This document shows positions 1 through 37,087 of a DNA stretch of 37,087 nt, piece by piece. Made by a program: the position numbers and the translations under genes. Origin of the DNA: a virus; IMG/VR virus record IMGVR_UViG_3300024185_000568, positions 1 to 37,087 of that record, one strand, 5' to 3'. Each line of letters begins with the position of its first letter. Position 1 is the first letter of the stretch. The notes beneath the pieces are model-generated. The model did not search any database and was not told the DNA's origin. It saw only the letters and a program-made list of their open reading frames with translations.

Positions 1-17
1 TACTTAAAATAAAAAAT

Positions 18-341
18 ATGAAGATACCTAAAATAACAAAACCATGGAGTAATGAAATGTATGAATATAATGATTACGTTGCTGAATTCATGAAGATGGA
101 AATTGAAACTAAGATTAACGAAGCTGAAAACAATGATGATTGGGATACTCTAAACGAACTAATGACTTTGTGTGGTGGTATTAAATATGGTGATGGTTAC
201 ACAATTGGTGAACTATGGGAAGATTGTTTAAAAGAGTTACAGAACGTTCAGAACTATTGGTTACATGAAGAATTCCCATATGCTGTATCAAAAGGATGGG
301 TTGATGATGTTGAATTAAAATTCGTTGGATATGACAAATAG
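18..341 (+). CDS. Hypothetical acidic protein, 107 aa
   Basis: I do not recognise this protein. It is a soluble, acidic, Trp/Tyr-containing 107-residue protein with no signal peptide or membrane segment. It starts at an ATG preceded by an A-rich leader, as most genes here do. Its stop overlaps the ATG of the next gene by 11 bases (331-341), so the two are probably translated together. The first 17 bases of the window hold nothing assignable. The gene is convincing because of its compact coding context and phage-like codon use, but no function can be given. Confidence 0.7.
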   Translation: MKIPKITKPWSNEMYEYNDYVAEFMKMEIETKINEAENNDDWDTLNELMTLCGGIKYGDGYTIGELWEDCLKELQNVQNYWLHEEFPYAVSKGWVDDVELKFVGYDK

Positions 342-522
342 TTGGTATTATACAGAGATGGGTTCTCGTAATAAAAAGACTGGTAAGTTATCTTACTACC
401 AAGTAAAAGTAACTGATTATAGAATTGATGATTGTAATTGTAAGGCAAGAGAATTTCGTTCTTATTCACCTTGTAAACACATGAAAAGATTACACGAAAA
501 ATTAACACACTTAAGTATATAA
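331..522 (+). CDS. Small SWIM-type zinc finger protein, 63 aa
   Basis: The protein carries a C-x-C-x10-C-x-H arrangement (CNC followed by CKH), which is the spacing of the SWIM zinc-binding motif. SWIM motifs are known in DNA- or protein-interacting proteins such as bacterial helicase partners; here the motif is nearly the whole protein. I chose ATG at 331 (MTNSWYYTEMGS) over an in-frame TTG at 325, because it is the stronger start and gives an 11-base overlap with the upstream gene. The next gene starts one base after its stop. The zinc site is read from the sequence; the role, perhaps nucleic-acid binding, is inferred. Confidence 0.6.
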   Translation: MTNSWYYTEMGSRNKKTGKLSYYQVKVTDYRIDDCNCKAREFRSYSPCKHMKRLHEKLTHLSI

Positions 523-523
523 A

Positions 524-1318
524 ATGCCAGAAATATCCGAAGTACGACTTACATCTGAGTGGATTACTCAAAAAAATAAAAGGAGAACAATTACAGAAGT
601 AGAATATCTTTCCTCTAATAAACTAAAAATGGTAGAGGAAATTGATGTAATAGGAAAAACTTTATCCGCAACTAGTAGAGGAAAAGAATTAAGACTTGAA
701 TTCGATTTTGAACCAGTTGTTATTACATTAGGTATGAGTGGTGGATTTAAAAACTACAAAGAACGAAGTGATGATTCAGATAAACATTGGAAACATTCTC
801 ATATCAGATTTAAGATGTCAGATGGTGATTGGTTTACTTGGTCTGATATTCGTAGATTTGGTAAATCACTTGGTGATACTTGGGGAACGAAACGAGGACC
901 AGATATTTTTGATGAAGAAGAAGAATTTAGAAAGAACATTGTAAATAATATAGAACATAGAGATTTTAATAAACCTGCACATGAAGTTTTAATGAACCAA
1001 CAATGGTTTAATGGAATTGGAAACTATCTTAGAGCAGAGATTCTTGGTAAGTGGGATGTAAATCCTTTTCAACCAATGAGAAATATTATAAATACACCAT
1101 TTTTAGACCATTTAATAGAACAAGTACATTGGTCATATCGATTAGGTGGTGGACAATTATATACTTGGATGAATGAAAATGAATCTGCAATTGATTCCAA
1201 TTTAACTTGGAATGATTGGATGCAATTTTATGGTAAACAAGAATCAATGAAAGATAAACAAAAAAGAACCTTTTGGTTTAATAAAAAATATTCAAAAAAT
1301 TTGGATATAACAAAATAA
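524..1318 (+). CDS. Fpg/Nei-family DNA glycosylase/AP lyase, zincless type
   Basis: The protein resembles formamidopyrimidine-DNA glycosylase and endonuclease VIII, which excise oxidised bases through an N-terminal proline and cleave the abasic site. It starts MPEISEVR, giving the catalytic Pro2 (after Met removal) and Glu3. A conserved lysine candidate sits near residue 54, followed by GMSGGF (70-75) and DIRRFGK (109-115). The helix-two-turn-helix signature FNGIGNYLRAEIL lies at 162-174. The C-terminus, where bacterial enzymes have a four-cysteine zinc finger, has no cysteines but keeps an Arg-Thr turn (KRTFWF), like the zincless finger of NEIL1 and viral Nei proteins. Length, 264 aa, is normal. 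It probably repairs, or edits, damaged or modified bases in phage or host DNA. Substrate preference cannot be read from sequence. Confidence 0.85.
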   Translation: MPEISEVRLTSEWITQKNKRRTITEVEYLSSNKLKMVEEIDVIGKTLSATSRGKELRLEFDFEPVVITLGMSGGFKNYKERSDDSDKHWKHSHIRFKMSDGDWFTWSDIRRFGKSLGDTWGTKRGPDIFDEEEEFRKNIVNNIEHRDFNKPAHEVLMNQQWFNGIGNYLRAEILGKWDVNPFQPMRNIINTPFLDHLIEQVHWSYRLGGGQLYTWMNENESAIDSNLTWNDWMQFYGKQESMKDKQKRTFWFNKKYSKNLDITK

Positions 1319-1331
1319 TTTTGTATATTAG
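1300..1331 (+). promoter_or_regulatory. Bacteroidota-type promoter, upstream copy of a tandem pair
   Basis: TTTG at 1300-1303 is followed by exactly 20 bases and TATATTAG at 1324-1331. This fits the Bacteroidota primary sigma factor pattern TTTG-N19-21-TAnnTTTG, with a degenerate -7 end (TTAG for TTTG). The -33 element lies inside the glycosylase gene. A better copy follows 92 bases downstream, so the gene at 1443 appears to have two promoters. Confidence 0.6.
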
Positions 1332-1391
1332 TAGCTCAAATGTGAAAGTTTTACATTAATTACTCCAAATTTAAAAAAAAATACAAATAAA

Positions 1392-1423
1392 TTTGGAATT
1401 GTAAAAATAATTTCGTATATTTG
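1392..1423 (+). promoter_or_regulatory. Bacteroidota-type promoter for the 1443 gene
   Basis: TTTG at 1392-1395, a 20-base spacer and TATATTTG at 1416-1423 match the Bacteroidota consensus perfectly. The spacer ends in AATAATTTCG, a block shared with the other promoters in this window. Transcription would start about 20 bases upstream of the TTG start codon at 1443. Confidence 0.8.
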
Positions 1424-1442
1424 TATAAATAAATTAAGAAAA

Positions 1443-3170
1443 TTGAGATTTAACAATCTAAACGCCCTAGCAGAAGCAAAGTACGCAACGGCCGTAGGAA
1501 AGTTGGACAACCCTACACAACAGAAGGTCCAGTCATTTATTAACGAACAAATCGAAATCGAAATGAAGTCGATGAGTGACGTGTTATCTGCAACACAACA
1601 ACAAAATCAGAAACTACAATTCAATCCATTAAAGTTATGGTTTGAAGGTATAACCAACATTCCACTAGGAGTGACCGATATCTACTTCGATATTGAGAAG
1701 GTTAAGAACAAGGGATATGAAATCCACATCAGACAAGTTGGACCAGGAACAACACTTGAGACAATTAACGGTAATTTACTTGACTCCAAAACGGTTGAAT
1801 CACAAGTATTCATTCGTAAGGATAACAAATCAGGCTCAATCTATGGGTCTGGTATTGGTACACAGTCCCAATACACAAGTAAACTTATCTACAAAGTTAA
1901 AACCAAAGGAATGGATTCATTCCATTGTTGGGATGTATTAACCGGTAAAACTTGGTTTGATGATAAATTATCTCACGAGAGTGGGGTAATTATCGAGATG
2001 TTTGTACCATACTCTCAAAAAATGGTTAGTTATGAAAGATTTATCGATGATTTAAGATGGATGATTTCTTTCTACGATAACAAAAACCTTGTTGGGAACA
2101 ATAGTAGAACCTATCATATTGAAGCTCAAGGTTTCGATACTGGTGGTAATGATAGATTATCCTTACCAATTCACCCAACTGCAACCAATTGGGTACAACC
2201 AGATGGTAAGATTACAAAGATTCCATCATACACACACCTTACTTTAAATAAGAAAGTTTTTAAGGAACTTCCTATAATTGTTCCACATGATGATGGTGAC
2301 AAGACAGTTTTACTTACAAACTTTAAGTTTGGTAAAAGAGCTGATAATTACAGAAAATCAGCTGGAGGTGAACAATGGAAAATCCCATCAAAGATAACTG
2401 GTGATATTCCTCAACTAATTGTTTACTATAAAGATTCTAAACAAATAGCGTTTACATTACAACTTAGAGGAAACTCTGGTTTAACATCCCTTAACAATGT
2501 TACTTTAGAATGTGAAATAGCAAAGGATGATTTAAGACCCTTCTTTACTTCAACTGATAAGTTCGGTGATATTCAAGGAGTACTTAAAGCAACTTTATTC
2601 AATGAGTTAAGACAGTATCTGTTAGATAGATATCCAGATAATGATTTACTAGAAAGAGCAGTTCAACTATGGTTGTATGCTGTAATCGTTAATGATTTTG
2701 GTGGTAAGAATAACGCTAACAATCTTAGAAATTATTATGGTTGGGGATTCTTAAATAATATGACTCCACTCAAAAGAACCAAATTCGTAATAATGGAATA
2801 TGATTCAGATGAAGGTAGACAGGATTTTAGAATCTTTCTCGTTGGTGATACCAATAATAAGATTACTAAGTTTACTAAGAGTTGTATTATTGAAGTAAAG
2901 AGAAGTGATTTCAATAGAAGAGATACTAATCAATCAATGGGTTACATTACAACGACAGTTAACGCAACACAAATTGTTGGAGTTTCATTAAACATCAAAA
3001 CAAAGAATGATAAATTATTTAAAGAATTCTTTGCTAAAGCGAATGGAACAGGTCAGTTAACAAGTGATATCAAGTATGATTTGATGGAAGTTGCTGATTG
3101 GGGATTCGAGGACGATGTTAAAGATTCGTTTACTTCTGAGGCTTTGGTTGAAAAAAACAGTAAGAAATAA
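1443..3170 (+). CDS. Large protein with possible GHKL-ATPase-like and PD-(D/E)XK-like regions, 575 aa
   Basis: I cannot name this protein. The N-terminal third resembles GHKL ATPases of the topoisomerase B, MORC or T4 rIIA type. A glycine-rich stretch, GSGIGTQSQYTSK (135-147), sits where these enzymes have their ATP lid, and a beta segment ending IIEMFVP follows; the usual Asn of the N-box is not obvious. Near residue 484 an IIEVK motif followed by NQSMGY looks like the ExK...Q core of PD-(D/E)XK nucleases, with acidic residues upstream (EYDSDE). The start is TTG at 1443: no ATG occurs in frame until 1563, and the promoter ends just upstream. Early codons use more C and G than the rest of the gene. 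A two-domain ATPase-nuclease would be novel, but both domain calls are tentative. Confidence 0.55.
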   Translation: MRFNNLNALAEAKYATAVGKLDNPTQQKVQSFINEQIEIEMKSMSDVLSATQQQNQKLQFNPLKLWFEGITNIPLGVTDIYFDIEKVKNKGYEIHIRQVGPGTTLETINGNLLDSKTVESQVFIRKDNKSGSIYGSGIGTQSQYTSKLIYKVKTKGMDSFHCWDVLTGKTWFDDKLSHESGVIIEMFVPYSQKMVSYERFIDDLRWMISFYDNKNLVGNNSRTYHIEAQGFDTGGNDRLSLPIHPTATNWVQPDGKITKIPSYTHLTLNKKVFKELPIIVPHDDGDKTVLLTNFKFGKRADNYRKSAGGEQWKIPSKITGDIPQLIVYYKDSKQIAFTLQLRGNSGLTSLNNVTLECEIAKDDLRPFFTSTDKFGDIQGVLKATLFNELRQYLLDRYPDNDLLERAVQLWLYAVIVNDFGGKNNANNLRNYYGWGFLNNMTPLKRTKFVIMEYDSDEGRQDFRIFLVGDTNNKITKFTKSCIIEVKRSDFNRRDTNQSMGYITTTVNATQIVGVSLNIKTKNDKLFKEFFAKANGTGQLTSDIKYDLMEVADWGFEDDVKDSFTSEALVEKNSKK

Positions 3171-3184
3171 CATAAGTTATAAAA

Positions 3185-3228
3185 GAGATAGAAACGCATT
3201 CCGAAAAAAAGTAAGAATGCGTAATCTC
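3185..3228 (+). terminator. Hairpin terminator candidate
   Basis: An 8-bp perfect stem, ACGCATTC (3194-3201) with GAATGCGT (3215-3222), has a 13-base A-rich loop. It is flanked by a second pairing, GAGAT (3185-3189) with ATCTC (3224-3228). The sequence AATTTT follows, a weak T-tract. It lies 15 bases after the stop of the 1443 gene and before the next promoter, as expected for a terminator or an mRNA-stabilising hairpin. Confidence 0.55.
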
Positions 3229-3276
3229 AATTTTAAAAGAAAATTAAAAACAACTAAATAAATAAATTATAAAATA

Positions 3277-3308
3277 TTTGGATATAATAAAATAATTTTG
3301 TATATTTG
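3277..3308 (+). promoter_or_regulatory. Bacteroidota-type promoter for the Nmad1-like gene
   Basis: TTTG (3277-3280), a 20-base spacer and TATATTTG (3301-3308) match the consensus exactly. The ATG of the next gene is 20 bases after the -7 element. Its -33 region begins TTTGGATATAA, the same as the copy at 1300. Confidence 0.8.
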
Positions 3309-3327
3309 TATAAATAAAATTTAAATA

Positions 3328-3756
3328 ATGAATAAGATAATAAAAAAAGAAAGTAAAAACCACAAATTTAACCCAATTAAAGTAGAACCCCAATATGATG
3401 AGGTTATTGCATATGATAATCCAAAAGTGGTTGAGGAAATGGAAAAACAATGGCCTGAAATGACGGCAGAGTTTAAAAGAATTATGTTTACACAATATGA
3501 ATTATTTTGTTTAAAACAATCTAACTATGGACCAGATAATATTTCGGTTGGTAGTAATTTAGAAACAGAACAAGAAAAGAAAGTATCTCTTACAGGTCTT
3601 TGGTTTAGAATGAATGATAAGATTCAAAGATTAAAACAATTGGTAGTATTAGGTAAACAAGATAATATAGGTGAATCATGTGAAGATACCTTCCAAGATT
3701 TATCAGTATATGGAATCATTGCTCAACTCGTTTCAAGTGGAAAATGGGCTAAGTAA
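3328..3756 (+). CDS. Nucleotide modification associated domain 1 (DUF1599-like) protein
   Basis: The 142-residue protein contains the pattern of the DUF1599/Nmad1 family: an aromatic-rich helix ending KQSNYGPDN, then WFRMNDKIQRLKQLV, then GESCEDTFQDLSVYGII. The family was defined by computational surveys of phage and bacterial DNA modification loci, and its acidic and Asn residues suggest a nucleotide-handling fold of MazG-like all-alpha type. Family membership is read from these motifs; the biochemical role is not established. The gene has its own promoter and sits just before gp32. It may belong functionally with the thymidylate synthase-like gene at 14034, which is inference. The first 40 residues are basic and probably flexible. 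Confidence 0.7.
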   Translation: MNKIIKKESKNHKFNPIKVEPQYDEVIAYDNPKVVEEMEKQWPEMTAEFKRIMFTQYELFCLKQSNYGPDNISVGSNLETEQEKKVSLTGLWFRMNDKIQRLKQLVVLGKQDNIGESCEDTFQDLSVYGIIAQLVSSGKWAK

Positions 3757-3892
3757 AATGTTAATAAGTAATCATAAAAATTCGGTGGTTTTTGTGATTT
3801 CTTTATATTTATATATACACCGAGTGTTACTAGTTTAGCACTCAAAACTTTAAACTTAAACAATTAATAATTAACACTAAAAGGTAAAAATC
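3757..3892 (+). promoter_or_regulatory. Structured 5' leader of the gp32 gene
   Basis: This 136-base gap holds no ORF. A hairpin with an 8-bp stem (one G-U pair) lies at 3822-3843: GAGTGTTA, loop CTAGTT, TAGCACTC. A second pairing, CGGTG (3783-3787) with CACCG (3818-3822), could close a larger structure. TATATTTA at 3804-3811 resembles a -7 box, but only TTCG occurs at the -33 position, so this would be a weak or different promoter class. AAAAGG at 3879-3884 could be a Shine-Dalgarno, 8 bases before the ATG. T4 gp32 is known to repress its own mRNA through a leader pseudoknot; this leader may act similarly, but that is inferred. Confidence 0.5.
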
Positions 3893-4696
3893 ATGGCTTT
3901 AGACATTAACGCAATCAGAAGTAGACTGAACAAACTACAAAACACACAAAGAAAATCAGATTCACTATGGAAACCAACTCCAGGTAAACATCAAGTAAGG
4001 GTAGTTCCTTACAAATTCGATAAGGATAATCCATTTATCGAATTGTATTTTCACTACAACATTAACAACAAAACTTATTTATCACCACAATCATTTGGTA
4101 GACCAGACCCTATTGTAGAGTTTGCGGATAAACTAAAAAGAATGGGAGATAAAGAAGATTGGAAAGCAGCAAAGGCTATGGAGCCTAAGTTGAGAACTTT
4201 CGTACCTGTTGTTGTAAGAGGTGAAGAAGGCGAAGGAGTTCGTTTTTGGGGATTTGGTAAAACAGTATATCAAGAAATTCTTGGGTATATTGCTGATCCA
4301 GATTATGGAGACATTACAGACCCAACAAGTGGTAGAGATTTAACAATCGAGTATAAATCAGCAGAAGAAGCTGGAACTACTTATCCAACTACTACTATTA
4401 GAGTTAAACCAAATGAAACACCAGTGAGTGAAGATGCTACAAAAGCAACTGCATTTATTGAAAATCAAACTGAAATTACAGATTTATATTCTGAATTATC
4501 TTATGATGAATTAAAATCAGTATTAGAGGGATGGTTAAATCCAAGTGGTGAAGGAAAGGAAGAAACTGTATCTCAGTCTACTTTATCTCAAAGTAAACCA
4601 GTACAATCTACACCAACTACACCAAAAGCAGAAGTCAACGCTCCTCAGAAAACTGATGATGTTGCAGCTGCATTTGATGACTTATTTAACAACTAA
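3893..4696 (+). CDS. Single-stranded DNA-binding protein (T4 gp32-like)
   Basis: This 267-residue protein matches T4-type helix-destabilising protein in layout and context. It coats ssDNA at the replication fork and recruits helicase loader and recombinase through its acidic tail. The N-terminal basic segment (RSRLNKLQNTQRK) corresponds to the cooperative-binding LAST-type region. The core has the OB-fold strand pattern GKHQVRVVPY and FIELYFHYNI. A Ser/Thr/Gln/Pro-rich linker follows, then an acidic aromatic tail, DDVAAAFDDLFNN. There is no cysteine in the whole protein, so the zinc site that stabilises T4 gp32 is absent. It directly precedes uvsX, its known functional partner. The symbol is left blank because the identification rests on motif pattern, not a database match. 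Confidence 0.85.
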   Translation: MALDINAIRSRLNKLQNTQRKSDSLWKPTPGKHQVRVVPYKFDKDNPFIELYFHYNINNKTYLSPQSFGRPDPIVEFADKLKRMGDKEDWKAAKAMEPKLRTFVPVVVRGEEGEGVRFWGFGKTVYQEILGYIADPDYGDITDPTSGRDLTIEYKSAEEAGTTYPTTTIRVKPNETPVSEDATKATAFIENQTEITDLYSELSYDELKSVLEGWLNPSGEGKEETVSQSTLSQSKPVQSTPTTPKAEVNAPQKTDDVAAAFDDLFNN

Positions 4697-4706
4697 ATCA
4701 AACTAA

Positions 4707-5834
4707 ATGGCGAAAAAGAAAGCAGTAAAAGAACTGGACCTAGCAGATATTCTGGCAGGTGAGTTAAACAAACAATCCAAAGAACAGAAAGTAGCATTTT
4801 TCTTAGATTCCGATGAAGCACCTACTAATGTAGAAGGCTGGGTATCGACTGGATGTGCTATGTTGGATGTTGCTATTTCTAATCGTCCTTTTGGTGGTTT
4901 ACCCGTTGGAAGAATTACAGAAATAACAGGTTTAGAACAAAGTGGAAAATCATTAGTATCGGCACACCTCCTTGCGGAAACACAAAAGTTAGGTGGTGTT
5001 GCTGTTCTTATTGATACAGAAACTGCAGTAAGTAGAGAATTTTTAGAAGCAATCGGTGTTGACGTTTCTAAACTTCTATATGTTACCGCAGATTCGGTTG
5101 AACAGATTTTTGACTTTACTGAAACTATTATTGAAAAAGTTCGTGAAACATCTAAAGATAAAATTGTAACTATCGTAGTAGATTCAGTTGCAGCAGCATC
5201 AACCAAAACAGAACTAGCAGCTGATTATGGTAAAGATGGATATGCTACTGATAAAGCAATTATTATCTCCAAAGCAATGAGAAAGATTACCAATATGATT
5301 GGTAGACAAAAAATCTCATTAGTGTTCACAAACCAACTTAGACAGAAGATGAATGCCATGCCATTCGGTGACCCATGGACTACAAGTGGTGGAAAAGCTC
5401 TTGCTTTTCATGCATCTGTAAGATTGAGGTTGAAAGGTATGGGACAAATCAAACAAAAGGTAAACGGTAACGATAGGACAGTTGGAATGAAAGTAAGATG
5501 TCAAGTAGTAAAAAACAGAATGGGTCCTCCATTGAGAGCAACTGATTTTGAGATTTACTTTGACAGAGGTATCGATAACTACGGTTCGTGGTTAAAGGTA
5601 ATGAAAGAAAACAAATTGGTAAAACAAGCAGGAGCTTGGTACACATATGTAGATACCGAAACTGGTGAAGAAATTAAATTTCAATCTAAAGATTTCATAG
5701 ATATTATGGAAGATAGAGATTCAGTTAGAGAACAAATTTACAAGAAAATATGTGAAGAATCAATATTACAATATAAAACAGATACTAAAGATATTGATTC
5801 ACTAGTACACGACCCTAATTTAATACCAGAATAA
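4707..5834 (+). CDS. uvsX: UvsX/RecA-like recombinase
   Basis: The protein forms filaments on ssDNA and drives strand exchange and recombination-dependent replication, helped by gp32. Walker A GLEQSGKS lies at 75-82 and Walker B IVTIVVDS at about 153-160. The RecA-type glutamine/loop region with FTNQLRQKMN follows and then GKALAFHASVRLRLK, as in RecA loop 2. At 375 aa it is close to T4 UvsX (about 390). It starts ATG 10 bases after the gp32 stop, so the two are probably cotranscribed. The C-terminal tail, DTKDIDSLVHDPNLIPE, is acidic, as in the family. All catalytic motifs look intact. Confidence 0.93.
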   Translation: MAKKKAVKELDLADILAGELNKQSKEQKVAFFLDSDEAPTNVEGWVSTGCAMLDVAISNRPFGGLPVGRITEITGLEQSGKSLVSAHLLAETQKLGGVAVLIDTETAVSREFLEAIGVDVSKLLYVTADSVEQIFDFTETIIEKVRETSKDKIVTIVVDSVAAASTKTELAADYGKDGYATDKAIIISKAMRKITNMIGRQKISLVFTNQLRQKMNAMPFGDPWTTSGGKALAFHASVRLRLKGMGQIKQKVNGNDRTVGMKVRCQVVKNRMGPPLRATDFEIYFDRGIDNYGSWLKVMKENKLVKQAGAWYTYVDTETGEEIKFQSKDFIDIMEDRDSVREQIYKKICEESILQYKTDTKDIDSLVHDPNLIPE

Positions 5835-5840
5835 ATAATT

Positions 5841-6068
5841 ATGAATAAAAAGTTATATACAATGTTAAAAAGTAGTGCTGAGGCTGATAAAGCCAAAGCT
5901 CTACTTTCTTTAGACCTTCTTGGAAACAAATCAGTTGGTATCGGCGACCATTCTACTGAAGATTTCTACAAAAATGCAGAGGAAGCTCTGATTAAATTAG
6001 TAGATGCAGATGATAGATTAAATGCATTAGAAGATTATTTTGAAGAAGATTTAAAAGAAGTTTTATGA
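5841..6068 (+). CDS. Hypothetical small acidic protein, 75 aa
   Basis: I do not recognise this protein. It is helical, with a basic first third, then strongly acidic (DADDRLNALEDYFEEDLKEVL), and has no cysteine. It lies between uvsX and the 5' nuclease. Its stop overlaps the nuclease ATG by four bases (ATGA type at 6065-6068), so it is translationally coupled to replication and recombination genes. A role as a small accessory factor is possible but unproven. Confidence 0.7.
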   Translation: MNKKLYTMLKSSAEADKAKALLSLDLLGNKSVGIGDHSTEDFYKNAEEALIKLVDADDRLNALEDYFEEDLKEVL

Positions 6069-7120
6069 AAGAACTATACAAGAACATATTAGAGTCAGTT
6101 GAAACTGATAGAACTCAAAATATCGATAAACACAAGAATTCTCGTGTATTAATTATTGATGGGTTAAATACATTTATTAGATGTTGGACATCTATACCAA
6201 CTATGAATGATGATGGAGACCATGTTGCAGGAGTAACTGGTGTCCTACGTTCTATTGGATATGCAATCAGACAAACTCAACCGACTCGAGTTGTTGTTGT
6301 TTTTGATGGAAAAAATGGTTCACAGAGTAGAAAAAAAATATATCCTGAATATAAGGCTGGAAGAGATAAAAACAAACTTAGAGTAAATCGTCAGTACGCT
6401 GATATGATGAACGATGAGGATGAAAGAGAATCTATGAAACGTCAGTATGTTTGGTTAATGGAAATGATGCATGAACTTCCACTTACTACTATGATATACG
6501 ATGGTGTAGAAGCAGATGATATTATGGCATATATTCCAACTAAAATTTTAAAAGAAGGAGAACAAGCTGTAGTTATGTCAACTGATAAAGATTTTTTACA
6601 ATTAGTTGATGAAGATACAATTGTTTGGTCACCTACTAAAAAGAAAATTTATAATACAAATCGAATCAAAGAAGAATTTGGTTTAGACCCAAAAAATTTA
6701 TTACTTTATAGAGTACTTGATGGTGATAAATCAGATAATATACCAGGTGTATATGGATGTGGTATTAAAACACTTCTAAAGAGGTTTCCAGAACTTACAG
6801 ATGATAATGAACTATCCGTTGATAATTTACTTGAACTGGCAGAACAAAAAAAGGAAGAAACTAAAGGTAAGATTAAATTATACAATGATATCTTAGAATC
6901 TAAAAAACAGATTATCATGAATGAGAAATTAATGCAATTAAAAGATGTTGATATCTCAGGTCAAATAAAAATGAATGTTTTAGATAGATTTAATGAAGAT
7001 ATCAAACCATTAAATAAAATAGATTTCCTGAAAGTTTGTTTGAAATATAAAGTTACAGATAAATTTGGAGACCTGAATTCTTGGTTGAAAGATACTTTTG
7101 GTAATTTAATAACTGATTAA
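6065..7120 (+). CDS. 5'-3' exonuclease / flap endonuclease (T4 RNase H-like)
   Basis: This is a PIN/FEN-fold nuclease of the T4 RNase H and Pol I 5'-nuclease family, which removes RNA primers and 5' flaps from lagging strands. The acidic metal-binding residues appear in order: IIDGLN (Asp32), VVFDGKNG (Asp81), GVEADDI (Glu149, Asp151, Asp152), STDKDF (Asp173, Asp175) and LDGDKSDNIPG (Asp219, Asp221, Asp224). The last is followed by the helix-hairpin-helix segment GVYGCGIKTLL. Its 351 aa are somewhat longer than T4 RNase H (about 305), partly from an N-terminal extension of about 25 residues. It overlaps the preceding ORF and ends at the promoter of the helicase gene. Confidence 0.9.
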   Translation: MKELYKNILESVETDRTQNIDKHKNSRVLIIDGLNTFIRCWTSIPTMNDDGDHVAGVTGVLRSIGYAIRQTQPTRVVVVFDGKNGSQSRKKIYPEYKAGRDKNKLRVNRQYADMMNDEDERESMKRQYVWLMEMMHELPLTTMIYDGVEADDIMAYIPTKILKEGEQAVVMSTDKDFLQLVDEDTIVWSPTKKKIYNTNRIKEEFGLDPKNLLLYRVLDGDKSDNIPGVYGCGIKTLLKRFPELTDDNELSVDNLLELAEQKKEETKGKIKLYNDILESKKQIIMNEKLMQLKDVDISGQIKMNVLDRFNEDIKPLNKIDFLKVCLKYKVTDKFGDLNSWLKDTFGNLITD

Positions 7121-7152
7121 TTTGGATATTAAAAATAAATTTCGTATATTTG
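7121..7152 (+). promoter_or_regulatory. Bacteroidota-type promoter for the helicase gene
   Basis: TTTG (7121-7124), a 20-base spacer ending AAATTTCG, and TATATTTG (7145-7152) form a perfect consensus. The promoter starts directly after the stop of the nuclease gene. The helicase ATG follows 23 bases after the -7 element. Confidence 0.8.
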
Positions 7153-7175
7153 TATAAGTTTTAAAAACCCAATCA

Positions 7176-8540
7176 ATGCAAGAACAAAAAGTAGATACAT
7201 TATCGAAATACGGGCAATCATTTCAATCAAAGGTTGTATCTGCACTTCTTACTGATACTAAGTTCCTCGATACAATAGGGGAAATAACCACTCCTAAGTT
7301 CTTTGAGAACGATGCTAACAAGTGGATTATATCCGAGATACTTGATTATCACAATGAGTACAAAAAAGCTCCTACATTAGATGTATTTAAGGTACAGTTA
7401 TCAAAAGTAGATAATGATATTCTTAAAAAAACTGTAATAGACCAGTTAAAGCATGTTCATACACAAATTGGTAATGTAGATTTAGATTATATTAAAAATG
7501 AATTTAAAGATTTTTGTATAAATCAAAATCTTAAGGGAGTAATTCTACGTTCAGTTGATTTATTACAAGCTGGTTCTTATGATAGAATCAAAGATTTAGT
7601 AGATGCTGCAATGAAAGTTGGTAATGAAACGGATTTAGGATTAGATTATAAAAACGATTTCGATGAACGAATGGAAGATTTAAATCGTTCAACCGTTGCA
7701 ACTAATTGGAAACCTATAAATGATTTAATGGATGGTGGATTAGGACCTGGAGAACTTGGTGTAATCGTTGCTCCATCTGGTGTAGGTAAAACATGGATAC
7801 TTACTGCACTTGGTGCAGATGCAGTTAGAAATGGTTTAAGTGTGGTTCATTACTCAATGGAATTATCAGAACATTATGTTGGTGCTAGATATGATACTGT
7901 ATTTACTCAAATACCATCAACAGATTTGAAAGATAAAAAAGAAGAAGTTAAATCAAAGATACAATCATTACAAGGAAAGTTACTTATTAAGTATTTCCCT
8001 CCAAAGGGTGTTTCTGTTAAGAAATTAAATCAACATATTGAAAAGATGATTGCTTCTGGTAACAAACCAGATTTAATCATTGTAGATTATGCAGATTTAC
8101 TATTATCAGATTCAAACAAAACTGATTCAACTTATGCAGAACAAGGTGGTGTTTATATTGACCTTCGTGGTATGGGCGGACATTTAGAAATCCCAATATG
8201 GACAGCATCTCAAACCAATCGTTCAGCAATTGATTCAGAAGTAATTGAAGCAGATAAGATTGCAGATTCTTATGCTAAAGTAATGAATGCAGATTTCATT
8301 ATGAGTTGGAGTAGAAAATCAAAAGATAAATTGAATGATACTGCAAGAGCTCACATTATGAAAAACAGATTTGGACCTGATGGAATTACGTTTCCATGTA
8401 AGATGAATACGAATACAGGTTACATTGAAGTATATGATGGTAATTCACCAGATGGTGTAATTGCAACAAAACAATCTGCAAGTGGACAATTAGAAACTAA
8501 AAAACTCCTACATAAGAAATATGTGGAAAATATGGGGTAA
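7176..8540 (+). CDS. Replicative DNA helicase, DnaB/T4 gp41-like
   Basis: This is a hexameric RecA-fold helicase that unwinds DNA 5'-3' at the fork and interacts with primase. The N-terminal 130 residues are helical, as in DnaB/gp41. The Walker A APSGVGKT is at 199-206. A DnaB-type SMELSEHYVGAR segment (227-238) is followed by Walker B DLIIVDYADLLL (299-310) and an SQTNRSA segment, as in the DnaB H3/H4 motifs. At 454 aa it matches T4 gp41 (475). It has its own promoter. The stop codon sits in the loop of a small hairpin (8532-8546). No primase gene is seen in this window. Confidence 0.92.
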   Translation: MQEQKVDTLSKYGQSFQSKVVSALLTDTKFLDTIGEITTPKFFENDANKWIISEILDYHNEYKKAPTLDVFKVQLSKVDNDILKKTVIDQLKHVHTQIGNVDLDYIKNEFKDFCINQNLKGVILRSVDLLQAGSYDRIKDLVDAAMKVGNETDLGLDYKNDFDERMEDLNRSTVATNWKPINDLMDGGLGPGELGVIVAPSGVGKTWILTALGADAVRNGLSVVHYSMELSEHYVGARYDTVFTQIPSTDLKDKKEEVKSKIQSLQGKLLIKYFPPKGVSVKKLNQHIEKMIASGNKPDLIIVDYADLLLSDSNKTDSTYAEQGGVYIDLRGMGGHLEIPIWTASQTNRSAIDSEVIEADKIADSYAKVMNADFIMSWSRKSKDKLNDTARAHIMKNRFGPDGITFPCKMNTNTGYIEVYDGNSPDGVIATKQSASGQLETKKLLHKKYVENMG

Positions 8541-8710
8541 CCCTATCAAAAAAATTATAACATAGTTATGATAAAAGTAGTATATGTGTAAAAATGAATA
8601 AACACAAAAAAAAATTATAAAAATTAATATCGTTTTTCAATATATACTATAATTATAAACACGACCAAACAATTGGTCACTTCAAACACAAATTAAAAAA
8701 AATAAAATTT
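8541..8710 (+). promoter_or_regulatory. Leader region of the Hc1 gene with a hairpin
   Basis: This 170-base gap contains no ORF longer than a few codons. A perfect 6-bp stem with a four-base loop, GACCAA-ACAA-TTGGTC, lies at 8663-8678. It follows an AT-only stretch, CAATATATACTATAATTATA, that could hold a promoter, although no TTTG-N20-TAnnTTTG match exists. The arrangement (AT block, then hairpin, then about 30 A-rich bases before ATG) resembles the gp32 leader. Regulatory meaning is inferred. Confidence 0.35.
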
Positions 8711-8881
8711 ATGGCAAATTCACAAGAATTATTTGAACAGATTAAAGATTTATTCGTTCAATTCGAAACAGAACACAATGGTGGTTCTAAAGCAGCTAAA
8801 TCAAGAGCAAGAAAAGCAATTGGTGAAGTTAAAAAATTAGTAACAGATTATAGAAAAGCTTCAGTAGAAGAATCAAAATAA
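8711..8881 (+). CDS. Histone H1-like protein Hc1 (Bacteroidota type), 56 aa
   Basis: This short gene encodes a basic helical protein starting MANSQELFEQIKDLF. Its second half, SKAAKSRARKAIGEVKKL, followed by DYRKASVEESK, reads like the small Hc1-type histone H1-like proteins common in Bacteroidota, which usually end in a KVSVEESK-like tail. Such proteins bind DNA through Lys/Ala-rich helices and compact the nucleoid. It has its own long leader, suggesting separate and possibly strong expression. The nrdB gene starts 10 bases after its stop. The match is from memory of the family, not a search. Roles in packaging, genome protection or host nucleoid takeover are inferences. Confidence 0.7.
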   Translation: MANSQELFEQIKDLFVQFETEHNGGSKAAKSRARKAIGEVKKLVTDYRKASVEESK

Positions 8882-8891
8882 TTAAATTACT

Positions 8892-9887
8892 ATGAGCAAA
8901 ATTTTCCAAGAAAGAATTCCATTTAAACCATTTGAATATCCAATCTACTATACAGAAGGTTGGTTAAAACAGGCACAGGCATTTTGGTTACATACTGAAA
9001 TACCGATGCAGGGTGATGTAAAAGATTGGAATGAACGTTTAACCCCAGCTGAGAAAAACTTAGTGGGGAATATTCTACTTGGTTTTGCTCAAACTGAATG
9101 TGCAGTTTCTGATTATTGGACTAATATGGTTACCGATTGGTTTCCTAAACACGAGATAAGACAGATGGCGATGATGTTTGGTTCACAAGAAACAATTCAT
9201 GCTACTGCATATTCATACTTAAATGAAACATTAGGATTAGATGACTTCTCAGCGTTTTTGCACGAACCTGCAGTTGCTGAGAAGTTTGAACTCCTTACTG
9301 CTACTACTAACAATTGGACACATGAAGATTTGGCAACAAATCCAAAAGCAAGACAAGAAGTTGGTAGAAGTTTAGCAATCTTCTCTGCATTTAGTGAGGG
9401 AGTATCCCTATACTCTTCATTTGCAGTACTCTACTCATTCCAAATGAGAAATCTACTAAAAGGTATCGGACAACAAATGAAATGGTCTGTAAGAGATGAA
9501 TCTCTACATTCTAAGATGGGTTGTCAATTGTTCAGACATATGTGTGAAGAATATCCTACATTATTAGATGAGTGTAAAGAATCAATAGAAGAGGCTTCAA
9601 GATTAATCGTTCAGTTAGAAACAAACTTTATTGATATGATATTTGAACAAGGTGATTTAGAAAACCTTGAGAAAGAAGATTTAAAAGAGTTTATTAAAGC
9701 AAGAACAAATACAAAATTACAAGAATTGGGCTATAACCCTATTCACGAATTCGATAAACCGAAGGCTGAAAAGCTAGAATGGTTTTATCATCTTACAGGT
9801 GGACTCACTCATACTGATTTTTTTGCTGTTAGACCTACTGATTATAGTAAGGCTAATGAAGGTGAAGATTGGGGTGATTTATTTTAA
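8892..9887 (+). CDS. nrdB: Ribonucleotide reductase class I, beta subunit
   Basis: This is the radical-generating subunit that, with NrdA, makes deoxyribonucleotides for phage replication. The diiron ligands are visible: Glu69 (TEC) at the position of E. coli Asp84, Glu100 and His103 in SQETIHATAY, Glu169, and Glu203/His206 in RDESLHSKMG. The spacings between them match the E. coli enzyme. Tyr107, four residues after His103, is at the radical tyrosine position. The C-terminus, GEDWGDLF, has the acidic-aromatic tail that docks into NrdA. Its 331 aa are slightly short. The gene for NrdA is 1 kb downstream, separated by two unrelated small genes. Confidence 0.95.
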   Translation: MSKIFQERIPFKPFEYPIYYTEGWLKQAQAFWLHTEIPMQGDVKDWNERLTPAEKNLVGNILLGFAQTECAVSDYWTNMVTDWFPKHEIRQMAMMFGSQETIHATAYSYLNETLGLDDFSAFLHEPAVAEKFELLTATTNNWTHEDLATNPKARQEVGRSLAIFSAFSEGVSLYSSFAVLYSFQMRNLLKGIGQQMKWSVRDESLHSKMGCQLFRHMCEEYPTLLDECKESIEEASRLIVQLETNFIDMIFEQGDLENLEKEDLKEFIKARTNTKLQELGYNPIHEFDKPKAEKLEWFYHLTGGLTHTDFFAVRPTDYSKANEGEDWGDLF

Positions 9888-9891
9888 ATAA

Positions 9892-10482
9892 ATGAAAAAC
9901 AAAAAGGTTACAATAACAGATACGAGAATATCGTATCAAGAAGATGATTCCAAAATTGTAATGGATGTAATATCCAAAGAACTGATGGAATTTTATTCTA
10001 ATATAGTTACACAAAATGGTGGAAAGGTATTAGATGTTGGATTTGGTTTAGGGTATAGTGCTAATGCAATCTATAATAAGGTTGGTAATTATCATTGTAT
10101 TGAATCAAACCCACAAATCTTTAAGGAGGCTCAGAAGTGGGCTGAAGATAAAGAGGATGTTCATTTATATTTTGGTAATTGGGTAGATGTAATCCCAACT
10201 TTAGATGTTAAGTTTGATGGTATCTTTATGGATACTTACGATGACCCTAACTATTCTAAGTTTGAAGATTATTCAAAACTAATTTCAAATGAAAATTGTG
10301 TATTATCAGTTTTTAGTTATTTTGCATTAAGAGATACTAAAGATTTACATTCACATTATTTTGAAATTAAATCAAAATATAGAGAAAGCTATCCAAAAAT
10401 AATTGAAAAGGGACACACTTGTAATTGGAGTTATTTTATAGATAGTAAATTCCAAAAAAAGAAATTAAATGAAACCATTTGA
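9892..10482 (+). CDS. Class I SAM-dependent methyltransferase, 196 aa
   Basis: The motif I region GGKVLDVGFGLGYSANAI (43-60) and an acidic residue after the second strand (HCIESNP) define a Rossmann-fold SAM-binding domain. FDGIFMDTYDDP follows as the motif IV region. The VLDVGFGLG wording is close to guanidinoacetate and arginine N-methyltransferases, so a small-molecule or peptide guanidine/amine substrate is a possibility. It starts five bases after nrdB and overlaps the next gene by 14 bases. The overlap with a SET-domain gene hints that two methyltransferases act together, perhaps on proteins. No DNA methyltransferase PPY motif is present. Confidence 0.75.
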   Translation: MKNKKVTITDTRISYQEDDSKIVMDVISKELMEFYSNIVTQNGGKVLDVGFGLGYSANAIYNKVGNYHCIESNPQIFKEAQKWAEDKEDVHLYFGNWVDVIPTLDVKFDGIFMDTYDDPNYSKFEDYSKLISNENCVLSVFSYFALRDTKDLHSHYFEIKSKYRESYPKIIEKGHTCNWSYFIDSKFQKKKLNETI

Positions 10483-10891
10483 TTATTTAAACACAAGTGT
10501 TAAATCATATATAAGAGTAAGTAAAATACATGGAATTGGTTTATTTACTTTGGTTGATATAAAAAAAGGAGAACATATTTTTCCACTATGGAAAGGAAAA
10601 ACTGATTGGTATAAAATAAAGTTTAGTAAAGCTAAGTTATTACCAAAAGAAGTATTATCATACATACTTCGTTCTTATGGTTCAAAAATAGAAAATGATA
10701 ATTCAGACATCAATTTTAGATTGGTAAAGGATACTAACTTTTTATTTTCAAACCCATTGTGTTTACTTAATACCGAATATGAAAATGGTAATGTAGATAC
10801 TAACGGTATAGCAATAAAGGATATAAAAATAAATAAAGAGATAACAGCAACCTATACAGGCGAAGGTTACTCACAAGTAAAATTAATATAA
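10469..10891 (+). CDS. SET-domain protein (putative lysine methyltransferase), 140 aa
   Basis: The order of SET-domain motifs is recognisable. An IHGIGLFT turn followed by DIKKGE (20-35) is the N-terminal SET signature. LLNTEYENGNVDTNGIAIKD (99-118) takes the place of the NHS...N segment, and EITATYTGEGY (124-134) carries the late catalytic tyrosine. SET enzymes methylate protein lysines; in bacteria and phages they are uncommon and mostly uncharacterised. The protein is minimal, without the zinc-binding post-SET region. It overlaps the preceding methyltransferase gene by 14 bases and lies between nrdB and nrdA. The His of the usual NH motif is replaced, so activity is uncertain. Confidence 0.6.
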   Translation: MKPFDYLNTSVKSYIRVSKIHGIGLFTLVDIKKGEHIFPLWKGKTDWYKIKFSKAKLLPKEVLSYILRSYGSKIENDNSDINFRLVKDTNFLFSNPLCLLNTEYENGNVDTNGIAIKDIKINKEITATYTGEGYSQVKLI

Positions 10892-10892
10892 A

Positions 10893-12677
10893 ATGGCAGT
10901 AAAAAATTACGGTGACGAATTAGGTTGGGAACTTGATGTAGATTTCCCATCATGGGCAAATACAGAGATATACGTTAAAACAATATCAAATGGATATTTG
11001 TTACCAGGTGAAAAACCAAAGGATGCCTATTGGAGAGTTGCATCAAGAGTTGCAATGAGATTAGAAAAACCTCAGTTAGCAACCAAATTCTTTGATTACA
11101 TTTGGAAAGGTTGGTTAAACTTAGCAACACCAGTTCTTTCAAATACTGGTACTGATAGAGGATTACCTATATCTTGTTTTGGTATTGATGTTGCCGATTC
11201 TATATATGATATTGGTTCAAAGAACTTAGAACTAATGTTACTTGCAAAACATGGTGGTGGTGTTGGAATTGGTGTAAATCAAATTAGACCAGCAGGAGCT
11301 ACTATTACAGGTAATGGAACATCAGATGGTGTTGTACCATTTTGTAAAATATACGATTCTACAATACTTGCAACTAACCAAGGTTCAGTAAGAAGAGGTG
11401 CTGCTTCAGTTAACCTTAATATTGAACACGAAGATTTTGAAGAGTGGTTAGAAATCAGAGAACCTAAAGGAGATGTAAATAGACAATCACTTAATCTACA
11501 CCAATGTGCAGTTGTAGGTGATAAGTTTATGAGAAAACTTGAACAAGGAGAACCTGATGCGAGAAGAAAGTGGGGAAAATTACTACAAAAAAGAAAAGCA
11601 ACTGGTGAACCATACATCATGTACAAAGGGAATATCAATAAAGCTAATCCTGAAATGTACAAAAAAAATGGATTAAAAGTTCATATGACAAACATATGTT
11701 CTGAAATTACTTTACATACAGATGAGAACCATTCATTTGTTTGTTGTTTATCATCAGTAAATCTTGCTAAGTACAACGAGTGGAGAGATACTGATTTAGT
11801 TTATACAGCAACTTGGTTCTTAGATGGAGTACTTTCTGAATTTATTCAAAAGGCTAAAAACATGAAAGGGTTTGAACATTCTGTTGCATCTGCTGAAAAA
11901 GGTAGAGCATTAGGATTGGGAGTTTTAGGATGGCACACTTACCTACAACAAAATGGTATTCCATTTGAAGGTATGGAGGCTCAATTTGAAACTCGTAAGA
12001 TTTTTTCTCAGTTAAAGATAGAATCAGAAAGAGCATCAAGAGATTTAGCATCAGAATATGGTGAACCTCTATGGTGTAGAGAAAGTGGATTTAGAAATAC
12101 TCACTTAAGAGCAGTTGCTCCAACAGTTAGTAACTCTAAATTAGCTGGAAACGTATCTGCTGGTATTGAACCTTGGGCGGCGAATGTATTCACCGAACAA
12201 ACTGCAAAAGGAACTTTCATTAGAAAGAACAATGAGTTAGTAAAGGTTTTAAGAAAAGCAGGTATCAATAACAAAGAAACTTGGGATAAGATAATGGAAG
12301 ATGGTGGTTCTGTTCAAGGTATTAAAGAACTTGATAAGTGGTGTTACTTAGCTGGTAAAATGGTACTTTGTAATGATGTAGAAAATGGAGATAGAGATAA
12401 GATTTATCCTGTTAAAGATGTTTTCAGAACTTTCAAAGAAATAAATCAAATGGATTTGGTTAAACAAGCTGGTGTAAGACAACAGTATATTGACCAAGGA
12501 GTTTCATTAAACTTAGCATTCCCTTCCATTGCATCACCGAAATGGATTAATCAAGTAACTATGGAAGCTTGGAAACAAGGAATTAAAACGTTGTATTATA
12601 TGAGAACTGAATCAGTTCTTAGAGGTGATATAGCAACACGAGCAGTTGATCCCGATTGTGTGGCATGTGATGGTTAG
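10893..12677 (+). CDS. nrdA: Ribonucleotide reductase class I, alpha subunit
   Basis: This is the catalytic subunit that reduces ribonucleoside diphosphates. The active-site pieces are present: PISCFG with Cys95, NICSEI with the thiyl-radical Cys269 and Glu271, and CCLSSVNL with the partner cysteine at about 284. The radical-transfer pair Tyr-Tyr occurs in TLYYMRTES near the C-terminus, and the redox pair C-x2-C is in DPDCVACDG. It starts with MAVKNYGDELGWELD and has 594 aa, much shorter than E. coli NrdA (761). The N-terminal ATP-cone that mediates dATP inhibition is absent, suggesting the enzyme escapes that feedback. Thioredoxin, a likely reductant, is encoded just downstream. Confidence 0.95.
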   Translation: MAVKNYGDELGWELDVDFPSWANTEIYVKTISNGYLLPGEKPKDAYWRVASRVAMRLEKPQLATKFFDYIWKGWLNLATPVLSNTGTDRGLPISCFGIDVADSIYDIGSKNLELMLLAKHGGGVGIGVNQIRPAGATITGNGTSDGVVPFCKIYDSTILATNQGSVRRGAASVNLNIEHEDFEEWLEIREPKGDVNRQSLNLHQCAVVGDKFMRKLEQGEPDARRKWGKLLQKRKATGEPYIMYKGNINKANPEMYKKNGLKVHMTNICSEITLHTDENHSFVCCLSSVNLAKYNEWRDTDLVYTATWFLDGVLSEFIQKAKNMKGFEHSVASAEKGRALGLGVLGWHTYLQQNGIPFEGMEAQFETRKIFSQLKIESERASRDLASEYGEPLWCRESGFRNTHLRAVAPTVSNSKLAGNVSAGIEPWAANVFTEQTAKGTFIRKNNELVKVLRKAGINNKETWDKIMEDGGSVQGIKELDKWCYLAGKMVLCNDVENGDRDKIYPVKDVFRTFKEINQMDLVKQAGVRQQYIDQGVSLNLAFPSIASPKWINQVTMEAWKQGIKTLYYMRTESVLRGDIATRAVDPDCVACDG

Positions 12678-13248
12678 TATTTTATGTACATCACGAAGTG
12701 GGTCAACTAATTTATCACTATACCTAAAGAAAGTTTTAGATTTAGGTTTAGTAAACACTCCCTTTATAAATAATGAGGGGTTAATTGGTTCTTTGAAAAA
12801 AAATAATTTGTATAAACTTATGATTCATAGGTTACCTAGTGGTTATAGTGATTTATACAAATTTGGTAAAGATGTTATAAGTTTATCTGATGCTGTTATT
12901 TTATATGATAGAAAAGATAAATTACAACAATCTGAATCATTGGCATTTAGAAAACTAAAATACGAAAATGATTTTAGTAAATATCATATAAGAGAACCAT
13001 ATGATAATATCGATGAGAATGTGGTAAATAAATGTTTGTTACAATACAATAAACAAACAGATGTTATAACAAAATTATCAAAAGATTTCAACATTCCAAT
13101 TTTTTGGTATGAAGAAATATATTACGAAGATGGTTTACAAAAATTATCTGATTATTTAAAAATAAAAATAAATAAAAAAACAAGAGAGCAGTTTTTATCA
13201 ACTAACAAAAAACAAAGAATAAATAATTTAAAAGGAGAATTGATATGA
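12670..13248 (+). CDS. Sulfotransferase-like P-loop protein, 192 aa
   Basis: The N-terminus, SILCTSRSGSTNLSLYL, has the strand-loop-helix with RSGST that binds the 5'-phosphosulfate of PAPS in sulfotransferases. A central segment, YKFGKDVISLSDAVILYDR, could supply the second strand and the arginine of the 3'-phosphate site. I chose ATG 12670, which overlaps the nrdA stop by eight bases, over an upstream in-frame TTG that would bury the start in nrdA. Its stop overlaps the thioredoxin ATG (ATGA). The later codons are very AT-rich. Substrate is unknown. A kinase-like P-loop function cannot be ruled out. Confidence 0.6.
   Translation: MVSILCTSRSGSTNLSLYLKKVLDLGLVNTPFINNEGLIGSLKKNNLYKLMIHRLPSGYSDLYKFGKDVISLSDAVILYDRKDKLQQSESLAFRKLKYENDFSKYHIREPYDNIDENVVNKCLLQYNKQTDVITKLSKDFNIPIFWYEEIYYEDGLQKLSDYLKIKINKKTREQFLSTNKKQRINNLKGELI
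13232..13247 (+). promoter_or_regulatory. Shine-Dalgarno-like site before thioredoxin
   Basis: AAGGAG sits six or seven bases upstream of the ATG at 13245. Almost all other starts in this window have only A-rich leaders, so this is one of few genes with a classical ribosome-binding sequence. It supports the 13245 start, which overlaps the upstream stop. Confidence 0.5.
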
Positions 13249-13508
13249 TACAAGTAAAGAAATTTTATGCAGAATGGTGTGGACCGTGTAAGGTTCTAAC
13301 ACCCCTAATGGAAAATGTAAAAACAAAGTTTTCAAATGTTAAATTTGAAAATGTGGATATTGATTCACAATTTGAAATAGCTCAAAAATACTTTGTTCGT
13401 TCAGTCCCAACGGTAATTATAGAAAAAAATGGTAAAGAAGTTGAAAGATTTGTAGGAGTTCAATCAGAATTGGCTTATATAAATGCTTTAAATGAAAATT
13501 TATCATAA
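13245..13508 (+). CDS. Thioredoxin-like protein
   Basis: At 87 aa this is a compact thioredoxin. The redox site WCGPC is at 11-15, after the strand KKFYAE. The cis-proline segment RSVPTVII and the last strand with GKEVERFVG are in the usual order. It probably reduces the phage ribonucleotide reductase, whose C-terminal CxxC lies just upstream; T4 uses NrdC in this role. It is coupled to the sulfotransferase-like gene by an ATGA overlap and has a Shine-Dalgarno-like GGAG. All motifs look intact. Confidence 0.93.
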   Translation: MIQVKKFYAEWCGPCKVLTPLMENVKTKFSNVKFENVDIDSQFEIAQKYFVRSVPTVIIEKNGKEVERFVGVQSELAYINALNENLS

Positions 13509-13512
13509 ATAA

Positions 13513-13544
13513 TTTGGAAATACCAAATAAATTTCGTATATTTG
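13513..13544 (+). promoter_or_regulatory. Bacteroidota-type promoter for the 13566-18304 module
   Basis: TTTG (13513-13516), a 20-base spacer and TATATTTG (13537-13544) match the consensus. This is the only strong promoter seen before the set of modification-like genes. Its spacer and -7 region are identical to the promoter near 26840. Confidence 0.8.
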
Positions 13545-13557
13545 TATAACAAATAAA
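13516..13557 (+). repeat. 42-base exact repeat of promoter sequence, copy 1
   Basis: This block, starting GGAAATACCAAATAAA, covers the promoter spacer, -7 box and downstream leader. It is repeated base for base at 26820-26861 on the same strand. Outside the block the two copies diverge at once. Confidence 0.85.
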
Positions 13558-13565
13558 TAAACTAT

Positions 13566-13808
13566 ATGGCAAACATTAAATTTGTACATCAAGAAGAAAA
13601 ACAAATTAAAATAAAGGGAACTCCTAAAGTTCCATTTACTAAGAGCAAAAAATTAACTAGTATGACTGGTGGTAACCCGTTATATTATATTGATATTGAA
13701 GAAGCATTTAAATTAAAATTAGATTCTGTCTGTAATTTCACTCAAAAACATCCTCAAGACGAGAATTATGCTCTTATCACTATTCCAATAAATCGAGAAG
13801 AAAATTAA
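13566..13808 (+). CDS. Hypothetical protein, 80 aa
   Basis: I do not recognise this protein. It is a soluble, lysine-rich 80-residue protein with a beta-type start (ANIKFVHQEEKQIKIKG) and one cysteine. It is the first gene after a strong promoter and precedes the HTH protein by 11 bases. Nothing in it indicates catalysis. It reads as a genuine gene by start context and codon use. Confidence 0.65.
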   Translation: MANIKFVHQEEKQIKIKGTPKVPFTKSKKLTSMTGGNPLYYIDIEEAFKLKLDSVCNFTQKHPQDENYALITIPINREEN

Positions 13809-13819
13809 AATATAAATTT

Positions 13820-14020
13820 ATGTCAAAAACCGCATGGTTTTTTAGTAATAGGTTACGAGGGGAATCTCATCCCAGGTCAAAATTAACATCTGAACAAGTA
13901 ATCCAAATAAGAGAACTTTATTCTAAAGGATTTTCTACTAATGTAATTGCCCGAAACTTCAAAGTATCGGCTTGGAATGTAGAAGAAATTTGTAAAAGAA
14001 GAACCTGGACTCATTTATAA
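13820..14020 (+). CDS. Small helix-turn-helix DNA-binding protein, 66 aa
   Basis: The segment KLTSEQVIQIRELYSKG, followed by STNVIARNFKVS and then NVEEICKRRTWTHL, matches the small HTH found beside or inside HNH homing endonucleases. In those proteins the typical text is LT..qv..IR.LY..G.s...iA..f.vs...I..I..g.tW. Here there is no nuclease domain. It may be a remnant of a mobile endonuclease or a free-standing regulator. It precedes the TS-like gene by 13 bases in the same transcription unit. Confidence 0.65.
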   Translation: MSKTAWFFSNRLRGESHPRSKLTSEQVIQIRELYSKGFSTNVIARNFKVSAWNVEEICKRRTWTHL

Positions 14021-14033
14021 ACAAAATTAAAAT

Positions 14034-14732
14034 ATGACAGTTATAGAAGCAACTTCACCTGGTGATGCTTGGGTAAAAGTATCAAAACATTTATTAGAAC
14101 ATGGTGTAAGAGTAGGTAATCTTACAGAAGAACTTAATGTGATTACCGAAATCACAGAATTTAAATCAGATGATTGGTTTGATGGACACTTCAGAGAAAT
14201 TATGGGAGATGATAGAATTGATTTCGCTAAAACAGTAACCTTTCTTAAACCAGAACAAAAGAAATCAGATAACCCATTCTTTGATGAGGGAGAGGGATTA
14301 GATTATAAATTTATTAAAGACCATTACCATCAATCCTATTGGGGTAGAATGGTATCTTGGAGAGGTGAATTTAATCAAATAGAAAATGTAATCAAAATTC
14401 TATCAACTGGTAAAGCAGTAAAACGATGTGAACTTATTATTTTTGACCCTAAGAAAGATGCAAGGAATCCATATTCACAACCTTGTATGGTTATGATTGA
14501 TTTAAAACCAAGAAATGGTAAATTATATCTAACATCAGTACTTCGTTCAAATAGAGTATCTAAAAGTGGTTATGCAGATTACACAGCATTAACCGAAATG
14601 GGACATTTCCTTGCTGAACAAAGTGGATTAGAATTAGGAAAAGTAACTACCCTCGCTTGTTCGTGTCATATTGGTGATATGGATAATGAAAAAAAGAAAA
14701 CAAACAAGTTATTAGAAGTATTAAATAGATAG
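14034..14732 (+). CDS. Divergent thymidylate synthase / dCMP hydroxymethylase-like enzyme
   Basis: The second half follows thymidylate synthase. It has QPCMVMIDL with Cys151 at the nucleophile position, GKLYLTSVLRSNR with Arg171 at the phosphate-binding position, and GLELGKVTTLACSCHIGD, which matches the late TS segment LEVGD...G..H. A YHQSYWGRMVSW stretch (98-109) matches the YGxxWR part. Three features depart from canonical TS: the Asp after the Arg-Ser pair, the Asn that reads uracil (SGYADYTAL has none) and the Tyr near the final His are not conserved. That argues for a different base or acceptor, such as hydroxymethylation of dCMP or dUMP. At 232 aa it is short. It ends one base before an asparagine synthase-like gene, in a probable modification operon. 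Confidence 0.7.
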   Translation: MTVIEATSPGDAWVKVSKHLLEHGVRVGNLTEELNVITEITEFKSDDWFDGHFREIMGDDRIDFAKTVTFLKPEQKKSDNPFFDEGEGLDYKFIKDHYHQSYWGRMVSWRGEFNQIENVIKILSTGKAVKRCELIIFDPKKDARNPYSQPCMVMIDLKPRNGKLYLTSVLRSNRVSKSGYADYTALTEMGHFLAEQSGLELGKVTTLACSCHIGDMDNEKKKTNKLLEVLNR

Positions 14733-14733
14733 T

Positions 14734-16239
14734 ATGTGTGGAATCGTGGCAACAATTGGATATTCTCGTAATGAGGTAGACGATATGTTAGAAGTTATTT
14801 CTCATCGAGGTAAAGATAATAGAGGAATAGAAGAATTTGATTATAATGGTAAAAAAGTATGCTTAGGACATAATCGTTTATCTATTAATGATATATCTCC
14901 TTTAGGCAACCAACCAATGAGTTTTGAAAATACTCACTTAATTGTAAATGGTGAGATTTGGAACTACCCACAACTTAGAAAAGAATATGAAGAACGAGGA
15001 TATATTTTTAAATCATCATCAGATTCGGAAATTATATTATACCTTTATAAAGAAAATGAATTACAGAGATTAGATGGAATGTTTTCCTTTGTTATATATG
15101 ATGATAACAAATTAATATTATCTCGTGATTGGGTTGGTAAAATACCTCTTTACATCTATAATACAAACAAATATATTGTTGCTAGTGAATTAAAATCTAT
15201 ACTTGGATATAATGAAACATCAGATATTAGATTCGTTCCAAAAAACTCATTAGTAGAGATTGATTTAGATACTGATGAATTTAAAGTAACTAGCGATTTT
15301 TATTTTAAATGGTCATCGGATGTAACAAAACCAAAATCAAGTAAAGAAGTTGGTGAAACCACATTTAAATTATTAGAAAGAGCAGTAGATAAACGATTAT
15401 TATCAGATGTTCCAATTGCAACATCATTAAGTGGAGGTATTGATTCTGCTATTATAACTTACTTACTTAAACAAAGAATACCAAGTATCAAAGCATATAC
15501 AATTGCATTTGACCAAGATTCAAAAGATTTACAAAAAGCAAGAGTTTGTGCAAAAAGTATTGATGTAGAACTTGTTGAGGTATTTGTACCAAAAGATGAA
15601 AAAATTATTAAACAGAGATTTTTTGATTCAATTAATGTTATTGAATACCCATCAACTGTACAAATGGAAGTTGGTATATTACAATCATTTATTGCAGAGG
15701 AAATGGTTAAAGATGGAATCAAAGTTGCTTTTAGTGGAGAGGGTTCTGATGAATCATACGGTTCATATGGAACGTTTAGAATGTTCAGTAAGAAACCAGA
15801 TTGGAGTGATGTTAGAAAAAACTTATTTGAAAAACAACACTATGGTAATTTATTAAGAGGTAATACAATCTTTATGAATTATGGAACAATTGAATTAAGG
15901 TGTCCATTCTTTGATACAGAGTTTCTACAATATACAACAAATCTACAAGATGAATTTTTATCAGATAAAGTACAATGGAAAAAACCACTTGCTGATGCAT
16001 TTAGAGGAAAGTTACCAGATGAAATATTAGACCAAGAGAAAAGGGCTTTTCAAAAAGGTACAAACTTTAAAGAATATATCGAAGATATTATTTTGAATGA
16101 TTCTGAAATAAATTTTAAAAATAGAAAAAAAATGTTTCACGTCATTTGTGATAACTTTGAAAAAATAAATGGGTTTTCTCACAAAAAACTTAGACAACCA
16201 ATTACAAATAATAATATAGGAATCTACAAATGGGTATAA
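14734..16239 (+). CDS. Asparagine synthase (glutamine-hydrolysing)-like amidotransferase
   Basis: This is a two-domain enzyme of the AsnB family. The N-terminal glutaminase begins MCGIVATIGY, with Cys2 as nucleophile. HNRLSINDISPLGNQPM, NGEIWNYPQL and SDSEIILYLY follow as the glutamine site. The synthetase domain has the PP-loop SLSGGIDSA near residue 232 and FSGEGSDESYGSYGTF near 335. The chemistry is ATP activation of a carboxylate and transfer of ammonia from glutamine. At 501 aa it is slightly shorter than E. coli AsnB (554). It sits between a TS-like and a PLP-dependent enzyme with tight spacing and overlap. The substrate may therefore be aspartate, or a carboxylate on a modified nucleotide or metabolite; the latter is inference. 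Confidence 0.85.
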   Translation: MCGIVATIGYSRNEVDDMLEVISHRGKDNRGIEEFDYNGKKVCLGHNRLSINDISPLGNQPMSFENTHLIVNGEIWNYPQLRKEYEERGYIFKSSSDSEIILYLYKENELQRLDGMFSFVIYDDNKLILSRDWVGKIPLYIYNTNKYIVASELKSILGYNETSDIRFVPKNSLVEIDLDTDEFKVTSDFYFKWSSDVTKPKSSKEVGETTFKLLERAVDKRLLSDVPIATSLSGGIDSAIITYLLKQRIPSIKAYTIAFDQDSKDLQKARVCAKSIDVELVEVFVPKDEKIIKQRFFDSINVIEYPSTVQMEVGILQSFIAEEMVKDGIKVAFSGEGSDESYGSYGTFRMFSKKPDWSDVRKNLFEKQHYGNLLRGNTIFMNYGTIELRCPFFDTEFLQYTTNLQDEFLSDKVQWKKPLADAFRGKLPDEILDQEKRAFQKGTNFKEYIEDIILNDSEINFKNRKKMFHVICDNFEKINGFSHKKLRQPITNNNIGIYKWV

Positions 16240-17075
16240 TACAAACACCAATAGAAGAATATCAACTTAAAGGTAAAACTGTTTATGTCAAACGAGATGA
16301 TTTGGTTGGTGATGGTGTAAACTATCCACGATGGGCAAAGGTTGAAGGTATAAGAAAGATTATAGAATCAGATTATATTGATAAATCAAAACCACTCACA
16401 CACCTTTCAGTATATGGAAGTTGGACAGGTTGGACATTATCTAAAATGTGTAAAGAATATGGTATTGAGTTTATTTCATCATACCCAGATTCTAAAACAT
16501 ATCCACCAGAACTATTAGAAATTATTAAAAGTAATGGGGCAACATTGAATCCAATGAAACCAAATATGATGAAACTGCTTGAGAATAAATTAGGTGGTAT
16601 CGCAAAAAAGAATGGTTGGCAACAACTACCATATGCTTTTAATCATCCTACTTACATAAATTATATGCAAAATAGAATGAAAGATGTATTAGCAGAACAA
16701 GATTTTGACCACCTTGTTGTATCAATTGGTAGTGGTGTAACTGCATCTGGTTTAATTCGAGAATTTTTACAATATAAAGATTGGAAAGATATTCTTAATA
16801 ACAAAAGAAAAGTTCATACAATTACAATGTCTGCAATACATTCTACTCAAAAGATTCTCAATGAAAATAAAGCAGGAGATTTAAACAATATTAATATTTA
16901 CAAATCCCCATTTGAGTTTAATGATTTAATGGAAGATTATTCTGTTCCATTTGATTGTAATGAATTTTGGGATAAGAAAATGTGGTTTTGGTTAGAAGAA
17001 AATATTGAATCACTAGATGGTAAAATACTATTTTGGAACATTGGTGGTTCTTATCAAACATCATTAGGATTATGA
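16230..17075 (+). CDS. PLP-dependent enzyme, fold type II (ACC deaminase / cysteine desulfhydrase-like)
   Basis: The segments follow the ACC deaminase / D-cysteine desulfhydrase pattern of tryptophan-synthase-beta-like enzymes. These are VYVKRDDLVGDGVNYPRW, a SVYGSWTGWTLSKMCKEYG helix, SIGSGVTASGL as the PLP phosphate loop (about residues 166-176), and ILFWNIGGSYQTSLGL at the end. The Schiff-base lysine is probably Lys37 (WAKVEG), but the usual NKxRK context is altered. At 281 aa it is short. It overlaps the amidotransferase gene by 10 bases and the next methyltransferase by four, so the three are translationally coupled. Amino acid or modified-nucleotide chemistry is likely; the substrate is unknown. 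Confidence 0.72.
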   Translation: MGIIQTPIEEYQLKGKTVYVKRDDLVGDGVNYPRWAKVEGIRKIIESDYIDKSKPLTHLSVYGSWTGWTLSKMCKEYGIEFISSYPDSKTYPPELLEIIKSNGATLNPMKPNMMKLLENKLGGIAKKNGWQQLPYAFNHPTYINYMQNRMKDVLAEQDFDHLVVSIGSGVTASGLIREFLQYKDWKDILNNKRKVHTITMSAIHSTQKILNENKAGDLNNINIYKSPFEFNDLMEDYSVPFDCNEFWDKKMWFWLEENIESLDGKILFWNIGGSYQTSLGL

Positions 17076-18304
17076 CAAACGGCGAAGATATATTAGCAAA
17101 ATATAGGAAGGATATATTTGAAGGAGATTTTCCAACAATTTCAGAAAATGATTGGGAAACTTTAAAAGAATCATATCCAAAAGACCAAGTAAAAGAAATG
17201 TTGGCTGAACTTTTTATGGAATATCCAATACCCTATGCAGAAATTAGTGAAGAAAATGCTTACAATGATTACCTTAAACTAAAAGCTTTTCGCTGGATAG
17301 AATATCTAAAGGAAGGTGAGTGGTTCCCAAGAAAAGCAGCTGAATCAAAATATCCATTAACATATAATGGAAAACAACAATTCTTTTCTCGTATTAATAC
17401 AGGTAATAGGGCATCTAATTACTTTCAACAGCACAACAGATGGTCAGTAGATGGTTCAGTTTCTCCAGGTCCAAAAAGGACATGGGAAACCAAAGCATTT
17501 ATGAAATCACTAATGGGTTCAGCTTATTCTTTAAAATTACCACAAGTTGGTAAAAAAGAATTAAGAACAATGATTGGGTTACGCAAGTACATATGTGCTC
17601 AGTTCAAGCCAAATGTAGCCAAGATGTTTTATGATATGAATAATGCCAAGACCGTACTTGATTTTTCAATGGGCTGGGGAGATAGGTTAGCAGGGGCTTT
17701 CTCAAGCGAAACTGTTGAACATTATGTAGGACTAGACCCTCGTAAAGAGAATCACCCTATCTATGAACAACAAAGAGATTTCTATACCAAACATACATCT
17801 TTCTTCGAGAACCCAACTAAAACAACGTTCTATGAATCACCAGCAGAAGATTTTGATTACTCTGAATATAATGAGTACTTTGATATAGTATTTACATCAC
17901 CTCCATATTTCTCAGTAGAAAGATATTCACATGATGATACTCAAAGTTGGGTAAGATATAAAAACATTGATGTGTGGAATGAGCATTTCTTACATAAGGC
18001 ACTTGGAAAGATTATACCAACGGTAAAAAAAGGTGGGATAATTGCAGTAAACATAGCTGATGTATATGCAAGTTCTAAAGGAGGAAAAGATTGGTTAGAA
18101 ATATGTAATCCAATGATTGATTTCCTAACATCACAAGGATTAACTTACAAAGGTTGTATTGGTATGGAAATGGCAAAGAGACCTAATAGTGGTGGAGCAG
18201 GAACTGCTAAAGATGATGGACAGTATTCAGAGGAAAGTTTAAAATTAGCAGAAGAAACACAAAATCAAACTTTTTGTGAACCAATTTGGATAATTCAGAA
18301 ATAA
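17072..18304 (+). CDS. TSPPYF-type DNA (N6-adenine/N4-cytosine) methyltransferase, first paralog
   Basis: A SAM-binding motif I of unusual form, VLDFSMGWGDRLAG (about 195-208), is followed by the catalytic TSPPYF at 275-280, then a hydrophobic strand in GGIIAVNIADVY. The (D/N/S)PP(Y/F) motif marks enzymes that methylate exocyclic amino groups in DNA. I chose ATG 17072, which overlaps the previous stop (ATGA), over an in-frame ATG at 17033. The 410-aa protein has about 190 residues before motif I. No restriction nuclease gene is adjacent. Codon use shifts toward GCC, AAG, AGG and GGG around motif I (17580-17770). A paralog lies at 21653. Confidence 0.85.
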   Translation: MTNGEDILAKYRKDIFEGDFPTISENDWETLKESYPKDQVKEMLAELFMEYPIPYAEISEENAYNDYLKLKAFRWIEYLKEGEWFPRKAAESKYPLTYNGKQQFFSRINTGNRASNYFQQHNRWSVDGSVSPGPKRTWETKAFMKSLMGSAYSLKLPQVGKKELRTMIGLRKYICAQFKPNVAKMFYDMNNAKTVLDFSMGWGDRLAGAFSSETVEHYVGLDPRKENHPIYEQQRDFYTKHTSFFENPTKTTFYESPAEDFDYSEYNEYFDIVFTSPPYFSVERYSHDDTQSWVRYKNIDVWNEHFLHKALGKIIPTVKKGGIIAVNIADVYASSKGGKDWLEICNPMIDFLTSQGLTYKGCIGMEMAKRPNSGGAGTAKDDGQYSEESLKLAEETQNQTFCEPIWIIQK

Positions 18305-18316
18305 TTCGTATATTTG
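18285..18316 (+). promoter_or_regulatory. Bacteroidota-type promoter for DNA polymerase
   Basis: TTTG (18285-18288), a 20-base spacer and TATATTTG (18309-18316) match the consensus. The -33 element is inside the last codons of the methyltransferase gene. The polymerase TTG start is 24 bases after the -7 box. Confidence 0.8.
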
Positions 18317-18340
18317 TATAAATAAATAAAACAGAACAGA

Positions 18341-20857
18341 TTGTATCAAAACATTTATTACCAGAGAGAAAGAAATTTAATCCATTTATGGGATGACCAG
18401 AGAGGATATTCTGCATTTCCATATACAAGATATGCGTATGAGAAATCTTTAAGAGGTGAGTATAAATCTATTTATGGAGATACACTAACCAAAATTTATA
18501 AATTCAAAGGAGATAATCCTGATTTATTTGAATCTGATGTACCCGAAACTACAAGGGCTTTAGTAGATTTATATTCTGAATCTGATGAACCATCAGAAGG
18601 TCATGTTATTCTTACTTATGATATTGAGTGTGAAATGTTAAGTGGATTACCAGACCCACAAGAAGCCAAAAACGAATTAACTTCAATTGCACTTCATGAT
18701 TCAGCAACAAACCAATATTGGGTATTAGTTGTTGATAAGGAAGGTGGTATGAAAGAAAAAACTACCGATAAATGTATCGTATTTCCATTTCAAGATGAAC
18801 GAGATATGTTAATGAAGTATTTGGAATTATATGAAATGATTAATCCATCAATCGTTACAGGTTGGAATATTGATTATTTCGATACACCAATGTTATACAA
18901 CAGAATCAAAAGATTATTAGGAGAAAAACATGCTAATAGATTATCACCAATCGGTAAATGTTTCTGGTCACCATATCGTAAGAGATATTTTATGGCAGGT
19001 GTATCTTATTTAGATTATATTGAACTTTATAAGAAATACAACTATGGTGAACTTCCAAACTATCGATTAGATACAGTTGCACAAATAGAATTAGGTAGAG
19101 GTAAGATTGAATATCAAGGAAACTTAGACCAATTATTCAGAGATGATATTGAAAAGTTCATTGAGTATAACTTAGTGGATGTTGAATTGGTTGTAGGATT
19201 TGAAGAAAAACTTGAATTTATAGATTTATGTAGAGGTATTGCACATGCAGGTCATGTACCTTATGAAGATTTTGTATATTCATCAAAGTATCTTGAAGGA
19301 GCAATGTTAACATATCTACGAAGAAAAGGATTAGTTGCACCAAACAAACCAGCAGATAGACGTGAAAGAATGGAAGCTCTTAAAGAATCTGGTTCTGAAA
19401 AGTTTATAGGAGCTTATGTAAAAGCACCAATCGTTGGTAAGTATGATTGGATATATGATTTAGATTTAACATCTCTATATCCATCTATTATTATGACTCT
19501 AAATATATCACCAGAAGCAAAAGTTGGAAAAGTTCAAGATTGGGATGCAAATAAGTTTGTTAAAGGTGAAGTTGATACTTATCGTATTGGTGAAGATACT
19601 ATCACAAAAGAAAATTTAAAGAAATATTTAGAACAATCTAAATTTTCAATAGCATCAAATGGTGTACTTTACCGAACAGATAAAGTAGGTTGTATTCCAG
19701 GTATTCTAAACTTATGGTTTGATAAAAGGGTAGAATATAAAAACGAAATGAAAAAATATGGAAAAGCAGGAAACAAAGCAAAATATGCCTTCTTTCACAA
19801 ACGTCAGTTGGTTCAGAAAATTTTACTTAACTCTTTATATGGTGTGCTTGGGCTTCCTGCCTTTAGGTTCTATGATGTTGATAATGCTACCGCTGTTACC
19901 ACGACAGGACAGACAGTTATTAAATCAACTGCGGATATGGCTAATATCAAGTACAACAAGGAGCTTAATACTCCTGATGCTGACTCTAATATATACATTG
20001 ATACTGATTCAGTATTTTTCTCAGCAGTTCCTTTAATGGATAAAAGATTTCCTAATTGGAAAGATGAAGAACAAGATACAATTGCTGGTTATGTAAATGA
20101 TATTGCAGAAGAAATGCAAGATTATTTAAATGATTTCTATGATATACTTTCAAAAAAAGTTTTAAATGTAGATAAAGATAAACATAGATTAGAGATTAAA
20201 AAAGAATATGTTGCAAAAGCAGGATTGTGGATTGCAAAGAAAAGATATGCACAATGGATTATATCAGATAATGGTGTACCAGTTGATAAGTTAGATGTAA
20301 AAGGTTTAGATGTTAAACGAAGTTCGTTTCCAAAAGCATTCCAAGAATGTATGGGTACAGTTTTGATTGATATTCTAAAAGGTAAATCAGAAGAAGAAAT
20401 TTCAGATTATGTTTTAGATTTTAAAAAGAAAATGGTAAACAGACCTACATCTGAGATTGCAAAGAACTCAGCGGTAAAGAATCTTAAAAAATATATGCCG
20501 AAAGGTAAGAGAGAACCGTTTACAATGATGAAAGGAACACCTGCCCATGTTAAAGCAGCAATCTTATATAATGATTGTTTGAAACATTTCAATGCACCTT
20601 TCAAATATGAACCAATGAAAAATGGTGATAAGGTAAAATGGGTATATCTTAAAGATAATCCACTAGGAATCGATGGATTAGCATTTAGTGGATATAACGA
20701 CCCAAAAGAGATAGAAGAATTTATTGCAACATATATTGACTATAATAAAATCTTTGAAAGAGAATTAAAAGGTAAACTACAAGATTTCTTCGATGCTATT
20801 GGTTGGGGAGATGTTGTAAGTGAACAACGAACTGCAGAAAAGTTCTTCAGTTTTTAA
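18341..20857 (+). CDS. Family B DNA polymerase (T4 gp43-like)
   Basis: This is the replicative polymerase with 3'-5' proofreading. The exonuclease motifs are YDIECE (Asp94, Glu96), ITGWNIDYFDTPM and YNLVDVELV. The polymerase motifs are DLTSLYPSII (motif A, near 376), KILLNSLYGVLG (motif B, near 493), YIDTDSVF (motif C, near 552) and the KKRYA segment. All catalytic acids are present. At 838 aa it is close to T4 gp43 (898). The start is TTG at 18341: there is no in-frame ATG until well inside the conserved N-terminus (YQNIYYQRERN), and the promoter ends just upstream. Bases 19780-19995 around motif B use codons (CAG, CGT, GCC, CTT) that are rare elsewhere in the gene. Confidence 0.95.
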   Translation: MYQNIYYQRERNLIHLWDDQRGYSAFPYTRYAYEKSLRGEYKSIYGDTLTKIYKFKGDNPDLFESDVPETTRALVDLYSESDEPSEGHVILTYDIECEMLSGLPDPQEAKNELTSIALHDSATNQYWVLVVDKEGGMKEKTTDKCIVFPFQDERDMLMKYLELYEMINPSIVTGWNIDYFDTPMLYNRIKRLLGEKHANRLSPIGKCFWSPYRKRYFMAGVSYLDYIELYKKYNYGELPNYRLDTVAQIELGRGKIEYQGNLDQLFRDDIEKFIEYNLVDVELVVGFEEKLEFIDLCRGIAHAGHVPYEDFVYSSKYLEGAMLTYLRRKGLVAPNKPADRRERMEALKESGSEKFIGAYVKAPIVGKYDWIYDLDLTSLYPSIIMTLNISPEAKVGKVQDWDANKFVKGEVDTYRIGEDTITKENLKKYLEQSKFSIASNGVLYRTDKVGCIPGILNLWFDKRVEYKNEMKKYGKAGNKAKYAFFHKRQLVQKILLNSLYGVLGLPAFRFYDVDNATAVTTTGQTVIKSTADMANIKYNKELNTPDADSNIYIDTDSVFFSAVPLMDKRFPNWKDEEQDTIAGYVNDIAEEMQDYLNDFYDILSKKVLNVDKDKHRLEIKKEYVAKAGLWIAKKRYAQWIISDNGVPVDKLDVKGLDVKRSSFPKAFQECMGTVLIDILKGKSEEEISDYVLDFKKKMVNRPTSEIAKNSAVKNLKKYMPKGKREPFTMMKGTPAHVKAAILYNDCLKHFNAPFKYEPMKNGDKVKWVYLKDNPLGIDGLAFSGYNDPKEIEEFIATYIDYNKIFERELKGKLQDFFDAIGWGDVVSEQRTAEKFFSF

Positions 20858-20874
20858 AAATATATACGAAAAAA

Positions 20875-20906
20875 TTTGTTAATCACAAATAATTTTCGTA
20901 TATTTG
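20875..20906 (+). promoter_or_regulatory. Bacteroidota-type promoter for the sliding clamp
   Basis: TTTG (20875-20878), a 20-base spacer and TATATTTG (20899-20906) match the consensus. It begins 17 bases after the polymerase stop and ends 33 bases before the clamp ATG. The spacer keeps the AATTTTCG end. Confidence 0.8.
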
Positions 20907-20939
20907 TACAAATATAAATTATAATTAAGTAAATAAACA

Positions 20940-21653
20940 ATGGAAAAACAATCATTAAACAGGTTTGTATCAAAATACAACCTCGCAGGTTTAGTAGAAT
21001 CTGTAAAGTGGGAATCAAAAGATGGTTCTCTAACTACTTCTTTTATTTCTGATGATAAATCAGTATTAGGAAGTGTAAGTATGAAAGAGTTTGATACTTC
21101 AGATGCATCTTTTGGTGTATATGATACTTCAAAACTTACAAAAATGTTATCAGTTCTTGGTAACGATGTAGATTTCTCAATCAATGATATTGATGGGAAA
21201 CCAGTTTCTTTGAAATTCAAAGATGGTTCAACAAATGTAAATTATATGTTAGCTGATTTATCAGTTATCCCTAATGTACCAGATTTGAAACAATTACCAC
21301 CATTCAATGTGGAAATTAAATTAGATGCAAACTTTATCTCAAAGTTTATTAAAGCAAAAGGTGCTTTAGCTGATGAGAATAACTTTACATTTACTTGTAA
21401 AGATGGTGCTGGTCAAATTATTTTAGGTTATTCAAATATTAACACAAACAGAATTAACATAGATGTTGACTGTACTTGTGAAAAAGATGTTGACCCAATT
21501 TCTTTTTCGGCAACATACTTAAAAGAGATACTAGTTGCAAACAAAGAGGCTACTGATGCAATTTTAAAGATTTCATCTCAAGGATTATCACATATCTCTT
21601 TTTCAATCGATAACTACGAATCAAATTATTATTTAGTAGAAATACAAGCTTAA
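20940..21653 (+). CDS. DNA polymerase sliding clamp (T4 gp45-like)
   Basis: This 237-residue protein has the length and alternating strand pattern of T4 gp45, the trimeric ring that tethers polymerase to DNA and, in T4, also activates late transcription. Recognisable stretches are SKYNLAGLVESVKWESKDG, MKEFDTSDASFGVYDTSKL and the final strand pair ISFSIDNYESNYYLVEIQA, in which the repeat of DNA-facing and outer strands is clear. It follows the polymerase and has its own promoter, as expected for a protein needed in excess. The last base of its stop is the A of the next ATG. Confidence 0.88.
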   Translation: MEKQSLNRFVSKYNLAGLVESVKWESKDGSLTTSFISDDKSVLGSVSMKEFDTSDASFGVYDTSKLTKMLSVLGNDVDFSINDIDGKPVSLKFKDGSTNVNYMLADLSVIPNVPDLKQLPPFNVEIKLDANFISKFIKAKGALADENNFTFTCKDGAGQIILGYSNINTNRINIDVDCTCEKDVDPISFSATYLKEILVANKEATDAILKISSQGLSHISFSIDNYESNYYLVEIQA

Positions 21654-23290
21654 TGAGTGATAAACACTTTTACGAAAGAAGTAAGTTTTCCGAGTTTAAA
21701 TCCAATACTACTTATCATCAGTTGTTAGAAATGACTGATGATGAGTTTGTGGTATGGGCTCGTTTACTCCGTAAAGAGGTTACTACACAATGGGATGAAA
21801 GAGGAACTCCACCAGTAATTGGTAGAGATGAAGATGGTATTATTGAAAAGTTTAAGAAACTTAAATCTAATCCATCTAATTATTGGATTAAAGATGTAAC
21901 TGATGATACAGAATCATTGGGTATCATTAAAAACTTTAATAAAGATGCATCAGTTGTAAATCAGTTTTTTCCTACAATGTTAAAAACTAAGATATCAACA
22001 GGTAAATCTGCAGATGGTGGTTTATCTATTTATGACCATTTTTCAGACCCTACGTTAGAAGATAAGTTTGTTAAAATAATGAAACGAGCAGTTAAAAGAG
22101 ATTCAATGTACTCTTGGTCTCGTTCAATTGTTGATAAGAAAGATGAAAATCCTTTTTGGACTGGACAAAATATAGTTCAATTTGTAAAAGATGTTCATAA
22201 TGATAAAGTTTTTAAAGGAAAATATAAAAATTTAAGTATTGTTCTTGCAAAGGCTAAATCATCTACATTAGAAAATTATGGTACATTCAATGAAGAGTTT
22301 GTTGGATATGGTAATTTGTATATGTCTGCAGATGAAGTGAATAAATTAGTTGATGAGGGGTATTTAAATACAACTCAAACTTCTAATTTAGGTGAGATAG
22401 TTGATTCAACAACATCTGATGCAGGAACTGTTACTACTTATAAATATTTAATTCGTTGGTATGATAAAACAGATGGTATCTTTCCAAAAATATTACAAGT
22501 ATTTAGATTAAGTTGTGGACAACCAGCAGTAAACTTCCCAGCATTAACTGCTAAATGGATTTATGAAAACTATACTAAACATATAGATGATGATGAACCA
22601 TTACATATTTATGATTCATCAAGTGGTTGGGGTGGTAGAATCTTAGGAGCAATGAGTTCTCGTAAGAAAATTCACTATGTTGGTACAGACCCTAATCCTG
22701 ATAACTTCTTAAATGAAGAAGGTATTTCTCGTTATGAGTACATGGCTAAGTTTTATAATGATAATTGTGTAGATGATTATTCAGATAAACTTACATCATT
22801 CTTTGATGTAACACCACAAGGTAACACCTATGAGTTATTTCAAAATGGTTCAGAATTAATCTCAAACAATCCTAAGTTTCAAAAGTATAAAGGTAAATTA
22901 GATATTTCATTTACTTCACCTCCTTACTTTAATAGAGAACAATATTCACAAGATGAGAATCAATCGTTCAAAGCTTATGGTGAATATGAAGATTGGAGAG
23001 ATAACTTTTTAAGACCTACTCTAACAACAATCTATGAATATCTTAAAAACGATAGATATATACTATGGAATATTGCAGATATTAAAATCGGTAAATCAAT
23101 TTACTATCCATTAGAACAAGATTCAATTGATATCTTAAATGAATTAGGTTGTGAATATAAAGGTAAACTTAAAATGTTAATGACACGAATGGTTGGATTA
23201 GACCCATCTAAGAGTGGAATAAAAAATTCAGTTCAATACGAAGGAAAGGCATATAAATTTGAACCAATCTTCGTTTTTTATAAACCTTAA
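21653..23290 (+). CDS. TSPPYF-type DNA methyltransferase, second paralog with N-terminal extension
   Basis: Motif I has the form IYDSSSGWGGRILGA (319-333) and the catalytic TSPPYF is at 421-426. WNIADIKIG and an FEPIFVFY ending parallel the 17072 enzyme. The two share the rare S-x-GWG-x-R form of motif I and similar spacing, so they are paralogs. This one has about 130 more residues before motif I, perhaps a target-recognition or other domain. It overlaps the clamp stop by one base (TAATG). No restriction partner is next to it. Target base is likely adenine N6 or cytosine N4, by family. Confidence 0.85.
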   Translation: MSDKHFYERSKFSEFKSNTTYHQLLEMTDDEFVVWARLLRKEVTTQWDERGTPPVIGRDEDGIIEKFKKLKSNPSNYWIKDVTDDTESLGIIKNFNKDASVVNQFFPTMLKTKISTGKSADGGLSIYDHFSDPTLEDKFVKIMKRAVKRDSMYSWSRSIVDKKDENPFWTGQNIVQFVKDVHNDKVFKGKYKNLSIVLAKAKSSTLENYGTFNEEFVGYGNLYMSADEVNKLVDEGYLNTTQTSNLGEIVDSTTSDAGTVTTYKYLIRWYDKTDGIFPKILQVFRLSCGQPAVNFPALTAKWIYENYTKHIDDDEPLHIYDSSSGWGGRILGAMSSRKKIHYVGTDPNPDNFLNEEGISRYEYMAKFYNDNCVDDYSDKLTSFFDVTPQGNTYELFQNGSELISNNPKFQKYKGKLDISFTSPPYFNREQYSQDENQSFKAYGEYEDWRDNFLRPTLTTIYEYLKNDRYILWNIADIKIGKSIYYPLEQDSIDILNELGCEYKGKLKMLMTRMVGLDPSKSGIKNSVQYEGKAYKFEPIFVFYKP

Positions 23291-23304
23291 ATACTTATAC
23301 AAAG

Positions 23305-23442
23305 ATGAGTGAAACTTATATTATAAATTTTACAAATTACAAAGATAACAACTATTTTACAAACTCTACAGCAACCGCTGATAGAGTAACTTTCTATAAA
23401 ACAGATACTATTAATTTTAATAAAAACGAATGTCCTTCTTAG
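23305..23442 (+). CDS. Small hypothetical protein, 45 aa
   Basis: The short ORF starts at ATG 23305, 14 bases after the methyltransferase stop, with an A-rich leader (ACAAAGATG). It encodes MSETYIINFTNYKDN followed by a Thr- and Asn-rich stretch and ends NECPS. I do not recognise it. The start context supports a real gene, but its length makes this uncertain. Its 3' end overlaps the first stem of the leader structure before the receptor gene. Confidence 0.4.
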   Translation: MSETYIINFTNYKDNNYFTNSTATADRVTFYKTDTINFNKNECPS

Positions 23443-23479
23443 TAACAGGACATAAAATACCTAATAGGTATAGGTTACT
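23431..23479 (+). promoter_or_regulatory. Possible structured leader of the TonB-dependent receptor gene
   Basis: TGTCCT (23431-23436) pairs with AGGACA (23447-23452) around a 10-base loop. The loop sequence AGTAAC (23441-23446) can pair with GTTACT (23474-23479), which would give a pseudoknot-like fold. No TTTG-N20-TAnnTTTG promoter is visible between 23291 and 23512. TAGGTTAC at 23471 is a poor -7 match. How the receptor gene is transcribed is therefore unclear. Confidence 0.3.
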
Positions 23480-23512
23480 AAAATTTAACTTAATTAATTA
23501 AAAACAATTATT

Positions 23513-26221
23513 ATGAGAAAACTATTATTAGTTGGATTGATGCTCTTAATGAGTATCACTACTTTTGCACAAATTAGTGGAAAAGTAATTGACAGCGAAA
23601 CAAATGACCCTCTACCAGGAGCAACCATCATCGTTCAAGGAACGGCAGATGGAACTGTAACTGGATTTGATGGAACATTTAGTATCGATGTTGAAGAAGG
23701 AACAATTCTTATTGTTTCTTACTTGGGTTATGAAACTGCTGAAATTTCAGCTGGTATTGATTCGGATATTATAGGATTATATCCTGATTTGAATCAACTA
23801 GGTGAAGTAGTAGTAACTTCTGGTGTAATTGATATTGCAAAGGTAAGAACAACTCCGGTTGCTGTATCTACAATTTCACCTGCAGAAATTGCTTTAAAAG
23901 TAGGTAACCAAGAGTTTCCTGAAATCATGAACAAAACTCCAGGAGTTTACGCTACCAAACAAGGTGGTGGTTATGGTGATTCAAGAATCTCTTTAAGAGG
24001 ATTCGACCAAAGAAACACATCATTCCTTATCAATGGGCAACCAGTAAATGATATGGAAAATGGATGGGTATATTGGTCTAACTGGCAAGGTTTAACAGAT
24101 GTTGCGAGTGGAATCCAATTACAAAGAGGCCTTGGTGCTTCAAGATTAGCAGTACCATCAGTAGGTGGTACTGTTTCTATTTTTACAAAGGCTGCAGAAG
24201 CTAAAAAGGGCTCATCTATACAACAATCAGTTGGTAACGATGGATACTTTAAAACTACTGCAGCAGTATCAACAGGATTAAATGATAATGGGTGGGCTAC
24301 ATCTGTGTTACTTTCTAAGTGGCAAGGTGATGGTTATATCTATAACACAAAAGGAGAGGGTTACACTTACTTCTTTGCGTTAGGATATGCACCTGAAGAT
24401 TCAGACCATTCTGTTAACTTTTCTTTCTTAGGTGCTGGACAATGGCATCATCAAAGAGATGTATGGGTTTCTATTAGAGATTACCAAAACTTTGGTAGCG
24501 AAGGAATCGATAGAAGATGGAATTCCAATGGTGGTGTTTTAAATGGTGAAGAATTCTCAATGAGAAGAAACTTCTATAACAAACCATTAGCAACATTAAA
24601 TTGGGATTGGGAAATCAACGATAACCTTAAACTAGCTACATCATTATATGGTTCAGCTGGTAGAGGTGGTGGAACAGGACCAAGAGGTAGAAATTACTAC
24701 AACTCGGAAACTGATATCTTACCTTTCAGAAAAGACCTTACAGAACACTACTTAGAAAATGGTAGAGGTTCAAGAACTCCTGAAGGATTTATTGATTTTG
24801 ATGCAGTTGTTGCATTTAACCAATCAAACACAGACCCATATAGTGGTGATTTACCATTTGCTGGTCAGTTAATTGGTTCTAATGGATTCCAAGATGATGG
24901 TGTTAATAGAAGTGCACTTGTAAGAAGAGCATCTATGAACTCTCATGACTGGGTTGGAGCAATTTCTAACTTAGAATATGAAAGTGGTGATTGGAAATAC
25001 TCAATAGGAGTAGATTTAAGAAACTACACAGGTTATCATTATAGAACTATAAATAACCTAATGGGATTAGATGGATATTACTCAACGGGTAATAAGAATT
25101 CTGCTGGTCAGATTATCAACACTACAATCGAAGCTTCTCCGTTCAATGATACAGGTATCAGAGGACCGAAGATAGATTATTATAATGTTGGTAAAGTTGG
25201 ATGGCAAGGATTAAATGGTTTAGTTGAATATAACAACGAAACTATTTCAGCTGTATTACAAGTAGGTGGTTCTAATCAATCTTTCCAAAGAATTGATTAC
25301 TTTGACCAACCAGGTAATCCAGAATCAGATACTAAGAATGTAGATGGTGGATACATCAAAGGTGGTGCAAACTACAATATTGATGAGAAACAAAACGTAT
25401 TCTTTAATGCTGGTGTGATTTCAAGACAACCACAATTCGGTGCTGTATTCCCTAACTATGGAAATGCAATCAACGAAGATTTACAAAACGAAGAAATTAA
25501 ATCATTCGAATTAGGATATGGTTTCATTGGTAGTAACTTTAAAGTTAATGTTAATGCATATTCAACAGTATGGGGTAATAGATTCGTTCAAAGAAGTTTA
25601 TCTAACCAACAAGGTGTAGATGGTTCAGCTCAATTTAAAGATATCGATGTATCACACAAAGGTATTGAAATTGAAACTTCTTATAACCCAACAGATAAGT
25701 TGAGATTAAAAGGTATGTTATCAATCGGTGATTGGAAATATACTAAAGATTTCGATGCAGAATTATTTGATGATAATCAACAATCAATCGGTACAGGTAC
25801 ATTATACCTAAAAGATGCTAAGGTAGGAGATGCTGCTCAGTTCACATCTTACTTCGAAGCAGATTACCAAGTATTCGATAAACTAAGAGTTGATTTAGGA
25901 TATAGATTTGTTGATGGATTATATGCTGATTATTCAATTACAGATTCAGAATTTACTCAACCTGGTAACAAGGGAGCTTTAAAATTACCATCTTATGGAT
26001 TGGCTGATTTAGGTGCAACTTACAGATTTGATTTATTCGGAAATAGTAGTTCGTTTAGAGTTAATGTAAATAACTTGTTTGATACTTACTACATAGCAGA
26101 ATCTAATACTAATATTCATGCTGGAGATGCTTCAGAAACATGGAATGGTGTAGATACAAGAAACTCAGTATGGTTCGGATTCGGACGTACTTTCAATGCT
26201 TCTCTAAAAGTAAGATTCTAA
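23513..26221 (+). CDS. TonB-dependent outer membrane receptor with carboxypeptidase-like N-terminal domain, 902 aa
   Basis: A signal peptide, MRKLLLVGLMLLMSITTFAQ, ends in the FAQ form typical of Bacteroidota. Residues 21-80 form a carboxypeptidase-regulatory-like beta sandwich (ISGKVIDSETNDPLPGATI, then FDGTFSIDV and LIVSYLGYE). LGEVVVTSG (97-105) is a TonB-box-like segment. A plug follows at about 110-225 (ISLRGFDQRNTSFLINGQP, LQRGLGASRLAVPSVGG). The rest is barrel strands ending FNASLKVRF, with the terminal Phe used for outer membrane assembly. Length and parts look complete, so it should be functional. There is no SusD partner. It lies between replication genes and ends in its own strong terminator, like a cargo (moron) gene. 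Ligand unknown. Such receptors import siderophores, vitamins or glycans, and many are phage receptors. Confidence 0.93.
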   Translation: MRKLLLVGLMLLMSITTFAQISGKVIDSETNDPLPGATIIVQGTADGTVTGFDGTFSIDVEEGTILIVSYLGYETAEISAGIDSDIIGLYPDLNQLGEVVVTSGVIDIAKVRTTPVAVSTISPAEIALKVGNQEFPEIMNKTPGVYATKQGGGYGDSRISLRGFDQRNTSFLINGQPVNDMENGWVYWSNWQGLTDVASGIQLQRGLGASRLAVPSVGGTVSIFTKAAEAKKGSSIQQSVGNDGYFKTTAAVSTGLNDNGWATSVLLSKWQGDGYIYNTKGEGYTYFFALGYAPEDSDHSVNFSFLGAGQWHHQRDVWVSIRDYQNFGSEGIDRRWNSNGGVLNGEEFSMRRNFYNKPLATLNWDWEINDNLKLATSLYGSAGRGGGTGPRGRNYYNSETDILPFRKDLTEHYLENGRGSRTPEGFIDFDAVVAFNQSNTDPYSGDLPFAGQLIGSNGFQDDGVNRSALVRRASMNSHDWVGAISNLEYESGDWKYSIGVDLRNYTGYHYRTINNLMGLDGYYSTGNKNSAGQIINTTIEASPFNDTGIRGPKIDYYNVGKVGWQGLNGLVEYNNETISAVLQVGGSNQSFQRIDYFDQPGNPESDTKNVDGGYIKGGANYNIDEKQNVFFNAGVISRQPQFGAVFPNYGNAINEDLQNEEIKSFELGYGFIGSNFKVNVNAYSTVWGNRFVQRSLSNQQGVDGSAQFKDIDVSHKGIEIETSYNPTDKLRLKGMLSIGDWKYTKDFDAELFDDNQQSIGTGTLYLKDAKVGDAAQFTSYFEADYQVFDKLRVDLGYRFVDGLYADYSITDSEFTQPGNKGALKLPSYGLADLGATYRFDLFGNSSSFRVNVNNLFDTYYIAESNTNIHAGDASETWNGVDTRNSVWFGFGRTFNASLKVRF

Positions 26222-26233
26222 AACTTATAAAAT

Positions 26234-26260
26234 AAGGGGGATTAATTTCCCCCTTTTTTA
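26234..26260 (+). terminator. Strong rho-independent terminator after the receptor gene
   Basis: AAGGGGG (26234-26240), the loop ATTAATTT and CCCCCTT (26249-26255) form a 7-bp GC-rich stem that runs into T6 (26254-26259). It starts 13 bases after the stop. It is the clearest intrinsic terminator in the window. Confidence 0.92.
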
Positions 26261-26288
26261 TTATCACAAGTTTCATAAAAATTAAAAA

Positions 26289-26834
26289 ATGAGTAAATTA
26301 ATAAACCTCTTCGGTGGACCTGGTATTGGGAAATCCTCAATAGCAAATGGTATCACTTACAAACTCAAAAAGAAACATATAAGTTGTAACAATCCTTATG
26401 AATTCCCAAAGAAATTAGCTTGGGACCAAAACATACCAGCAATATCAGACCAACTTTATGTATTTGCAAACCAACATAGAGGAATAGCAGAATGTTATGG
26501 TAAAGTAGATTATATAGTGATTGATTCACCAATTATGTTTTCTACAATTTATCATAGATATTATACAAAAGGATATCCTGCTGAATTTTATGGAGAACCT
26601 TTCCATAATTTAGTTATTGATTTACATAGAAAATATGATAGTATCAATATCTTATTAGAACGAGGTGAAACAATACACAATGATGATGAACGATTCCAAG
26701 ATTATCAGCAATCACTAGAAATTGATAAATTGTGTAAAAAAATATTAGAAGAAAACAAAATTCCTTACCATACAATTAAGGTTGATGGTAAAACAGTAAA
26801 AAAAGTTATGAAATTATTAGGAAATACCAAATAA
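26289..26834 (+). CDS. P-loop nucleotide kinase-like protein, 181 aa
   Basis: Walker A GGPGIGKS lies at 9-16, directly after the first strand (MSKLINLF). A DYIVIDSP segment is the Walker B strand and SINILLERGE a third core strand. This layout fits small AAA/adenylate-kinase-like phage proteins, often annotated as deoxynucleotide or thymidylate kinases. RGETIHNDDERFQDYQQS could form the lid with arginines. It follows the receptor terminator, with no strong promoter between 26261 and 26288. The promoter for the next gene lies inside its last codons. The substrate is unknown. A role in (modified) nucleotide phosphorylation would suit its neighbours, but this is inference. Confidence 0.7.
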   Translation: MSKLINLFGGPGIGKSSIANGITYKLKKKHISCNNPYEFPKKLAWDQNIPAISDQLYVFANQHRGIAECYGKVDYIVIDSPIMFSTIYHRYYTKGYPAEFYGEPFHNLVIDLHRKYDSINILLERGETIHNDDERFQDYQQSLEIDKLCKKILEENKIPYHTIKVDGKTVKKVMKLLGNTK

Positions 26835-26848
26835 ATTTCGTATATTTG
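26817..26848 (+). promoter_or_regulatory. Bacteroidota-type promoter for the clamp loader operon
   Basis: TATATTTG (26841-26848) is a perfect -7 box. The -33 position, 20 bases upstream, reads TTAG instead of TTTG and lies in the kinase coding sequence. The block from 26820 onward is identical to the promoter at 13516. Confidence 0.75.
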
Positions 26849-26861
26849 TATAACAAATAAA
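26820..26861 (+). repeat. 42-base exact repeat of promoter sequence, copy 2
   Basis: This is identical to 13516-13557. It overlaps the last 15 bases of the kinase gene, where it codes for the C-terminal GNTK residues and stop. One copy was therefore probably created by recombination. Confidence 0.85.
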
Positions 26862-26871
26862 AATAGATAAA

Positions 26872-27087
26872 ATGGCAAACTTACAAGAAATCGCAAAAAA
26901 GTTTAGAATCTCAGATAATTTTCTAAATTCAAAAGAAGATGGGTTACTAATAGTAGCATCATCATTACAAGACATTATAGGAGAAATGAACTCTGGTCAA
27001 ATAGACAGAAACAAGAAAGAATCTCTAATAGAAAAATTAGAAAGATTAACATCATTTTGTAAAGAAGTAAAAAACTCTACATTCTAA
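26872..27087 (+). CDS. Hypothetical protein, 71 aa
   Basis: I do not recognise this protein. It is helical (ANLQEIAKKFRISDNFL, LIVASSLQDIIGEMNSG, KESLIEKLERLTSFCKEV) and of mixed charge. It is the first gene behind the promoter at 26841 and precedes the clamp loader gene by one base. This suggests a small replication-linked protein, but no motif supports a function. Confidence 0.65.
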   Translation: MANLQEIAKKFRISDNFLNSKEDGLLIVASSLQDIIGEMNSGQIDRNKKESLIEKLERLTSFCKEVKNSTF

Positions 27088-27088
27088 A

Positions 27089-28039
27089 ATGGCATTTTTC
27101 GAGGATAATAACACAACTAAGAAGGTAAACAACTCTCTATGGGTAGAGAAGTATAGACCGTCTAAACTAACAGAATACGTTGGTAATGAACATTTAAAGG
27201 ATAAGGTAAAGGATTATCTTGAAAGTGGAGAAATCCCTCATCTTTTATTCTTCGGTAAAGCTGGAACAGGTAAAACAACTCTAGCTAAGTTAATTGTAAA
27301 TTCAATTGATTGTGACCATATCATTATAAATGCATCTGATGAAAACAATGTAGATACAGTTCGTAATAAAGTAAAGGGATTTGCTTCAACTGTTGGTTTC
27401 AAAGATATGAAAATAATCATACTTGATGAGTTTGATTATATGACACCAAACGCACAGGCAATCCTAAGAAACTTAATGGAAACGTTTTCAAGACATTGTA
27501 GATTTATCCTAACTTGTAATTATGTTGAGAAAGTAATCTCACCAATTAGAAGTAGAACACAAGAGTTTCAGATTGTACCTCCAACTAAAAAAGATGTTGC
27601 AATCCAAATCTCACAGATTTTAGGTAAAGAAGTTGTAAGTTTTCAACCAAAAGACCTTGTACCTATCATTGATAGTTCATATCCTGATATTAGAAAGATT
27701 ATTAATACTTGTCAGTTAAATTCATCTAAAGGACAGCTAAAACTTGATACAACCTCTGTAATTGATTCTGATTTAAAATCAAAGGTAGTTGAGATTATTA
27801 AGGGAAATGATTCCAAACCTAACAAGTGGAAAAATATTAGACAAGCAGTTGCTGATTCTCGTACACAAGATTTCACAGAACTTTATACATTCTTATATGA
27901 AAAGGTAGATGAGTATGGTGGTTCAAATACATCTAATATAATATTAATCTTATCAGAATCACAACACAAAGATGCATTAGTAGTAGATAAAGAAATTACT
28001 TTTATGTCTTGTATAATTCAAATAATAGGAATACTGTAA
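27089..28039 (+). CDS. Clamp loader large subunit (T4 gp44/RFC-like AAA+ ATPase)
   Basis: The protein opens the clamp and loads it on primed DNA. It begins with the RFC-family text SLWVEKYRPSKLTEYVGN. Walker A GKAGTGKT is at 56-63 and Walker B IIILDEF at 109-115. Sensor 1 FILTCN is near 139-144, and the SRC-like PIRSRTQEF (152-160) carries the arginine finger. Sensor 2 and the collar domain follow (SYPDIRKIINTCQLNS). Its 316 aa equal the T4 gp44 length (319). It belongs to one transcription unit with a small unknown, a zinc-ribbon protein and gp62. All ATPase motifs are intact. Confidence 0.93.
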   Translation: MAFFEDNNTTKKVNNSLWVEKYRPSKLTEYVGNEHLKDKVKDYLESGEIPHLLFFGKAGTGKTTLAKLIVNSIDCDHIIINASDENNVDTVRNKVKGFASTVGFKDMKIIILDEFDYMTPNAQAILRNLMETFSRHCRFILTCNYVEKVISPIRSRTQEFQIVPPTKKDVAIQISQILGKEVVSFQPKDLVPIIDSSYPDIRKIINTCQLNSSKGQLKLDTTSVIDSDLKSKVVEIIKGNDSKPNKWKNIRQAVADSRTQDFTELYTFLYEKVDEYGGSNTSNIILILSESQHKDALVVDKEITFMSCIIQIIGIL

Positions 28040-28050
28040 CTATATAAATT

Positions 28051-28269
28051 ATGAAGTACGACCATGATAATCCACTTACTGAAGAAGCATTAGAAATATT
28101 AGGAAAAGAAGATTTCGATTCTTTTCTTGAATATCTTGATGGAATGTCAGAGTATAAGAAAAGAAAAAAAAATCCAAGAGTACAAGAACATAAAGAAAAA
28201 AAACGAGAAGTTCTTAGAAAAACTGGTATAACAAAAATTAAAACAAATCGTGACCAATGGTTCGATTAA
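28051..28269 (+). CDS. Hypothetical charged protein, 72 aa
   Basis: I do not recognise this protein. The first 30 residues are acidic (NPLTEEALEILGKEDFDSFL). The rest is very Lys/Arg-rich (YKKRKKNPRVQEHKEKKREV) and could bind nucleic acid. It lies 11 bases after the clamp loader gene. The sharp charge split could suit a linker or adaptor, but this is a guess. Confidence 0.65.
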   Translation: MKYDHDNPLTEEALEILGKEDFDSFLEYLDGMSEYKKRKKNPRVQEHKEKKREVLRKTGITKIKTNRDQWFD

Positions 28270-28280
28270 ATAAATAAATT

Positions 28281-28547
28281 ATGGCAAAAATAGTAGGAAT
28301 GAATGGTGGTAATCAACCACATCAACAACCAAAAGTAGACTTAAAACAAGCTAAAGAAATGGTTTGTACAAGTGGTGAATGTGATGGAAGTGTATTCATA
28401 CAAGGAACTAAATTTCTGAAGTTATCAAAGATAGCAACAGGACAACCTAAAGATGCAATCATACCAGTAGAATTATATCTATGTGGGGATTGTGGTGAAA
28501 TAAACTCAGATTTATTACCTGATGAGTTAAAACCAATTATATCATAA
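28281..28547 (+). CDS. Small zinc-ribbon-like protein, 88 aa
   Basis: Two cysteine pairs, C-x4-C (Cys29, Cys34) and C-x2-C (Cys68, Cys71), are set 33 residues apart, as in zinc ribbons. The beta-rich middle (SVFIQGTKFLKLSK, IIPVELYLCGDCG) supports this. The N-terminus is Gln/His/Asn-rich and probably flexible. It sits between the two clamp loader subunit genes, one base before gp62. The placement suggests a replication accessory factor. The metal site is read from sequence; the function is unknown. Confidence 0.65.
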   Translation: MAKIVGMNGGNQPHQQPKVDLKQAKEMVCTSGECDGSVFIQGTKFLKLSKIATGQPKDAIIPVELYLCGDCGEINSDLLPDELKPIIS

Positions 28548-28548
28548 A

Positions 28549-28998
28549 ATGGCTAAATCTTTATTTGACCACATAAAGGCAGTAACACAATTTCAAGACC
28601 CAAAGTATTGGGATAAACTTGAAGATAGTGATAAGAAAACTTGGAGTAACTATATGGTACATCGTTTTCTTTCTATGAATTCCGATTGGATACAAGTTCT
28701 TTCTGAGATACAACCATATACTCAAACATTAGAACCTAAGCAGTTATATCTTGCCTTAATTGGATTAATTCCAAAAGGTAGGTATTATTTAAAATATACT
28801 AAAGGAAAGCGAGAAACTAAATATGAAAGTTTTTTATTAGAACTGATTATTCAAGATTTTCAATGTTCTTCATTAGAAGCGTTTGATTATTGTGAAATCC
28901 TTTATTCAACAAAAGAAGGTAGAGAAAATATCAAATATATGTGTGAGAAATATGGTATTGATAAAAAACAAATTACAAAATTAAAATTAAAGGTATGA
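28549..28998 (+). CDS. Clamp loader small subunit (T4 gp62-like)
   Basis: The 149-residue helical protein fits gp62, the non-ATPase clamp loader subunit. MVHRFLSMNSDWI is a segment often seen in phage gp62 proteins. LYLALIGLIPKGRYYLKYTK parallels the T4 stretch with AAVPRGKRYGKW. It lies near the gp44 gene, which is the usual arrangement in T4-like phages. It is somewhat shorter than T4 gp62 (187 aa). Its stop overlaps the radical SAM gene by four bases (ATGA). The call rests on two short motifs plus context. Confidence 0.75.
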   Translation: MAKSLFDHIKAVTQFQDPKYWDKLEDSDKKTWSNYMVHRFLSMNSDWIQVLSEIQPYTQTLEPKQLYLALIGLIPKGRYYLKYTKGKRETKYESFLLELIIQDFQCSSLEAFDYCEILYSTKEGRENIKYMCEKYGIDKKQITKLKLKV

Positions 28999-30242
28999 GT
29001 TCAACCTATTGTAAGTTACCTTTTTTACATTTATACTCTCAACCAGATGGTGAATTAAAACCTTGTTGTATTGCAGGAGGTTTTGAAGAATCAGTTAATC
29101 TGAAAAAAATGAGTATAGAATCTGCTTTTAACTCATCTCAAATGAAAGAGTTAAGAAAAGATATGATAAATGGTAAACGAAACAAAGTTTGTGATGTATG
29201 TTATAAAAGAGAAGATAGTACAGGTCATTCCCCAAGAATAGATTTTAATAATAATCCACTTTGGATACAACCAAAATTAGAAGAAGATTATTCAGTTCCT
29301 TCCGATTTTCAACACATTGATATTAGATTTTCTAATTTATGTAATTTTAAATGTAGAATGTGTAATCATGATTTTTCATCTAATTGGTATGATGATTTTA
29401 AAAAATTAAAACCAAATGATGGTATTGAAAAAAAATCAAGAGTACTAAAAGTTACCGAAACCATTGTTGAAGATTTAATCCCTCATTTAAGTAACATTAA
29501 AAGTTTCTACTTTGCAGGTGGAGAACCTCTAATAATGCCAGAACATTATAAGATTTTAAGACATCTATATGATACAATGAAACCGTATCAGATGTTAATT
29601 AATGGGAAACAAAAGAAAGTAAGAAATTTATCAATACATTATAATACTAATTTATCAGTAATAAAATACGATGAACAAAGTTTAATTGATTTGTGGCAAG
29701 GATTTAGTAGAGTTTATTTATCTATATCATGTGATGGTGTTAATGAGGTAGGAGAATATCAGAGAACGGGTTTTAATACTAAAAGGTTTGATGATAATTT
29801 AGAAATAATAAAAAAGTATGCAGAACCAAAAGCTGTTTACAAAGGTGGAGTGGGTTTAATGTATGGGTTTCAATATACAACTACTATAATGAATGTATAT
29901 CATATATTTGATTTTATAGATTATATGTTAGAAAAAAACCACATAACTTCACCAGAACAAATTGATTTCTATTACGCATGGTCTCCACTAGAATTTTCAT
30001 TATCTCAAATATCAGATGAGGAAAAAGAAAAAATCACAACTTTTATAAATAAAAATAAAGAAAAATATACTGAAAAAACTCAAAATGAACTAAATGGAAT
30101 CATAGAATTTATGAGTTCAAATATGGTAGTAAATGATGCAGAGGTATCTGAGTTAATGAGGTATGATTATATAAAAGGAATTGAAGAATTACAAGGTGGT
30201 AACTTTGAAGATATATCTCCTGTAAAAATAACCTCACAATAA
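28995..30242 (+). CDS. Radical SAM enzyme with SPASM/twitch-like cysteines, 415 aa
   Basis: The [4Fe-4S] motif C-x3-C-x2-C is at Cys116, Cys120 and Cys123 (NLCNFKCRMCNHDF). FAGGEPL follows as the SAM-binding GGE motif. Five more cysteines occur before the core (Cys6, Cys24, Cys25, Cys66, Cys69, in CKLPFLHLYSQPDGELKPCC and CDVCYKRE), a SPASM-like auxiliary cluster set unusually at the N-terminus. These enzymes start radical chemistry on peptides, nucleotides or RNA. It overlaps gp62 by four bases, so it is made together with the clamp loader. The substrate is unknown. Base modification or peptide modification are both possible. Confidence 0.8.
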   Translation: MSSTYCKLPFLHLYSQPDGELKPCCIAGGFEESVNLKKMSIESAFNSSQMKELRKDMINGKRNKVCDVCYKREDSTGHSPRIDFNNNPLWIQPKLEEDYSVPSDFQHIDIRFSNLCNFKCRMCNHDFSSNWYDDFKKLKPNDGIEKKSRVLKVTETIVEDLIPHLSNIKSFYFAGGEPLIMPEHYKILRHLYDTMKPYQMLINGKQKKVRNLSIHYNTNLSVIKYDEQSLIDLWQGFSRVYLSISCDGVNEVGEYQRTGFNTKRFDDNLEIIKKYAEPKAVYKGGVGLMYGFQYTTTIMNVYHIFDFIDYMLEKNHITSPEQIDFYYAWSPLEFSLSQISDEEKEKITTFINKNKEKYTEKTQNELNGIIEFMSSNMVVNDAEVSELMRYDYIKGIEELQGGNFEDISPVKITSQ

Positions 30243-30274
30243 TTAGGATTTCTCATTTATTTTTCGTATATTTA
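30243..30274 (+). promoter_or_regulatory. Bacteroidota-type promoter (weak form) for the nuclease gene
   Basis: TATATTTA (30267-30274) follows TTAG (30243-30246) after a 20-base spacer ending TTTTCG. It keeps the conserved TTCG just before the -7 box and the distance to the next ATG (23 bases), but both boxes deviate by one base. Confidence 0.65.
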
Positions 30275-30297
30275 CATAGTAAATAAAACATAAAAGT

Positions 30298-31155
30298 ATG
30301 GCAAGAGTAAGTTATTCACAATATGGTATGTATAGTTCATGCCAACAACAATACAAATTAAATTATATAGATAAGTTGGGTATTAGTAATGCTAATATTC
30401 ATCTTATTTTTGGTTCTGCAATGCACGAAGTAGTACAACATTTCTTAGATGTAATGTATAATGTTACTAAAAAACAGGCATTACAACTAAACTTAGAAGA
30501 GATGTTACATTCCAAACTTGTAGAACATTTCATGAAGTACAAAGATAAGATGGGTGAAGATGACCCATGTACCCAAGCAGAACTTGGTGAGTTCTTTGAA
30601 GATGGTAAGAAAATCTTAAAATACTTCACAAGTAAATTAGATAAGTTATACACTAAAAGTGGATTTGAACTCATAGCAATAGAACAGAGATTGAATGCTG
30701 AGATTAAACCTGGTGTTAACTTCATTGGTTTTATTGATGTACTTTTAAAAGATAAAGTTAAAGATGAATACATTATCATTGATTTAAAAACTGCTACAAG
30801 AGGTTGGAGTAAGTATCAAAAGAATGATAAGGTTAAAACATCACAAATGTTACTATATAAGAAGTTTTATTCTGAAAAGTATAACATACCTCTAAACAAG
30901 ATTAAAGTAGAATATCAGATACTTAAACGAAAGATTGCAGAAGGATTGGATTTTCCTATCCCAAGAATATCTAAGTTCGTTCCTGCAAATGGTACTCCAT
31001 CTATGAATATGGCTTGGAAAAACTTTATGTTCTTTGTTGATTCAGTATTTGGTGAGAATGGTGAGATAATACAAACCGAGTTTCCTACTAATAAAGGTAA
31101 ACCTTGTGATTGGTGTGAGTTCAAACAACGAGGATTGTGTTCTGCATGGACTTAA
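30298..31155 (+). CDS. PD-(D/E)XK nuclease of the Cas4/RecB-like Fe-S type
   Basis: The order of motifs fits this group. Cys15 (SSCQQQYK) is followed by GSAMHEVV with the active-site His, GFIDVLL with the first Asp, and IIDLKTA with the D-x-K pair. KTSQMLLYKKFY carries the Gln motif, and Cys270, Cys273 and Cys281 stand at the C-terminus. Four cysteines at these places usually hold a 4Fe-4S cluster. Such nucleases digest DNA ends with set polarity, and similar genes occur in T4-like cyanophages and pelagiphages. At 285 aa it is normal. It has its own promoter. A role in recombination or host DNA degradation is inferred. Confidence 0.85.
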   Translation: MARVSYSQYGMYSSCQQQYKLNYIDKLGISNANIHLIFGSAMHEVVQHFLDVMYNVTKKQALQLNLEEMLHSKLVEHFMKYKDKMGEDDPCTQAELGEFFEDGKKILKYFTSKLDKLYTKSGFELIAIEQRLNAEIKPGVNFIGFIDVLLKDKVKDEYIIIDLKTATRGWSKYQKNDKVKTSQMLLYKKFYSEKYNIPLNKIKVEYQILKRKIAEGLDFPIPRISKFVPANGTPSMNMAWKNFMFFVDSVFGENGEIIQTEFPTNKGKPCDWCEFKQRGLCSAWT

Positions 31156-31165
31156 AATAAAATAG

Positions 31166-31729
31166 ATGTTACATCAAAAGGTTTTATTTACTAAAGAAGA
31201 GATTCACAAAATTCGTGGATATGTTACTAAACTAGAAGATAGAGTTATTGGTACATATCATCCTGATATAAATGATGGAAAACATAATCCAAATGGAGGT
31301 CATAATTTAGCAGAACATTTATCTTGGAATTCTTCAAACAACTATGATTGGATAAATAAAAGAATATTAAATTGGGTTACTGAGTTAAATTTACCGATTG
31401 TAAATTTAGGTTGGGAGTTTATTGTTCAAAAATATCCAAAAGGATTTGAATTTAAACCACATATAGATGATGTTACAAAAGGAGATGGTACTGAATTTGC
31501 TAGAAAGCGATATTATACAATTTTAATACAATTTGGCTCACTTGATGAATATAGTGGTGGTGAATTATGGGTTAATGATGAAAAGGATATATTTATTAAT
31601 CAAGAAATTGGTAATGTATCTATTTTCGGAAATGCTCAAGTACATTGGGTTACTCCAATAGAATCAGGTGAAAGGTGGAGTTGTACTATATTTTTAGAAA
31701 AAGATGCATTGAAAAAAAGTATCATCTAA
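31166..31729 (+). CDS. 2-oxoglutarate/Fe(II)-dependent oxygenase, 187 aa
   Basis: The iron ligands are H-x-D at His99 and Asp101 (FKPHIDDV) and a distal His160 (QVHWVTP). Arg170, ten residues later (ESGERWSCTIFLE), is the 2-oxoglutarate carboxylate partner. RRYYTILIQF-like and EYSGGELWV strands complete the double-stranded beta helix. The pattern matches the prolyl 4-hydroxylase-like family common in T4-type marine phages. Substrates could be protein side chains or nucleobases. It lies 10 bases after the nuclease gene. The reaction is inferred from family. Confidence 0.85.
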   Translation: MLHQKVLFTKEEIHKIRGYVTKLEDRVIGTYHPDINDGKHNPNGGHNLAEHLSWNSSNNYDWINKRILNWVTELNLPIVNLGWEFIVQKYPKGFEFKPHIDDVTKGDGTEFARKRYYTILIQFGSLDEYSGGELWVNDEKDIFINQEIGNVSIFGNAQVHWVTPIESGERWSCTIFLEKDALKKSII

Positions 31730-31776
31730 CTCCTGTTTTATATATATTCATATATTTATATGTAATAACAATTAAA

Positions 31777-31786
31777 AAGGAGAGTT
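31777..31786 (+). promoter_or_regulatory. Shine-Dalgarno-like site of the RHH gene
   Basis: AAGGAGAG lies four to five bases before the ATG at 31787. It is the strongest ribosome-binding sequence in the window. The preceding AT-only block (31738-31762) may contain a promoter of a type other than TTTG-N20-TAnnTTTG. Confidence 0.45.
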
Positions 31787-31981
31787 ATGGCAAATACAAA
31801 ATTAACAACAGTAAAAATTATTAAAGATATTTATTCAAAGTTTAAAAGAATTTCATTCGATTCGAACATTACATTACAAAAATTAGTAAATCGTTCAGTA
31901 GATAAATACATTGAAGATGATTCATTTAGAGCAGAGATTAATGATTATCAAAATTTAAAAGAAAGCGGTTCCGCTTTCTAA
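31787..31981 (+). CDS. Ribbon-helix-helix (Arc/MetJ-like) regulator, 64 aa
   Basis: The protein has a short beta strand (KLTTVKI) followed by two helices (KDIYSKFKRISFDSN and TLQKLVNRSVDKYIED), the layout of dimeric RHH repressors that bind operators with paired strands. It has its own leader of 57 bases with a strong ribosome-binding sequence, suggesting separate expression. The last codons (ESGSAF) are encoded by a perfect hairpin. It may regulate phage transcription, possibly the promoters in this window; the target is unknown. No toxin gene is adjacent. Confidence 0.7.
   Translation: MANTKLTTVKIIKDIYSKFKRISFDSNITLQKLVNRSVDKYIEDDSFRAEINDYQNLKESGSAF
31961..31978 (+). terminator. Perfect hairpin at the end of the RHH gene
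   Basis: GAAAGCGGTTCCGCTTTC folds into a 7-bp stem with a GTTC tetraloop, ending directly at the stop codon. A run of A, not T, follows on this strand, so it is not a standard terminator in the gene direction. On the other strand it would be followed by TTTT. It may protect or process the mRNA. Confidence 0.4.
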
Positions 31982-31998
31982 AAAAAGAAAAAAACAAA

Positions 31999-32133
31999 AT
32001 GAGTTCAAATGCAAGTGGTCCACAATTAAATTCACTGAGAAACAATTTCAATGAGTTAGTTTCTAAAAAGAAAATGGTGGGTAGTACAAAAAGAGTTATC
32101 TGGCAATCTAAGAGAAGATTCGGAAACATCTAA
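31999..32133 (+). CDS. Small basic protein, 44 aa
   Basis: A short ORF starts at ATG 31999, after an A-rich leader, 17 bases past the RHH stop. It encodes MSSNASGPQLNSLRNNFNEL and then a Lys/Arg-rich end (SKKKMVGSTKRVIWQSKRRF). I do not recognise it. The net positive charge suggests nucleic-acid binding. The tight fit between its neighbours and typical start context support it as real. Confidence 0.55.
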   Translation: MSSNASGPQLNSLRNNFNELVSKKKMVGSTKRVIWQSKRRFGNI

Positions 32134-32153
32134 AATTTTTAAAATAAAGGTTA

Positions 32154-33536
32154 ATGACAAAAAAGAAAACAATTCTACTATTATCTGATGATTTAAGAAT
32201 GTCATCAGGTATTGCAACAGTTTCTAAAGAAATAGTATTAGGAACATTAGATAAGTTTCATTGGGTTCAATTAGGAGCCGCAGTAAACCACCCTGAAAAA
32301 GGTAAAGAAATAGATTTAGGAAACGATGTTCGTAAAACAACAGGCATCAAAGATGCTTCTCTTAAAATCATTCCTTGGACTGGGTATGGAGATGCTAATA
32401 TTCTAAGAGAGTTGATAATGAGACACCAACCTGATGCAATATTACACTTCACAGACCCAAGATATTGGAGATGGTTGTATGATATGGAGGCAGAAGTTAG
32501 ACAAAATATTCCAATCTTATTTTATCATATATGGGATGATTTACCAGACCCTGATTACAACAGAAATTACTACGAAAGTTGTGATTGGTTAGGTTGTATC
32601 TCAAGACAAACTTATGGTATCGTAAGTAGAGTTGGTAATATAGAATCAGAAACAATAAAAACTCTTGAAGATTGGCAAGTTGATTATGTACCACATGGAA
32701 TCAATTCTAATACATACAAACCAACAGAAGTTCCAAGTGATTTTAGAAAACAAGTTACAGGTGGTAAAGATTATAAGTTTGTTCTATTTTGGATGAATAG
32801 AAATATCAAACGAAAACAACCATCAGATGTTATTTGGGCATTCAAGAAATTTGTTGATGGATTACCAGAAGAAGATAAAAATGAAGTTTGTTTAATAATG
32901 CATACTGCACCTAAAGATAAAAATGGAACAGATTTGTTTGCAGTAGCTGATAAAATAGCACCTGGTTTAGATATTAAATTTTCAACAGAAAGAATAAATC
33001 AAAAAGAACTTAATTACATTTATAATATTGCAGATTGTACAATAAATATTGCAGGTAACGAAGGATTTGGATTAGTAACTGCTGAATCAGTAATGGCAGG
33101 AACCCCAAGTATCGTAAACGTTACAGGTGGATTACAAGACCAATGTGGATTCAAGGTAGATGGTAAATATCTAACTGCAGAAGATTATAAGGAAATTGGT
33201 TCACTTCACAATTATAGAGATTGGGAAGATAAAGTAACTCATGGTGAGTGGGTAAAACCAGTTTGGCCAAGAGTTCAAACTATGGTTGGTTCTATTCCAA
33301 CTCCATATATCATAGATGATAAAGTAGATGTGTATGATGTTGCAGATGCAATTAAATATTGGTATGATAAAACACCTAAAGAAAGAACTAAAGCTGGATT
33401 AAAAGGTAGAAAAGAATTTTTAGGTGAAATGGGATTAAATGCTAAAAACCAAAATAAACAAATGGCAGATGGTATTTTAAAAACAATCAAAAATTTCAAA
33501 CCAAAGAAAAAGTTTAACGTTTATAAACTTAGGTAA
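32154..33536 (+). CDS. GT-B fold glycosyltransferase (family 4-like), 460 aa
   Basis: The C-terminal half has the GT4-type donor-binding segment NEGFGLVTAESVMAGTP, with two glutamates in an E-x7-E arrangement. The N-terminal half has DDLRMSSGIATVSKEIV and a YVPHGINSNTY linker, typical of GT-B enzymes. KFVLFWMNRNIKRKQP is the start of the second Rossmann domain. It would transfer a sugar from a nucleotide-sugar donor. Acceptor unknown. With two more glycosyltransferases and an epimerase downstream, it is part of a sugar cluster that could modify phage DNA, virion proteins or host surface. It ends in TAATG overlap with the next gene. Confidence 0.85.
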   Translation: MTKKKTILLLSDDLRMSSGIATVSKEIVLGTLDKFHWVQLGAAVNHPEKGKEIDLGNDVRKTTGIKDASLKIIPWTGYGDANILRELIMRHQPDAILHFTDPRYWRWLYDMEAEVRQNIPILFYHIWDDLPDPDYNRNYYESCDWLGCISRQTYGIVSRVGNIESETIKTLEDWQVDYVPHGINSNTYKPTEVPSDFRKQVTGGKDYKFVLFWMNRNIKRKQPSDVIWAFKKFVDGLPEEDKNEVCLIMHTAPKDKNGTDLFAVADKIAPGLDIKFSTERINQKELNYIYNIADCTINIAGNEGFGLVTAESVMAGTPSIVNVTGGLQDQCGFKVDGKYLTAEDYKEIGSLHNYRDWEDKVTHGEWVKPVWPRVQTMVGSIPTPYIIDDKVDVYDVADAIKYWYDKTPKERTKAGLKGRKEFLGEMGLNAKNQNKQMADGILKTIKNFKPKKKFNVYKLR

Positions 33537-33814
33537 TGAGTAAACCAATCTTTATAGTTAGATTACCAGGTTATTGGAATCCTAAACAATTTGATATATC
33601 AAGAAAAGCAATTTACGATAGAAAAGAACTATCAACGGATTATCATGTATTGGTATTATCTGATAACGAAATTGAAACTATAAGATTTGAATGCTATAAC
33701 TCACCCCATGAATCAGAAAAGTTAGAAGAAATAACAAAACTAACTCAAATATCAATCGAAAGATGTTTGAGAAACGAAGAAGAAAACCGATTAAGAGAAT
33801 TAGACAATGAATAA
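33536..33814 (+). CDS. Hypothetical protein, 92 aa
   Basis: I do not recognise this protein. It starts with a beta-type segment (PIFIVRLPGYWNPKQFD), has an acidic helical second half (ESEKLEEITKLTQISIERC), and ends in a charged helix. It overlaps the glycosyltransferase genes on both sides, by one base and eight bases. This indicates co-translation with them and perhaps a small partner function. No motif is seen. Confidence 0.65.
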   Translation: MSKPIFIVRLPGYWNPKQFDISRKAIYDRKELSTDYHVLVLSDNEIETIRFECYNSPHESEKLEEITKLTQISIERCLRNEEENRLRELDNE

Positions 33815-35078
33815 ACCAATATTAGTATTTCAGGCACCAATAGCAACTAGAAGTGGTTATGGTGACCATTCAAGAGATATCTTGAAATCATTATTTGAAT
33901 TAGATAAGTACGATGTTAAAGTTGTACCAACACGATGGGGAAATACCCCACAAGACCAAATCAATCCACAAACTGAGTTTGGACAAAAGATATTACAAAA
34001 TATCGTAACTCAATTAAATACACAACCAGATATTTTTATACAAGTATCAGTTGCTAATGAATTTAAAAAAGTTGGTAAATATAATATTGGAATTACTGCA
34101 GGAGTAGAAACAACATTAGCTCCTCAAGAATTTTTACAAGGTTCAAATCAAATGGATTTGATAATTACTCCATCTGAATTTACAAAAGAGGTATTGATTA
34201 GAACTTCTTATACACAAATGGATAAAAATACTAACCAAAAAGTAGGAGAATTAAAAGTACAAAAGCCAGTTGAAGTTTTATTCGAAGGAGTAAATATCGA
34301 AATTTTTAATAGTGATACTAAAGGTACGGATATTCTTGAATCTGTTGATACAGATTTTAATTTCTTATATGTTGGTCATTGGTTACAAGGAGATTTAGGT
34401 CATGATAGAAAAGATACAGGTATGATGATTAAAACATTTTGTACAGTTTTTAAATCATTACCAAAAAATCAACAACCTGGTCTTATACTAAAAACCTCAT
34501 CAGCAGGATTTTCCGTAATGGATAGAGAAGAAATTTCTAAAAAGATTAAAGATATAACAAAAGAGTTTGGTGATAAATGCCCTCCTATTCATTTAGTATT
34601 TGGAGATTTATCCGAATCAGAACTAAACTCACTATACCATAGTAAAAAAGTAAATGCAATGATAATGTTTACCAAGGGAGAAGGATATGGTAGACCACTT
34701 GCAGAATTTGCTACAACAGGTAAACCAATAGTAGTTTCTAATTGGAGTGGATTTAAGGATTTCTTACCTAAAGAACATACAGTTTACTTAGAGGGTGAAC
34801 TAAAAGAGGTTCATCAATCAGCACAAAATAAATTTTTACTAAAAGATTCGAAATGGTTTTATGTAGATTATTCAAAAGCTGCAAGTAAGATTTTTGATGT
34901 ATATAAAAATTATAAAAAATATCTAAAACAATCAGAAGGATTGAAAACAAATATTAATAAGAATTTCACATTAAATAAAATGACAAGTAAATTAGGTGAA
35001 ATACTTGATAAATATGTTAAGATTCAACCACAACCAAAGCATGTTGAATTAAAATTACCAACTATTAAAAAACTATAA
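33807..35078 (+). CDS. GT-B fold glycosyltransferase (family 4-like), 423 aa
   Basis: FQAPIATRSGYGDHSRDIL is an N-terminal GT-B acceptor-domain start with a Gly-rich loop. VEVLFEGVNIEIFN is the interdomain strand. MFTKGEGYGRPLAEFATTGKP is the donor-binding segment with the E-x7-E-like pattern, followed by VVSNWSGFKDFL. It is related to the enzyme at 32154 but clearly different in sequence. The acceptor is unknown. It overlaps the preceding small gene by eight bases and ends one base into the next ATG. Confidence 0.83.
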   Translation: MNKPILVFQAPIATRSGYGDHSRDILKSLFELDKYDVKVVPTRWGNTPQDQINPQTEFGQKILQNIVTQLNTQPDIFIQVSVANEFKKVGKYNIGITAGVETTLAPQEFLQGSNQMDLIITPSEFTKEVLIRTSYTQMDKNTNQKVGELKVQKPVEVLFEGVNIEIFNSDTKGTDILESVDTDFNFLYVGHWLQGDLGHDRKDTGMMIKTFCTVFKSLPKNQQPGLILKTSSAGFSVMDREEISKKIKDITKEFGDKCPPIHLVFGDLSESELNSLYHSKKVNAMIMFTKGEGYGRPLAEFATTGKPIVVSNWSGFKDFLPKEHTVYLEGELKEVHQSAQNKFLLKDSKWFYVDYSKAASKIFDVYKNYKKYLKQSEGLKTNINKNFTLNKMTSKLGEILDKYVKIQPQPKHVELKLPTIKKL

Positions 35079-35611
35079 TGGCAAATTTTACAAGACAATA
35101 TACTAAATTTTTAAAACCTGAGAGAAGAATACCTCGTAGTGAGATTAGACCAAGGAATATCTATCGTATAACTACATATAAAGGTGGTAATCCTCCAACT
35201 AAATCAGCTGAGGAATCACGATATGTTTTTGTAATAGGAATTCTTGATAAAAAAATACATTGTATAAAAATAAATCCAATCAATCCACTACACTTTACAC
35301 AATTGATTGGTAAATTAAGAGATAAAAGATTACCACTAAGTTCAGATTTACGATTAGAATTAATGTTAAAGAAATTTGATAGAACTGGTAATTCTCTTTT
35401 TGATGGATATATTAAAAACAATAAGAATGTGTATCGTAAAGACTTTAATAATTACAGAACTTATTTTTTAGATAAAATACAGAATGTATATGAAATTAGA
35501 TTTGAACAAGATATATTAGAAAATCTTTTTGGAGAAAAAACAACTACATCTGAAAAAAGAGAAATATTAAAAGAAGAACAATCAGAAATAGATTCACCGA
35601 ATGACAATTAG
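35078..35611 (+). CDS. Hypothetical protein, 177 aa
   Basis: I do not recognise this protein. A basic N-terminus (LKPERRIPRSEIRPRNIYRI) leads into a beta-rich middle (RYVFVIGILDKKIHCIKINP). The second half is helical and charged and ends in an acidic tail (EILKEEQSEIDSPND). The middle could be a small beta barrel. It is placed between two glycosyltransferase genes and overlaps the next by 11 bases. Confidence 0.65.
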   Translation: MANFTRQYTKFLKPERRIPRSEIRPRNIYRITTYKGGNPPTKSAEESRYVFVIGILDKKIHCIKINPINPLHFTQLIGKLRDKRLPLSSDLRLELMLKKFDRTGNSLFDGYIKNNKNVYRKDFNNYRTYFLDKIQNVYEIRFEQDILENLFGEKTTTSEKREILKEEQSEIDSPNDN

Positions 35612-36224
35612 TTACGCAATTACAGTTTGTAATGAATTAGAAGAAATAACAAAGTTATTAAACTTTTTACAAACTAATATTAGAAAGGAAGATGAGATAG
35701 TAATTCAATATGATGAATCATCTGTTACAGATGGAGTTATGGATTACTTAAAGTTAATGAATTCAATGCATGAAAATCATAAAGTAATTGGATTCCCACT
35801 TAATAAAGATTTTGCAACATTTAAAAATAATCTTAAATCTCATTGTAGTAAAGATTATATCTTTCAAATAGATGCCGATGAAATTCCACATGAATTTTTA
35901 GTAGAATATGTAGGACAAGTACTTGATGAAAACCCAGTCGATATTGTATTCGTACCAAGAGTAAATACGGTAAAAGGGTTAACACAACCACATATTGATA
36001 AATGGAAATGGAATGTAAATGAAAAGGGTTGGGTAAATTTTCCTGATTATCAAACAAGAATTTACAAAAACACACCAGATGTAACTTGGATGAACAAAGT
36101 ACATGAAACAATTACAGGATATAATACATTTTCTAATTTTCCTGCAGAGGAACAATGGAGTTTGTATCATCACAAACAAATAAATAAACAAGAAAAACAA
36201 AACGAATTTTATGAAACAATTTAA
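35601..36224 (+). CDS. GT-A fold glycosyltransferase (family 2-like), 207 aa
   Basis: ISYAITVCNELEEITKLL is the family 2 N-terminal strand and helix. QIDADEIPHEFL carries the D-x-D metal and nucleotide-sugar motif. VTWMNKVHETITGY with a late aromatic His is the acceptor-side segment seen in lipooligosaccharide-type enzymes. At 207 aa it is short. It overlaps its neighbours on both sides (11 and 14 bases). It likely acts with the two GT-B enzymes; the product is unknown. Confidence 0.8.
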   Translation: MTISYAITVCNELEEITKLLNFLQTNIRKEDEIVIQYDESSVTDGVMDYLKLMNSMHENHKVIGFPLNKDFATFKNNLKSHCSKDYIFQIDADEIPHEFLVEYVGQVLDENPVDIVFVPRVNTVKGLTQPHIDKWKWNVNEKGWVNFPDYQTRIYKNTPDVTWMNKVHETITGYNTFSNFPAEEQWSLYHHKQINKQEKQNEFYETI

Positions 36225-36510
36225 ACCATTAGGGGATAGAGTTTTAATTAAACCTATCAAACAAGAAGAAACTAAAACAAAAAGTGGTATCATTATTTCC
36301 GAATCAATGACACAATCACAAAAAGTGAATGGTGAAGTTATAGAAATCGGTACAGGTATATTTTCTCAAAGTGGAGAGCGAATCCCTATGACAGTAAAAA
36401 AAGGTGATATTGTATTGTATGAAAAAGGACAAGGTACAAATGAAATTAAAATAGATGATGAAAAATATCTTCTATTTAATGAACATCAACTAATAGGAAT
36501 AGTAAAATGA
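36211..36510 (+). CDS. groES: GroES-type co-chaperonin
   Basis: The 99-residue protein reads as a bacterial-type GroES: FKPLGDRVLIKPI at the start, a mobile loop (KTKSGIIISESM) with the hydrophobic III tripeptide that binds GroEL, GEVIEIGTG, VKKGDIVLYEKG, and a final LLFNEHQLIGIV. T4 encodes gp31, a distant GroES needed to fold its capsid protein with host GroEL; this protein may do the same but is far closer to cellular GroES. It overlaps the glycosyltransferase before it by 14 bases and the epimerase after it by four. No groEL is visible. Confidence 0.93.
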   Translation: MKQFKPLGDRVLIKPIKQEETKTKSGIIISESMTQSQKVNGEVIEIGTGIFSQSGERIPMTVKKGDIVLYEKGQGTNEIKIDDEKYLLFNEHQLIGIVK

Positions 36511-37087
36511 AAAAGATATTAGTAACTGGAGGAGCTGGTTTTATAGGAACCAACCTTATAAAAAGATTATTATCAGAGGGACATCGTGTTGTCTCTTTAG
36601 ATAATTATGAAACAGGTACAAAAGATAATCATGTTGAAGGGTTTGTTAAATATATAAATGCAGATATTGAAACTATTGAATACATTTCAGGAGATTTTGA
36701 TTTAGTGTATCATTTAGCTGCATTAAGTAGAATACAACCTTCATTTGAAAATCCAACAGAAACATTCAGAGTTAATGCAAAGGGAACTGAGGCAGTATGT
36801 GAATGGGCAAGAGCAAAAGGAATTAAAGTAGTATATGCGGGTTCATCTTCAAAATGGCATGACCCATCTATCTCACCTTATGCTATGTACAAATATTTAG
36901 GTGAAGAAGTTTGTAAATTATATAGAAAAACTTATAAGTTAGATGTAGAGATATGTAGATTTTATAATGTATATGGACCAAATGAAGTAATAGAAGGAGA
37001 TTGGGCTGCAGTAATTGGTATATGGAGAAGACAAGTAAGAGATAGTGAAAAGATTACAATTGTAGGTGATGGTGAACAGAGAAGAGA
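36507..37087 (+). CDS. NAD-dependent epimerase/dehydratase, partial (cut by window end)
   Basis: The N-terminal 193 residues of a short-chain dehydrogenase-type sugar enzyme are present. The NAD site GGAGFIG is at 8-14, the catalytic YAMYK (Y-x3-K, Tyr125/Lys129) follows a GSSS strand near 112-115, and RFYNVYGPNE comes next. These features fit UDP-glucose 4-epimerase-like or related nucleotide-sugar enzymes. The 3' end runs off the window. The start overlaps the groES stop (ATGA). It likely supplies a sugar nucleotide for the three upstream glycosyltransferases, which is inference. Confidence 0.88.
   Translation, partial: MKKILVTGGAGFIGTNLIKRLLSEGHRVVSLDNYETGTKDNHVEGFVKYINADIETIEYISGDFDLVYHLAALSRIQPSFENPTETFRVNAKGTEAVCEWARAKGIKVVYAGSSSKWHDPSISPYAMYKYLGEEVCKLYRKTYKLDVEICRFYNVYGPNEVIEGDWAAVIGIWRRQVRDSEKITIVGDGEQRR

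Follow-up and report, generated by a model that had tools for sequence, protein, structure and literature searches.

T4-like phages of marine Bacteroidota carry an apparently functional TonB-dependent transporter in a movable one-gene unit

Phages and their hosts usually contend over receptors, and in the case described here the receptor gene sits inside the phage. Marine Bacteroidota live off what they import by TonB-dependent transport, and little is known of their phages. We analysed a viral stretch of 37,087 nucleotides (the window) in which a gene for a predicted TonB-dependent transporter lies among replication genes. In large T4-like viruses of these bacteria we find an apparently working copy of one particular bacterial surface importer, organised as a movable one-gene unit, with which the surface of infected cells may be re-equipped.

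TonB receptors in phage genomes are already briefly mentioned in the literature (PMC9723777; PMC6302217; PMC12352455). A SusC-type TonB receptor was noted in the megaphages Mar_Mega_1 and LR745206, and carbohydrate uptake in infection was suggested (PMC9723777). There too the receptor is TonB-dependent and lies in the large genome of a marine phage, but LR745206 matches the protein of the window over just 22% at 34% identity, and the passage concerned is one brief mention without a cassette, recurrent exchange or a selection test. Reconstructed hot-spring phage genomes provide a further mention (PMC6302217), and a gut-phage paper about auxiliary genes of viruses has SusC/iroN among its listed abbreviations (PMC12352455). 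ExbB of chronic Lentisphaerae phages, proposed as an auxiliary gene for uptake, is also part of a TonB system, but it is an energiser whereas the window encodes an outer-membrane transporter; the same paper cites cyanophage photosynthesis genes as a case of host functions copied by phages (PMC11361711). In their passages on the subject, two other papers concern host receptors (PMC10013915; PMC13288928) and two mention "tonb" for islands or bacteria (PMC12494485; PMC6784887), and the term is absent from the main text of four more (PMC7198788; PMC8776804; PMC9723584; PMC10507051). Our searches of open-licence PMC brought up no description of a recurrent, exchanged receptor cassette.

The transporter gene and its cassette

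A reading of the window from its letters alone (the sequence-only reading) had described a full-length receptor, and this description held, as the 902-residue frame is intact, its Pfam domains score above their cut-offs and a complete fold is predicted (Table 1). The plug (PF07715) reaches 47.7 bits against a cut-off of 23.9 and the barrel (PF00593) 44.2 bits against 27, and the Pfam TonB_dep_Rec_b-barrel match, also over its cut-off, spans residues 378-855. Judged by eye, the N-terminus is hydrophobic and signal-peptide-like and the strongly conserved LGEVVVT segment resembles a TonB box; across 54 relatives the last residue, F902, is invariant to at least 90%. Among solved structures the best fold match of the structure model is BtuB (3m8b; Z 37.8, rmsd 2.5, 536 aligned), and the plug-barrel model is nearest to the small-molecule transporters BtuB, Fiu, FhuA, FecA and PqqU. 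These share the plug and barrel with the phage protein at 12-18% identity in the rows listed, but the phage protein has an additional N-terminal CarboxypepD_reg domain. Filing the receptor under SusC/RagA was rejected because it scores 91.1 bits with TIGR04056, under the curated cut-off of 368.25, in a match confined to residues 20-177; no SusD partner was found by Pfam in the direct neighbours (20940-23290 and 26289-28039). The GC content rises to 37.6% in the gene and exceeds that of most of the window, although values of 36-37% also occur around 4.0-5.5 kb.

Table 1. Features of the transporter cassette and its flanks, in positions of the window
Feature	Position	Strand	Basis
DNA methyltransferase-like gene (upstream flank)	21653..23290	+	follows the sliding clamp gene
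Whole cassette: 5' leader region, transporter gene, intrinsic terminator	23291..26284	+	missing at the same place in relative L174
Small ORF of 45 codons without assigned function, perhaps not a gene	23305..23442	+	read from sequence
Possible H-type pseudoknot RNA leader with inserted hairpin	23430..23481	+	pattern and fold tests; covariation weak
TonB-dependent transporter, 902 aa	23513..26221	+	ATG to TAA, without internal stop
N-terminal CarboxypepD_reg-like domain, residues 21-101	23573..23815	+	Pfam CarbopepD_reg_2 over cut-off
TonB-box-like LGEVVVT and linker, residues 96-110	23798..23842	+	by eye; dN/dS 0.07 in viral clade
Plug domain, residues 111-232	23843..24208	+	Pfam Plug 111-190; end from structure model
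Barrel, residues 233-902	24209..26218	+	Pfam and model; 22 strands read by eye from the model's secondary structure
Intrinsic terminator: GGGGG, 8 nt, CCCCC, T6	26236-26259	+	sequence
P-loop (AAA_28) kinase-like gene (downstream flank)	26289..26834	+	Pfam
Clamp-loader large subunit (gp44 type)	27089..28039	+	Pfam

The presence of SSB, UvsX, a DnaB-like helicase, NrdA/B and a family-B polymerase confirms that the window holds a T4-type block. The receptor gene had been placed between methyltransferase/clamp genes and the clamp loader. Upstream, a sliding clamp is indeed followed by the methyltransferase-like gene (20940-23290), and the clamp loader does lie downstream (26289-28998), but the first intact gene on that side is the P-loop kinase. 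The idea of NAD salvage, taken from a NadR-like kinase next door (20.3 bits; cut-off 341), proved too weak.

That the gene forms a cargo-like insert was borne out by a related phage contig (L174) in which the site is empty. The window up to 23284 matches L174 up to 9177 and the window from 26285 onwards matches L174 from 9198 onwards, the methyltransferase ending at 9183 and the kinase starting at 9202, so that 23285-26284 is an insert of about 3.0 kb. A discrete insert that related phages lack at that place is what is expected of a moron. A terminator of its own, also typical of a moron, had been taken as a sign of cargo; it is present, but by the same rule 71 of 77 genome copies, and 46 of 51 rows labelled phage, have one too, and it is therefore unspecific and no mark of cargo. 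Among the pairs compared there are six in which shared identity ends downstream at +12 to +55. The exact promoter-like motif of other operons of the window, TATATTTG, is absent from the 222-nt gap before the receptor gene and was not found within 250 nt before the mechanical start in any of the 51 rows labelled phage; in one locus (L034) it stands just across the mechanical start, ahead of the likely ATG.

Recurrence in phages and exchange with bacteria

Every record considered here is metagenomic, and a chimeric assembly, or bacterial sequence that contaminates the viral bins, might have produced the arrangement. We give this a negligible probability and reject it. A 276-kb viral contig (G001), which has a T4 gp23 gene, carries a 100% identical receptor gene with the same neighbours, the 3' junction of the cassette is repeated in another locus (L164), and phage genes stand on both sides of the gene in 30 contigs. 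The identical copy in G001 and the empty site in L174 both speak against the chimera, the outcome that the sequence-only reading had named as fatal to it.

The gene recurs in 49 viral contigs, of which 30 are flanked by window-type phage genes on both sides and 19 on one side; this count keeps near-duplicates (e.g. L006/L007 and L043/L044) and leaves out the window itself and the locus L106. All 79 nearest flanking genes are co-directional with the receptor gene. Of the 30 contigs with phage genes on both sides, 24 have the kinase-like gene as the nearest window-type gene downstream. The same 30 contigs show 10 neighbour combinations, for which reason a fixed insertion place across phages was rejected: of the expectation that related phages have the same gene at the same place, the gene stood and the place did not. 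Among 21 contigs of at least 40 kb selected by their polymerase, 13 carry the receptor family and eight, the records being fragments, have no plug match over the cut-off; 13 of the 14 plug domains over the cut-off in these 21 phage contigs belong to the single family of the receptor, with family membership assigned from contig names and search hits. The gp23 gene (PF07068) was detected in four of 34 records, G001 among them, and in none of 19 other records, most of the records being fragments. In INPHARED, 30 records matched, all of them distantly (35.5% at best); they are unannotated records of human-fecal or metagenomic origin, and the top one is marked UNVERIFIED.

The bacterial counterpart is a TonB-dependent transporter of Flavobacteriia encoded next to pgi, with the same domains and conserved loops; identity reaches 76% in the relatives retrieved. 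It occupies a chromosomal locus, with one orthologue per genome where present. A gene of the pgi cluster (one member assigned by Pfam, the rest by clustering) lies upstream in about 35 of 80 bacterial loci, and 23 of the 80 have a small hydrophobic gene, which in most cases follows the receptor gene immediately; the bacterial neighbours pgi, GH16, M23 peptidase and a recA-like gene point to no common substrate. In 12 genomes selected for having the orthologue, a single full-length match far outscores the 10 to 49 weaker ones; in the polymerase-selected phage contigs, by contrast, nearly all plug domains are of this one family. An even draw across the order of Flavobacteria bacterium MS024-3C, with the three best candidates per genome scored, yielded a clear orthologue in 41 of 296 genomes (E <= 1e-180), which weakens the reading as a core host gene suggested by the preselected set and implies that the phages are not simply copying a universal host gene.

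In the main tree (152 rows, 146 of them different, near-duplicate loci and proteins of <790 aa excluded) the copy of the window falls into a clade of 25 rows that consists exclusively of viral contigs (support 99). Outside that clade viral and bacterial copies interleave. A mixture-model tree of 46 rows without the N-terminal domain (picked for spread, 24 from the 51 phage rows and 22 from the 77 genome rows; quick search, SH-aLRT only) has starred branches that force at least six changes between phage and genome. L106 had been labelled phage in the main tree on ribonucleotide reductases 22-26% identical to those of the window, but with a sigma-factor-like neighbour, seen by eye, it is probably bacterial; the change counts of the main tree are therefore slightly off, and the 46-row tree omits this locus. 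Viral copies are thus nested among cellular homologues, as expected of an auxiliary gene, with a deep backbone that is partly open and the direction of transfer left open for each event. As judged from these phylogenies, phages and bacteria have exchanged the receptor gene repeatedly.

Selection and the proposed role

For 24 sequences of the viral clade, dN/dS is 0.18 over the whole gene (median of 273 of 276 pairs), 0.06 in the plug, 0.07 in the TonB box and 0.19 in the barrel. These values indicate purifying selection in phages, another property of auxiliary genes, among rows sampled as long open frames, a sampling that broken copies would escape. In a comparison of 21 of the 25 viral-clade rows with 22 bacterial rows, conservation of the extracellular loops as a whole equals that of the strands, with loop identities of 71.5% between phages and bacteria and 68.4% among bacteria. 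Two of the loops, L4 and L6, clearly differ more between phages and bacteria (59 and 57% identity), and nine of the 10 sites that separate the viral clade from the bacterial set lie outside the extracellular loops. Masking and decoy roles, which had been proposed from the letters, are disfavoured by these data: loops as conserved as the strands argue against them, and a decoy or masked receptor that had lost transport, which we consider highly improbable, would not be expected to have its strongest constraint in the plug and TonB box.

We consider it somewhat better than an even chance that the gene encodes a functional, host-derived transporter, spread as a mobile single-gene unit in T4-like marine Bacteroidota phages, that sustains or adds ligand uptake during infection; of the roles first proposed, import is the best, as we infer. 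The infected cell would make the phage transporter and export it to the outer membrane, where host TonB-ExbBD would power it, and the cell would keep or gain the ability to take up a small ligand whose supply limits phage production, to the benefit of the phage. Cyanophage psbA is a host gene kept in phages and repeatedly exchanged with hosts. In a similar way, the phage copy may replace or boost a host function as host expression fails; the window gene is a host gene retained likewise, but it encodes a predicted outer-membrane transporter of Bacteroidota phages.

Small phage proteins such as T5 Llp block a TonB-dependent receptor, and the exclusion proteins Llp and Cor are small and not transporters. 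Llp is likewise phage-encoded and acts at a TonB-dependent receptor, but the phage of the window encodes the whole transporter. Superinfection exclusion, in which the phage-made receptor would dilute the receptors of rivals or tie up TonB and so block TonB-dependent phage injection, is an unlikely role. For it, phages use transporters of this fold as receptors, the fold matches including FhuA with T5 pb5 (8a8c, 8b14) and with Llp (8a60); the strongly conserved TonB box and plug would suit titration of TonB; and a SusC/RagA-family host protein of Cellulophaga baltica was reported to bear methylation seen only in infected cells (PMC13288928), so that infection does affect proteins of this kind. 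Against it, a complete transporter whose loops are unchanged would give other phages one more potential receptor instead of taking one away, and the sites distinguishing the viral clade lie almost wholly elsewhere. Rather improbable, too, is a supply of the gene to hosts without an orthologue, which would widen the uptake of the infected cell: the sparse occurrence in the order and the repeated transfer between phages and bacteria fit such a new trait, but the hosts may all belong to the subset that holds the gene. A selfish or accidental passenger, a host gene caught by recombination and kept briefly, would account for the patchy presence in the polymerase-selected contigs, the variable location and the empty site, but is very unlikely given purifying selection in a deep, exclusively viral clade and the repeated acquisition of one gene family.

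More tentatively than the import role itself, and as a possibility short of even chances, we propose that T4-like marine Bacteroidota phages share a mobile transporter cassette with a structured leader, mostly of one orthologue group, with each other and with bacteria, and that the phage sets nutrient uptake of the infected cell. In that case phages would encode part of the outer membrane of the marine Bacteroidota that they infect, and a host that lacks the orthologue would acquire a new uptake trait while infected, possibly switched by the RNA leader. Should a common phage group carry its own copy of one chosen importer, infection would directly alter what these cells take up from sea water, and a full outer-membrane transporter would be added to the host machines brought by lytic phages. 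Carrier and empty-site phages offer a clean contrast between uptake and superinfection exclusion.

A possible RNA leader

The putative pseudoknot before the gene would be formed by the pairings P1 (ATGTCCT/AGGACAT), P2 (TTAGTAAC/GTTACTAA) and P3 (ATACC/GGTAT). A strict pattern occurs, among the loci collected, solely before the receptor gene (five distinct sequences, identical copies collapsed), although it missed two loci (L012 and L026); a loose descriptor was discarded as uninformative (1086 distinct matches over 3.2 Mb; 20 bacterial loci gave 250 and 0.86 Mb of shuffled sequence gave 118). Two collection scans revealed no other gene behind the motif among the matches listed, and the second contained five receptor leaders with the motif, representing three distinct sequences; three further loci with AGTAAC look like chance. 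At gathering cut-offs Rfam gave nothing for the leader, and below those only chance-level matches. Single-strand folding, by a method blind to pseudoknots, is moderately better than that of shuffles (z -2.07, nine of 200 shuffles equally good). The arms form 5.9, 7.9 and 5.1 pairs with their own partners and 5.5, 7.4 and 4.4 pairs when swapped between sequences, almost as many, so that covariation is no proof of the structure; the MAFFT alignment of the leaders had put the P1 arm off by one base. By eye, bacterial copies have a TTTTGCA-like promoter near the start; the phage copies have other leaders.

A TonB-dependent receptor in phage DNA

The receptor lies, in a linear IMG/VR virus fragment of 37,087 bases, within a T4-type block of replication and nucleotide genes (SSB, UvsX, exonuclease, DnaB-like helicase, NrdB, NrdA, thioredoxin-like, thymidylate-synthase-like, family-B polymerase, clamp and clamp loader). 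Pfam recognises three parts above its cut-offs in the 902 residues, a CarboxypepD_reg-like domain at the N-terminus followed by a plug and a TonB-dependent barrel, which bears out the sequence-only reading of a complete receptor in a phage replication block. An AlphaFold2 model built from 54 relatives (pLDDT 81.6, pTM 0.77) matched the fold of BtuB best (Z 37.8, rmsd 2.5, 536 aligned) and also those of Fiu, FhuA, FecA and further small-molecule transporters; assignment to SusC/RagA was rejected with a score below the family cut-off.

The receptor-carrying DNA is phage DNA. In G001, a viral contig of 275,970 bp, the receptor gene recurs at 100% identity among the same neighbours, and gp23, a capsid gene, lies ~76 kb away. 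Both genes occur together in 4 of 34 records searched (G001, G021, G026 and G028; the other records are mostly fragments), and gp23 was found in none of 19 further records. For 49 of the 51 tree rows labelled phage (omitting the window and the doubtful L106, including near-duplicates), homologues of window phage genes flank the receptor on both sides in 30 contigs and on one side in 19, and the nearest flanking genes are co-directional with it in 79 of 79 cases. The phage context read from the sequence alone is thereby confirmed.

Relatives of the receptor are encoded by 436 stretches in a viral collection. The 80 loci found via DNA polymerase include 21 contigs of 40 kb or longer, of which 13 contain the plug domain of the receptor's family and eight show no plug above the cut-off (G009, G011, G014, G016-G020); G014 has a match below it, and G018-G020, with identical scores for the polymerase, may represent a single phage.

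Features of the window and of related contigs
Sequence	Position	Feature
Window	23513-26221 (+)	Receptor gene
Window	17033-18304	Methyltransferase-like gene
Window	21653-23290	Methyltransferase-like gene
Window	26289-26834	Kinase (AAA_28, P-loop)
Window	23285-26284	Segment absent at the empty site of L174
Window	upstream of 1443, 3328, 7176, 13566, 18341, 20940, 26872	Promoter-like TTTGG...TTCGTATATTTGTA motif (by eye)
Window	upstream of 30298	Weaker copy of this motif (by eye)
L174	5903-9183	Two similar methyltransferase-like genes in tandem
L328 (G021)	3573-5549	Additional 658-aa receptor
L221	1644-4187	Member of the same broad receptor family
L326 (G024)	2-2380	Other TonB-receptor type

Movement of the receptor cassette

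In L174, a related 30-kb phage contig with polymerase and clamp loader 90 and 94% identical to those of the window, the site is empty, the methyltransferase stop lying 18 nt ahead of the kinase start. The expectation of the same gene at the same place in related phages holds for G001 but not generally, as 10 neighbour combinations occur among the 30 contigs that have window-type genes to either side of the receptor. Despite differing upstream neighbours, the kinase is the nearest downstream window-type gene in 24 of these 30, which may reflect an insertion hot spot or a functional pair.

Phage pairs with close receptor copies in different surroundings were compared for the edges of common identity. 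Upstream, these lie at about -124 to -162 (L012, L013, L016), -130 (L021 versus L014), -40 (L004 versus the window) and -28 (L021 versus L022); downstream, they fall +12 to +55 past the stop (L016, L014, L002, L003 and L004 versus partners) or, for L018 versus L021, exactly on it. L012/L013 and L021/L022 are still alike past the gene, L018/L021 has no upstream edge, and L018/L026, L006/L007 and L043/L044 are collinear throughout. By neighbour combinations and edges alike, the cassette of leader, receptor gene and terminator moves as a unit.

The gene's own terminator had been taken as a mark of cargo. Under one rule for phage and genome rows (hairpin-T within 75 nt of the stop), it is present in 46 of 51 rows labelled phage (all except L106, L018, L019, L026 and L029) but equally usual in bacterial copies (71 of 77), and therefore probably came along from bacteria. 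A promoter-like motif (TTTGG/TATATTTG) stands, by eye, ahead of several window operons; it fits the Bacteroidota sigma consensus and therefore points to a Bacteroidota host. No TTTGG...TTCGTATATTTGTA motif was seen before the window's receptor gene, and none of the 51 rows labelled phage has the exact TATATTTG within 250 nt ahead of the mechanical start; in L034 it lies just across that start. Seven phage leaders can form one common three-helix, pseudoknot-like RNA, with weak covariation and a folding that beats shuffled sequences only moderately.

A tree of 152 rows places the window's copy in a 25-row clade consisting of viral contigs throughout (support 99), outside which phage and bacterial rows are interleaved. 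A second tree (46 rows, mixture model, N-terminal domain left out, quick search) needs seven phage/genome changes, at least six of them forced, all undirected and with deep branches partly open. Compared with the window, contig 3300021085_002851 is 91% identical in polymerase and 78% in receptor, and contig 3300020442_002654 77% and 86%; on these values, receptor relatedness is at odds with phage relatedness. The nearest bacterial copies among the matches listed show 73-76% identity, and nearer ones may exist. A pgi-cluster gene precedes the bacterial copy in about 35 of 80 loci; all 12 genomes picked from those loci hold one full-length orthologue plus 10 to 49 weaker matches, and when the order to which one such genome belongs was sampled evenly, 41 of 296 genomes had an orthologue at E <= 1e-180. 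In the 152-row tree, MAG contig NZGF01000066.1 (L107) and viral contig L080 have receptors lying very near each other; L107 may be phage DNA in a bacterial bin, or L080 a recent pick-up.

Selection and proposed role

Median dN/dS of the receptor gene is 0.18 (273 pairs, 24 viral-clade sequences), and is lowest in the plug (0.06) and TonB-box segment (0.07), higher in the barrel (0.19) and highest in the N-terminal domain (0.31); since the rows used for selection and loops are long open frames, broken copies lie outside the sample. The N-terminal domain (residues 20-95, phages and bacteria) is missing from a subset of ~836-aa relatives, changes faster than any other part and has the highest dS, all of which suggests domain exchange.

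With extracellular loops placed from the predicted model, phage copies share 88.0% identity in the loops together and 87.0% in the strands, and loop identity is 71.5% between phages and bacteria versus 68.4% among bacteria (single phage-bacteria loops: L4 59%, L6 57%; L3, L5 and L7 to L11 67 to 80%). The viral clade has ten marker sites, nine of them outside the compared loops. Such conservation would be expected of a transporter with an unchanged ligand. The masking or decoy role initially considered is disfavoured, as loops are as conserved as strands, phage-bacteria loops resemble bacteria-bacteria loops, and neither the loop nor the selection pattern is what such a receptor would show. TonB titration, or the crowding out of other receptors, is a possible alternative. 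We lean slightly towards an auxiliary gene through which TonB-driven uptake is retained or gained in infection. The gene is open, phage-borne, mobile and under selection; in the uptake role it would be expressed during infection, and its product would be inserted and energised for TonB-driven uptake useful to the phage. The neighbours of bacterial copies (pgi, GH16, peptidase, recA-like gene) have no substrate clue in common.

Earlier reports and further receptors

TonB receptors in phage genomes are already on record, being mentioned in megaphage genomes, with carbohydrate uptake suggested (PMC9723777), and in reconstructed genomes of hot-spring phages (PMC6302217); a gut-phage paper about viral auxiliary genes lists SusC and iroN among its abbreviations (PMC12352455), and a phage ExbB was put forward as an uptake gene (PMC11361711). 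LR745206, a named relative of that megaphage, matches the window's receptor over 22%. In searches of the open-licence literature, no account of such a recurrent, exchanged receptor cassette was found.

The additional receptor of G021, a 252,603-bp contig, looks unrelated; a TATATTTG motif precedes it, and the gene that follows encodes a secreted-looking product of 388 aa. Among clamp-loader-selected contigs, a distant T4-like phage (L221) carries its 36%-identical family member immediately ahead of the clamp loader, and the T4-like G024 and G025 (L327) carry the other receptor type, running off the contig end in G024. The two methyltransferase-like window genes share one PHROG match, phrog_12517.
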